Positions 1 through 42,211 of a DNA stretch of 42,211 bases are shown here, in pieces. The position numbers and the translations under genes are program-made. The notes under the pieces were generated by a model. The model was not told the DNA's origin. It saw only the letters and a program-made list of their open reading frames with translations, and did not search any database. This stretch comes from a virus. Within the stretch, counting starts at the first letter, position 1; each line of letters begins with the position of its first letter. The DNA lies in IMG/VR virus record IMGVR_UViG_3300033273_000507, positions 1 through 42,211 of that record. The stretch is one strand, 5' to 3'.

Positions 1-222
1 AGCAGCCTCGGCATCCTGACCGCTAGTAAAGTTGTTGTCTTCAAAACTGCCCATTGTCGTGTCTAGCGCTTCTCGAGCCTCGCCCTCGAGCGCCGTATTC
101 CGCTGATTGTTGGCGGTGATAGCAGCGCTTCTGGCTTTGTTCGCTTTTTTCTGCGCTTGGTTTTGCAAATAAACGCCGCCTACAGTTGAAGCGATGCCTA
201 GTGCTAGGGCTGGATTACACAT
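1..222 (-). CDS. Internal virion protein, N-terminal part (gene continues at 42211)
   Basis: The ATG at 222-220 opens a frame that stays open for 74 codons to the left edge. The product begins MCNPALALGIAS and then has an Ala/Gln/Lys-rich stretch (QNQAQKKANKARSAA) that looks helical. Bases 1-8 equal 42204-42211. When the ends are joined over these 8 bases, the frame runs into the frame that ends at 41835 and gives a 196-residue protein. The N-terminus (MCNP, then a small-residue hydrophobic stretch, then a charged helix) resembles small ejected internal proteins of podoviruses, and the neighbours on both sides are internal-virion-type proteins. The function is inferred from position only. I do not recognise a named family. 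Confidence 0.75.
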   Translation of the reverse strand, partial: MCNPALALGIASTVGGVYLQNQAQKKANKARSAAITANNQRNTALEGEAREALDTTMGSFEDNNFTSGQDAEAA

Positions 223-1301
223 TAGCTTACTACCTTAACTGAATTGCCCTGGAACGGCGATGAAACGCCAACCAGAGACTGTGGTGCAGATGCGCCTGAC
301 TTGAGAGACAATGATGCCGCACCAGGCGCTTGCGTATATGTTGCTGTCGGGTTCATCGCAGATACCTGATCTGCCTTCACCTTGTCGTACCCCTGGAAAA
401 ACTCCATTGGGTTCTTCGCCCCAGGCGCTTTTGCTTTATCGATACGACCAGTAACGTCAAAGTTCTGGATATTTGCTGTTTGTGCATCGATGGCTTCTTG
501 TGTTGTAGCGCCGCCCACCAATGCAGTCAGTTCATCGCCAAACTTTTGCCGCTGAGTCTCCGCATCTGCTTTTTTCTGTTCCGCATACTGGGCAGCAGCA
601 TCATTGATACGCTGTTGCTCAACGCCTTTTTGAGTGTCCAAACCAGAAATTGCAGTGTTTAAGTCATCTTGTGACATCAAGCCAGCTGCTTTGAACCCCT
701 GGTATATACCGCGCAACGAGTCATCGTAGGCTTCTTGTAAGCCTGACATGGCAAAATCGCTATATGATGAGGACAAGTCGCCATAGTAATCATCGCTAAA
801 GGTATTAGCGAACGCCTCTGCTAGTTCTTTTTGTTTTTCGGCTAAAGCGGTTGCGCGGCGATCTCTGGCCAACTGTAAAGGGTCGGGGCCAGGGTTGTAG
901 GTAGTGTTGCCGCCACCGCCTTCTCCACCAGGCCCACCTGGAGGATTAGGGCCGAAATTAGGATCTCCAGAATATACCCTGCCACCAAAAAGACCGTCAT
1001 CGCTGTAAACGCCCTTAACATTTCCAGCGCTATCAAAAACTGGATCTCCGCCAGCGTTTAATTTATCAATCATATTTTGATTGCTGTAGTTGCCAACAGT
1101 AGCGTTCAACACATTGAAAGCGCCAACGCCAGGCATAGCGTTTTCCCAACCAGAATTTTTGAGGTTGTTTGTGTTTTTCTCTATTCTGTCATTCAACTGA
1201 CCAATAGCTTTTTCTCGCTGGCTCTCTGAATAACCTGGCACACCTGTTGGGCCTGGGTCGTTGAGGTTATCGCCGCTGTCATCATTGCTTTCAGATGCCA
1301 T
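222..1301 (-). CDS. Internal virion / ejection-type protein, 359 aa
   Basis: This hydrophilic protein has no cysteine-rich or catalytic motif that I recognise. Residues 1-45 are acidic and Asn/Gly-rich. A Gly/Pro-rich linker lies around residues 110-138 (PNPPGGPGG, EGGGGN). A long Ala/Gln/Lys/Glu-rich, probably helical section follows at about 140-270. The helical section resembles that of the 201-residue protein at 1784-2389: both have an acidic F/Y-rich start, a GLM/GLL-S turn, and then a Q/A/K-rich helix. The two may therefore be distant paralogues. The stop shares one base with the ATG of the next gene (TAATG). The position between a HlyC-like enzyme and other internal proteins suggests a capsid-internal, DNA-ejection role; this is inference. 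Confidence 0.8.
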   Translation of the reverse strand: MASESNDDSGDNLNDPGPTGVPGYSESQREKAIGQLNDRIEKNTNNLKNSGWENAMPGVGAFNVLNATVGNYSNQNMIDKLNAGGDPVFDSAGNVKGVYSDDGLFGGRVYSGDPNFGPNPPGGPGGEGGGGNTTYNPGPDPLQLARDRRATALAEKQKELAEAFANTFSDDYYGDLSSSYSDFAMSGLQEAYDDSLRGIYQGFKAAGLMSQDDLNTAISGLDTQKGVEQQRINDAAAQYAEQKKADAETQRQKFGDELTALVGGATTQEAIDAQTANIQNFDVTGRIDKAKAPGAKNPMEFFQGYDKVKADQVSAMNPTATYTQAPGAASLSLKSGASAPQSLVGVSSPFQGNSVKVVS

Positions 1302-1311
1302 TTCAAACTCC

Positions 1312-1776
1312 TTAATGCACAGATGCCCCTTCTGGCACTTCTATTTTCTGCTTCAGCATTACGCTGCTGATCCTATCGTCTTGCGCGGTGCGTCTAAAAA
1401 ACAACCGCCGCCCTGGGTATTGTTCAGCCATCCATTTGTAACTGTGTCTGCACATATCAGAAGCACCGCCAAATGGGGCTATAATATCCATGATCCATAT
1501 GTTGCCTTCGGTTGGTTCGGTCATCCAATCTTCCAGGTCAATCAAACCGCGCCTGGCTATAAACTGGACCTCGACCTCTGGCTTTAGGATCGTGTAGCTA
1601 AGAAAGCCAATCAAATCGCTATCTTCGCTATCGTAATAAAGTCTGCACCTTCCGTTCAAAATTGCTGGCACAACCAGCCTTTCAATGTGTTCAATCGTGT
1701 ATTTCTTATGCACTTCACTACACGACATCAGTTTCATCACCTCTCCGATTACTGTGTAAAGCATCGGATAAGGCAT
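1312..1776 (-). CDS. HlyC-like toxin-activating lysine acyltransferase
   Basis: The 154-residue product matches the HlyC/RtxC family (PF02794) by eye. It has a small N-terminal helix, then VHKKYT with His23, then VVPAI, as in HlyC HRNWPV...NVLPAI. It also has LEDW and then WIMDIIAPFGG with Asp97, corresponding to the HlyC segment WFIDWIAPFGD. His23 and Asp92 are the known catalytic residues of E. coli HlyC, and both are present here at similar spacing. HlyC is about 170 residues, so the length fits. Known members transfer a fatty acyl group from acyl-ACP to internal lysines of RTX toxins. I chose the ATG at 1776 because GAGG precedes it and the upstream gene stops at 1784; an upstream in-frame ATG at 1821 would overlap that gene. 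No RTX toxin is present, so the substrate is unknown. Location inside the ejection-protein module suggests a virion protein or a host target. Confidence 0.8.
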   Translation of the reverse strand: MPYPMLYTVIGEVMKLMSCSEVHKKYTIEHIERLVVPAILNGRCRLYYDSEDSDLIGFLSYTILKPEVEVQFIARRGLIDLEDWMTEPTEGNIWIMDIIAPFGGASDMCRHSYKWMAEQYPGRRLFFRRTAQDDRISSVMLKQKIEVPEGASVH

Positions 1777-1783
1777 AAAGTCC

Positions 1784-2389
1784 TCAGTTTGAGTCCTTGA
1801 TGGATGAGGAGTCCCCTGCATTAAACAATCCGCTCAAGTTGTACCTATTTTTGTTTCTGCGCTCTAAATCCATTTGCGTGGCAATGCCTTCGGTAACACC
1901 AGCAAACAAAGCGCCGAGAGGCGAAAATGCTGGCAACTGGGTAAGGCTTTGCGCTCTGGAAGCAGCTGAAGCCGCAGCCAGGGTTGGATCAGCGATATTT
2001 TGGTTTTGGCTATACAGATCAGACTTAGCGCTTTCGATAGAGTTTCGCGCCTGGTTGCTATATTCGTTGGCCTTATCAACAATCCCGCGAGACTGCATAT
2101 CAAAGTCTTTTTTAAGGTCAGCAAAGCGCCGCGCTTTCACGGAACTGTTAAGCAAGCCACTTCTTGCTAGGGCAAGCGTTAAGTCCCTGGTCGCTTCCTT
2201 AAACTGGTCATCCAGCTGCGGGGTTGCATAGTCAAGATAAGCCTGGCTCCGATCTTCATAAAAAGCCGGATCAAATTGGGAGAAAGACATATCAATAGCC
2301 TCTTTCCCTTTGCGAACTCTAGCCTGGCGCTCTTCTTCTTGTCTGCGCTGTTCGGCTGCTCCGCCATCTCCGCCACCACCAAAACACAT
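1784..2389 (-). CDS. Small internal virion protein, 201 aa
   Basis: The start MCFGGGGDGG is followed by a strongly charged helix rich in Arg, Glu and Gln (about residues 12-30). Further Ala/Arg/Asp/Gln-rich helices run to about residue 135, then a more hydrophobic stretch (SPLGALFAGVTEG, about 155-168) and a polar tail. It has no enzymatic motif. Composition, Gly-rich start and place between the GNAT-like gene and the HlyC-like gene fit a podoviral internal (ejected) protein. The stop is 7 bases before the HlyC-like start. The start overlaps the stop of the upstream gene by one base (TAATG), so translation is probably coupled. Similarity in pattern to the protein at 222-1301 suggests a shared origin. 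Confidence 0.75.
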   Translation of the reverse strand: MCFGGGGDGGAAEQRRQEEERQARVRKGKEAIDMSFSQFDPAFYEDRSQAYLDYATPQLDDQFKEATRDLTLALARSGLLNSSVKARRFADLKKDFDMQSRGIVDKANEYSNQARNSIESAKSDLYSQNQNIADPTLAAASAASRAQSLTQLPAFSPLGALFAGVTEGIATQMDLERRNKNRYNLSGLFNAGDSSSIKDSN

Positions 2390-2910
2390 TAGCTTATTAC
2401 TCCTGGTCTACGCCATTTCAGTGACCCAGGCTTTGCACCTGGTTTGCGGACATAGGTGAAATTTACAAAATTTTCTCCGTTCCGCCCGAATCCTGGTAAA
2501 TCACTCTCTTTTTTCAGCCCTATAAACTCTAACCAACGATGAACCTGGTCATAACCTTCGATAGATTGCGCCTCTACACGATGGGCATTTCCACGATCCA
2601 ATGCTGGTATTATATCCCGAATAACGCATCTTGTCAGAAAACTGCCTACTTTTTGGAAGTTGTCTGTCGCAAAAAGCCCCAAATGCCATACTCCAGGGCG
2701 CAGCGGCAAGTAAGACACTATGCCAACAGCGCCATCAGAGTCGCCAAAAGCGTACACGTTTTCATGGTCTTTCAACGCAAACATAAGGTATTCCGCTAGT
2801 TCTTCACGCTCATCTGCCCAGGTTACACACAGTATTTCATCATAATCCCGCTGCCGCATATTCATCGCGACTTCATATATTTCCTCTGGCAAAGCGGGTC
2901 TGAAAAACAT
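2389..2910 (-). CDS. GNAT-like acetyltransferase-fold protein
   Basis: The 173-residue product has the outline of a GNAT domain. An N-terminal strand and helix (FRPALPEEIYEVAMNMR) is followed by a helix with LAEYL. A strand carries VYAFGDSDGAVGIVSYLPL, another carries GVWHLGLFAT, and a helix FQKVGSFLTRCVIRDIIPAL sits where the acyl-CoA-binding loop and helix usually lie. HRVEAQSIEGYDQVHRWLEFIGL resembles the usual GNAT C-terminal segment in which a helix precedes 'lGF'. The canonical Q/RxxGxG/A loop is not clear, so catalysis is uncertain. Similar GNAT-like proteins (such as T7 gp13) occur in podoviral internal-protein modules. It overlaps the nozzle stop by one base (TAATG). Confidence 0.65.
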   Translation of the reverse strand: MFFRPALPEEIYEVAMNMRQRDYDEILCVTWADEREELAEYLMFALKDHENVYAFGDSDGAVGIVSYLPLRPGVWHLGLFATDNFQKVGSFLTRCVIRDIIPALDRGNAHRVEAQSIEGYDQVHRWLEFIGLKKESDLPGFGRNGENFVNFTYVRKPGAKPGSLKWRRPGVIS

Positions 2911-4976
2911 TATCCAGACTCCGATTGGTTATAATGAATTGCAATGTTGCCGAGAGTTGCAGGGCCGTCAGCCGTACAAACCAACTTAGGCGCTATATGA
3001 GTTGAGTAGCCAGTCATTGTGGCCCGACCCACGCCGTATGTAGTTTGGTAGACTGTCGCCACCTCTTCAAGCAGCGTAATATCTGTAGGGTCTGTAGCCA
3101 CATACATCGTCCAGATATTGTCGCAAGTGACATCGAGGCCATAAAAGTCCTTAAATGTCGCTGGCGCAGATCCATCCAAAAACGGCATTTGCACAGTAAC
3201 CGTACAATTATCGTATTCAGTGCCGTCCTCGCCGCCCAGGGAATATAGCTTGTTACCGCTGCGGCATAGCACCTGACGTCCATCATAGGCCCACTTATTG
3301 ACGGTAAACCCTGGCTCGTATATCGACCAGGCGCTTACTCTGGATGATGGGTAATAACTAAACACATAGATGGTAGAGCCTATAGCTAACAGATAACGGC
3401 CATCTCGAGGCTCGAGGATCGCCTGGCTTATTTCTGCTTCGGCCCTGTTGTTCTTGATGCCGTCAGTTATAAGGTTGTCAATCGGGTTCCCAATATCGCC
3501 AACAAACGCAGCGTTCGATGAGTCCCTGGCTCTCAGACTTCTGATGCCGGACAGTGATAGGTAAAACACATCGTTGTCCCCAAACTCAACAACACTGTCT
3601 GGAGCAATCGTTCCAGTGTTTTGCAGAACCTGGATCTGCTGGTTTAGCGCCTCATCCGCATCCACAAACCAGATCTGAACCGCTTGTTCAGCTAAGATAG
3701 CCAAATTATCAAAATAGTTGGCGATGGCTTTTAGGTCTTCAGATCCTTTCGCGTTGTTCGCCAGGTTAATAAACCCAGCGCCCAAGTTTGCATCGTTCCA
3801 CTCGTTTGGATCGTCAACCGCAGAAAAGTGAAGCAGCGAGTCAGAAAGCGCATACATTTTGGTTTTAGCGGGGCGAACAAATCGACCAGGCGTATAACCC
3901 TGGATTGCGCTGGCCGTAGCGCCGCCATCGAGGTAGTTTTGCGCCGGAGGATCAAAGGCCGTTGTTACGTTGCCTGTTGTAGTGACAGAAACGATAAGGT
4001 TATTAGCCTGTGTGCCGGACTGTTTTGCGATGATGTTTACATATTGATTAACAGCCGTTGCTTCGTATTCTGGCGCTGAAGCAAAGTCATTGATGGCGTC
4101 AGCTAAGTTTTGCGCTGTCACCGTATGTGAGGTCTGCCAAATTACCTGACTACCGATAATAGATACGCCGTCCACTGTAATGTCTGTGACGGCATTATCA
4201 ACGCCACCACTCATATGATTTACGTTGCCGATAGTGACAGCACCGTTCACGCCATAACTGACCTGGAAACCGTTATAGGCAATACCGTGTGTTGGCGCAG
4301 TTATAGTAACCACGGCATTTACAGCAGCCGCTGTATACCCGCTTCCACCGCTATTGATTGCCTGGGCTACATTAGCAGCTGTCGTATTGTTTAACCCTGT
4401 ATGCGGGACAGGCGCTGCAAGCAGTTCAACATTGTTGACACGCAAAACACGCAGATCGTCACCAGGGTTTGCTGTGCCACCAGTTATCTCGAAAGAAGCT
4501 GTTGCTGGTGTCCCGCCAAAAGAACCAGCTGTAATCTCCACAGTTGCTCTAGCACGGCCATCGAACCAGTCAGTAATACGAGCGCCATCGTAATAATGGT
4601 AGATCCGGCCATCAGCAAACTGCGCCGCTGCATACACTAACCCATTATAAAAATCGACAGACAGAACCTCTGTCAGTTCTTCGCCGGATGGATGCTGCAA
4701 CTGGATGTAGTTAATGTTTGACGGCGTTCCTGGTGCGAAAGACACATTAGCCGGAGCGTCAGACCCAAACACATAGATCTGGCCACCAGAAGCTGCCAGG
4801 CTAAAAGTATTCGATGGGAGGTCTGCAAGCTCAACAAACGCATTGCGCTTCTCAATCTCTCCGCCTCGGTTCACATGGGCATTAGTTAGAGTGACAAGCG
4901 TACCAGGGGTTGAGGTTACGTTTGATCGCCTAGCATCCAGGCCGCCCCTAAAATCTTCGACCAGAATATACGGCAT
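2910..4976 (-). CDS. Tail nozzle / stabilisation-type protein, 688 aa
   Basis: The N-terminus (VEDFRGGLDARRS, then GTLVTLTNAHVNRGGEIEKRNAF) is the typical opening of podoviral nozzle or tail-tubular-B-like proteins, which close the tail channel. The rest is beta-rich, with aromatic propeller-like segments such as ASGGQIYVFGS and DNDVFYLSLSGIRSL. Two tandem domains of about 95 residues lie near residues 160-258 and 262-352. Both contain a pattern like 'NNVEL...HTGLNNTTAANVAQAIN', then 'YTA/YEATAV', a strand, and end in 'GGV/GGA'; they look like an inserted duplicated decoration domain. The gene follows the adaptor gene by 3 bases and ends inside the start of the GNAT-like gene. Family assignment is by pattern and synteny. 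Confidence 0.75.
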   Translation of the reverse strand: MPYILVEDFRGGLDARRSNVTSTPGTLVTLTNAHVNRGGEIEKRNAFVELADLPSNTFSLAASGGQIYVFGSDAPANVSFAPGTPSNINYIQLQHPSGEELTEVLSVDFYNGLVYAAAQFADGRIYHYYDGARITDWFDGRARATVEITAGSFGGTPATASFEITGGTANPGDDLRVLRVNNVELLAAPVPHTGLNNTTAANVAQAINSGGSGYTAAAVNAVVTITAPTHGIAYNGFQVSYGVNGAVTIGNVNHMSGGVDNAVTDITVDGVSIIGSQVIWQTSHTVTAQNLADAINDFASAPEYEATAVNQYVNIIAKQSGTQANNLIVSVTTTGNVTTAFDPPAQNYLDGGATASAIQGYTPGRFVRPAKTKMYALSDSLLHFSAVDDPNEWNDANLGAGFINLANNAKGSEDLKAIANYFDNLAILAEQAVQIWFVDADEALNQQIQVLQNTGTIAPDSVVEFGDNDVFYLSLSGIRSLRARDSSNAAFVGDIGNPIDNLITDGIKNNRAEAEISQAILEPRDGRYLLAIGSTIYVFSYYPSSRVSAWSIYEPGFTVNKWAYDGRQVLCRSGNKLYSLGGEDGTEYDNCTVTVQMPFLDGSAPATFKDFYGLDVTCDNIWTMYVATDPTDITLLEEVATVYQTTYGVGRATMTGYSTHIAPKLVCTADGPATLGNIAIHYNQSESG

Positions 4977-4979
4977 AGC

Positions 4980-5690
4980 TTATGGATACCTTGCAATAAG
5001 GGGTGGCCCTTTGGGACGGTACATCCCTTCCGGCTCACCGCCGCCAATGACAAATGTTTCCGTCTTAGCCATTCTTGCTTTGAGACGGTTATAGTGAGCC
5101 TGGGCTTGAGCCAGCTTGTTTTGTGCATCGCCCTGTTTCTGCCGCGCAAGTATTTCCGCAGCTGCATAGAGTGTGATTAGCTGGTCATCCAGATCCGCCA
5201 GGTCGCTGTCATTGACCAGGGGCGTCAGGTTTCTGATACCGTAAATACGGACATCATTGGCCCCAGTCGCTGCAACACTGTTGACGGCTGGGATAGGCCA
5301 AAACTCAATTTGGTCGTTTTGGTAATTGTCGTATTTACGGATCGGGGTGGTGCGAACGCCCAGGTCACTATCATGTTGATTGTATTCTGGTGCGCCAATG
5401 CCGTATTTTAGCTTAGTCCAGACATTGCCGTGCTTTGTCTCGACACGCTCGATACGCTCAAAAACCACATCACTAGGGAGATTGTAATAGCGCTGTCCGG
5501 CGTTAATAGAAATATCACGCTGAACACGCAAAAACGGCCAGCTGTAGTCATCCCACAGTCGCCGCTGCACCCTGGTAATCGTATGTATCAGGACATCCCG
5601 CGTTGATCTGCCCAGGTTTGGCTGTAACGAGTGTCCAACCTCTGCCCTTAAATCATCGATCAGCTGCCCTAGTGATGTGCCTCTTGCCAT
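4980..5690 (-). CDS. Head-to-tail adaptor protein, 236 aa
   Basis: The opening MARGTSLGQLIDDLRAEVG and the helix containing RDVLIHTITRVQRRLWDDYSW (read in pieces) match adaptor proteins of the SU10/P22 gp4-like type, with helices followed by INAGQRYYNLPSDVVFERIERVE. That last segment is a beta hairpin common to this family and to T7 gp11-like tail tubular proteins. The C-terminal half has helices and ends with a Gly/Pro-rich tail (GGGEPEGMYRPKG), probably the extended arm that contacts the portal. It lies directly between the capsid block and the nozzle, as expected for the ring between portal and nozzle. The start at 5690 is the only good ATG. Confidence 0.75.
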   Translation of the reverse strand: MARGTSLGQLIDDLRAEVGHSLQPNLGRSTRDVLIHTITRVQRRLWDDYSWPFLRVQRDISINAGQRYYNLPSDVVFERIERVETKHGNVWTKLKYGIGAPEYNQHDSDLGVRTTPIRKYDNYQNDQIEFWPIPAVNSVAATGANDVRIYGIRNLTPLVNDSDLADLDDQLITLYAAAEILARQKQGDAQNKLAQAQAHYNRLKARMAKTETFVIGGGEPEGMYRPKGPPLIARYP

Positions 5691-5696
5691 TTAGAC

Positions 5697-6119
5697 CTAC
5701 CCTTCTACATAAGCCTCGTTCTCTGGCGTTTCTGGGTTGTCGGCAACAAAATGACCAGCTTTTGTCCTGGCTCTTTTGCGTGGGGCCGCTTTCTTTGCAG
5801 CCTTTGGCTTTTCGAGTCCGGCTTTCCAAACAGCGTCAAAAAACTCTGGCTGGATTCTGGCTTCTTCTATTGTCTTAGGCAGTTCGCCAAATTGATTGAA
5901 CAGAGCAGCGATCTTGTGATCGCCATAAAAACGACCAAGGCGGTCACGCTCTTGTTCGCTCGTAGTGTCTTCTTTCTTAATCACTTTGATGTGACTAACA
6001 GCATCGGCCCCATGTAAGTGCTGCAAAAGCAGAATCTCTGGGACAGAAACAATAGGTTTTGGCACAACTGACCGAATATCCCCACCGATGGCCACCGTGC
6101 AACTGCAAAACTCAAACAT
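5697..6119 (-). CDS. Small head/neck-region protein, 140 aa, basic Ala/Lys tail
   Basis: The start at 6119 is fixed by a strong AGGAGG seven bases upstream. A second ATG at 6123 leads to an immediate stop. Residues 1-60 look like a small beta domain (FCSCTVAIGGDIRSVVPKP, VSVPEILLLQHLHG). A helical region follows (SEQERDRLGRFYG, then HKIAALFNQFGELP), and the C-terminal part is basic and low in complexity (KPKAAKKAAPRKRARTKAG). The gene sits between capsid and adaptor, separated from the capsid gene by a strong hairpin. I do not recognise a named family. A head-completion or decoration role is inferred from position only. Confidence 0.7.
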   Translation of the reverse strand: MFEFCSCTVAIGGDIRSVVPKPIVSVPEILLLQHLHGADAVSHIKVIKKEDTTSEQERDRLGRFYGDHKIAALFNQFGELPKTIEEARIQPEFFDAVWKAGLEKPKAAKKAAPRKRARTKAGHFVADNPETPENEAYVEG

Positions 6120-6139
6120 TCATTCCTCCTGTTAGAAAC

Positions 6140-6164
6140 GGAGGGGCGACACCGCCGCCCCTCC
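6140..6164 (-). terminator. Strong hairpin after the capsid gene (attenuator or mRNA stabiliser)
   Basis: On the minus strand a perfect 9-bp GC stem (GGAGGGGCG / CGCCCCTCC) with a 7-base loop lies 10 bases after the capsid stop. Only a short T stretch (GTTTCTAA) follows, so it is at best a leaky terminator. It may protect the 3' end of capsid mRNA or lower expression of the genes beyond. Confidence 0.55.
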
Positions 6165-6173
6165 TGGGGAGAT

Positions 6174-7226
6174 CTAGGCGATCTCGTAAACACCGTGACA
6201 GTTCAGCTGAGTGGCTGAGAGAGTCGCGGTGGTTGTCAGTGCGCGATACATCACATACTGATCGGCTGGCCGCGCTGGGCTATGCCGCTTCATCTTCTCG
6301 CCGTCCATGTAATACATACACAGCTTAGAAGAATCGAGGATGTAGCAACGCTTCGATGGGTCTTGGGCTGCGATAGTCAAGTCATCGAGGGTTGGGTCAT
6401 ATACAAAGGTCAGACCGTTGTAGCTGATTTCGCCCATTGCGATGTTTTGACCACGGCCAAAACCTGTCTGGCTGTAGTTACCGTTGCGGCGCAACTCGTC
6501 CGCCAGGCGGTCGAGGAAGGCTGAACCACAAACAGCGATGTCGGGCTTGCCGCCATACCGCTTCAGCTGACGCATCTCGGTATGAAGCAACTCGATCAAC
6601 TCTTGGCCAGTCGCGGTTGTTGCAATAGCCACGTTGGCGCGGTTTCTCCACCAGGTATTAGTCTGGCAAGAAAGGCCACCAACTGTTGCACCAACAGCTG
6701 TCGGATCATCGAGAACGATGGTCTGGATACCAGCAAGAGCGTCAGGGTCGGCTGTGCCGTCACCAAACAGAAAGTCATTCATTCCGCGTGAATAACCTTC
6801 CATCATGTCATCGAGCTTGTCCTGGAACAGATTGACCAGAACAGTCGCATCGCGACCTGAGTGATTTTGCACAGACGCACCGTTCAAGCTGTCGCTAACG
6901 CTGATACCGTCCTTTTTAAGTTCGGTCAGTGTCAACGAGATACCAGCATGATGCTCTTTCCAAGCGTAGTTTGCACGCTTGATGTTCGCTGGGTTCGCGT
7001 ATGAAACAGTAGCGTTGTGGGTGTAGCCATCAACCGTAGTTGTGTATGTACCCTTAACTGCTACAGAAAGTTCACCCTTACCGCCAGGAAATGTCTTTGC
7101 CCCTGCATCCATCTTTTGCAGAAGTGGCTTATCCTGGAGGCTTTGGGAGTAGACGTTGCCCTTATCGATGTAATAATCGAGGGCGGCGTTGGCAATGTTG
7201 TCCAACTCAGCTTGTGTAAAAGCCAT
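6174..7226 (-). CDS. Major capsid protein (HK97 fold), 350 aa
   Basis: A 350-residue protein directly after the scaffold gene. It has no long acidic leader and begins MAFTQAELDNIANAALDYY. A long beta-rich N-arm and E-loop-like region (FPGGKGELSVAVKGTYTTT, residues about 46-65) is followed by the spine-helix region with KLDDMMEGYSRGMNDFLFGDG. The P-domain-like segment contains GKPDIAVCGSAFLDRLADEL, and the C-terminal A-domain contains YVMYRALTTTATL. These features and the length are typical of small HK97-type coat proteins. A Shine-Dalgarno sequence (GGAG) lies a few bases upstream. It is probably expressed from the promoter before the scaffold gene. Assignment rests on order (portal-scaffold-coat) and general pattern. 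Confidence 0.85.
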   Translation of the reverse strand: MAFTQAELDNIANAALDYYIDKGNVYSQSLQDKPLLQKMDAGAKTFPGGKGELSVAVKGTYTTTVDGYTHNATVSYANPANIKRANYAWKEHHAGISLTLTELKKDGISVSDSLNGASVQNHSGRDATVLVNLFQDKLDDMMEGYSRGMNDFLFGDGTADPDALAGIQTIVLDDPTAVGATVGGLSCQTNTWWRNRANVAIATTATGQELIELLHTEMRQLKRYGGKPDIAVCGSAFLDRLADELRRNGNYSQTGFGRGQNIAMGEISYNGLTFVYDPTLDDLTIAAQDPSKRCYILDSSKLCMYYMDGEKMKRHSPARPADQYVMYRALTTTATLSATQLNCHGVYEIA

Positions 7227-7244
7227 ATCTCGCTCCTATTGCGA

Positions 7245-8207
7245 TTAGGTAGACCCTTGCGCCAAAGCTGTTTGGACTGCTTCCATCAAGCTATTTGGCT
7301 CTGGCGTAGGTGTTCCACCAAGTTTGCCACCAGATGCCGTTTTCATTGGGCGTTTGCTACCAAACCTTTGAGCGAACCGCTTGTTGACAGTTTCGTAAGC
7401 CTCTTTGGCCATAGATACCGCCTCTTGCGCTGTGTTCGGTCTTCCGCGTTCTGCAACTAACACCCTTACACGGTCATCAATCTCAGCTTCTTTGAGGTGA
7501 TAATCGGGGTCAGATTCTCGAATTTGAGTTTCCCAGTCCGTGACAGTAGCAGCCAACTGATTAAGTTGCTCGGTCTGCTGTGCTTCCACTTGTTGCTGGC
7601 TTTGACGGTCAACAGCCTGGCGTAGCCTTGCGTTTTCCGATCTCTGCCTTGCAAGTTCGCGACCAACATCCTCGTCCATATAGCCGTCATCAACTTGGGA
7701 GCGAATATCGTCAGGTAGTGTTTGACCTGTCTGTAAAGACAGCTGCTGCACATACGGATAAAGGGCTTTTAGTGCTTCCTCTGGGTTGTTTTTCATCAAC
7801 GCCATGATCTGGAAGCCCTGGGCCGCTTCTTCAGCTGATAGATCGTTCTTCGACAAAAAGGACGTAATCTGCTCGAACTGCGCCGCACCTTCGCGATATT
7901 TGTTCCGCTGCTCAATAACTTCTTTGAAACGCGGATGCTTGTGGAATGGAACATCTGCAAAAGACTCTTCCGACTCATCATCGGACGTTTCGTCATCTGC
8001 TAGATACTCACTCTCGTCATCTTCTCCTTCACTATCCTCAAACTCGGATTGCGAATCCGCATCATCAGAGGGCTGCATTGCGTCTTGAACGACACTCAAC
8101 AAGTCCTCTTCAGTTTCGCTTTCTGCGCTTGACGACTGCGCTTCTTCTTCGTCCTGGTCGGTTTCCAAGATGGTGGACGGTTCCATCTTGTCAGCTTCTT
8201 CAGCCAT
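7245..8207 (-). CDS. Capsid scaffolding protein, 320 aa
   Basis: Residues 1-90 are extremely acidic and Ser-rich (SESETEEDLL, SEGEDDESEY, DDETSDDESEE). A helical, Gln/Arg/Glu-rich middle follows (about 95-260), with coiled-coil-like stretches such as RELARQRSENARLRQAVDR. The C-terminus has basic residues (RFAQRFGSKRPMK) that could bind the inner face of the coat. These are hallmarks of podoviral scaffolds, and the gene lies between portal and coat. AAAGGACG provides the ribosome-binding site for the ATG at 8207. A promoter-like sequence lies 36-64 bases upstream of the start. No protease motif is seen. Confidence 0.85.
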   Translation of the reverse strand: MAEEADKMEPSTILETDQDEEEAQSSSAESETEEDLLSVVQDAMQPSDDADSQSEFEDSEGEDDESEYLADDETSDDESEESFADVPFHKHPRFKEVIEQRNKYREGAAQFEQITSFLSKNDLSAEEAAQGFQIMALMKNNPEEALKALYPYVQQLSLQTGQTLPDDIRSQVDDGYMDEDVGRELARQRSENARLRQAVDRQSQQQVEAQQTEQLNQLAATVTDWETQIRESDPDYHLKEAEIDDRVRVLVAERGRPNTAQEAVSMAKEAYETVNKRFAQRFGSKRPMKTASGGKLGGTPTPEPNSLMEAVQTALAQGST

Positions 8208-8222
8208 ATTATCGTCCTTTCT

Positions 8223-8237
8223 TACGGCAATGCCGTA
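8223..8237 (-). other. Small hairpin in the scaffold leader
   Basis: TACGGC-AAT-GCCGTA forms a perfect 6-bp stem with a 3-base loop between the predicted promoter and the scaffold ribosome-binding site. As it would sit near the 5' end of the mRNA, it may slow decay. Its role is inferred. Confidence 0.4.
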
Positions 8238-8242
8238 TCTCT

Positions 8243-8271
8243 AATATACCGATGTTTGTCGCATCTATCAA
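8243..8271 (-). promoter_or_regulatory. Sigma70-like promoter for scaffold/capsid genes
   Basis: On the minus strand TTGATA (8271-8266) and TATATT (8248-8243) are separated by exactly 17 bases. Each hexamer matches the consensus at five of six positions. It lies in the only gap of note (80 bases) in the terminase-to-nozzle block, directly before scaffold and capsid, which need high expression. Confidence 0.6.
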
Positions 8272-8287
8272 CAAACACAGTAATTTG

Positions 8288-10354
8288 TTACTGGTTCGCA
8301 CCCATTGGCGCTAATCCTCCGCCGCTGGGCAACTGTCTCGGCGCATTATCTGCACCACCTCCTGGAGCGCCCTGCAATGCGGGATCACCAGTACCTGGCC
8401 GTTGCAGCTGATTCATAGCCACAATGGACGGGATTTTTTCAGCAAACGCTGTTGTCAAGTCTAGCTTGTCATCCAGGCGTTTCAGCAATTCTTTAGCAAG
8501 CCACTTCGGATCGATGCCTGGGATCTGTAACAAGAACGGCATGATCCGCTCGATGTTTGCCAGTTCAGCGGCTCGGTTAGGCTTGCCTGTCGATCCAGCC
8601 TCGATCTCAAGGAATACCTCTTCCATGATCTCTTCCCTGGTCATCTCAGGCCACACAGCCCCAGGGCCAGCAATCTTCTTCACTTCGTCAATCGACATTT
8701 CCAAAAGAAGCACTTGACCAGCTGCTCGAGCAACCTCGGACATAAAGCTGTCCAACTCATCGACATTTGCGCCCATGCTCGACATTCTTGCGGATTCAGC
8801 GATGCTGGTTTCCGTGGCTGTCGCCCTGGATAAACCGCCGAATTGCGCTTCTTGAGCGCCTACGACCAACTGAATGTCATCAAAGATAGTTCTGACTTCG
8901 TACAGATTTGGGTCAATTCCGATCTGGCCTACAGGCTGGATAACGTCATTTACCTTCTGGCCAGCAGCCAGGGCTTGCAACTCAATAACGGCATTGGCCG
9001 GATGCGTAGCCAGCTTTTCCTTATCAGCATCCTCGAGGACACCAGCTGGCGCTGCATACTTAGGCCGATTTGCACGGCGATGCTCACGCAGCCCCTGTCT
9101 TGCGCGGTTGTATTCGTGCTGCATTGGAAGAAGCAAGCTAACATCCGATGGTGGGTACAGGTGATCCTTATGCTCAACCTCATTGAAGACCAGGGCGAAA
9201 ATGGGCCAGAAAGTCTCAACACGCACATCTGGAGACATAGGCTCACGCAAGAAATCTTCGTATCCATCTGCTATGCAATACTGCAACCCAGACTTTCGGT
9301 CATATATTTCATAAACCTGGACAAGACCGTCTGGCGCACCTTCGCCATTGATCTCGTCATATGAAGTACGCTGCTTGTAAGGATCGTTAGGCCCAGTCAA
9401 GCGGCCTTTCATATCATATGAGCGATATTGGTCTTTTAGATCGACATTATAGATTTCCTTGACCTCATCTGGAGTCAGGAACAATTCATGCGCGATCCAG
9501 GCAGCGCCAACAAATCCGCGCAACTGACGGCACATCGGATCAATAATAACGCTTGCCGACTCAGGAAAATCAAACACCAATCCCTCACGCAGCGTTATCA
9601 TTGGCTCTTCCATCAAAGCCTTCAGTGACAACGCCAGTTCTTCGATCTGATGATCGTCTTGCTCGATCTCGCCTTCAGCCGCCTCTTTTGCGATACGGCG
9701 CAGATAATCAAGCTGTGCCTGGACATCTGATATTTTAGCCGCGACCTCGGGGCTGCGATCCATGTCCCGCTGGAACCCAACCTTCACATAACCCACGCCT
9801 GTAGTAATAACGCGGCGAACAAGAGCCTTCATTTGCGCCTTAAAGTTAGGCTGCTGCTCTTTCATATAATAATCAAACAATCGCTCTAATGTTTTAGCGA
9901 CATTATCCAGCATCTTCTGATGCGTGTTTGCCTGGGTGTAATCCTGGATAATTGCAGAGGCTTCTAAAGGAACAGGCATACCTGTAGTCGATGCAGCTTG
10001 GGATGCCTGGTAAGCCATCATCAAGGTTTCAGCGTTGCCATCCCATACCTGGTGTTCCATCCTGGTACGGCGCTGGGCAATGGCTTTAGGGTTTTTCGCA
10101 TAAAGCGCTGCTGTGCGCTGCTGAACGTGGCGCTGTAGGATATTCGCGACATACTGTTCTTCCGTCCAGTTTTTGTCGTCATAACCTCTCAGGGCTGCGT
10201 CCATGTCGCGGCGCATTTGCTTATATGCTTTTTCGTGGAAATTTTTAGCCTGTTTGACTTTTGCCATCCAAGCCTTAACTAGCTTTTTACGGCGTTCTGT
10301 TGGTTCGGGCTTTTCTGCGCTGTCTGTCGCAACAATCAACATATCATTGTGCAT
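8288..10354 (-). CDS. Portal protein, 688 aa
   Basis: The length (688 residues) and order (directly after terminase large subunit, before scaffold) fit a podoviral portal. The N-terminal part is helical and basic. Residues about 85-230 contain RHVQQRTAALYAKNPKAIAQ and ALVRRVITTGVGYVKVGF, typical of the clip/wing region. The segment FDFPESASVIIDPMCRQL and the later VFNEVEHKDHLYPPSDVSLLLPMQHEYNRARQ (read in parts) are characteristic of P22/SU10-like portals, where the channel helix with 'EYNRAR' follows. The C-terminus is Gly/Pro-rich (QGAPGGGADNAPR), a disordered barrel-region tail. The start overlaps the terminase stop by one base (TAATG). Confidence 0.88.
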   Translation of the reverse strand: MHNDMLIVATDSAEKPEPTERRKKLVKAWMAKVKQAKNFHEKAYKQMRRDMDAALRGYDDKNWTEEQYVANILQRHVQQRTAALYAKNPKAIAQRRTRMEHQVWDGNAETLMMAYQASQAASTTGMPVPLEASAIIQDYTQANTHQKMLDNVAKTLERLFDYYMKEQQPNFKAQMKALVRRVITTGVGYVKVGFQRDMDRSPEVAAKISDVQAQLDYLRRIAKEAAEGEIEQDDHQIEELALSLKALMEEPMITLREGLVFDFPESASVIIDPMCRQLRGFVGAAWIAHELFLTPDEVKEIYNVDLKDQYRSYDMKGRLTGPNDPYKQRTSYDEINGEGAPDGLVQVYEIYDRKSGLQYCIADGYEDFLREPMSPDVRVETFWPIFALVFNEVEHKDHLYPPSDVSLLLPMQHEYNRARQGLREHRRANRPKYAAPAGVLEDADKEKLATHPANAVIELQALAAGQKVNDVIQPVGQIGIDPNLYEVRTIFDDIQLVVGAQEAQFGGLSRATATETSIAESARMSSMGANVDELDSFMSEVARAAGQVLLLEMSIDEVKKIAGPGAVWPEMTREEIMEEVFLEIEAGSTGKPNRAAELANIERIMPFLLQIPGIDPKWLAKELLKRLDDKLDLTTAFAEKIPSIVAMNQLQRPGTGDPALQGAPGGGADNAPRQLPSGGGLAPMGANQ

Positions 10355-11934
10355 TAAAATCCACCAGTCGCACTAAGCAACCGCTCCTGTTTATCTCGTT
10401 GTGACGCATCCCATTTAACCCATGCAAGCGTACCAACCTTTGGTGTCATATCCTGTTTAGCTGCCATTCCACCAGGCGTAGCAAGCCTCGAAAGGCCCAT
10501 ACCTACCCACGCTATTGTATCAACAAAATCGTCATGGCGCGAGTTCGGGAACTTTAATAATTCGTCAACTGCTTTTTGCGTCCAAAACGATGATTTTGGC
10601 AGCTTCACCTTTTTCATAGCCATCCGGCCCATAATTGACTGCGCTCTCTGCACTTTATTATGGACAGGGGTGACTTCTTCGATGCGGCAATATACCCGCT
10701 CTTCTGCCATTCTTTTTCGCAAGAACGGCCCAATCGCTTTACTGATGTGGCCTTTCTCGGCCCACCAGATCAGCGGTTTATGCTTTTTCATCAGATCCAG
10801 CATTGCATTAACCACCTTGTCGGCTGGCTGTTTTTCCCACCAGCAATCAAGAAGGTATATGTCATCATGCTTATCAACGCCCACTATCAGTAAACACGTT
10901 GCATCATTCCTGGTCTTGTCAACGCCGACAGCATGATCTGACGCAGCATAAATACGCAAATCATCCGGCAGCTGACGCTTATCGTAGAACACCAGGTTAT
11001 CGCGCTGAAACAGATCTCCGTCCTCTGGCGTTGGCTTTCCCTGGTAAAGAGCAGCAAAGCCTCGAGGATCTAGCCGCCTCTGCGCTTCCATAAACTCTGT
11101 GTCAAAACGCTCTGGCCACAATAGTTCGCCAGGCTTACGGCCCAGCGGATCATCGTCTTCTGCCAGGGCTGGCAAGTTAATGATCTTCCACTTCGCCGCT
11201 TCTTCCTCAGAATAGTGCGGGTTTGTGGGGTCTGTTAGACGGCCAATCAGGTCATCTTCATGCCACCTGGTTTGCACAATCACGATAGATGCTGATGCCG
11301 TCATCAGTCGTGTCATCAGCACCTGGGTAAACCATTGCCAAAGTTGTTCGCGCAGCGTAGGGCTGTTTGCCTCGATGCTGTCCTTAATAGGGTCATCGAG
11401 GATAACAAAGTCACCGCCACGGCCAGTAATCGAGCCGCCGCGCCCAACAAACACAGACATACCGCCAGCAGCGGTCTGGATTCTGGACTTAGACGCGCCG
11501 CCTTTACGGAACCCAAACCTGGGGAAAATCTGCTTATATTGAGGCGTGGACATGATGTTGCGAACGTCCGCGCCAAAGTCTTTCGCAAAATCTTCGTTGT
11601 ATGTAGCAAAAATCACGCTGCGGTAAGGGTCTTTGCCCTGCAACCAGGGGACAAACCGCCTGGAAATCAACTCTGATTTGCCATGCCTGGGCGGCATAGA
11701 CACAATTAGGCGTGGAATGTGGCCCTTTTCAACCTTCTCTAACACTTTAGCCAGGGCGCGGTGGTGTTTTGCGTCCTTGAAAAGTGACAGATCCAGGTCA
11801 TCTGGATCATCTGGATCAGGCATTGTGAATTTTGTGAACTTCAAAAAGTCATCGCGGCACTCAATGGCCAGCTTTTGCCGTCTTGCAGCCGCAATCTTCT
11901 TTTCAAGGTCTGTTAGCTGCTTCTCTTTGTTCAT
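10354..11934 (-). CDS. terL: Terminase large subunit, 526 aa
   Basis: Packaging motor ATPase and nuclease. Walker A is MPPRHGKSEL at about residues 80-89. Walker B is DFVILDDPIKD, with the following coupling motif region around TRLMTASASIVIVQTRWHEDD. The C-terminal RNase H-like nuclease has a first acidic strand AASDHAVGVDK, a second around DDIYLLDCWWEK, and a last aspartate pair in SRHDDFVDTIAW. I chose the ATG at 11934, which overlaps the endolysin stop as ATGA; the in-frame upstream ATG at 11988 would extend 58 bases into the endolysin gene. The small subunit lies some 9 kb away, at 20733-21218. Confidence 0.93.
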   Translation of the reverse strand: MNKEKQLTDLEKKIAAARRQKLAIECRDDFLKFTKFTMPDPDDPDDLDLSLFKDAKHHRALAKVLEKVEKGHIPRLIVSMPPRHGKSELISRRFVPWLQGKDPYRSVIFATYNEDFAKDFGADVRNIMSTPQYKQIFPRFGFRKGGASKSRIQTAAGGMSVFVGRGGSITGRGGDFVILDDPIKDSIEANSPTLREQLWQWFTQVLMTRLMTASASIVIVQTRWHEDDLIGRLTDPTNPHYSEEEAAKWKIINLPALAEDDDPLGRKPGELLWPERFDTEFMEAQRRLDPRGFAALYQGKPTPEDGDLFQRDNLVFYDKRQLPDDLRIYAASDHAVGVDKTRNDATCLLIVGVDKHDDIYLLDCWWEKQPADKVVNAMLDLMKKHKPLIWWAEKGHISKAIGPFLRKRMAEERVYCRIEEVTPVHNKVQRAQSIMGRMAMKKVKLPKSSFWTQKAVDELLKFPNSRHDDFVDTIAWVGMGLSRLATPGGMAAKQDMTPKVGTLAWVKWDASQRDKQERLLSATGGF

Positions 11935-12446
11935 GCTACCGCCATACCCAACGCAGACATCCGCGTTTCTTTGTTGCGGCGCAACCATCCTTTGCCGAAA
12001 TGGTCAAAATCTTTCAAAGCGCGGTAAAACAACTCGCGCTCTTCAGCCATAGCCTCAATAATCTCTTTCGGATCTCGTTCAGCAACAGCAGCCAGGGTCT
12101 TAGGGCCAATAGCACCATCAACGCTGGCGTTTACAGCCCTCTGGAGAGCCTTTGCGGCCCTGGAAGGCCCAGAGTTCACAGCCCAATCAAAGACGCACCA
12201 GTCAACGCCAGAAGGCAAGTGATCGGCCTTTACCTTATCCCAGTATAACTGCTTATATACTGGCATAACGTCATCAGGCGTCAGATCCCGCATCTCTTGT
12301 TCCGTCACTTCTCGGCCCCGAACCATCTCAAGGACAGATTTAGTGACTCCAAGATTCGTCATGCCACCGTTATCTCGCTCGTCATTCACGAATCCGCCTT
12401 CGTGCTGGAGCAGCATATCAAAGCATTTGCTGAAATTGTCGTTCAT
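11931..12446 (-). CDS. Endolysin, glycoside hydrolase family 108
   Basis: A 171-residue muramidase-type lysin. The N-terminal motif LLQHEGGFVNDERDNGG carries the family's catalytic Glu (Glu16 in EGGF), followed by TNLGVT. The helix with YKQLYWDKVKAD and VFDWAVNSGPSRAAKALQRA, then VDGAIGPKTLAAV, forms the C-terminal peptidoglycan-binding (PG_binding_3-like) part. It has no signal peptide or membrane segment, so it should need a holin to reach the wall. It overlaps the upstream holin gene and the downstream terminase gene by 4 bases each. Confidence 0.9.
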   Translation of the reverse strand: MNDNFSKCFDMLLQHEGGFVNDERDNGGMTNLGVTKSVLEMVRGREVTEQEMRDLTPDDVMPVYKQLYWDKVKADHLPSGVDWCVFDWAVNSGPSRAAKALQRAVNASVDGAIGPKTLAAVAERDPKEIIEAMAEERELFYRALKDFDHFGKGWLRRNKETRMSALGMAVA

Positions 12447-12826
12447 TTTGTGTCCGTCTTCTTCAGCTTGTCGAAACTTCTCATGCCGCCGATGCCCAAC
12501 ATTCCAAGCAAAAGAGGCATCATAACGCTCATGTCGGCCTGGGGGATCTCAACGCCAAACCCAGCACATATCGGGCTAATCAAAAAATTTACGGCCATAC
12601 CAAGGACAGCAACGTAGCCAGCCAGGGGACGCCAAGATGCCTGGAACCAGTTTCCCTTTGCGTCTGCTTTCAGCACCTCGATTTGCGCTAACATGGCCTC
12701 CTGGGCATGACGTTCCGACATCGTTGCTATTTCGTGGGCCAGGGCTGCCTTCTGGTCTTTATCCTCGATAAACTTATCCAGGATGCCAGTGACAGGCCCA
12801 ACAAGGCTGCCAATAATGTTCATCAT
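12443..12826 (-). CDS. Holin of the 3TM / GTA-holin type
   Basis: The 127-residue product has an N-terminal amphipathic segment (IGSLVGPVTGILDKFIED), a charged helix, and two clear hydrophobic spans (AGYVAVLGMAVNFLISPICAG and MMPLLLGMLGIGGM). It ends in a basic tail (RSFDKLKKTDTK). The layout, with a helix-rich N-terminus, the sequence NWFQASWRPLAGYV and the GMLGIGG motif, matches the Holin_3TM/GTA_holin_3TM family. It is directly upstream of the endolysin with an ATGA overlap. GAGGGG supplies the ribosome-binding site. Confidence 0.85.
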   Translation of the reverse strand: MMNIIGSLVGPVTGILDKFIEDKDQKAALAHEIATMSERHAQEAMLAQIEVLKADAKGNWFQASWRPLAGYVAVLGMAVNFLISPICAGFGVEIPQADMSVMMPLLLGMLGIGGMRSFDKLKKTDTK

Positions 12827-13029
12827 GTGTTTTTCCCCTCATGGTTAATCCAAACTGCAAACATCCCGCTGAAGCAGCCGCAAATCGTTGAAACGAACGC
12901 GGTTTGCTGGGTTGTCGCAGATGCCCCCAATTCCATAAACCAAGACGCACAGTTCCACGCCATTAGCGTGGATGCTGCCATCATTACCCTGGGTAGGATT
13001 TTTAATTTAAGAAACTGCTCGGCTGTCAT
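12823..13029 (-). CDS. Second small holin-like membrane protein, 68 aa
   Basis: Two hydrophobic spans (VMMAASTLMAWNCASWFMEL and FVSTICGCFSGMFAVWI) are joined by a short polar turn with TTQQTAF. A basic N-terminus (KLKILPR) and a charged tail (HEGKNT) complete it. The pattern resembles DUF7940-type phage holins. GGAGGT lies 9 bases before the ATG at 13029, which is inside the end of the upstream nuclease gene (23-base overlap). With the 3TM holin directly downstream this phage may use two pore-forming proteins, or this may be a pinholin or antiholin; the sequence cannot decide. Confidence 0.7.
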   Translation of the reverse strand: MTAEQFLKLKILPRVMMAASTLMAWNCASWFMELGASATTQQTAFVSTICGCFSGMFAVWINHEGKNT

Positions 13030-13438
13030 ACTGCGCTACCTCCAGGGCATCGAACCAAGTTCGAGCTTCTTCTTTATGATCGAGAAAACGTGCTTCATTG
13101 ATGCGGGTTGTAACCGTTGTAATGTCGCACGATGGAAGGAAGACACAGCGTCTGTGGTTGATTGCAACAAGCGCGAATATATCGACTTCGCCAGCGCTAT
13201 ATAGCTTTTTGCTTTTGACGCCATGCGCTGTTCTAAATGAGTAAGTTGAAACGTGAAAGACTGATGCTTCCTTTTGCAAGGATGCTTTAACTTGGACTCG
13301 TATAAATTCGCTACCACAGTCAACCAGTAAGTCATATTTTCTGTTTGCAACGGCTGTAGCCTGGAAACCTAGCAACTCGAGGGCAGCAGAGGCTATCAAT
13401 TCGCCCGACCTTCCAATAGACAAGGCGGACGGTTTCAT
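13007..13438 (-). CDS. PD-(D/E)XK endonuclease-like protein (PDDEXK_11 type)
   Basis: The 143-residue product begins SIGRSGELIASAALELLGF with Glu13 in the first helix. ANRKYDLLVD follows with Asp36 on the next strand, then EFIRVQVKAS with Gln49-Val-Lys51, the (D/E)xK strand in its QxK variant. This E-D-QxK order is that of the small group-I-intron-endonuclease-like and Holliday-resolvase-like PDDEXK_11 family. The remaining half (VDIFALVAINHRRCVFLP, then TTRIN) agrees with that fold. A nuclease between two lysis genes is unexpected. It may be a free-standing homing-type or anti-competitor nuclease, or it may help packaging. The function is inferred from the family. Confidence 0.75.
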   Translation of the reverse strand: MKPSALSIGRSGELIASAALELLGFQATAVANRKYDLLVDCGSEFIRVQVKASLQKEASVFHVSTYSFRTAHGVKSKKLYSAGEVDIFALVAINHRRCVFLPSCDITTVTTRINEARFLDHKEEARTWFDALEVAQYDSRAVS

Positions 13439-13441
13439 CCG

Positions 13442-13903
13442 CTAGGCATCGCCTCGCAAGTATAAGACCCACCAAATAAAGCCAACTAAGGCAAGTATAA
13501 GAGCCAGGATAGCAAACCCAGCTATTGTATATTCGATGATGTCTGCGCGGCGCTGCTCCGCTAATTCCTTTTGCCGTTGTCTCTCCTTTCTCGCTTCCGC
13601 CTGGAACCTTTGCCAGTCTGACCAAAGCCCTGGGCGGCCTACCCAAATCATGGCTTCTTGCAACGACTTTTCAGCTTCTTTGATGGACTCGAGGGCCATA
13701 AATTCCTCGAAATCGTTTGCCGTTTCGCCTTTTATTTTTGCTAGAAACCCATTTTTCTTTTTATGAACCTTCTGTTCTAAATCCTGCTTTATCCCTACTA
13801 TCTGCCCGATCTGCTTTGCACACCTGGCCAGATCACCAGAGTTCGATACCGTTTGCTTCACCACCGCAAAAGCGGCATTGAAAGCTGCCAATTCCGCCAA
13901 CAT
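13442..13903 (-). CDS. Membrane-anchored coiled-coil protein, 153 aa
   Basis: About 115 residues of mostly helical, Lys/Glu/Arg-rich sequence (including KQDLEQKVHKKKNG and a long charged helix RFQAEARKERQRQKELAEQR) precede one C-terminal membrane span (YTIAGFAILALILALVGFIWWVLYL). The motif MIWVGRPGLWSDWQRF is distinctive and I believe recurrent in marine podovirus proteins of unknown role. GGAG lies 10 bases before the ATG at 13903. A spanin is an alternative, but the single membrane segment is at the C-terminus, opposite to a usual inner-membrane spanin. No function is assigned. Confidence 0.7.
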   Translation of the reverse strand: MLAELAAFNAAFAVVKQTVSNSGDLARCAKQIGQIVGIKQDLEQKVHKKKNGFLAKIKGETANDFEEFMALESIKEAEKSLQEAMIWVGRPGLWSDWQRFQAEARKERQRQKELAEQRRADIIEYTIAGFAILALILALVGFIWWVLYLRGDA

Positions 13904-13958
13904 AGCTTTCTGCTCCGCTTATGTGTTGGCCTCCCCCTCCTATGTCAGTCGTATCTCC

Positions 13959-14039
13959 CTACTTATGAAGTAAAATAACAATCACTACTAAAAGCATACC
14001 CATCTGAATTGCATCGAACCAAGGTATACCCAGCATCAT
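13959..14039 (-). CDS. Possible 26-residue single-span membrane peptide
   Basis: Frame ATG at 14039-14037 to TAG at 13961-13959. The product has a short polar start, then a hydrophobic stretch (MGMLLVVIVILL) and a basic end (HK). It occupies the gap between two other small membrane-protein genes, with GGGATGAG upstream as a weak ribosome-binding site. At this length chance cannot be excluded. Codon use, membrane-segment composition and tight packing make it plausible as a lysis accessory. Confidence 0.4.
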   Translation of the reverse strand: MMLGIPWFDAIQMGMLLVVIVILLHK

Positions 14040-14040
14040 C

Positions 14041-14247
14041 TCATCCCATCTTAAACAATACATTTGCCAGCATGACGATTATCGCGCCCAGACCAGCCAC
14101 CAAAAACACCTCAAGACGCTTCAGCCTGTAAAAAATTTCCTTAAACTGAATGTTATTTTCAGTCTCGAGCCTTGTGACTCGAGGCTCTAACTGATCCAAT
14201 CTGTTGTGAGCCTCTGATACGTTGCGCTGCGCCATGTCTAACCTCAT
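14041..14247 (-). CDS. XhlA-like small membrane protein, 68 aa
   Basis: A heptad-rich N-terminal coiled coil (HNRLDQLEPRVTRLETEN, then FKEIFYRLKRLE) leads into one C-terminal membrane span (VFLVAGLGAIIVMLANVLF). This is the architecture of XhlA/haemolysin-type phage proteins that act with holins. The ATG at 14247 overlaps the stop of the upstream chaperone (ATGA). A second ATG at 14235 is equally possible and would remove four residues. It is part of the lysis block. Confidence 0.7.
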   Translation of the reverse strand: MRLDMAQRNVSEAHNRLDQLEPRVTRLETENNIQFKEIFYRLKRLEVFLVAGLGAIIVMLANVLFKMG

Positions 14248-14636
14248 GCTGGAATATCAGGCCAGACAACATCATCAAGAGATGAATAGTTCTGCGGCAC
14301 ATCTCGTAATGCTTGCCTATAATCAATCTGGGCTTGCGTTGCTGTCCTGTCTGCGGCAACCATCCAATCGGATGCTGCCAAACGTCTGTCACGCTCTTCT
14401 CGCAAAAACCGCAAAGGCTTTTCTGTAACAAGAGCCGCCATTTTTGTGGAAATTTCATTCCATGTGACACCAAAGTCAGCTGGATCTGTGCTTTCAGTAG
14501 CAATTCCGTTTTGATCTGCGCCATTTAGTTTGACGAAAGACGCATTAAACTCAGACTCGGTTGTAGGCTCGCCCTCTAGTTTGTAGTTTTCAATACCCAA
14601 AGCAATAAGAGCGTCTGAAACAAATACATTGCTCAT
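14244..14636 (-). CDS. Tail-fibre assembly chaperone-like protein, copy 2
   Basis: The 130-residue product contains the recurrent chaperone signature LREERDRRLAASDWMVAADR, followed by YRQALRDVPQNY and SLDDVVWP. These segments are typical of the small proteins encoded directly after phage fibres (DUF4376/tail-assembly-chaperone type). The N-terminal half has YKLEGEPTTESEFNASF, almost the same as in the paralogue at 15581-15964. The ATG at 14636 is preceded by GGAG and overlaps the stop of the upstream fibre gene. It probably assists folding or trimerisation of that fibre; this is inference from position. Confidence 0.75.
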   Translation of the reverse strand: MSNVFVSDALIALGIENYKLEGEPTTESEFNASFVKLNGADQNGIATESTDPADFGVTWNEISTKMAALVTEKPLRFLREERDRRLAASDWMVAADRTATQAQIDYRQALRDVPQNYSSLDDVVWPDIPA

Positions 14637-15568
14637 TGGCGGATCTCCGTTGCGATAATGTGAACAGGCGCTGTCCATCCCCAGTTACTGTTGTTACCGT
14701 TTGAGTGGCAGAACAATGTGTTGTTTGAGCCTTCGCTAGAATAATAGAAACCATAGGTACAAGTGCTTGTTGTATTAGGAGCATCCACGCCAAGAAGTGT
14801 GTATTGATTTTGGTCATTTGCGTCATGGCCGTTGTTACTTCTTGCAAAAGCCGACTGAAGCAAGTTACGAGTACCTAAAGCCCCGCCTGTTGTGGAAAAG
14901 TCATAGTATGTGCTGCCAATCAACCTAAAAGGCTTAAACCCAAACAAGATGTTTGTCGCGCCTGTGGGGTTAAATGGGATAGCATATTGCACTACGAAAA
15001 TACTGTTAGAGAATTTTGGGGTAATGCTCAAACGAAAGTTGGTATGAACCTCTGTCCAGTTGTTAACTGGGTTTATTGTCATATATGTAACGGTGCTTCT
15101 GGTTTTTTGCTGGACAACACTCCCTGCACCGCCAATAGAACCTGACGCAGTTAAATCACCAGTAATATATACGCCAGATGCACTTGTCTCAAATTTCTTT
15201 GAGTTGTTGTGGTACAAAGAAACTGCGCCGCCATCCGTGTAAACCATAGCGTTGTGGTTTGCTGCGGAGTTCTGTAACGCAAAGTTTGATGCAAGAAGTT
15301 TTAGATTTCCAGTGCCGCCATCTCTAATATTAGAATTAGAGCCATCGTGGTAAATGGCCATGTCCTGGGAATCTCCCAGCTGTATTCTGTTTACATTTGC
15401 TCCAGAACTATCCCCTAGCTGAATATTGTTTCCGTTGGTTTGTAGCACTCCACCAAGCTGGGGCGTGGTGTCATTCACCAGGTCAGCAGCCGGAACATTA
15501 TCCAGAGCAGACGCAACAACATCGCCGTTCGCGTCTACAAGGCTTGCTATGTCATTTGCGCGGGTCAT
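14633..15568 (-). CDS. Tail-fibre / receptor-binding-type protein, 311 aa
   Basis: The first 60 residues (SLVDANGDVVASALDNVP, then TTPQLGGVLQTNGNNI) and the stretch IQLGDSSGANVNRIQLGDS followed by MAIYHDGSNSNI are typical shaft repeats of marine-phage fibres. AGSV at about residue 150 begins the C-terminal beta domain, which holds FRLSITPKFSNSIFVVQYA and ends HIIATEIRQ. The C-terminal domain shares the 'ITPxxxxSxIxV...ITxMEI' layout with the short proteins at 16558-17609. A chaperone gene follows directly and a paralogous chaperone precedes it. A receptor-binding role is inferred. Confidence 0.75.
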   Translation of the reverse strand: MTRANDIASLVDANGDVVASALDNVPAADLVNDTTPQLGGVLQTNGNNIQLGDSSGANVNRIQLGDSQDMAIYHDGSNSNIRDGGTGNLKLLASNFALQNSAANHNAMVYTDGGAVSLYHNNSKKFETSASGVYITGDLTASGSIGGAGSVVQQKTRSTVTYMTINPVNNWTEVHTNFRLSITPKFSNSIFVVQYAIPFNPTGATNILFGFKPFRLIGSTYYDFSTTGGALGTRNLLQSAFARSNNGHDANDQNQYTLLGVDAPNTTSTCTYGFYYSSEGSNNTLFCHSNGNNSNWGWTAPVHIIATEIRQ

Positions 15569-15580
15569 CGTTAACGCTCC

Positions 15581-15964
15581 TTATGGTTTGGTCGGCCAGA
15601 CCACATCATCGAGGCTGGTGTAGTTCTGGGGAACATCACGCAACGCTTGACGATATGCCGTCTCATCAGCTGACATCGTACGGTCGCTCGTTGCCCACCA
15701 GTCTGTTTCCGCGATGCGGCGGTTCCGCTCTTCACGGAGCAGTTTCAACGGCTCACCCGCGTTAAGCTCGGTGAGCTTTGCGCTGACAGCAGCCCAGTTT
15801 GTCCCCCAATCACTGGGGTTACTTGACTCGATTGCCGAACCATTGGCGTCCGATCCAGTGACCTTACGGAACATTGAATTAAACTCTGCTTCGGTTGTTG
15901 GCTCGCCCCGCAGCACCCATTCGGTAATGCCGAGTTCGCTAATTGCTTCTGCTACACTTGCCAT
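15581..15964 (-). CDS. Tail-fibre assembly chaperone-like protein, copy 1
   Basis: The 127-residue paralogue of the protein at 14244-14636. The C-terminal segments LREERNRRIAETDWWATSDR, YRQALRDVPQNYTSLDDVVWP and the N-terminal LRGEPTTEAEFNSMF correspond one to one. It follows three short fibre-tip-like genes and precedes the fourth fibre. Copy 1 keeps the WW of the family signature (DWWATSDR), which copy 2 has lost (DWMVAADR). Each copy may serve its own fibre. A tail-assembly-chaperone role is inferred from motif and position. Confidence 0.75.
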   Translation of the reverse strand: MASVAEAISELGITEWVLRGEPTTEAEFNSMFRKVTGSDANGSAIESSNPSDWGTNWAAVSAKLTELNAGEPLKLLREERNRRIAETDWWATSDRTMSADETAYRQALRDVPQNYTSLDDVVWPTKP

Positions 15965-15973
15965 TTTTTACTC

Positions 15974-16561
15974 CTATGCAATCTTAATAACGATCATTTC
16001 AACATTCTTCTGATTGTTCGCCACACCAAGCGTATTTCCGGGGCTACCATCAAAAGTATTAACATCGTCAAATGTCGCGTTTTCACACATAGTTTGGACA
16101 GTGATTGTGGCTGCTGAAGCAAAAGTCACAACAATAGAGCCAGCGTGAAATCCGCTGTCTGTACCATCTGCTGCTTGGGTTGAACGTACAGAGTATGAAT
16201 TTGCAACAACCGCCCCAGCGGTATGGTCATACAGGCGAGAAACAGTCTCGCCTTGCGCCGTCGAGTTGTTTACTGCGGTCGTGTTATACTGAATGATATA
16301 AGTGCCAGCAGGAAGGCTGGCATGACCAGAACCGTTAACGCTTGCCCCAGTTATACTGCCGGAAGAAATAGCGTCAAACTCTCTAGTGTGAAATGTATTG
16401 CTAGACCTTCCAGTCCCGTTAGTGTACCGAACAAATACGGCAGACTGTATCGCGTTTGACACAGGATTACTGAACGACACATTACCGCTGCTATCAATCG
16501 TCAACGCTGTGTTCGAGTTGGTCGGGTCTTGGATTTCGGAGACTTTCAAAATGCTCGTCAT
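15974..16561 (-). CDS. Short fibre-tip-like protein, 195 aa
   Basis: The N-terminus SILKVSEIQDPTNSNTALTIDSSGNV is the short shaft or attachment segment commonly seen in marine-phage fibres, including the TIDSSGNVSF turn. The C-terminal domain is beta-rich (SVNGSGHASLPAGTYIIQYN, GSIVVTFASAATITVQ) and resembles C1q/TNF-like jelly-roll tips. It ends with KNVEMIVIKIA, parallel to the MEIA endings of its neighbours. It has no enzymatic motif. The start overlaps the preceding stop by 4 bases. Receptor binding is inferred. Confidence 0.7.
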   Translation of the reverse strand: MTSILKVSEIQDPTNSNTALTIDSSGNVSFSNPVSNAIQSAVFVRYTNGTGRSSNTFHTREFDAISSGSITGASVNGSGHASLPAGTYIIQYNTTAVNNSTAQGETVSRLYDHTAGAVVANSYSVRSTQAADGTDSGFHAGSIVVTFASAATITVQTMCENATFDDVNTFDGSPGNTLGVANNQKNVEMIVIKIA

Positions 16562-17109
16562 TGTGCAATCTCCATAGCGGTAATGGTTGACACATAACTT
16601 CCGTGATAAAAGGCGTCTACGTCCGATGTATCCCTATTGTAATACCAAGTTCCACCGTTGTAGTTGTATACTCCAATAGTGTAGGTTTGAGCAGATGTTG
16701 ACGCTGGGCTATCTAGGTAAGATGGCATTTCAAAAGACAAAAGGCCGTTGGGATCGCCGGACAAAGCCCCACGAAATGCGGTGGTTGCTTGGGCGCGGCT
16801 CCCCCTTGTAGGGCCTACAGCAATGGCAGTGCCGTTTCGTTCCCACCTAAAGTAAACCACATAAGTGTTGTTAGAATGGTCAAATGTTGCCAGCGTAGCA
16901 GAAACAAGTATTTTGCTACTCGTGCTTGTTGGGGTGATTGTGACGCTCAGAGGCAAGTCGGTCCAATTTGACGCAGAACTTGCAGTTGGGGTGCTGTCTG
17001 TGCTTTGCACAACCTGAAGCATACTACCAGCAGGTAAAGCTAGGTCTGGAATCTGCACACCGTTGCCGCTCGTCTTCTCGTTAATGGTATCTACATAGAG
17101 CGTACTCAT
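16558..17109 (-). CDS. Short fibre-tip-like protein, 183 aa
   Basis: The start STLYVDTINEKTSGNGVQIPDL is a typical N-terminal segment of marine-phage accessory fibres. It is followed by LPAGSMLQVVQSTDSTPTAS and the beta domain LSVTITPTSTSSKILVSATL, ending in STITAMEIAQ. The same blocks in the same order occur in the neighbour at 17106-17609 (VMQVVQGTTST, LSATITPSSTSNKILVFV, QITLMEIAG), so the two are paralogues. The variable middle part is the likely ligand-contact surface. No enzymatic residues are seen. Confidence 0.7.
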   Translation of the reverse strand: MSTLYVDTINEKTSGNGVQIPDLALPAGSMLQVVQSTDSTPTASSASNWTDLPLSVTITPTSTSSKILVSATLATFDHSNNTYVVYFRWERNGTAIAVGPTRGSRAQATTAFRGALSGDPNGLLSFEMPSYLDSPASTSAQTYTIGVYNYNGGTWYYNRDTSDVDAFYHGSYVSTITAMEIAQ

Positions 17110-17609
17110 CCGGCAATCTCCATTAGAGTTATCTGGGCCGGAACACTGTCGGCGTTTATGATAGCTGTGGCTGAATGTTGAATGGCTTGCGTTTTGTATG
17201 TGATAGCCGATGTTGTTGACGGACTATCTAAATAGTGAATAGTAGCCATGCCTCTATTGTTTCCAGTAACATTCGATGGGCCATCGTGATATGTGTAGTT
17301 CACTCCTGGGTTCCAAATCACTGTGCTGTCTCGCAACAAACGAACAGACAGACCGTTTCTATCAAAATACCAATGCTGATTTACGAACACCAAAATTTTG
17401 TTAGATGTAGATGAGGGGGTTATTGTCGCGGATAAACCTGAGTCCGCATAACTTGAAGTCAAGGACACAGTAGTAGAAGTCGTGCCTTGAACAACTTGCA
17501 TTACATGACCAGGAGCCACCAAGGTCTGACCTGATGGGACAATAATCTTGTTCGCGTTTGGGCCAGTTACCGGCCCCTTGATCGTCTGAACTATGAGTTC
17601 GCTTGCCAT
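17106..17609 (-). CDS. Short fibre-tip-like protein, 167 aa
   Basis: The N-terminus SELIVQTIKGPVTGPNANKI then IVPSGQTLVAPGHVMQVVQG matches accessory fibre proteins of marine phages. The beta domain carries SSYADSGLSATITPSSTSN. It is a paralogue of the next gene (16558-17109). It follows the large tail fibre by one base and may attach to it or be an alternative tip. The C-terminal ITLMEIAG is shared with the paralogues and probably forms the last strand of the domain. The function is inferred. Confidence 0.7.
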   Translation of the reverse strand: MASELIVQTIKGPVTGPNANKIIVPSGQTLVAPGHVMQVVQGTTSTTVSLTSSYADSGLSATITPSSTSNKILVFVNQHWYFDRNGLSVRLLRDSTVIWNPGVNYTYHDGPSNVTGNNRGMATIHYLDSPSTTSAITYKTQAIQHSATAIINADSVPAQITLMEIAG

Positions 17610-17610
17610 A

Positions 17611-19920
17611 TCACACCACCGTTACTGTGCCGTTCACCGTCAGCGTGGCGTTGAGCGTCAATGGCCCAGCTGCTAACGCGTTGGTGTTGGCAGGGATTGT
17701 TGCCGCGGTATCCAAAGCAGCCTCATGGACGCGGAAAATATCGCCCAGGCCCGTGCTTGTGTTACCCGATGTACCGTTCTCGCCGACAAAATATCCAGCG
17801 CCGCCCTGGAATGTGACAGGCTCGAACTGCGTGTTTGCCGCGTTATACTGAAGAACTTGACCGTCTGTTACGCCAACAGTCGATACATCCGCCAGGTCAT
17901 CGGCGGTCAGATTGGCGACAGCAAATGTTCCAAACGCCACAATATCAATCGTATCGTTGGTCGAGGCAGCGCTGTTAAGAGTGATCGAGGTTCCGTTTGT
18001 CGCAACAAAGTCATTCGATGCGCCACTTACCAGCTTGATACCATTCCTGTAGACATCAACAAAACCCGCATCATAAGACGCTGGGAATACCGTAGTGCTT
18101 CCCGTATAGCCGCCGCTGGCCGTGCCTACAATGTAGCTATAACGCTGGGATGTGCCGTTGACAGACGAACCAGCGTTTTGGAAACCAGAAGAACCATACA
18201 CCTTCATGGTGTCCGAACTCGTGTCGAACCACAAATCCCCGCTGGTCGGGCTGGCGGGAGCCGTTGTGCCGATAAAGTATGTATCAGCAAAGTTGTTCAC
18301 ATCCGCAATGTTAGTCGCAACCGCGTTTACATTCGCAATATCAGTCCCGACAAGGTTCACATTCGTAATGTTATTAGCGACAACATCTATTTCAGATGTC
18401 GCCTCGTTCAGATCATTAGCAACATCAACAACCGCCTGGATGTCCGCCGCAACGGTTTGCAGATTGTTATTGTTAATCTCACCAGCAACTGTCGTCACAT
18501 CGGCAATGTTCAACGCCGTAGCGTTCACATTCGCAATATTCGCGCCAACAGTGTTCACATTCGAGATTGAAGCCGACACCGTGCCAATCGTGTTCGCGCC
18601 AGAAATGTCAGCCGATACAACGCCAATATCTGTCGCGTCTGCCGCGACCGCCGTTACCTGGGCAGATATAGAATTTACGCTTGTTACATCGCTAGAAATC
18701 GCGTTTACGCCTGTAACATCACTCGCGATACCCGCAACCGTAGTTGTTTGAGTCGAAATACCCGCAACTGTCGTCACATTCGCCTGGATACCGCTAACTG
18801 TCGTAATGTCAGTCTTGATCGCATTAAGGCTCGATATATCCGCGCTGACGCCAGCCAGGCTATTCACATCGCTGATATTCGAGGAAACAACCCCAATATC
18901 CGCCGCATCAGCAGCAACAGCAGTCACATCCGATGCAATGCCAGCAACTGTGGATACATTGTTGGTAGGGGCAATCTCGCCAGCAACGGCCTGAATATCG
19001 CCAATGTTGCTGCTTACAGTCGTTATATTGGTGTTCGTTGCCCAGTATTTCGCAGAATATTCAGTCGTGTTGCCGACCGTCCCAGATGTCTTGATAGCCC
19101 AGTCTTTCGCCGAACCGTCACCTGTATCAACGCCTGTGCCGCCCACAGCATAAGCCTTAGATGAATATTCGCCTGAGTTATCAACGTCACCAGTCGTAAG
19201 GTTGGCCCAATCCTCGGCCTCATCCGCAAATCCGCTTGCATTTGCCTCGGCTGCTTCGGCTGCCTCTTTAGCCGCCTGGGCGACAACCGATGCCCCCCAA
19301 ACGATCACATTCTCGTTGCCCTGGACAGCTGGGGACGATGGGGCTGTAACAAAAGTGATCTGGTTGCCCGATATTGTGTAATCGTCACCAGGGTTTCTCA
19401 AAGCGCCGTTTACAAATACCAGGGCAGATGTGTCGGCGGCATACTGGTACTGAAGCGTAAAAGCAGTCGTGTTGCCGTCACCCTCATACTTGTCAACAGC
19501 GGCAGCCGTTGTGGCGATAGCCGCGTTTGCCAGCAAAATCCATTTATCGGCTGCCAGATCTGTCGTAAATGCAGAAGACGCAGTATGTGCAACTGTTGCA
19601 AGGTAAGTAGCGCCATTAAAATCAACTAGATCGTTTACCGCATATACGGTTGATGTCGCCCAGTCGCCGCGTGGATTAAAGCTGTCAGCGTTAATCAGCG
19701 CCAGTGCGCCAGCATCAAAAGCATCCTTGTGAACGGCCTGGTTACGCAAAAGTCCGTCATCGCGCTGGATCAAGCCAATATTTTCGTTCAGATCATCGAG
19801 CGTTAGCTTGACGGCATTTAATTCCGCATCGACCTGAGATCCTGGAAGCGGATCGTTTGGAGCCGTTGTTTGGTAATCATCAAAATTATATTGCCGAGTA
19901 TAATCGCGTGGTTGTGCCAT
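17611..19920 (-). CDS. Large tail fibre protein, 769 aa, with long repeat shaft
   Basis: The N-terminus (DYTRQYNFDDYQTTAPNDPL, then GSQVDAELNAVKLTLDDLNENI) is the podoviral fibre attachment segment. Residues about 80-130 form a carbohydrate-binding-like module (PRGDWATSTVYAVNDLVDFN, YLATVAHTAS, DKWILL). T7-fibre-like beta segments around VDKYEGDGNTTAFTLQYQYA follow. Residues about 300-530 are a shaft of short repeats of type 'V-x-x-V-A-x-I-x-x-D/N' (TTVAGIASDVTGVNAISSDV). The tip includes DLADVSTVGVTDGQVLQYN. It is followed by three short tip-like genes. It recognises the cell surface by inference. No depolymerase motif is evident. Confidence 0.85.
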   Translation of the reverse strand: MAQPRDYTRQYNFDDYQTTAPNDPLPGSQVDAELNAVKLTLDDLNENIGLIQRDDGLLRNQAVHKDAFDAGALALINADSFNPRGDWATSTVYAVNDLVDFNGATYLATVAHTASSAFTTDLAADKWILLANAAIATTAAAVDKYEGDGNTTAFTLQYQYAADTSALVFVNGALRNPGDDYTISGNQITFVTAPSSPAVQGNENVIVWGASVVAQAAKEAAEAAEANASGFADEAEDWANLTTGDVDNSGEYSSKAYAVGGTGVDTGDGSAKDWAIKTSGTVGNTTEYSAKYWATNTNITTVSSNIGDIQAVAGEIAPTNNVSTVAGIASDVTAVAADAADIGVVSSNISDVNSLAGVSADISSLNAIKTDITTVSGIQANVTTVAGISTQTTTVAGIASDVTGVNAISSDVTSVNSISAQVTAVAADATDIGVVSADISGANTIGTVSASISNVNTVGANIANVNATALNIADVTTVAGEINNNNLQTVAADIQAVVDVANDLNEATSEIDVVANNITNVNLVGTDIANVNAVATNIADVNNFADTYFIGTTAPASPTSGDLWFDTSSDTMKVYGSSGFQNAGSSVNGTSQRYSYIVGTASGGYTGSTTVFPASYDAGFVDVYRNGIKLVSGASNDFVATNGTSITLNSAASTNDTIDIVAFGTFAVANLTADDLADVSTVGVTDGQVLQYNAANTQFEPVTFQGGAGYFVGENGTSGNTSTGLGDIFRVHEAALDTAATIPANTNALAAGPLTLNATLTVNGTVTVV

Positions 19921-20090
19921 TATGCGCTCCTGGTACGCCGTTTAGACTTATAGCTGTCGGCGGCGTTTGCTAATTGCATTGCCCTAGCCAAGCTGCGCTT
20001 CTTAGCCTTATTACGCTTGCTGAGATTGGCCTCACGCTCTTGCTGCATAGCCAGACGTTTGGCTGATATTTGCTTGGCTTTATTCTGCAT
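19920..20090 (-). CDS. Small basic protein, 56 aa
   Basis: Frame ATG 20090-20088 to TAA 19922-19920. The product is rich in Lys, Arg, Ala and Gln (QISAKRLAMQQERE, LSKRNKAKKRSLAR, YKSKRRTRSA) and looks helical. Its start overlaps the upstream stop (ATGA) and its stop overlaps the tail-fibre start (TAATG), so it is locked into the late operon. A nucleic-acid-binding or capsid-internal role is possible. No family is recognised. Confidence 0.65.
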   Translation of the reverse strand: MQNKAKQISAKRLAMQQEREANLSKRNKAKKRSLARAMQLANAADSYKSKRRTRSA

Positions 20091-20260
20091 CAGGCAATCC
20101 CCATCGCTTTAGCAACAGTGGATTTCTTGCCCTTGTTCTTTTTGCTGTTCGGGAATCCGGCCTTCATGTCAGCGTATGACTTGGCGCTAATCGTTGACTT
20201 GCTCTTCGGGCGACTCGTTCCGGCTTTGCGCCGTTTATTGATGTTCTCATACAGGCTCAT
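20090..20260 (-). CDS. Small Lys-rich protein, 56 aa
   Basis: Frame ATG 20260-20258 to TGA 20092-20090. The product (SLYENINKRRKAGTSRPKSK, then GFPNSKKNKGKKSTVAKAMG) has about 15 Lys/Arg in 56 residues and little hydrophobic core. It overlaps both neighbours by 4 and 3 bases. The motif YENINKRRKAG with KSKSTIS and 'MKAGFP' recurs, as I remember, in small proteins next to phage terminases, but its role is unknown. Confidence 0.65.
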   Translation of the reverse strand: MSLYENINKRRKAGTSRPKSKSTISAKSYADMKAGFPNSKKNKGKKSTVAKAMGIA

Positions 20261-20532
20261 TTTAAGTTACACCGCCATCTCTTTAGAGCAGCGCCCTTTC
20301 TAGTGAGCTTGCCGTTCTTGCTGGTCGGGCCTTTTACCCCGCTCATCCGAGCGCAGAACGACTTTTTGCGCTTTGCTCTTTTGCCAGTAGGGCTTTTCTC
20401 CGTAACTGGAGCCTTTAATTTAGACCCTGTGGCTTTGTTATACTTTGCTCGACCCTTCGCAGTTAAACCCGCTCCGCGAGATGCTGGCAATTTCTCCCCA
20501 CGACCTACCGATAATGAGACATTTTTTGCCAT
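20257..20532 (-). CDS. Small basic phage protein with SFCARMSG motif, 91 aa
   Basis: The ATG at 20532 (MAKNVSLSVG) has AGGA at good distance; an upstream in-frame start has no such signal. The protein is very basic (TAKGRAKYNKATGSKLKAP, TGKRAKRKKSFCARMSGVKG, KNGKLTRKGAALKRWRCN). The conserved-looking KKSFCARMSG...LKRW segment matches DUF6321-type phage proteins, to my recollection. It lies directly after terS, the first of three small basic genes. DNA binding during packaging is plausible, not shown. Confidence 0.7.
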   Translation of the reverse strand: MAKNVSLSVGRGEKLPASRGAGLTAKGRAKYNKATGSKLKAPVTEKSPTGKRAKRKKSFCARMSGVKGPTSKNGKLTRKGAALKRWRCNLK

Positions 20533-20732
20533 AGTTAGTCCTCGCGTTGATCCGATTATATACTTGTTTGTCCTGTCATTCAACAAAGTGGCGGCGAGAT
20601 TGAGTTTTCCGAAAAATTTGTACCGCTTGCCGTAACAGTAACAATGCCAGGGCGCGGACTAGGCCAGGGGGCGGGTCGGGTCGGCGGCCGCGCAATCGCC
20701 GCGCCGCCAGGCAAATAGTCCCAGGCCGACTA
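20533..20732. other. GC-rich gap next to terS with a strong hairpin
   Basis: This 200-base gap between the terS stop and the next gene has a very GC-rich core (about 20643-20710). Bases 20683-20708 form a 9-bp stem (GGCGG-CGCG / CGCG-CCGCC, one bulged C, 7-base loop) that contains a GCGGCCGC palindrome. There is no T-run, so it is not a classical terminator. Being adjacent to terS, it is a candidate packaging-initiation region (pac or cos), or a leader element for the fibre operon. Nothing else is seen. Confidence 0.4.
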
Positions 20733-21218
20733 TTAAAGGCCGCTGTTTTCCTGATGTTCGCCTACGTTTTGCGCTGTTTTGCCTGGCGTTATATCTTTAG
20801 CCAGGCTGCTGCGCTCGTCTTCCCATCGATCAATCAGCCTGGCGAGTTCGTCCGGCGACATCTCGGCCAGGCTTTTGCCCGCTGCCAGGTCATCCGCTGC
20901 CCTGCCCAGGTCGCCAGCCAGTTCCAGCGCCGTCCTGGCTGCCGAAACCTTGGCCGCTGCTGGCGCGTCCTGGTCGATCATAACCTGGCGCAGCGTATCT
21001 GCTGCCAAACTGGCGAGTTCGCCCTGGTAGGTCGTTTGTCTCGCTTGCCGCATAGCGGCCACAACCACAGGGTTCCTGGTCAATATATATGCGCTTTGCT
21101 TTGGGTGAGCATAGCCAGCAAGCCTGGCGGCCTCGGTGGCGTTCTTGTTTTCTTTTACCAGGTAATTGACGAAATCTTGCTGCTGGTCGGAGATCGTGCG
21201 CTGCCGGATGTTTGCCAT
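20733..21218 (-). CDS. terS: Terminase small subunit, 161 aa
   Basis: The N-terminal domain has the DNA-binding helix-turn-helix of phage small terminases: TISDQQQDFVNYLVKENKNA, then TEAARLAGYAHPKQSAYILT, then RNPVVVAAMRQAR. A helical oligomerisation part (TLRQVMIDQDAPAAAKVSAA) and an acidic tail follow. The length is typical (140-190). AGGA precedes the ATG at 21218. It would select the packaging start on phage DNA and hand it to TerL, whose gene is about 9 kb downstream in the same direction beyond fibres and lysis genes. Confidence 0.85.
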   Translation of the reverse strand: MANIRQRTISDQQQDFVNYLVKENKNATEAARLAGYAHPKQSAYILTRNPVVVAAMRQARQTTYQGELASLAADTLRQVMIDQDAPAAAKVSAARTALELAGDLGRAADDLAAGKSLAEMSPDELARLIDRWEDERSSLAKDITPGKTAQNVGEHQENSGL

Positions 21219-21350
21219 GCCTAAAATCCTTATGTGTTTACCTGGTAAAGCATATCAAACATTAGCGCTTTACAATATGCGGACGTTTTGGCAGGATGAT
21301 GTTGGGCGCTGTTGGTCGCAGCGCCGGACACAACCAATGGAGTTGAAAAG
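21219..21350. promoter_or_regulatory. Divergent intergenic region between terS and the plus-strand islet
   Basis: It holds a perfect 13-base palindrome TTTACC-T-GGTAAA (21237-21249), a possible operator, and a 7-bp hairpin GGCGCTG/CAGCGCC (21305-21325) in the leader of the first plus-strand gene. Several promoter-like hexamers occur (TTGATA and TACAAT), but none has a well-spaced partner, so I do not fix a promoter. Because transcription leaves it both ways, it should carry at least two. Confidence 0.4.
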
Positions 21351-21572
21351 ATGAAGACACTTAAAACAATTAGCCTGGCATTGTCCGGCTTATTCCTGGG
21401 CGGGTTTATAACGTCCGCTGGGATCTGCCTGATCTTGTCCTGGAATGGCCACAACCTGGAAGCGATGGCCTACCTGCTTTGCGGGTTTCTCTCGATCATG
21501 CTTTCTGGTGGGGCTTTAATGTTGGCTGATGCGACAGACAGCATCATAGAGCGCCGGAGGTGGGAACAATGA
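21351..21572 (+). CDS. Small two-span membrane protein, 73 aa (islet gene 1)
   Basis: The ATG at 21351 follows the leader GGAGTTGAAAAG. There are two hydrophobic spans (LALSGLFLGGFITSAGICLI and AYLLCGFLSIMLSGGALML) separated by NGHNLEA, and a charged tail (IIERRRWEQ). It is the first gene of a plus-strand group that runs against its neighbours. No family is recognised. The stop overlaps the next start (ATGA). Confidence 0.65.
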   Translation: MKTLKTISLALSGLFLGGFITSAGICLILSWNGHNLEAMAYLLCGFLSIMLSGGALMLADATDSIIERRRWEQ

Positions 21573-21808
21573 TCTATTACCATGCCCAAGACTTTGCCAG
21601 CCGGATTGTCATTTGGTCACAGGCAAAAACATTGCGCGAGGCTGGGCAGCGCCTGGCCAAAAACAACCAGATCTGGCCGGACAAATCAACGGACGGCCAG
21701 ATCATCACGGTTGGCAAGCGGCAGCGCGGCAGCCGCGACATCATGCCAACCAGGCTTTACCGCCTGGACGGCGACAAGTTGAAACTCGAAGCAAACCTGT
21801 TTTTTTAG
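21569..21808 (+). CDS. Small hypothetical protein, 79 aa (islet gene 2)
   Basis: The ATG at 21569 has GGAGGTGG 8 bases before it and overlaps the stop of islet gene 1 (ATGA); an in-frame ATG nine bases earlier is less well placed. The product (YYHAQDFASRIVIWSQAKTL, GSRDIMPTRLYRLDGDKLKL) looks like a compact mixed alpha/beta domain. It is unrecognised and has no signal or membrane segment. Confidence 0.6.
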   Translation: MIYYHAQDFASRIVIWSQAKTLREAGQRLAKNNQIWPDKSTDGQIITVGKRQRGSRDIMPTRLYRLDGDKLKLEANLFF

Positions 21809-21819
21809 GAGGCAGACCA

Positions 21820-22104
21820 ATGACACCAGAAGAAAAGCAGCACATCGAGCAGCGCACCTATGGCATCACCATTGCCCAGGTCGCGCAATTAGTAGCAAAC
21901 CGCCAGGGCGATGCCGCAGCATATGCGGCAAGCACAGCGAAAATAGCCGTGCAGCGCCTGGCACAAGCGGCAGCAACCGAGCAATTCACCGCCAAGCAGT
22001 TGGCAGCGCTCGAGGGCATCCGCATTTATCTAAACCGCATCAACCTGGCGTTGACCGAACTAGACGCCATCGAAATCCCAGGCAAAACGGAGTTGAACCA
22101 ATGA
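21820..22104 (+). CDS. Small helical protein, 94 aa (islet gene 3)
   Basis: AGGAGG lies 7 bases before the ATG at 21820. The protein is nearly all helix and Ala/Gln-rich (YGITIAQVAQLVANRQGDAA, IAVQRLAQAAATEQFTAKQL), with a Leu-rich end (IYLNRINLALTELDAIEIP). No DNA-binding motif is clear. Its stop overlaps the start of islet gene 4, whose leader GGAGTTGAACCA is inside this coding end. Function unknown. Confidence 0.6.
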   Translation: MTPEEKQHIEQRTYGITIAQVAQLVANRQGDAAAYAASTAKIAVQRLAQAAATEQFTAKQLAALEGIRIYLNRINLALTELDAIEIPGKTELNQ

Positions 22105-22523
22105 AATATTTTGTAATCGATCCGAGAACGGAAACCATCGAGGCCGGAACATTCCACAAAGGCCACACAGACAGCGACACGACAACAACCTTGGAACGTC
22201 TGCAAAACCTGGTCGGCTGCCGACTCATCGAGGCGTCACCATTCACCAGCAAGCACGATAAGGACGGCGTTTATCACGATCTGATCGTAGACGAAGAAGG
22301 AACATTTCCAGAGGATCAATATTTTTTCTGGTCAAAAGTGATCGGGCAGCCCCTGGCTGGCCGTGCTGTAGTTGTCGGCTTTGATCCAGAGACTGGCGAA
22401 CATACCGATTGCAAGTTGACCAAGGCCCAGATCCAGAAACGGATGGCCTGGATGGGCGACAGGCACACAACGCAATTTATCTGCCAGATGCTGGCCGCAA
22501 AAAAACAGGCGGCAGCGCAATGA
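22101..22523 (+). CDS. DUF3846-like protein, 140 aa (islet gene 4)
   Basis: The ATG at 22101 follows GGAGTTGAACCA. The protein has two parts: residues 1-50 (YFVIDPRTETIEAGTFHKGH, LQNLVGCRLIEAS) and a middle part with DGVYHDLIVDEEGTF and YFFWSKVIGQPLAGRAVVVG. The pattern 'DEEG ... PLAGRAVVVG' is what I recall for the DUF3846 family of phages and plasmids. A helical tail (IQKRMAWMGDRHTTQFICQM) follows. DUF3846 has no known function. It is the only islet protein with a hint of a named family. Confidence 0.6.
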   Translation: MKYFVIDPRTETIEAGTFHKGHTDSDTTTTLERLQNLVGCRLIEASPFTSKHDKDGVYHDLIVDEEGTFPEDQYFFWSKVIGQPLAGRAVVVGFDPETGEHTDCKLTKAQIQKRMAWMGDRHTTQFICQMLAAKKQAAAQ

Positions 22524-22684
22524 ACCGCGAGGGCTTCCAGTCCTGGGCGGACGAGCCAGAACACTGGCAGCAGCGGGAAGACTACCGCGAGGAACTGACG
22601 CCCGAGGGGATCCAGTTGGTTATCCCTGGGGCTGAACGCACCACGCAACCCACCGAGACAGAAAGGCAGGGCAAGTTATGGTAA
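22520..22684 (+). CDS. Small acidic protein, 54 aa (islet gene 5)
   Basis: The ATG at 22520 overlaps the upstream stop (ATGA). The product (NREGFQSWADEPEHWQQRED, then TPEGIQLVIPGAERTTQ) is polar and Trp-rich, without a hydrophobic core. The stop lies inside the start of islet gene 6. It is probably a real member of the coupled gene series. Function unknown. Confidence 0.55.
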   Translation: MNREGFQSWADEPEHWQQREDYREELTPEGIQLVIPGAERTTQPTETERQGKLW

Positions 22685-22947
22685 AAACCAACGTGATCCG
22701 ATACCGCGAATTTCCCCACGATGGCGAAGCCTGGGAAATTTTCGCGTCCGACAATATCCACAAAGCACGGCGACAGTTGGCCAGGCTTATCCGCAAGCGC
22801 CGCCAGGATGGCTGGTTTGCCGATGTTTTGAAGATGCGAAACCACGGCGGCCAATTAGTCCAGCACTGGTCACTGTGGAAGCCTGGGCATCCTCGCCTGG
22901 CGGAGTCGTATTTTATCCAGAGTGTTGAGAGACACGCCCAACAATAG
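22678..22947 (+). CDS. Small basic protein, 89 aa (islet gene 6)
   Basis: The ATG at 22678 overlaps the previous stop by 7 bases, with GGCAGGGC as a ribosome-binding site. The protein is mixed alpha/beta and basic (VIRYREFPHDGEAWEIFASD, ARRQLARLIRKRRQDGWFAD, WSLWKPGHP). The Arg/Lys helix suggests contact with nucleic acid. A GC-rich 8-bp hairpin (22953-22974) follows the stop without a T-run. No family recognised. Confidence 0.6.
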   Translation: MVKTNVIRYREFPHDGEAWEIFASDNIHKARRQLARLIRKRRQDGWFADVLKMRNHGGQLVQHWSLWKPGHPRLAESYFIQSVERHAQQ

Positions 22948-22952
22948 CCGAA

Positions 22953-22974
22953 ACGCCAGGCAATGCCCTGGCGT
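22953..22974 (+). other. Hairpin between islet genes 6 and 7
   Basis: ACGCCAGG-CAATGC-CCTGGCGT is a perfect 8-bp stem with a 6-base loop, just after the islet gene 6 stop. No T-run follows. It may stop ribosomes or RNases rather than polymerase. The leader of islet gene 7 (CGGAGTTGAACCG) begins about 50 bases on. Confidence 0.4.
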
Positions 22975-23037
22975 CATCCTGGAGCGGGTTTCCAGGGTCT
23001 GACGATGGCAGCCCACCCATCAAACGGAGTTGAACCG

Positions 23038-23487
23038 ATGAAACAGAACAGCATCATCCGAAAGGGTATGTATGAAGCAACAGAAGAGCAGCACCGCGCT
23101 GGCAGCGCCTGGCGGCAGGCTGGCTATCAGTTGATGGAAATTTTGCGACTCTACCAAGAGAGTCTACGAGCCGAGCGCAGCGGCCATAATATTCTGCACG
23201 ATGTAATCCGCGACAAGGTACTGGCCGAGGCTGCCGGAGGCACTGCTTACCGTTCTGGCTGGAACTGGGGCCAGGGTATGGAGCCGGAGCATTTCCTTAT
23301 CAGCCTGGCTGGTGGTGGCCCTGCCGTCCGCATCACTGGCGATCTGAACAGGTACGGCGGCGCGGAAAATCCTGTTTTAGAATACCAGGATTGGGGAACG
23401 TCCTGGCTTGAGTTCCGGCTGCTGAACGACATCGAGCGCAACGCGATGGATTGGTTTTGCAATCAGTTTTACTGGCCTGGAGCGTGA
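23038..23487 (+). CDS. Hypothetical protein, 149 aa (islet gene 7)
   Basis: The ATG at 23038 follows CGGAGTTGAACCG, nearly the same leader as islet gene 4. The N-terminal half is helical (EEQHRAGSAWRQAGYQLMEI, LRAERSGHNILHDVIRDKVL). The C-terminal half is beta-rich, with VRITGDLNRYGGAENPVLEY and QDWGTSWLEFRLLNDIERNA. The 'LEYQDWGTSW-E-RLL' segment looks conserved in type but I cannot name it. It overlaps nothing. Islet gene 8 follows after 3 bases. Confidence 0.6.
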   Translation: MKQNSIIRKGMYEATEEQHRAGSAWRQAGYQLMEILRLYQESLRAERSGHNILHDVIRDKVLAEAAGGTAYRSGWNWGQGMEPEHFLISLAGGGPAVRITGDLNRYGGAENPVLEYQDWGTSWLEFRLLNDIERNAMDWFCNQFYWPGA

Positions 23488-23490
23488 CCA

Positions 23491-23628
23491 ATGGATGAGT
23501 TCCGCGAGGCGCTGCGCTTCTATATAAAGAACCCTTGGACGTTCCTGGCCGAATTGCTGGGCGTCCTGTCAATCTTTGGGCTTTGCTATGTGCTGCTTAT
23601 TGTCGGCCATGCGCTAGGCCTTAACTAA
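23491..23628 (+). CDS. Single-span membrane peptide, 45 aa (islet gene 8)
   Basis: Frame ATG at 23491 to TAA at 23626-23628. It has an N-terminal amphipathic part (DEFREALRFYIKNPWTFLAE), then a membrane span (LLGVLSIFGLCYVLLIVGHAL). A ribosome-binding site (GGAG) lies upstream, in the end of the previous gene. It is the last gene before the terminator at 23629-23691. Its size and composition suit a small membrane effector. Function unknown. Confidence 0.6.
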   Translation: MDEFREALRFYIKNPWTFLAELLGVLSIFGLCYVLLIVGHALGLN

Positions 23629-23691
23629 CCAAAGCCTGACGGCTTTGGTTTGCGCCCGATTGCTTCCGGCTGGCAATCGGGCGCTTTTTTT
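23629..23691 (+). terminator. Double hairpin rho-independent terminator of the islet
   Basis: The first hairpin is CCAAAGCC-TGAC-GGCTTTGG (23629-23648) followed by TTT. The second has a perfect 12-bp stem, GCGCCCGATTGC / GCAATCGGGCGC (23652-23663, 23673-23684), followed by seven T. This is a textbook terminator on the plus strand. The opposite strand has no T-run, so it works mainly one way. The stop of the converging minus gene lies in its T-tail. Confidence 0.92.
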
Positions 23692-24112
23692 ATTTTCTCG
23701 GTCTGCCGCGCTTCTTAGGCTGCTGCGCTTCCATAATTTCAAAAGCAATGGCCGCATAGCCAGCAACGTCCCGCCAGTTATCCAGGCTGTTTGGATTGTG
23801 CGCGACTCTACCCAACTTCAAAATGATACCGAACGCAGCCACATCCTGGGCGGCTATGTCCTGGCCGGATCTGTTGCCCAGGTATCCGCGCAGCATGGCA
23901 GCCGTGCGGCCCATGTTTTCGCCTGGCTCGCCATACTCGCCGTTTCGCTCAATCCCGACCAAGTGCTGCGCCTCCGCCAGCATTTTTACGCGGACAGGCG
24001 GGGAATCCAATTTGGTAGAATCCAATTTGACAACATTGGTGGAATCCAATCTTTTACGTTTAGAAGGGGATTTCGTCATCGAAGAACGTGTCTTTCTTGC
24101 TACTCTTGCCAT
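23690..24112 (-). CDS. DUF6378-like phage protein, 140 aa
   Basis: I chose the ATG at 24112 because AGAGGA precedes it at good distance; other in-frame starts are at 24142 and 24079. Residues 1-45 are very basic (ARVARKTRSSMTKSPSKRKR). The rest matches the compact helical DUF6378 pattern: MLAEAQHLVGIERNGEYGEP, then GENMGRTAAMLRGYLGNRSG, and ILKLGRVAHNP with NWRDVAGYAAIAFEI. This pattern resembles a MazG/dUTPase-like helical NTP-related fold in layout, but I would not claim activity. It overlaps the upstream gene by 53 bases. It is the last gene of the replication block. Confidence 0.7.
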   Translation of the reverse strand: MARVARKTRSSMTKSPSKRKRLDSTNVVKLDSTKLDSPPVRVKMLAEAQHLVGIERNGEYGEPGENMGRTAAMLRGYLGNRSGQDIAAQDVAAFGIILKLGRVAHNPNSLDNWRDVAGYAAIAFEIMEAQQPKKRGRPRK

Positions 24113-24698
24113 CTTTTTCCTCTTTCGGTTTGATGCTCTCAATTACAGACCCTGGGAATACGTCTTTTACTGACTTGACCAGTGGGCTGTTCTCTTCCCA
24201 GTATTTTATGATCCGGCATATCTCATCGAGCGTATATGTCCGGCTCACTGATTCTGGGTCTACTAATTTGGCAACGCCGCTATCCTGGATGATCGCGTAT
24301 GGTTTCCCACCAGCGTCATCAGGGGCGATCGCGTACCAAATACGCTCATCGGCTGGCTGATGCCCATTCTTTTCGGCGTACCGTTCCAGGGCGTTCCAAC
24401 CAGCAATCATATTGTTTGCTTTTTGCACCAGGTAATTGTGGTCATCGTTGTTCGCTGCATCGTTGAGGTTTTGCCTGGCTTGCTCGAATTTCACCGCGAG
24501 ATCGGGCGGCGCTAATCGTTCCAACCTACCAATGCCCCATCGCTGTTCGAGTCTCCGTGCCACCTCATCCACGCTATCCATCGCTGCACGGACTATCGTG
24601 TATCGACTATCGCTCCACATTGCTGGCGGATACCAGGCATCCTCACCTCTCGCTTTAGGCTTTGCCTTTGTCTTGCTGTACCGTCCTTTATATCCCAT
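24060..24698 (-). CDS. Replication-block protein with SSB-type C-terminal tip, 212 aa
   Basis: GAGGTAAC lies 5 bases before the ATG at 24698. The protein has a basic Gly/Lys start (GYKGRYSKTKAKPKARGEDA), a helical middle (EVARRLEQRWGIGRLERLAP, KANNMIAGWNALERYAEKNG) and a small mixed segment (YAIIQDSGVAKL). A charged linker follows, then the very end DTFFDDEIPF. That end matches the acidic tip of bacterial SSB proteins (DDDIPF), which docks host replication and repair proteins. No OB-fold is apparent, so this looks like a different protein bearing an SSB-like tip. It is directly downstream of the candidate origin. Function unknown. Confidence 0.7.
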   Translation of the reverse strand: MGYKGRYSKTKAKPKARGEDAWYPPAMWSDSRYTIVRAAMDSVDEVARRLEQRWGIGRLERLAPPDLAVKFEQARQNLNDAANNDDHNYLVQKANNMIAGWNALERYAEKNGHQPADERIWYAIAPDDAGGKPYAIIQDSGVAKLVDPESVSRTYTLDEICRIIKYWEENSPLVKSVKDVFPGSVIESIKPKEEKDGKSSKKDTFFDDEIPF

Positions 24699-24753
24699 CG
24701 AGTTACCTCACCATCGTGCCACCGTTGCACCGTTCCCACATACCAGCCGAATA

Positions 24754-24812
24754 CCATACCCCGCCTGACGCCTACTTTCCGTTCAAGCGGAAGTAGTGCG
24801 TAAGGGGTATGG
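24754..24812. repeat. Nested inverted repeats (candidate origin hairpin)
   Basis: The outer arms CCATACCCC (24754-24762) and GGGGTATGG (24804-24812) are perfect 9-base complements. Inside them CTACTT(T)CCG and CGGAAGTAG (around 24772-24796) form a second stem with one bulged T and the loop TTCAAG. The inner arms are themselves copies of the TACTTCCGCC repeat. Such a double hairpin could form when strands separate and serve as a primase or Rep-type start. This is inference. Confidence 0.6.
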
Positions 24813-24966
24813 GGTACTACTTCCGCCCTACTTACCGCCTACTTCCGCCCTACTTCCGCCATTTTAGAAGCAGAGAACTATTTACTTCCGCCGTTTTTGC
24901 GAGTTCACCCCCGCTACTTCCGCCGTTTTTGGCTATTCCCCCCTGTTACTTCCGCTGGCGGAAGTG
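24773..24966. repeat. Iteron-like array (TACTTCCGCC), candidate replication origin
   Basis: Ten copies of TACTTCCGCC or a near variant are present. Four stand in direct tandem at 11-base steps (24818, 24829 with a one-base insertion, 24840, 24851). Four are at exact 32-base steps (24851, 24883, 24915, 24947). One imperfect copy starts at 24773, and inverted copies lie at 24787-24795 and 24957-24966. The last two copies face each other as ACTTCCGC-TG-GCGGAAGT. Spacing by one and three helical turns puts them on the same DNA face, as in protein-binding iterons. The array lies just after the primase-helicase and the small zinc-protein genes. Its right end is inside the coding end of the latter. 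Confidence 0.8.
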
Positions 24967-25142
24967 ATTTGCGCTGTTGGCTTTTCGCACGTTTCGCCCT
25001 GGCAGCAATCGTTGACCACCCTATGGCAAATGTGACATTGCTCATGGCCATGCACGTTGATCGGCTTCCAGGCCGACATACAGAAAGGGCATCGATTTGC
25101 CGCTATACGCCGTGCGATTTCGCCATCACCTTCTTCAATCAT
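24933..25142 (-). CDS. Small zinc-binding protein, 69 aa
   Basis: Two Cys/His pairs are suggestive of a zinc ribbon or knuckle: CPFC near residue 18 and CHIC-H near residue 36, with further cysteines in DCCQGETC. The ATG at 25142 overlaps the primase stop by 8 bases, with GGCGGAGA upstream. The tail is polar (SASGSNRGE). Its gene end carries two of the origin repeats. It may bind DNA near the origin or assist the primase-helicase. This is inferred from position and metal motif. Confidence 0.65.
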   Translation of the reverse strand: MIEEGDGEIARRIAANRCPFCMSAWKPINVHGHEQCHICHRVVNDCCQGETCEKPTAQITSASGSNRGE

Positions 25143-27312
25143 TTCTCCGCCCCCATGCTGGTTGATCGTCTGGTGTTCGGATCACGCGGATGCCTTTTGT
25201 CTTGGTCTTGCTGTCGTGAACCGTGTTTTCGATAAATCCTTGCTCCGACCAGGCGACTATGTACCCCCTGGCTGCACGTTTCGGCATCCCATATTCATTG
25301 ACAAGCCAGGCTTGTAGGCTGCGAGTCGTGTTTGTCGCCATCGCGAACGGCTCATCCGTACCCCAGCGCCTGTTGATCTCCGTGAATATCGCTTGTGTTT
25401 GGACTCGATCCAGCTTGGCTGACGCCTCGAGGATTCCATCCACTTCCATCGTGCGGTCTATCAGCAGCCCAGACTCATCGCGTATAAAAGCCCTGGTGCT
25501 GTTGTCCGCTGCGTCATTGACCTTAACAATGCCGCCCATGACACAATTACCAACACCCGCCTCGAAGCCCATCTTCTGCGCTACAACGATCTCATCGGAC
25601 TCCGGCATCTGCCATAGGCCATAGACCCACCTAGCGCCGTCTACGAGCGCTGTAGTGCCTCTAATCGCTTCCCTGGCCTGGACAGACTTACGGATGCTGA
25701 ACGTGCCTTCCTTACGCATATGGTGGGCAATCAGGACGTTCGCGCCAGCGGCCACACATAACTCACTCATCAGCGACCACCAGAATTGAGCAGCCGCCGG
25801 ATCTGTGTTGATGTCAGCTGCCGCAAATGCTTGCAGCGGGTCAATGATAACCAGGGCAATGTTGCCCATCTCTGTAAGTTGCTGCCTTACATCCGCAAAC
25901 TCTGGCGTGACGCTGTATTGCCCCATCACATTTTGGATAAACGGCATCGGGCCACCAGCATCCGGCATTGGGACTACAAATAGATTCCCCGCTGCTCTCT
26001 CACGCAAGTTGGGGCCGCTGATATTCGCGATCCGGCGGTGCATACTGTTTGCTGAGTCTTCCGCGCCCAGGAACACCACCTTGCCATTGTGAACCACCTT
26101 GCCGCCGAGCGCTGTTTCCTGGTGCATATTCTGGTCGCCGCCAGCCACCTTCATCGCTAGATCGAGCAAGATAAACGACTTGCCGAGTCCGCCGACAGCC
26201 GCCATCAGCCCAGGGACTCGCCTGGGTAATATGTTTTCGATAAGCCATTCTTGTTCTGGGGCGTCACCAGCATAGCGGTTCATTCCCCAATCAGAGATGC
26301 GTAGGGAGCGCTGTTCGGGTGGCGTACCCACGCTCCCTACGCTGGCCGAACCCTGGTCGTGATGCGGAGTTGAAAGCATCGTTTGGGTCGGTTTCTCTGA
26401 ACCAGGCACTACACCATGTAGAATCCGCAATTCGTTATTTCTAGCTCTTTTTAACTGGTAGTTGGCCTTGTATTGGAATAACTCTATCCCGCGACCATCA
26501 GACGCCAGGTCGCTGCCCCTTGCTTTTGCCTTGGCGGCAAAGGTAGGCCAGGCGTCCTCGACTAATTCCTCAACGGTTGGCAGCACACCTTTCTGCGCCC
26601 ACCAGGTTCGGATTGTGCCAAGGATCAGCTGCACCATGTAGCCCTCACGGCCATCAACAAGGTCGCCCCAACGGTCAGTTGTCGTCCCTTGTATGACAGA
26701 AGTGGACATACTTCCGTTTTCAGCGCCAATCCTGGCCATTTCCCGCAGCCAGTCAGGGCTTTCCTCGATGTCATCGCGGTGCGGCGATACAATATACTGG
26801 TTGCCAGATTTATGATTTGACGGACAAACAACCACAAAGCCGCCCTCGCCCCTGGTGTCGATCCCATCGCCCAGGGTGTTCTTGCCTGTCAATATCTCGA
26901 TGTCAGGCGGCGCTTTGTAAAAGTAGTGACGCCCACCAGATCCTGTGATCTGCTCGAGGGTGTCAGGCAAATCATCATTTGCCATTTGCAAATCGTCTAA
27001 TGTGTCCGGCCCTGGCTTGCCTGGGCCAATGTCAACATCCACAACAAATATGTTGCCGCTGATCTTGCCAGTAACAACGCCCAGGTTGTAATCGGCAAAC
27101 CGACCATCGAACCACATTTCTAATGTGTGCGTGTCAGCCTTCTTTTCCTGGTACATCTTCCAGCGGCTTGGCGCTGGGTGCTTGCCAGGGCTTGGGCAAT
27201 CCTTACCCATCTTGCAGCTGCACACCCCATCCTTGACGTAATGGACAGGGATAACGCTAAAGCCCTTTTCAAACCAAAATTTGGCCCACTCTGTTTTTGA
27301 TTGTTCTTTCAT
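25135..27312 (-). CDS. Primase-polymerase / RepA-like helicase fusion, 725 aa
   Basis: The N-terminal domain (about 1-200) is an archaeo-eukaryotic-type primase-polymerase. It has a Cys-rich stretch CSCKMGKDCPSPGKHP (31-46), strand IFVVDVDIG with metal-binding Asp92/Asp94, SGGRHYF with His129, and GIDTRGEGGFVV. The C-terminal domain is a RecA-like RepA/AAA_25 ATPase. Walker A is AAVGGLGKS (371-379). VVFLGAEDS, the Walker B strand ALVIIDPLQAF, and NVLIAHHMRKE with the sensor region follow. It should unwind and prime phage DNA. The ATG at 27312 is preferred over the longer frame to 27390, because the latter would run through the terminator hairpin and into the upstream gene. A perfect terminator lies 13 bases upstream. 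Confidence 0.88.
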   Translation of the reverse strand: MKEQSKTEWAKFWFEKGFSVIPVHYVKDGVCSCKMGKDCPSPGKHPAPSRWKMYQEKKADTHTLEMWFDGRFADYNLGVVTGKISGNIFVVDVDIGPGKPGPDTLDDLQMANDDLPDTLEQITGSGGRHYFYKAPPDIEILTGKNTLGDGIDTRGEGGFVVVCPSNHKSGNQYIVSPHRDDIEESPDWLREMARIGAENGSMSTSVIQGTTTDRWGDLVDGREGYMVQLILGTIRTWWAQKGVLPTVEELVEDAWPTFAAKAKARGSDLASDGRGIELFQYKANYQLKRARNNELRILHGVVPGSEKPTQTMLSTPHHDQGSASVGSVGTPPEQRSLRISDWGMNRYAGDAPEQEWLIENILPRRVPGLMAAVGGLGKSFILLDLAMKVAGGDQNMHQETALGGKVVHNGKVVFLGAEDSANSMHRRIANISGPNLRERAAGNLFVVPMPDAGGPMPFIQNVMGQYSVTPEFADVRQQLTEMGNIALVIIDPLQAFAAADINTDPAAAQFWWSLMSELCVAAGANVLIAHHMRKEGTFSIRKSVQAREAIRGTTALVDGARWVYGLWQMPESDEIVVAQKMGFEAGVGNCVMGGIVKVNDAADNSTRAFIRDESGLLIDRTMEVDGILEASAKLDRVQTQAIFTEINRRWGTDEPFAMATNTTRSLQAWLVNEYGMPKRAARGYIVAWSEQGFIENTVHDSKTKTKGIRVIRTPDDQPAWGRRND

Positions 27313-27324
27313 TGTCGCCACCCG

Positions 27325-27355
27325 AAAAAAAAAGGGGGCGGCGTTTACCGCCCCC
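27325..27355 (-). terminator. Rho-independent terminator just before the primase gene
   Basis: On the minus strand, GGGGGCGG-TAAACG-CCGCCCCC (perfect 8-bp stem, 6-base loop, 27355-27334) is followed by nine T (27333-27325). It starts 9 bases after the stop of the upstream gene and ends 12 bases before the primase ATG. Readthrough or a start within the leader is needed for primase expression, so it probably acts as an attenuator. Confidence 0.93.
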
Positions 27356-27364
27356 AGTTGCCTC

Positions 27365-27955
27365 CTATATCTCTCCGAAGTCAACATCATCAGAGGCGGC
27401 AGCGGCAGCGACAGTTGCTGCTTCTACCTTTGGCTCAACATCGGGATTTGCATCCGCTGATAAGGCGTCAGGGCGATCAACCCATTTTACGATTTCAAAA
27501 CTAGGGATACGGCTTCCTCCCTTCCCCAGTTTTACCCTAACAGCATCGCCGATCTTGATTGCTGGGACTTGACCATTGCCAAATTTAGACTCGGCCTCGT
27601 TGTAGAGTTTCTTCACAAACTCCAAAACGCCGACCTGGCTAGAGCAAAGTTCCCGAACAGGCTCATCGCCGAACAGTTTTGTGCTGTAAAATTGCACTGA
27701 AATGCCCTGTCTATGGGCATCAGATGGCTTTGGACACTTGGTCACATCGTTACCAGGCCATTCAACCCAGTCGCGGCCACCTTGCAAATTTAACCAGCCC
27801 TGTTGAATTTGCTCGATATCGACTACGACAGGCGCAGATTCCATATCGACATTCACCAGGTCGCCATCAGGCGTTGACCGCAGCCAGCAGTTTTCTTCAA
27901 CCGAGAAGCGGACAAAAGGGCTACCGCCCCCAGAGTTTACAAAATTTAACGGCAT
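27365..27955 (-). CDS. Possible ssDNA-binding protein with acidic tail, 196 aa
   Basis: A mixed beta-rich protein. Residues about 15-60 (FVRFSVEENCWLRSTPDGDL, VDMESAPVVVDIEQIQQGWL) and about 80-160 (ISVQFYSTKLF, IKIGDAVRVKLGKG) would fit an OB-like core. The C-terminus is Ala-rich then acidic with a hydrophobic end (AASDDVDFGEI), as in phage SSBs such as T7 gp2.5. GGAG precedes the ATG at 27955. It lies between recombination genes and the primase-helicase, where an SSB would be expected. No exact family is recognised, so this is a reasoned guess. Confidence 0.65.
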   Translation of the reverse strand: MPLNFVNSGGGSPFVRFSVEENCWLRSTPDGDLVNVDMESAPVVVDIEQIQQGWLNLQGGRDWVEWPGNDVTKCPKPSDAHRQGISVQFYSTKLFGDEPVRELCSSQVGVLEFVKKLYNEAESKFGNGQVPAIKIGDAVRVKLGKGGSRIPSFEIVKWVDRPDALSADANPDVEPKVEAATVAAAAASDDVDFGEI

Positions 27956-27964
27956 ATCAGTCTC

Positions 27965-28327
27965 CTAATTTTTCCGTTTTTTAGCGCCCCCATTTCTACG
28001 GCGGGGGGCGAACACCGAGCCGAGGAGTTCGGCTGAGTACCGCGTATGCAACCATTGCAGTACGCGGGGTCTGAACCAGTCAGGCTCAACACCAGCGTTG
28101 AGACAGACCGCTTCAAAGTCTTTGTAATCACGCATCAGCCAACGGATGGCGTCCTTTGCCTGGTTGCGTTTCGTGACATTCGAGTTTTGCAGATGCTCCG
28201 CATCGACAATGGCTTGCCAGAGGACTCGCCACCAAAGGTACTGGTAGACATTGAGTCCGTACTCCTCGATTGGAGTTTCAAATAGCGCATCCCTATCCGT
28301 AATATTGTGCCGCGATGTCTTGGGCAT
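27965..28327 (-). CDS. Hypothetical protein of the recombination block, 120 aa
   Basis: A helical, Trp-rich protein: EYGLNVYQYLWWRVLWQAIV, VTKRNQAKDAIRWLMRDYKD, and CLNAGVEPDWFRPRVLQWLH. The C-terminal tail is basic (RRRNGGAKKRKN). It starts inside the end of the RecB-like gene (35-base overlap), so it is read together with it. I recognise no fold. Nucleic-acid binding is suggested by the basic tail only. Confidence 0.65.
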   Translation of the reverse strand: MPKTSRHNITDRDALFETPIEEYGLNVYQYLWWRVLWQAIVDAEHLQNSNVTKRNQAKDAIRWLMRDYKDFEAVCLNAGVEPDWFRPRVLQWLHTRYSAELLGSVFAPRRRNGGAKKRKN

Positions 28328-29123
28328 CTGACCAGTAAAAGGAATCAGGGTTATGCGGCAGTGCTGCTATGATCTGCGTAGCGTCACTCGAAAGTCTTAA
28401 TAAAGCCTCCATTTGTTTTACGGTTCGTTTGAACGAGGCCAGGTAGTAGTCTGGGTCGTCCATCTCCAGCCAAATCCAGGGATCTTTTTGCCTGGTCAGG
28501 CAGTAAAGGAATTTCACGCCAGGGCGCTCACCAGTCATCGATTGCACTGCTCTTTGATAGACAGCTGCCTGGATGCCGTGAGATAGCGACCACTTGCTTG
28601 GCGCTTTCGATGTTGTCTTGAGGTCAACGATCAGGTTGTGCTGCGGATACCAGAAGTCGAGGTATCCAATCAGCGGGACAGTCCCATTGTCGCCGTCCGC
28701 AAACCGCACATCGATACCCACGCTATGCTGACGTTCGCCTTTCGCTGGGTCTTCTGGCCGTCCAAGCGGCATCAGCTGCTCGAGCGCCGTTTCAGTCATG
28801 CGCTTCACAATCGGGACACGCTTCTCGATCTCTTCAGCGTAGCCCTTCATCATCGCGCCACGTTCTTTCAGCTGATCGATGGATCGCTCAACACATTCTG
28901 GGATGTCCACGCCATTGAACACGCCCCACTCAACACCAGCCTCAACGGCAAACCCTTGTATGGCTGCCCAACCAGCACCGAACTTGGCCCCGCCCAAATA
29001 CTGTGTTGCCCAGGCATCCGGCGCTTCACGAAACTTATTGACGTTGCTGACACTTATTCTGTTAATGCCGTGCGTCTGGAACCCATTTTTTGATGTTGGT
29101 TTTGCTGTCGGTTTGTCTGTCAT
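28293..29123 (-). CDS. RecB-like PD-(D/E)XK exonuclease, 276 aa
   Basis: Near the N-terminus, ISVSNVNKFREAPDAWATQY is the start pattern of RecB/Cas4-like nucleases. The catalytic set is present: Asp156 in GYLDFW, Asp167-x-Lys169 in LIVDLKTTSKAPS, and the RecB motif Gln185...Tyr189 in GIQAAVYQRA. I chose the ATG at 29123, directly after the stop of the RuvC-like gene (TGATATG); a longer frame starting at 29165 would overlap that gene by 41 bases. It probably acts in phage recombination, making ends for annealing with the SSB-like protein. Confidence 0.82.
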   Translation of the reverse strand: MTDKPTAKPTSKNGFQTHGINRISVSNVNKFREAPDAWATQYLGGAKFGAGWAAIQGFAVEAGVEWGVFNGVDIPECVERSIDQLKERGAMMKGYAEEIEKRVPIVKRMTETALEQLMPLGRPEDPAKGERQHSVGIDVRFADGDNGTVPLIGYLDFWYPQHNLIVDLKTTSKAPSKWSLSHGIQAAVYQRAVQSMTGERPGVKFLYCLTRQKDPWIWLEMDDPDYYLASFKRTVKQMEALLRLSSDATQIIAALPHNPDSFYWSDAQDIAAQYYG

Positions 29124-29124
29124 A

Positions 29125-29592
29125 TCAATCAACACTCGCGCCATGAGAAACGGCATAGTAGGCAATCAAAGCCGCATCTGCCCTGCCGTCATCTTTCTTT
29201 CTGGAAAAATACTGAGCGTATGCTGGGAGCAGCTGACACGCCCTTTCGCGGCTGCCGTCTTTACCAGGCGGCACTTTTAATGCTCGTTGCCAGGTTGTAG
29301 GCGGCACAGTTGTAATCGGCATATCAAGACCAGCCGCAACGCCCAACAGAACGCCGTAGCTTTTACCGAAATTGAACATTGATGAAACGCCCTGTCCTGG
29401 CATAGCGCCAACACGCTCGATACAAACAGGGCCGTGATTATCTCTTAAAATGTTAGCTATGAGTTGCGGGGATACAGATTTTTTCCCCCGCACCTCCATA
29501 ATTGGCATATCGTGGATGTCGAGAACACCGTCATTGACATCAAAACAAACTAAAGCGCCGTTTAGGCCAGGATCTATTCCCCAGACAACCAT
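29125..29592 (-). CDS. RuvC-like Holliday junction resolvase, 155 aa
   Basis: The RNase H-fold core carries the RuvC residues Asp7 (WGIDPGLNG), Glu59 (VCIERV) and the C-terminal pair Asp135/Asp139 (KDDGRADAALIA). The segment MFNFGKSYGVLLGVAAGL and the VPPTTWQRAL strand-helix agree with RuvC family members. The length is close to the bacterial enzyme (170-180). It likely resolves branched phage DNA before packaging. The gene overlaps the upstream hypothetical gene by 19 bases and is followed by the RecB-like nuclease. Confidence 0.85.
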   Translation of the reverse strand: MVVWGIDPGLNGALVCFDVNDGVLDIHDMPIMEVRGKKSVSPQLIANILRDNHGPVCIERVGAMPGQGVSSMFNFGKSYGVLLGVAAGLDMPITTVPPTTWQRALKVPPGKDGSRERACQLLPAYAQYFSRKKDDGRADAALIAYYAVSHGASVD

Positions 29593-29849
29593 TCATCCAC
29601 CTGTTTTTTGTCAATCTTTGCACTGAAAACAGCCTCTACAGTCTTGCGGCCATCAGAATAATTGTAAATCATCCGCGCAGCGCGGACTCTGGTTGCGAGG
29701 TCTGTGCCTTCATCGTTCGCTATTCTATCGATGAGACTCATAACGTGGTTTTTTTCCATAGACCACGGCTCACACTCGACAATCCATTCCTCGAAAGTGT
29801 CGAGGTCATCGAACCTGTTGATCGGCAGTTTTATTACCTGTGCGCTCAT
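29574..29849 (-). CDS. Hypothetical early protein, 91 aa
   Basis: A helical, acidic protein (IKLPINRFDDLDTFEEWIVE, then EKNHVMSLIDRIANDEG, then TRVRAARMIYNYSD). It ends KKQVDEWLSGE. The start at 29849 overlaps the Cro-like stop by 4 bases and the end overlaps the resolvase start by 19. It is second in the early minus-strand operon. No family recognised. The overlap and order support it as a real gene. Confidence 0.65.
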   Translation of the reverse strand: MSAQVIKLPINRFDDLDTFEEWIVECEPWSMEKNHVMSLIDRIANDEGTDLATRVRAARMIYNYSDGRKTVEAVFSAKIDKKQVDEWLSGE

Positions 29850-30073
29850 GCCACCTCCTCAATAATATAATCAAGCAAATCGAACCGCTGGCCACGCCGC
29901 TTGGCTATAATAGCCAGGGCGCAAAGATGCGGTGAGGGAACGCGGCTATTCCTACGCCACTTATCAACAGCATCTCGCGTAATAGGTACGCCAGCCTCTG
30001 TTAATGTTCGCGCCGTAGCAGTCATACCACCGAAATCTCTCACGATCCGCTTGGCATCCATCGTTATTTTCAT
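29846..30073 (-). CDS. Cro-like DNA-binding regulator, 75 aa
   Basis: A helix-turn-helix is visible: GGMTATARTLTEAGVPITRD as the first two helices, and AVDKWRRNSRVPSPHLCALA as the recognition and following helices. The length and the divergent position opposite the repressor gene are those of Cro. It is the first gene of the minus-strand early operon. It should bind operators in the 30074-30244 interval and favour lytic growth. Role inferred from fold and context. Confidence 0.78.
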   Translation of the reverse strand: MKITMDAKRIVRDFGGMTATARTLTEAGVPITRDAVDKWRRNSRVPSPHLCALAIIAKRRGQRFDLLDYIIEEVA

Positions 30074-30244
30074 GTCTTGTAACCTGATGTCTGTCGTTGT
30101 CTTCCGCTACTGCCAACATTGCCACGGACGATTCTTCCGTGCAACAGTTTTTTTAATGACGATTTACTTCTAAATTATCCGTGGACATTTCTTACGCATT
30201 GTGTTTAGACTTCCGATCAACTTGCGTCAACAAAGGAGGTTATC
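30074..30244. promoter_or_regulatory. Repressor/Cro control region with two related operator-like sites
   Basis: Two similar sites are seen. Site 1 begins GGACGATTCTTCCG (30126-30139) and lies within the inverted repeat CACGGA...TCCGTG (30123-30141). Site 2 begins GGACATTTCTTACG (30183-30196), with a TCCGTG half-site at 30178-30183. On the minus strand TTGACG is 17 bases from TAAACA, a weak candidate early promoter. AAAGGAGG (30233-30240) is the ribosome-binding site that supports the TTG start of the repressor at 30245. Confidence 0.55.
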
Positions 30245-30664
30245 TTGTCATCACACCTAACGTCCAGACTGGGCCGAGGTGCAGACGGTACAATAGATTT
30301 GTCGAAGCGTGTTTTGCAAAAGCAAGAGTTCGGCAACAGGTTGTATTCTGTAATGCTTGAAAAACAAATGAGCCAGTCAGACCTTGCCAGGGCAGCTGGT
30401 CTAGGGAGAGACAGTATATCAACATATGTAAGGGGCAGATCAGTACCTACACCATCTAGTTTGATTAAACTAGCAAAGGCACTAGGGGTTGATCCAGAGG
30501 CTCTTTACCCTAATTACGCCGCAAACGCAGCCGCGATAGATGAGCCAGTTTTGCAGTTCAAACAAGTGAATGACGGCAGCGGAATGATGTGGCTAACGGT
30601 AAACATGAAGATCGAGATGGCAAAGGCCGTCAAGGTTATGGAAATCCTTAATTCTAAAGATTGA
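30245..30664 (+). CDS. CI-type repressor (HTH-XRE), 139 aa
   Basis: The start is TTG at 30245, because a perfect AAAGGAGG is 6 bases from it in the right frame. Residues 29-90 form an XRE helix-turn-helix: FGNRLYSVMLEKQMSQSDLA, RAAGLGRDSISTYVRG, then RSVPTPSSLIKLAKALGVDP. The C-terminal 45 residues are a small domain (QFKQVNDGSGMMWLTVNMKI). There is no S24/LexA-like self-cleavage domain, so induction probably does not act through RecA-stimulated cleavage. It is first of a repressor-xis-int series. Confidence 0.8.
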   Translation: MSSHLTSRLGRGADGTIDLSKRVLQKQEFGNRLYSVMLEKQMSQSDLARAAGLGRDSISTYVRGRSVPTPSSLIKLAKALGVDPEALYPNYAANAAAIDEPVLQFKQVNDGSGMMWLTVNMKIEMAKAVKVMEILNSKD

Positions 30665-30665
30665 T

Positions 30666-30971
30666 ATGCCGTATTTGTTATCGCAAAGCGAAACAGCATC
30701 ATTGTTATCGGTGTCTGTTGATACGGTCAAAAGGTTAAGACAAAAAGGACAGCTGCCTACAATTCATGTGGGTCGATCTATAAGAATACCAGAGAGCGCT
30801 GTCATAGACTATGTGGAGAGAGTTACATGGCAAAAAGGCTACCGCCCAGGCTCGAGGCTGCGGACAACGGACAGTTCTATGTCATCTATTCAGCCAACGG
30901 AAGAAGCCAAAGAAAGAGCCTACGGACGGACAATCTATTCGTGGCAGAAGCTCGTTTCTCGGGGTGGCTAG
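30666..30971 (+). CDS. AlpA/excisionase-like MerR-type HTH protein, 101 aa
   Basis: Residues 1-55 are a winged HTH of excisionase type: YLLSQSETASLLSVSVDTVK, RLRQKGQLPTIHVGRSIRIP, ESAVIDYVE. The remaining third (residues 54-101) shares 145 bases with the start of the integrase gene in another frame and is low in complexity. It starts one base after the repressor stop. It may direct excision with Int or regulate the operon. The real C-terminus could be shorter if the overlap is not conserved. Confidence 0.7.
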   Translation: MPYLLSQSETASLLSVSVDTVKRLRQKGQLPTIHVGRSIRIPESAVIDYVERVTWQKGYRPGSRLRTTDSSMSSIQPTEEAKERAYGRTIYSWQKLVSRGG

Positions 30972-31894
30972 AGCAGCACCAGAAAGACAGCCTGGTAGAC
31001 GCTGATCCTAAGATAGAGGATTGCCTGGCCTGGTGGATGAGTCAGTGGATCGAGGGCCGGATGCTTTCGGAGAAACGCTATCCGTCTGTGGTCAACAATC
31101 TGAACGCCTATTTTGCTAAGAAGCGCGTCAGTGAGATCACCAGGGAACACAGCCTGGACTACGCCAGGCAGCGGCGTGAAGGTCGGATTGGCCGCTGCTC
31201 GGCTGCGGAAGGCACAATCAGACATGAATTGCAGAAGCTGAGAGCCTGTTTGCGCTTTATGACAGAGGCTATCGAGCCTCGAGAGCGCCGCATCAGTAGG
31301 GATCTGCTGCCGTTTATCGAGTTACCGCAACCATCGCCGCCCAGGAACCGCGTGTTGTCCCAGGGCGAGGTCGAGCGTTTGCGCGACTTTTGCTCTAACC
31401 TGGTATGGAACGGCCAAGGTCGGGCTGCGACAAATAGACTTAGTAAGGTCGGGCGCTTTATTTTGATTGCAATGGAAACCGCCCAGCGCAAGTCAGCGAT
31501 CCTCAATCTGCAATGGCAACAGGTCGATCTGGACAAGGGTATGATACATTTTTTGCCAGCCGGAAAGCTGCAAACTATAAAACGCCGGCCAGCCCTGCCG
31601 ATAAGCAGTCGGCTGCGGCCTGTCCTGGAGCGCAGCTTCGATGAGCGGGTGAACAGTTTTGTGTGTGACAACAATAACGATGTCCATGAGGCCATCAAAC
31701 GTGTTGGCAAGGAACTGGATATTGACGGCCTATCGCCGCACGTTTTTCGACACACCTGGGCAACCAGGGCTGTCGAGTCTGGCGCTTCCCTGGAGAAAGT
31801 CGCTGCTTTTCTCGGCGACTCGATAGATACGGTGCGCGAGAACTATATGCACCTGTCGCCAGACTATCTGCGTGACGTTGTAGACCAGTTGTAG
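30827..31894 (+). CDS. int: Tyrosine integrase, 355 aa
   Basis: The catalytic domain has Arg221 (METAQRKSAILNLQW), Lys near KLQTIKRR (247-254), His305-x-x-Arg308 (SPHVFRHTWAT), the LGD box at 329-331 and nucleophile Tyr340 (RENYMHL). The LGD variant replaces the usual LGH histidine with Asp331, a change seen in working phage integrases. The N-terminal SAM-like core-binding domain lies at about 60-150 (LAWWMSQWIEG, RHELQKLRACLRFMTE). GGAGAG precedes the ATG at 30827, inside the xis-like gene. It catalyses site-specific integration and excision at the attP region that follows. Confidence 0.92.
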   Translation: MAKRLPPRLEAADNGQFYVIYSANGRSQRKSLRTDNLFVAEARFSGWLEQHQKDSLVDADPKIEDCLAWWMSQWIEGRMLSEKRYPSVVNNLNAYFAKKRVSEITREHSLDYARQRREGRIGRCSAAEGTIRHELQKLRACLRFMTEAIEPRERRISRDLLPFIELPQPSPPRNRVLSQGEVERLRDFCSNLVWNGQGRAATNRLSKVGRFILIAMETAQRKSAILNLQWQQVDLDKGMIHFLPAGKLQTIKRRPALPISSRLRPVLERSFDERVNSFVCDNNNDVHEAIKRVGKELDIDGLSPHVFRHTWATRAVESGASLEKVAAFLGDSIDTVRENYMHLSPDYLRDVVDQL

Positions 31895-32110
31895 ACAGCG
31901 CAAAGTAACAGCGCATTTGCGCCGTACAGCACATTTTGCGCTGTTGATGCACCCTACAGCGCCCTACAGAACCATTTATAAACCAGCAGAACGTATGTCG
32001 ATCAACACTTTCAACAACATGGATCTTGGTGCGGCTGAGACTAAGTAGTTGCCCGAAAAACACATTGATGCCAATGGCTTGGCAAAATCGACACGCTGTT
32101 TTTGCGCTGT
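31895..32110. other. Candidate attP region with ACAGCGCAAA arm-type sites
   Basis: This 215-base gap follows int. ACAGCGCAAA occurs direct at 31895-31904, inverted at 31935-31944, and inverted at 32101-32110. Variants ACAGCGCATT (31908-31917) and ACAGCGCCCT (31956-31965) occur between. Clusters on both sides of an otherwise unique core (about 31966-32098) fit arm-type integrase sites around attP. No tRNA end or other attB-like core is recognisable. The decamer also occurs elsewhere (4109, 20768, 24968), which weakens the case. Confidence 0.5.
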
Positions 32111-32325
32111 CAGTATATGTTCGGCGTGTTCTTGTCGATTAGCCTGGGGACGCAATACGCTGTTCTTTTCTTGTCCGCTGGAACCCTGTCCAGGTACTGG
32201 TAGTTGCCGTAGGTTTTTGTCAGCTGCGCTGCGAACCAATTACACCGCTCGATGTCGTAGAACATCATATCCTGGCTAATCAAGTTGTCGCCCATGTAGA
32301 GCATCAAGACAAAGACATGGATCAA
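32110..32325 (-). CDS. Small conserved-type protein, 71 aa
   Basis: It is translated as MIHVFVLMLYMGDNL, then DMMFYDIERCNWFAAQLT and YCVPRLID. The start is TTG at 32325, which overlaps the stop of the large polyvalent gene by 2 bases; AAGG lies 5 bases upstream. The first 12 residues are hydrophobic. I recall very similar small proteins at the end of marine podovirus structural blocks, of unknown function. It is the last gene of the late minus-strand block, ending at the attP candidate. Confidence 0.65.
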   Translation of the reverse strand: MIHVFVLMLYMGDNLISQDMMFYDIERCNWFAAQLTKTYGNYQYLDRVPADKKRTAYCVPRLIDKNTPNIY

Positions 32326-35300
32326 AAGACCTTGGCTTCTTTCTTTTTGCGTCCGCCTCGCCCTGGGTAATACTCTTCACCAGTTGTCGCTTCGATAAAC
32401 TCCCTTACAACAGAGTGCTTTGTGCGTGGGCTTGTGGCAACACCAGCAAACAACCCAGCAGCCGTCCCACCGTAAGGCCCAAGTCCTGGTGCTGAAGCCA
32501 TCATAACGATCATGGTATTTACCGCTAGATCCCAAAATCCAATAGTCGCCTGGTATTCAGCTGCTACTGTGTTTTCGCTGTTGTTGCCGAAATAAGGCAG
32601 CACCCCAGCCATTCGTTGCAAGGCTTTGAGGTAGTAGCTTGCCGATGCCCCGACAACCATGTTGCTCAAGTCTGACTGATACCTGGTCGAGTAGAGAGAG
32701 TTCCATATCGGGTCAATCCGCCCAAGCAAACCCGCTCTCTGGAAAGCTATGAACAGCAAATAGAACTCAAGGTTATCCTTCTCACGCTCTTCGCGCAGTT
32801 TATCTGGGTTAAGCAGCATTTCGCGAACTGTGCTTACAAGCAGATGCCCACCGTAAAGAGTCAAAAACGCTGGAAGCATTTGCGTTCCAAACATAAGCCC
32901 CATAGATCCATAACCGCGTTGCTGCTTTTCGCGGCGCAGTTTATTGAGGCTGCCTAGCAACACATTCCGGCTGAACGCGGCCATGAAAGACTGGATGCCG
33001 TAAACCATCCGCCCCAGAGGGTGTTCCGCATAAAGTGGACGGTCAACGGATTTCGGATCTTGGATTGTCTGATCGATGAATCGCCCGATAGCGACAGACA
33101 GGATCTGCCCCATGTCGGTCATCTCGCCGTTCTTCTCCAGCATTTCATCGATGCTGGGCAGCTTGTAATCGCCGTTCCGCTGCTCGGCCATCCAGGCGGT
33201 GAACTGATCCAGGTTTGTGTCATTGACGCCAAAGTCACGGAAAATTTCACGGATTTGCTGTTTGCCCTGGGCGGAGGTGTTCGAGTCCTGGTACTCGGCT
33301 GCTATCTCAGCAAAGTATTGCAAGCCAGTTCTCATGGTGCTTCGGCGCTGGGCGTTAGTTAGCCCTTGCAGCTTTGTGCGTACAAAGAACCTACCAAGTC
33401 TTGCGTTCAGTTTAGGATCTTCTTGCAGTGTACCGCCCAAACGGTTTGCAACAACCTCACCAACAGACGGATCATCGATCACGCCCAGGACGTTTGCCAG
33501 CTGCCGATAGAATAGCGTCCGCCGTTTTGCGTCAGTGCTAACGATTGCCAGGGCTTCATCGAACACCTGGACAAATGTTTTAAGTCCCTTCCGTGCGCTG
33601 CCAGTAGTAACGCCAGCAGTCAGCGGCTCGGCGATAGATGACAATACCGCTCGGGGCAACAATGCCATCGTTCCAAACACATGGATGTAATCCAGGGCTT
33701 TTTTGCCCATGTAATCGGCTGATACATTGTCTGTGCCAGTGATCTTGCGGACAATCTGCCGCAGCTGCTGCAAGTCCTGGGTGTCGATACCCGCCTCAAC
33801 GCCTCGAACCTCGAGCAAATAATCCAGGTAATCGCGGCGGCTGCCAGGGTTGTTCTTGTCCCGCAGCTTGGAGCCTGGCGGAACCAGGCTTTGGCCAAAG
33901 CGGCGCTCGTACTCGATCTTCCTGGTCACAGCTGGGATATACTGGTTCAGTGACTCGATGGGATCGAGGTAAAAGTCCACCATATATGTGTCGGCCTCTT
34001 TGGGCAGTTTGCGCTTTTTCGTAAAGCTGCCCTGGACACTATGCGCCCCAGGGTCTGTCGCAACCTGTTGGCCGATCCGCGTATACCAATCGTTTGCGGC
34101 TGCCTCTGCAAATGGCATCCGCACTTCTTCATACAGTTGCTCGTGCAGCAAAGCCAGTTCATCATTTATCTGGCTTATTTCTGCCTCATTCTCATCAGGG
34201 TCTAGCTTGTTCCGCTGCCGGATCAACGCTTGCGCTTCTGCAAGAAGTTCCAGCTGCTCGTCATTCATGTACCCCTGTGACTTTCTCGCTTTCCGCAACA
34301 GTTCGGTCAGCTGCTCTTCATTAGTTGTGTCGAGCGACCCCAGGTCGTTTTCGTATATAACGTCAGCATACAAGCCAATCGCGCCACGCTTGCCCTCTCC
34401 GTTGCCCAGGAACTTCTGTTTGTCGGACAACGCCAGAACGCTATCCAGCATCCGTGGCATATAACTACCGTCAGCCAGGTAGCCGATGTCGTAGCCGCTT
34501 CTACGCATATAATCGTACATAGGCTGCAAGATTTTAGTTCTGATTTCGCCAGCAGCCGAAGTAATTAGCGGGTCTGCGCCAGAAGCAGCATCCGCCTGGG
34601 CGTCTGGGTCAGCAGTTAGGATAAGGCGCAGCTGTTGCAGTTGCGCTTCCGAAAGCTGATCGATGTCATAGCGGTCTAGGATCTGCTTAAAGCGAATGGC
34701 AAACCGCCGAGACTCGCGCCGCGTTGCTTCCTCGAACGTACCGCCTTCGACAGTGACACGCATTTTTGTGCCGCCTGGATCTGTGGCGACTCTCGAAATG
34801 ATGTCCTCGATGATGTTGTTTGCTCTTACGTTGCCCTTGTAACGCCGTGCAAGCGTAAACAAAATGCCGCGCTTGGCGTAAAAGATACGGTTCAGCACCA
34901 TGTCTTCTACGTTAATAGCGCCTTTTCTCCAGCTACTAGCATCAGGGAAACGTGTTGGGCGCTCACGCTTTGCTTGTGTTTGCGCGGCTCTCCAGGCTCG
35001 CTTTTCGTTTTCAACCCATCCCCTGGCATCTTCCGGCTGGTTGTTAGGGTCAATCTGCGCTGCAAAGTCTAGCCGTGCATCGATCAAATCGTAATCGCCA
35101 GGTGCAGCAGACGGTCCACTTTCAAACGCTTCTGTCCGCAGCGCTTCCATTAAGCGATCCATCGCCAGGAAAATGTTGTTCCGATCAGCCTCATTAGGAT
35201 ATGTCATTGCCAGGCGGATGTCAGATCCCTCAACTTGCTCGAGGGTCATTTCATACGCTTCGCTTTCCATCGTGATAAATTCAGTCGTGCCGCCTCTGTT

Positions 35301-38300
35301 TTCGACATTCCTGGCGACATATGCCTCAAACGCCCTGGCAAACATTTCTGTTGGTCGCGTCCAGTAATCTGGGTCTGAGTTTGTAGCAACAGCAAAGTCT
35401 TCAGCATCCTTGCGGTACTGAGTCCGGCCTACCTTTGACCTGGTGCTGCCTTCTTTCAAGCGCCGCAGCTGCTCCTCAAGCTGCACCAGTTTCTTAGTTG
35501 TCTTACCTGTCTTAGCCTCATATGCCTGGGTCTTGGCGATTTGCTGCTCGACTTCCATGATCTTCGCGGCCAGTTCAGCCTTATCAAAGAACATAGCGTT
35601 GATAAGGTTGCCCATCGCGTCAGCAACAGATTGTGGTGCGCCGTCTTGCCAGGGACGCTCATTAGATTCCATGTTAGAACGGATACGGCCAGTGATGCCA
35701 CGGCCCCACTCTTCGCCAAATTTGTCCAAAATATGGTAGTCCAAAGCATGGCCCCACTCATGGGCAAAGCTGTTTGACCGTTTCGGCATAATGACCACTG
35801 GCGCTGGGACAGCACCAACATCAGACTGTGTGGGGGCGGCTGGGCCACCCTGTTTGTTGATGTAAGCAGCCAGGTATCCGCCCCATGCTCTGCCAGGCAA
35901 AGCAAGGCCAAGGCTGTTGTCCAGGCCGATTGCGTTATACGGCAGCCCCAGGGCGTGAGTCATCCACTGAAGATTGCGGTAAGCATCGAGCAAAGCCTGG
36001 ACGCCATCGTATGGGTTGGTCTTAGGCTTCGCTATGTATTTGAACCCAAATTTGTCTGTCATCAATTTTGACAGGATGCGGAATTGCTTTTCTGGCGTGT
36101 AGTTGACAGCCAGGTTGGGGTCTTCGCCAGCATCACGGAACGCCTGTAGGAATACAGACTGTCTTAGGGTTTCTTTTTGAGCCAGTAATACTCGGCCTGA
36201 TTTTGTTCCTCTTGTGCTGCCTTCGGCTGCGTCTTCTCTGAGGATGACGGTTGCTGCGTCTGAGGTCGTTTGACCTCGCCGTAGTTGAGCATCCGGCGCG
36301 ACACTTGCTTCCAGGGTATCTTGTGATCCGGCGTTGTCATCTACTGTCCCCCTTATTTCTTCAGCCAAATTACGGATTTCATTCTCGATGGCTACGCCTC
36401 GAGAATCAATCTCTGGGTCAAACAAAATGTTTTTAACTTTGAAAACAGCCGGAACATCACCCTTCTGAACGATCATGGTGGGGGTGTAAGTCTCACCAAA
36501 GATCTTCTGAATAGGTGCGTTTATTTGCAATGCTGGCTTTGTCTTGCCGTTGGCAGTCTTTAAGTCATCAGGATAACGGTTAGCTAGATCTTCACCAATT
36601 TTTACGCTGACTCTCACGCTCTCGCCAAGAGAGGACGTTTGGATCTTAGAGTTTACACCCTCAAGACCAAGCGCACTAATCCGGCGCTGTAATTCAGCTG
36701 CAACAGATGCTCGGCTTGTCGGGTCGTAATTAAGACCGCCTGTTACTTGCCCAGCTTCTTGGGTATTTGCTGGATTGACCGCTCCAGTATCCTGGCCGCT
36801 TCCCTGGCTGCTGGTACTTTGTGCTTGTTGGCTGCTCGGCGCAACGCTGTTGCCATCGCCGCCTTCGGGGAGGAGGCTCCCTTGCCCTTCGTCTGTGCCA
36901 TCGGCCTTCCTTTCTGCTCTACGGCGAGATGCCTGGATCACATCAACTGGTGTCGTTGGATCTTCAAACAGCCCATCCGATTTTCGGTTCCCAGACTCCT
37001 CAACATAGAAGTCCAGGACATCTTTCATAAATTTTTGCGACTTAGCGCGAGTTAAGTCATCGTTATACAAAGAGCGGACAAGCGCTTCTACTATTGGGTC
37101 AGCATCGCTAAATGCGTCTTGCTGCGCGAAATAATCGCGTGGCTTGATGCCCCTGTCCCGCAAATTGCTTATTAACTTAGCAGCATCCGCTATTTGCTGC
37201 GATACGTCAAACTCTGGCCGCACATCGCCAGCAGCAATATCTGCTTTCAACTGGCTCAGTTTAGGCGCATTAGCCATCATCGCGTTACTGATAGCCTTGA
37301 TGTTGTCATCCGTGCTGTCCAGCATAATCGCAAGAGCGTCAGTATCGTTGTAAGCGCTGGCCAGGATAGCGTTCTGCATACGCAACACGCCCTCTTTAGT
37401 CAGCTGCCCATCACGGCTCATGGCGTTTTGCTCATTCGGGGCAACGACACTGGCGATAAACTGATCCACAAAAGCGCGGTTTTCCGATGAGGTCAGATCA
37501 CCACCAACGTAAGAGTTGATGATGTTCTGTGTCATGGCTCGAGCATCGCGCTGCGCTCGTTCTGTGGATGACATACTAGCAATCGATGACCTGTTAGAGC
37601 GGTCAGCAAAATCAACCAGCTGCTCGATGGTCATGTCGTCTTCTAGCTTGAAAACTAGAACTGGGTTCGGGAAATTAGCACCATCTGCACGGCCATAGTT
37701 AGCAACTGCTTGCCTGTATTCCGCCGCCTTTTCTGGGAAATTGTCATAAACTGCACGGAGCGAAAGTACGCGGCCATTGCCAGATAAAATCGTCCCATCT
37801 CTAGCGATGATCGGAGCGCCAGTGTCTGTTGTGGGGCTGTCCATCAGCATTTCCGGCATTAGGTTTGCTGCGCGGCGTTGCGCTTCAACATCGCTCTCTT
37901 TCAGTGATCTGTCTCTTGGTTGGAGGATGCCGGACGCTGCCTTGAGGTCAGATATGTCAACCACGACAGGCACAACATTTACTTTTGTTTTGCCGTCTGG
38001 TGTTGATTTTTGCTTCGCTATTGGTGATCCAGTCGGCGAAACATTGACAGACAGGATCTCCTGGCCTGGCTCCGGCGCTTGCGGGTTCACCTTTGGCGCT
38101 TCGGCTGTTGGTTGTTCAACAATACGCGGCTCAACTGGTGGCTGCTCAACAACAGGCTGTTCAGCGACAGGCTGTTCAACAATACGCGGTTCAACTGGTG
38201 GCTGCTCAACAGGCTGTCCCGCGACAGGCTGTTCAACAATACGCGGCTCAACTGGCGGCTGTTCAGCGACAGGCTGTTCAGCGACAGGCTGTTCAACAAT

Positions 38301-40202
38301 ACGCGGTTCAACTGGTGGCTGTTCAGCGACAGGCTGTTCGGCTGGCGGCTGGTCAAACGGATTGGTTGTCTCCGTTGTCTCTGCTGGCTTGATTGTTGTT
38401 TCTGGATCTACAAAACCATATGCCTGAGAGTTCGGGTTCAACAAGTCTCGCGCAACTGTTGAAGCTGCTTGCTCAGTGGCTGCTTGCTCGAGGGTGTTAA
38501 GTTCGTTTTCAATAGCCGTGTCTTGTGCTGCCCTGATGTTCCCAGGCAAACTTGTGGCTATCTCGATAGCGCCTATCGGCCCTTCGGCAACACCTTCTAG
38601 GATGATTTCACCTGGAGAAAACGTATCACGGAAGCCAAATGTTTTTTCACCTTGCTGGGCGGTCAGTTCACCGCCAGCGCCAAACAACATTTGTTGTCCA
38701 GTTTCGGCAAAAGTTCTGCCTGTAATATTAGCCGCGCTACCGCCTTTAGTAATACCCGAAGCAATAAATTTACCTGACAAGCCCATAGACAAGGTGTCAA
38801 ATATTGCAATCGGGATGCCTCTAATTGTGCCTCGCTCTCTCGCTCTGCTCCAAAACTCTGGGTCATTGACCAGTTCCATCAAGGCTTTTTCATCTTGAGG
38901 GTCTACGCCAGAAGAAATTATCTCTTCGTTTAGGACTGATGTGTATTCAGTCCCAAAAGACATAACACCCGCAGCCCCCGCAGCAGGGACGGGTTGGCCC
39001 ATCAAAGTGCCGATAACCAAGGTAGCTATTTGAGGCGTGGACATTACCAGTGACTCACCAGTAACGCTTAAAGCAGCTATTGGATTGTTGCCGATAGCTT
39101 TAATCGAATCCCACACGCCTTTGGCTTCCGAGATTTCTCTCAAACCATCCTGTATTTCTTGGGGTGCTTTGGGGAATATTCTCTCTAACTCAGAAAATCT
39201 TTTAATAAAATCTTCTGGCTTGCGCAGACCTGTATCGAGCAACAAGGTGTTCCAGTTTTGGAACATCCGGCCAAACCCACGGCTCGCAAAGTTGTTGCTT
39301 GCCTGGTAATTGTTGGCCTTTTGTATAGCGTAAGCAGCCTGTGCTTCACTTACTGGCCCCATGTCAGTCTGACTGTTAACCTGGAACCAGCTTCCATCAT
39401 CAAGCTGGAACACGTTAGTAACGCTTGGGTTCTTTATGTCAAACAGCGCTGCTTTTTCCTGGGTTGGCCCTGGTTGCGCCAATATTCTGTCAATCCGATC
39501 ACGCAATGCCTGGTCTTGAGCAGACGCTGATAGATCCTCGATCTCACTTTTACGCAGTTCGGCGATTGTGTTTGAGCGCTGGACAGCAGCGCTTACAGCC
39601 TCCTGCTCAGATCCAAAGCGCGGTATGTCTTCCAGTTTGATCGTGCCATTCTGTATTAGCTTTTGAGTAAGCTGCGCTGCGGCCTCTGGCGACATAGGTA
39701 CGCCCTGGATGATCGTTGGGATATTAAAGAACACACCAGGCATAGGCATACCTAGCGCTGTGCCAGGCACAGTCGCTGTGCGCTCTGTAGCGATGTTCCC
39801 ATCATCAGTGATGACCAGTGGACGATTAACGTCAATCGGATAACCAGCTGGGTCTACCTGGCCTCTATCCAATGATTGCTGACCAGCAGCCAAGGCTTGC
39901 TGGATCTCGGCATCAGATGACGCCGCTCGATCAGCCGGAGACATACTAAACGGATCTCCGGCAAGGGCTTGTAATGGGTCTGCCGGAGGCGTGACGGCTG
40001 ACGGAAGCGGGGAGGAAACGCCTTCGTCATCTACAGTAGGAGGCTCCTGCCCATCAGCCCCCAGCAGCTGGTTCTGTGAAGATTGGAAAGCGTTTGCACC
40101 GCTACTAAATGCGTTGTTGCTTGGCATCCCCTGGTCAAAGGGGTTGCTGTTCTTCACATCTTCTGTTTCTGATCCGAAACCAACATCAAACGGATTGTCC
40201 AT
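32322..40202 (-). CDS. Giant polyvalent ejection protein, 2626 aa (ParB/DdrB-like and HEWGH metallopeptidase domains)
   Basis: Domains in order: N-terminal region (1-600) with membrane-prone segments near 375-480. A Pro/Glu/Val repeat linker follows (about 618-702, see separate entry). A ParB/DdrB-like domain comes next (about 715-990, with RDGTILSGNGRVLSLRAV and DRSNRSSIASMS). Then an LPD1-type region leads to a zinc peptidase, HEWGH at 1481-1485, with a candidate third ligand Glu1619 in RPTEMFARAFEAY. A long helical C-terminal half (about 1690-2600) has membrane-like stretches (GTQMLPAFLTLYGGHLLV, MIVMMASAPGLGPYGG). Such polyvalent proteins of phages are packaged and injected; DdrB-like parts are linked to protection from host nucleases. 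It likely takes the place of T7 gp16-like ejection proteins. The function is inferred from domains. Confidence 0.85.
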   Translation of the reverse strand: MDNPFDVGFGSETEDVKNSNPFDQGMPSNNAFSSGANAFQSSQNQLLGADGQEPPTVDDEGVSSPLPSAVTPPADPLQALAGDPFSMSPADRAASSDAEIQQALAAGQQSLDRGQVDPAGYPIDVNRPLVITDDGNIATERTATVPGTALGMPMPGVFFNIPTIIQGVPMSPEAAAQLTQKLIQNGTIKLEDIPRFGSEQEAVSAAVQRSNTIAELRKSEIEDLSASAQDQALRDRIDRILAQPGPTQEKAALFDIKNPSVTNVFQLDDGSWFQVNSQTDMGPVSEAQAAYAIQKANNYQASNNFASRGFGRMFQNWNTLLLDTGLRKPEDFIKRFSELERIFPKAPQEIQDGLREISEAKGVWDSIKAIGNNPIAALSVTGESLVMSTPQIATLVIGTLMGQPVPAAGAAGVMSFGTEYTSVLNEEIISSGVDPQDEKALMELVNDPEFWSRARERGTIRGIPIAIFDTLSMGLSGKFIASGITKGGSAANITGRTFAETGQQMLFGAGGELTAQQGEKTFGFRDTFSPGEIILEGVAEGPIGAIEIATSLPGNIRAAQDTAIENELNTLEQAATEQAASTVARDLLNPNSQAYGFVDPETTIKPAETTETTNPFDQPPAEQPVAEQPPVEPRIVEQPVAEQPVAEQPPVEPRIVEQPVAGQPVEQPPVEPRIVEQPVAEQPVVEQPPVEPRIVEQPTAEAPKVNPQAPEPGQEILSVNVSPTGSPIAKQKSTPDGKTKVNVVPVVVDISDLKAASGILQPRDRSLKESDVEAQRRAANLMPEMLMDSPTTDTGAPIIARDGTILSGNGRVLSLRAVYDNFPEKAAEYRQAVANYGRADGANFPNPVLVFKLEDDMTIEQLVDFADRSNRSSIASMSSTERAQRDARAMTQNIINSYVGGDLTSSENRAFVDQFIASVVAPNEQNAMSRDGQLTKEGVLRMQNAILASAYNDTDALAIMLDSTDDNIKAISNAMMANAPKLSQLKADIAAGDVRPEFDVSQQIADAAKLISNLRDRGIKPRDYFAQQDAFSDADPIVEALVRSLYNDDLTRAKSQKFMKDVLDFYVEESGNRKSDGLFEDPTTPVDVIQASRRRAERKADGTDEGQGSLLPEGGDGNSVAPSSQQAQSTSSQGSGQDTGAVNPANTQEAGQVTGGLNYDPTSRASVAAELQRRISALGLEGVNSKIQTSSLGESVRVSVKIGEDLANRYPDDLKTANGKTKPALQINAPIQKIFGETYTPTMIVQKGDVPAVFKVKNILFDPEIDSRGVAIENEIRNLAEEIRGTVDDNAGSQDTLEASVAPDAQLRRGQTTSDAATVILREDAAEGSTRGTKSGRVLLAQKETLRQSVFLQAFRDAGEDPNLAVNYTPEKQFRILSKLMTDKFGFKYIAKPKTNPYDGVQALLDAYRNLQWMTHALGLPYNAIGLDNSLGLALPGRAWGGYLAAYINKQGGPAAPTQSDVGAVPAPVVIMPKRSNSFAHEWGHALDYHILDKFGEEWGRGITGRIRSNMESNERPWQDGAPQSVADAMGNLINAMFFDKAELAAKIMEVEQQIAKTQAYEAKTGKTTKKLVQLEEQLRRLKEGSTRSKVGRTQYRKDAEDFAVATNSDPDYWTRPTEMFARAFEAYVARNVENRGGTTEFITMESEAYEMTLEQVEGSDIRLAMTYPNEADRNNIFLAMDRLMEALRTEAFESGPSAAPGDYDLIDARLDFAAQIDPNNQPEDARGWVENEKRAWRAAQTQAKRERPTRFPDASSWRKGAINVEDMVLNRIFYAKRGILFTLARRYKGNVRANNIIEDIISRVATDPGGTKMRVTVEGGTFEEATRRESRRFAIRFKQILDRYDIDQLSEAQLQQLRLILTADPDAQADAASGADPLITSAAGEIRTKILQPMYDYMRRSGYDIGYLADGSYMPRMLDSVLALSDKQKFLGNGEGKRGAIGLYADVIYENDLGSLDTTNEEQLTELLRKARKSQGYMNDEQLELLAEAQALIRQRNKLDPDENEAEISQINDELALLHEQLYEEVRMPFAEAAANDWYTRIGQQVATDPGAHSVQGSFTKKRKLPKEADTYMVDFYLDPIESLNQYIPAVTRKIEYERRFGQSLVPPGSKLRDKNNPGSRRDYLDYLLEVRGVEAGIDTQDLQQLRQIVRKITGTDNVSADYMGKKALDYIHVFGTMALLPRAVLSSIAEPLTAGVTTGSARKGLKTFVQVFDEALAIVSTDAKRRTLFYRQLANVLGVIDDPSVGEVVANRLGGTLQEDPKLNARLGRFFVRTKLQGLTNAQRRSTMRTGLQYFAEIAAEYQDSNTSAQGKQQIREIFRDFGVNDTNLDQFTAWMAEQRNGDYKLPSIDEMLEKNGEMTDMGQILSVAIGRFIDQTIQDPKSVDRPLYAEHPLGRMVYGIQSFMAAFSRNVLLGSLNKLRREKQQRGYGSMGLMFGTQMLPAFLTLYGGHLLVSTVREMLLNPDKLREEREKDNLEFYLLFIAFQRAGLLGRIDPIWNSLYSTRYQSDLSNMVVGASASYYLKALQRMAGVLPYFGNNSENTVAAEYQATIGFWDLAVNTMIVMMASAPGLGPYGGTAAGLFAGVATSPRTKHSVVREFIEATTGEEYYPGRGGRKKKEAKVF
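38106..38352 (-). repeat. Coding tandem repeat (P-V-E-P-R-I-V-E-Q-P units)
   Basis: About four to five near-identical units of roughly 50-65 bases encode variants of EQPPVEPRIVEQPVAEQP, about 85 residues in the polyvalent protein. The DNA copies are almost exact (CTGTTCAACAATACGCG recurs four times), so unit number can change by recombination. They form an extended linker between the N-terminal part and the ParB-like domain. Confidence 0.85.
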
Positions 40203-40211
40203 CCGGCCCCC

Positions 40212-41825
40212 CTATTGGAAGTTGTATTGAACAACATACTCGGCAACACCAGCTGCCTGGTCTTGCGGATAGCCAAGATTAGCTAGGCCGTTGGTTATCA
40301 CTCTGATCCTGTCTTGGTTGTTTGTCGCTGCTTTCAACGCCTGGCTGTCGCCCATGATTTTGAAAACAAACGCAGGGATTTTTACTTTGCTGTCGTAAAT
40401 CGTCCCACGGTCATACGGTATGTTGTAAACGGACTGAGCGACTGGTTGTTGGCCAGGCGGCGTGTCGGCTGTTCGCAGTGGGAACTTCGTGTTTATCAAA
40501 TCGTAAATCACACCAGACGCTGCTTGCGTGTTTTTGCTCGTTTGGTAATTAGCAGCGCCCTGGTCAATAACGTATTTTCTTACCCCAGTCGGAACCTCTA
40601 ACTCCAGGTCAGTAGCAAGCTGATCGAACGCCTGGCCCAACCTAGTTTGGACAGCCGGAGTGACGGTTGCTGGCTTGTTGTTAGCCGCCGCTGATGATTG
40701 CCTTAGAGCCTCATCTCCAGGAATGACGTACTGGCCATCATCGTTTTTCTCGATGCCCAAAGACTTGGCCGTGGCTTCATCCATGTAGACATCTTCTTTG
40801 CCCACCTTGACAACAACCTGGCCAGGCTTCGGCCCACCATCAAGGACGTACAAACCGTTTTCGTCTGGCTGCAACTTGAGGATCTTGCCAGCGTCTGGGC
40901 TAAGAACGACTTTCTTGCCTGGCTCAACAACGATTTCAATATCACGGTTATTGTGTTTCCACTTCTTAAAGGATATTTCTGCGTTGGTGTTTGTAACAGA
41001 TGTTGTGTCACGGCTATCAACATCGTACTTCTTGCCTTCCAACACCCGATCAGCCTTGTATTGTTCCCACTTAGTTTGAGCAATATTGTCGGCATCGTTC
41101 ATTGTAATCTTGGTCTGGTTATCTCTTATGTTACTAGAATTAGCCGTTGCATTATCGCGAATGTTATCGCGGTCCCCTTGGCCACCTTCGCCGTATCGTG
41201 CGTTTGTGTCACGATCACCTTGACCACCTACGCCATATCGCAGGTTATCTTCGCTTCCAGCGCGAGCATCAGTTGTTGTTAATTCTGTTTGAGCAAAACC
41301 AGGGTTTTGATATTTGCCGCCGCCTGGAGACAGCATCAAAGCGCCACGCTGCGCCTGGCTATTGTCGCCCCCAAGTATCATGCTTTCCGCCAAGCGGCTG
41401 CTCTGTGCGCCACCGATATTATTAAGGGCTTTGGTCATTTGGTCGGCGTTGCCATAGTTGCCAAGGAAAGTTCTAGCCAGGTTAGCAAGACCTTCGTTTG
41501 AAACCCTTTCCTGGTTCGCTGCTGGCGGCCCCATAAAGTCTTCTCTGATAATGTTTCCGCCAAGGCCCATAGCATTTACCAAAGCGTTTTGAAAAACTGG
41601 CAGATTTGCAAGAGCAGCGCCTGACTCAAACAGTTGCTGGTCAGACACATTCTTTTGGTCTTGCCCTACTTTCTGAGAATCGTAGTAACCAGCCTTGGCT
41701 TCAGAGGCTTTGGCTGCGGCTAACGATGCGTCATCTTGCGCGGAGCCAATCAGCGCCCTGGTCAGGTTGCTAATGCCCTGCTGCAAATATGGATCCATCG
41801 CGTAAGGATTTGCTCGTGTAGCCAT
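40212..41825 (-). CDS. Internal virion protein, 537 aa
   Basis: A polar protein. Residues 1-170 are helical and Ala/Gln/Asn-rich (DPYLQQGISNLTRALIGSAQ, LFESGAALANLPVFQNALVN). Two tandem copies of RYG-V/E-GGQGDRD lie at about 196-220 (DNA about 41165-41240). A Lys/Asp-rich helix follows, then a beta-rich part (NRDIEIVVEPGKKVVLSPDA, GQVVVKVGKEDVYMDEATA) and a helical C-terminus. No signal or catalytic motif. It lies between two ejection-module genes and before the giant protein, as internal core proteins do. The start at 41825 follows GAGGTTTATC. Function inferred from position. Confidence 0.75.
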   Translation of the reverse strand: MATRANPYAMDPYLQQGISNLTRALIGSAQDDASLAAAKASEAKAGYYDSQKVGQDQKNVSDQQLFESGAALANLPVFQNALVNAMGLGGNIIREDFMGPPAANQERVSNEGLANLARTFLGNYGNADQMTKALNNIGGAQSSRLAESMILGGDNSQAQRGALMLSPGGGKYQNPGFAQTELTTTDARAGSEDNLRYGVGGQGDRDTNARYGEGGQGDRDNIRDNATANSSNIRDNQTKITMNDADNIAQTKWEQYKADRVLEGKKYDVDSRDTTSVTNTNAEISFKKWKHNNRDIEIVVEPGKKVVLSPDAGKILKLQPDENGLYVLDGGPKPGQVVVKVGKEDVYMDEATAKSLGIEKNDDGQYVIPGDEALRQSSAAANNKPATVTPAVQTRLGQAFDQLATDLELEVPTGVRKYVIDQGAANYQTSKNTQAASGVIYDLINTKFPLRTADTPPGQQPVAQSVYNIPYDRGTIYDSKVKIPAFVFKIMGDSQALKAATNNQDRIRVITNGLANLGYPQDQAAGVAEYVVQYNFQ

Positions 41826-41834
41826 GATAAACCT

Positions 41835-42211
41835 CTAACCGTTATACAGCCCATAGTTCGTGCCAACCTGGCCACCAGCCATAAGAAGCTGTGCCATTGG
41901 GCTGTACGCTTTCTGGTTTGCAGCTTCCAATTCGGACTGAAGAACGCTGCTATTGCCCTTCATAAAGTTGCCCATCATTTGCCCAACAGCCGCGCTGTTG
42001 TTCATTTGTGGCGAAATAGTGCTTTGCAGAAATGAGCCAAATGAATTTAGATCTGCAAGTTTCTGGTTTTGGTCTTTGCCAAACGCTGTTGCGGCAGCAA
42101 GTTCTGCCTGGTTCGTGTCTTGTATCAGAGATGGTGCGCCGCGTTGAGCGGTTGTTGATACTACGTTAGCGTCTGTCGCAGCATCAAACAAAGCAGCCAA
42201 ACGAGCAGCCT
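41835..42211 (-). CDS. Internal virion protein, C-terminal part (gene begins at 222)
   Basis: A frame open from the right edge to the stop at 41835. The product includes QRGAPSLIQDTNQAELAAAT, SFGSFLQSTISPQMNNSAAV and ends VGTNYGLYNG. It is Ala/Gln/Ser/Asn-rich and helical with no enzymatic motif. Joined over the 8-base overlap to 1-222 it makes a 196-residue protein. A TTG at 42200 could be read as a start, but the continuation across the join with a good ATG at 222 is more convincing. A podoviral internal protein by position. Confidence 0.75.
   Translation of the reverse strand, partial: AARLAALFDAATDANVVSTTAQRGAPSLIQDTNQAELAAATAFGKDQNQKLADLNSFGSFLQSTISPQMNNSAAVGQMMGNFMKGNSSVLQSELEAANQKAYSPMAQLLMAGGQVGTNYGLYNG
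42204..42211. repeat. 8-base terminal overlap (copy of bases 1-8)
   Basis: AGCAGCCT stands at both ends of the window. Removing one copy and joining the ends restores one reading frame across the junction. It is more likely the overlap of a circular assembly than a biological terminal repeat. Confidence 0.6.

Follow-up and report, generated by a model that had tools for sequence, protein, structure and literature searches.

What is the function of the dense array of short repeats at positions 24754-24966 of a 42,211-bp IMG/VR virus record, between the gene for a PrimPol-RepA-helicase fusion protein and the gene for a 212-residue protein (p212)? The whole record was analysed at its full length of 42,211 bp and is referred to below as the window. 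As judged from sequence comparison, the array can be assigned, with a probability of roughly 0.8, as the putative replication origin of the PrimPol-RepA/p212 phage family, which would be used together with the family's own PrimPol-RepA-type initiator. The origin reading proposed in the first-pass annotation was well supported by position, conservation, helical phasing of the repeats, a covarying hairpin and close precedents.

The window carries integrase, large terminase, portal-like and tail-fibre genes, and nearly all genes of the genome lie on the minus strand. Both record ends (1-8 and 42204-42211) read AGCAGCCT, and upon merging of this 8-bp overlap an open frame appeared uninterrupted across the join; the genome is therefore probably circular or circularly permuted. 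The cumulative GC skew showed a steady fall along the genome, attributable to the location of the genes on one strand. The skew switch near 24.9 kb that had been suggested as a check on the origin was not observed, the GC skew at coding third positions, calculated per gene, being 0.00 to the left and -0.01 to the right of the array. Given that nearly all genes lie on one strand and that there is little skew, this measure was uninformative rather than refuting. The elements of the array and the neighbouring genes are as follows:

24754-24966, minus strand (that of the flanking genes): whole element, putative replication origin with iterons, C-rich core and nested hairpin; repeats confirmed and place conserved
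24947-24966, no strand assigned: palindrome of two opposed, abutting iterons, TACTTCCGCTGGCGGAAGTG, which opens the array and overlaps the 3' end of the 69-aa gene
24851-24956, minus strand: iterons spaced by 32 bp (starts 24851, 24883, 24915 and 24947)
24818-24860, minus strand: iterons spaced by 11 bp (starts 24818, 24829 (degenerate), 24840 and 24851)
24801-24817, minus strand: invariant C-rich core, GTACCCCATACCCCTTA, after the last direct iteron and before the inverted iteron 31-32 bp on
24754-24812, minus strand: nested hairpin, supported by covariation over 33 loci and by folding as DNA (z -3.15)
25135-27312, minus strand: gene for a 725-aa protein with PrimPol, an RSF1010 RepA-like helicase (AAA_25) and a predicted C-terminal winged helix; probable initiator
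24933-25142, minus strand: gene for a zinc-ribbon-like protein of 69 aa, which separates the PrimPol gene from the array and is not conserved along with the latter
24060-24698, minus strand: gene for p212 (212 aa), directly downstream of the array in relatives; conserved, with the SSB-like tip DDEIPF

The exact iteron TACTTCCGC (GCGGAAGTA on the minus strand) was found seven times, both strands counted, and all copies fall within 24787-24955, with none elsewhere in the window. Together with the variant CACTTCCGC (24958) and two degenerate copies carrying one change each, TACTTTCCG (24773) and TACTTACCGCC (24829), they make up ten copies, and the count and the spacings described in the first-pass annotation (four copies 11 bp apart and four 32 bp apart) were reproduced exactly. 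The inverted copies that it had placed at both ends were located at 24786-24795 and 24957-24966. The left one indeed serves as the inner stem of a nested inverted repeat, in which CTACTTtCCG (24772-24781) pairs with CGGAAGTAG (24788-24796), the inner stem including the inverted iteron, inside an outer stem formed by CCATACCCC (24754-24762) and GGGGTATGG (24804-24812). In every 32-bp unit of 24851-24956, read on the minus strand, an A-tract immediately precedes the next iteron. In 100 dinucleotide shuffles of the window, no 9-mer was present more than five times within 220 nt, and in 66 of the shuffles the highest count was two, as against seven in the real sequence, which is thus far above chance. 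Such a density was otherwise seen only in the coding repeat of a 2626-aa gene; this repeat, at 38113-38355, has units of 15, 30 and 60 bp. Rfam gave no match within 24754-24966, and a DNA similarity search revealed no cultured phage matching the array region. Neither an AT-rich unwinding region nor DnaA boxes adjoining the array were noticed by eye; in some PrimPol replicons, a stem-loop takes the place of these elements (PMC4234260).

PrimPol relatives (47-95% identity) were collected from viral contigs, giving 60 loci with both PrimPol and p212, the window included and duplicate gaps removed; the counts refer to distinct gap sequences, not to independent events, and the IMG/VR loci are fragments. 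The array and its C-rich core occupied the same spot in 59 of the 60 loci, and the recurrence of the repeat at the same place in relatives, named beforehand as a check, was thereby borne out. The strict core pattern lay inside the gap in 57 loci, and L028 and L034 carry the variant CTCCCRTACCC. In L097, a divergent lineage and the last of the 60, the core ACCCCCCCATACCCCCC is found farther downstream (12700-12790), where p212 and a 280-aa gene precede it and the repeats at its flanks are GGACATGTTGTC rather than the usual iterons; from its sequence, this arrangement may represent an origin that has been moved or re-equipped.

On the gene strand, the array begins with the opposed-iteron palindrome (equivalent in L002, L003 and L005, where it reads TACTTCCGCMAGCGGAAGTR), followed by direct iterons at intervals of about 32 bp, by iterons at intervals of 10-11 or 20-21 bp and by the C-rich core; then come an inverted iteron, 31-32 bp past the final direct copy, and the arm that closes the hairpin. 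A- or T-tracts precede many of the direct iterons spaced by about 32 bp (A-tract in 38 of 66 units). Several 32-bp spacers also hold a short palindrome of the GGGG-N6-CCCC type, GGGGTGAACACCCC (e.g., L006 3838-3910 and L007 8461-8533), which is perhaps a site for a second protein. The phase coherence of 153 neighbour spacings from non-redundant loci was maximal at 10.6 bp (R = 0.85), demonstrating that neighbouring iterons are whole helical turns apart and that they face one side of the helix. Coding does not account for the spacing, since 10, 11, 31 and 32 are not multiples of 3. Nor can the conservation of the array be ascribed to the small ORFs that traverse it in some loci: these spacings break the frame, and the window has no such ORF.

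A set of 2.9 million viral contigs was then scanned in reverse without the use of any protein, once with the iteron spacing only and once with the core only. Three iterons at a spacing of 31-33 bp were found in 10 stretches, all 10 beside a PrimPol relative, and the core AAGTAAACCCCCRTACCCC alone in 23 stretches, all 23 inside such an array. Six of these 23 were already known members, while each of the 17 new ones had phased iterons round the core and adjoined p212. As both scans returned only the PrimPol/p212 locus, the element is specific to that replication locus. Integrated relatives were also sought in 84,980 genomes, among which no real relative was found.

An alternative is that the element is a packaging (pac) site for the terminase small subunit, or a partition site, given that short-repeat arrays can serve in both roles and that the TerS gene lies about 3.5 kb from the array. 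In the relatives, however, the array follows the replication gene and not TerS, and the proteins scanned included none recognisable as ParA/ParB-like. Moreover, iterons combined with a primase-type hairpin fit an origin better, and we regard a packaging or partition role as very improbable.

In the hairpin, the six bases before the inverted iteron differ by locus (ACGCAC, ATACAT, TACTAC, AGGTGT, GGCGTT and others), and a matching complement is present downstream in each. Over 33 loci, the mean best arm pairing was 4.61, compared with 3.36 ± 0.14 when the arms were swapped between loci (0 of 5000 permutations; arms from loci with a different 5' arm averaged 3.27), in a permutation test without correction for relatedness. 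The hairpin adjoining the core is therefore supported by covariation. Its precise fold varies between clades. In its covariation it corresponds to the pRN1 type of large downstream stem-loop, which is conserved by structure.

In the window, the strand of the core pairs with a segment located past the inverted iteron, and the hairpin strand folded better than shuffled sequences both as DNA and as RNA (z -3.62 for the latter). The RNA fold is compatible with an alternative in which the array, lying in the intergenic gap directly upstream of p212 and in the same orientation, would be an operator or leader governing transcription or translation of p212 and later genes, with a phage regulator bound to the phased repeats and the hairpin acting in the mRNA. 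No promoter-like site was found in the array region, however, and the last array element and p212 are separated by anything from about 45 to 320 nt, depending on the locus. In L097 the core comes after p212 and one more gene, not before p212. Ten phased copies also exceed most operators, which hold fewer than that number. Regulation of p212 is thus an improbable role for the array.

The gene upstream of the array encodes a protein suited to serve an origin. Its ORF as listed begins at 27390, whereas homology starts from an ATG with its first base at 27312. Prim-Pol and AAA_25 were detected in 15 of 15 aligned initiators, and a profile search matched residues 343-615 to RSF1010 RepA (1g8y, E 1.2e-9), identifying a RepA helicase homologue. 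A Foldseek search with a weak model of the 725-aa protein, poor overall (pTM 0.35), returned RSF1010 RepA (1olo, E 1.9e-7) and pRN1 ORF904 PrimPol (E 7e-7), as well as NrS-1 polymerase. In the same weak model, residues 620-710 were predicted to adopt a winged-helix-like H-H-H-b-b arrangement (pLDDT roughly 55-85). Multiple short direct repeats lie next to the gene for this probable initiator, as in iteron-type origins. A second conserved protein of the replication operon (27365-27955, minus strand, 196 aa) has the acidic tail SDDVDFGEI and variants of it; it gave no family match and is possibly a phage single-strand binding protein.

A hairpin downstream of a rep gene would also be expected if the site were a double-strand origin of the rolling-circle type, with nicking by a Rep endonuclease, and Joshua et al. 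argued for this mode in pRN1, as reported in PMC4234260. The initiator here, however, consists of PrimPol and AAA_25 only, with neither an HUH nor a Rep nicking endonuclease domain, and origins of this kind do not usually take the form of phased iterons. Rolling-circle nicking accordingly appears extremely improbable at this site.

The origin assignment was further examined against known systems. The origin of pRN1 is a stem-loop just downstream of a PrimPol-helicase-winged-helix gene (PMC4234260). Like pRN1 with its ORF904, and like the stem-loops proposed for BIP-1 and BPP-1 (PMC4234260), the present element has a large stem-loop after its own initiator gene, kept in structure and variable in sequence, and it is paired, as in pRN1, with a primase-polymerase/helicase initiator, although the winged helix is here only predicted. 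It differs from pRN1, which has no iterons and an SF3 helicase, in its 5-10 phased iterons, its invariant C-rich core and its RepA-like (RecA-fold) helicase.

RSF1010 combines iterons with ssi hairpins (PMC4234260). With the oriV of this IncQ plasmid, used by RepA, RepB' and RepC, the element shares a RepA-type hexameric helicase, an AEP primase, and iterons accompanied by inverted-repeat hairpins (ssiA/ssiB). The iterons of RSF1010 are 20-bp tandem repeats; such repeats and two separate ssi hairpins were both absent here, where the primase and helicase are fused, iterons of about 10 bp are spaced by 11 or 32 bp, and one composite hairpin is accompanied by one palindrome. No RepC homologue or other match to a replication-initiator family was found among the genes scanned around the array. 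The satellite phage P4 alpha protein (ori/crr, type I iterons) is similarly a multifunctional primase-helicase whose winged helix binds short origin repeats, the corresponding domain being predicted in our case. P4 uses a Toprim primase and two sites, in contrast to the PrimPol, single site and conserved hairpin and core of the present family.

In SCCmec, iterons are located downstream of the helicase operon, and in SaPI/SCCmec the preferred priming start lies in the origin (PMC7581432). The element resembles those of SaPI and SCCmec (Cch2, CCPol-MP; PMC7581432) in its short iterons directly downstream of a helicase operon, whereas the helicase family and the iterons are unrelated, and the nested hairpin with its invariant C-run core has no comparable counterpart in those systems. 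A similar domain arrangement is found in the PrimQH-type AEP proteins of mobile elements (Kazlauskas et al., 2018; PMC5862659), in each of which a primase domain, a RepA-family helicase and a C-terminal WH are united. In the parts of that paper dealing with these proteins, the WH of the related PolpTN2-like family is suggested to recognise the origin, and no origin sequence is given for the PrimQH type.

Among cultured phages, the Rhizobium phage RHph_Y3_1 (MN988490.1, L099) has a helicase of 38% identity, with a Toprim-like primase part (weak match). The gap after its helicase gene (5700-6010) is filled with eight CGTTCCCA/TGGGAACG copies and hairpins (z -3.8 and -5.9), is unannotated and, by analogy, is likely the origin of that phage. 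The repeat-plus-hairpin design thus seems tied to the RepA-type helicase beyond the PrimPol/p212 family. No comparable array was found after gp5 of Wolbachia phage WO, whose helicase is related. Taken as an origin, the array is a previously undescribed variant of the known PrimPol/RSF1010/P4-type origins.

Comparison among the 60 loci revealed two layers within the array. The iteron words differ in concert between lineages (GCGGAAGTA, GCGAAAGTA, CCGGAGGTA, CCGGTGGGT and GCGGGTGGT). GCGGAAGTR or GCGAAAGTR is found in the majority of loci and ACGGAAGTR in L061 and in most copies of L092, and the iterons have jointly changed in L055 (CCGGAGGTA), L058 (CCGGTGGGT), L091 (CCGGTGGTC) and L095 (GCGGGTGGT). 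The core CCCC(C)RTACCCC, in contrast, remains constant while the iterons turn over. The concerted change is the pattern expected of a binding site tracking its protein, and the fixed core points to a different, constant partner.

As for the iteron-binding protein, the first-pass annotation had named the fusion protein or the small zinc protein. The fusion protein stays the best candidate, and the odds that the iterons are bound by its C-terminal domain, a winged helix in the model, may be put at slightly below even. Distance covariation of the iterons against PrimPol and p212 gave several weak PrimPol peaks, none decisive, and singled out no binder. The pair L058 and L095, with flanks of about 90% DNA identity and near-same initiators, carries different iterons (L058 about 3990-4070 and the equivalent gap of L095), although their predicted winged helices are one residue apart (T to R, near the wing). 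This pair is a poor fit to that domain alone setting the specificity.

In a variant of the origin assignment, the iterons would be bound by p212 or another factor, and PrimPol-RepA would recognise only the invariant core and the hairpin. This is consistent with the adjacency of p212 to the array in the checked matches, where the genes between PrimPol and the array vary, with the turnover of iterons beside a constant core, with the L058/L095 pair, and with L097, in which the core has moved behind another gene and acquired different flanking repeats. On the other hand, p212 has no recognisable DNA-binding fold and covaries with the iterons no better than PrimPol does. Precedent also favours the initiator, as the P4 alpha winged helix binds origin repeats and the DNA-binding domain at the C terminus of pRN1 ORF904 is a winged helix (PMC4234260). 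Binding by p212 or another factor is a possibility to be taken seriously, if not the one we would choose.

The zinc protein is an unlikely binder, because its place is taken by an unrelated gene or by none in relatives with the same iterons. The two copies noted within the end of its gene do overlap it, but such an overlap arises because any gene preceding the array can run into the opening palindrome; accordingly, several unrelated proteins encoded there end in TSASGS-type tails.

The remaining conserved neighbour, p212, had no significant match to a Pfam or PHROG family and none by fold; a weak model was mainly helical with no OB fold, and none of the cultured phages has the protein. Its homologues share 34 to 95% identity, and all members terminate in DDEIPF (24060-24122) or a near variant such as NDTIPF, DDLIPF or DDDLPF. 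The C-terminal tip of bacterial SSB is DDDIPF (PMC5872125), and by this resemblance p212 may contact host SSB-binding proteins. A tentative and, as a whole, rather doubtful synthesis would be an origin of two layers: the iterons, together with the protein that binds them, would be freely exchanged from one phage lineage to the next, whereas the fixed CCCCC-RTA-CCCC and the hairpin would constitute a sequence-specific PrimPol priming site, and p212 would be a new origin protein whose SSB-like tail leads to the host replisome. A template-specific PrimPol has precedent in NrS-1 polymerase, which requires an 8-nt template signal (PMC7102993).

In the reaction sequence that we propose for the origin, initiator molecules would occupy the iterons along one face of the helix. 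The contact would most likely be made by the fusion protein's C-terminal winged helix, with p212 or another factor as the alternative, and the phased A-tracts would aid wrapping of the DNA. The RepA-like ring helicase would then be loaded and open the duplex at the core, and PrimPol would start the first primer either on the C-rich strand thus exposed or on the hairpin; on a C-rich strand, an archaeo-eukaryotic primase would begin with G. Host enzymes would come next, possibly recruited via the SSB-like tail of p212.

The origins of phages with PrimPol-helicase fusions are mostly unmapped; the priming site of pRN1 could not be pinned down, and the 8-nt signal of NrS-1 has not been tied to a proven origin. 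The present family offers about 60 natural variants of one compact putative origin, among which the core is constant, the repeats change and the hairpin covaries; with them, the part that binds the initiator, the priming signal and the change of repeat specificity become directly testable. It also presents p212, with its conserved SSB-like tail and no known family, as a candidate replication protein, and the core/iteron pattern finds such origins in metagenomes.

Apart from the array and its neighbours, a type II hammerhead ribozyme was detected at 22946-23017 on the plus strand, with 48.8 bits for Rfam RF02276, whose gathering score is 37, and it overlaps and precedes a plus-strand ORF in a genome that is otherwise minus-strand.
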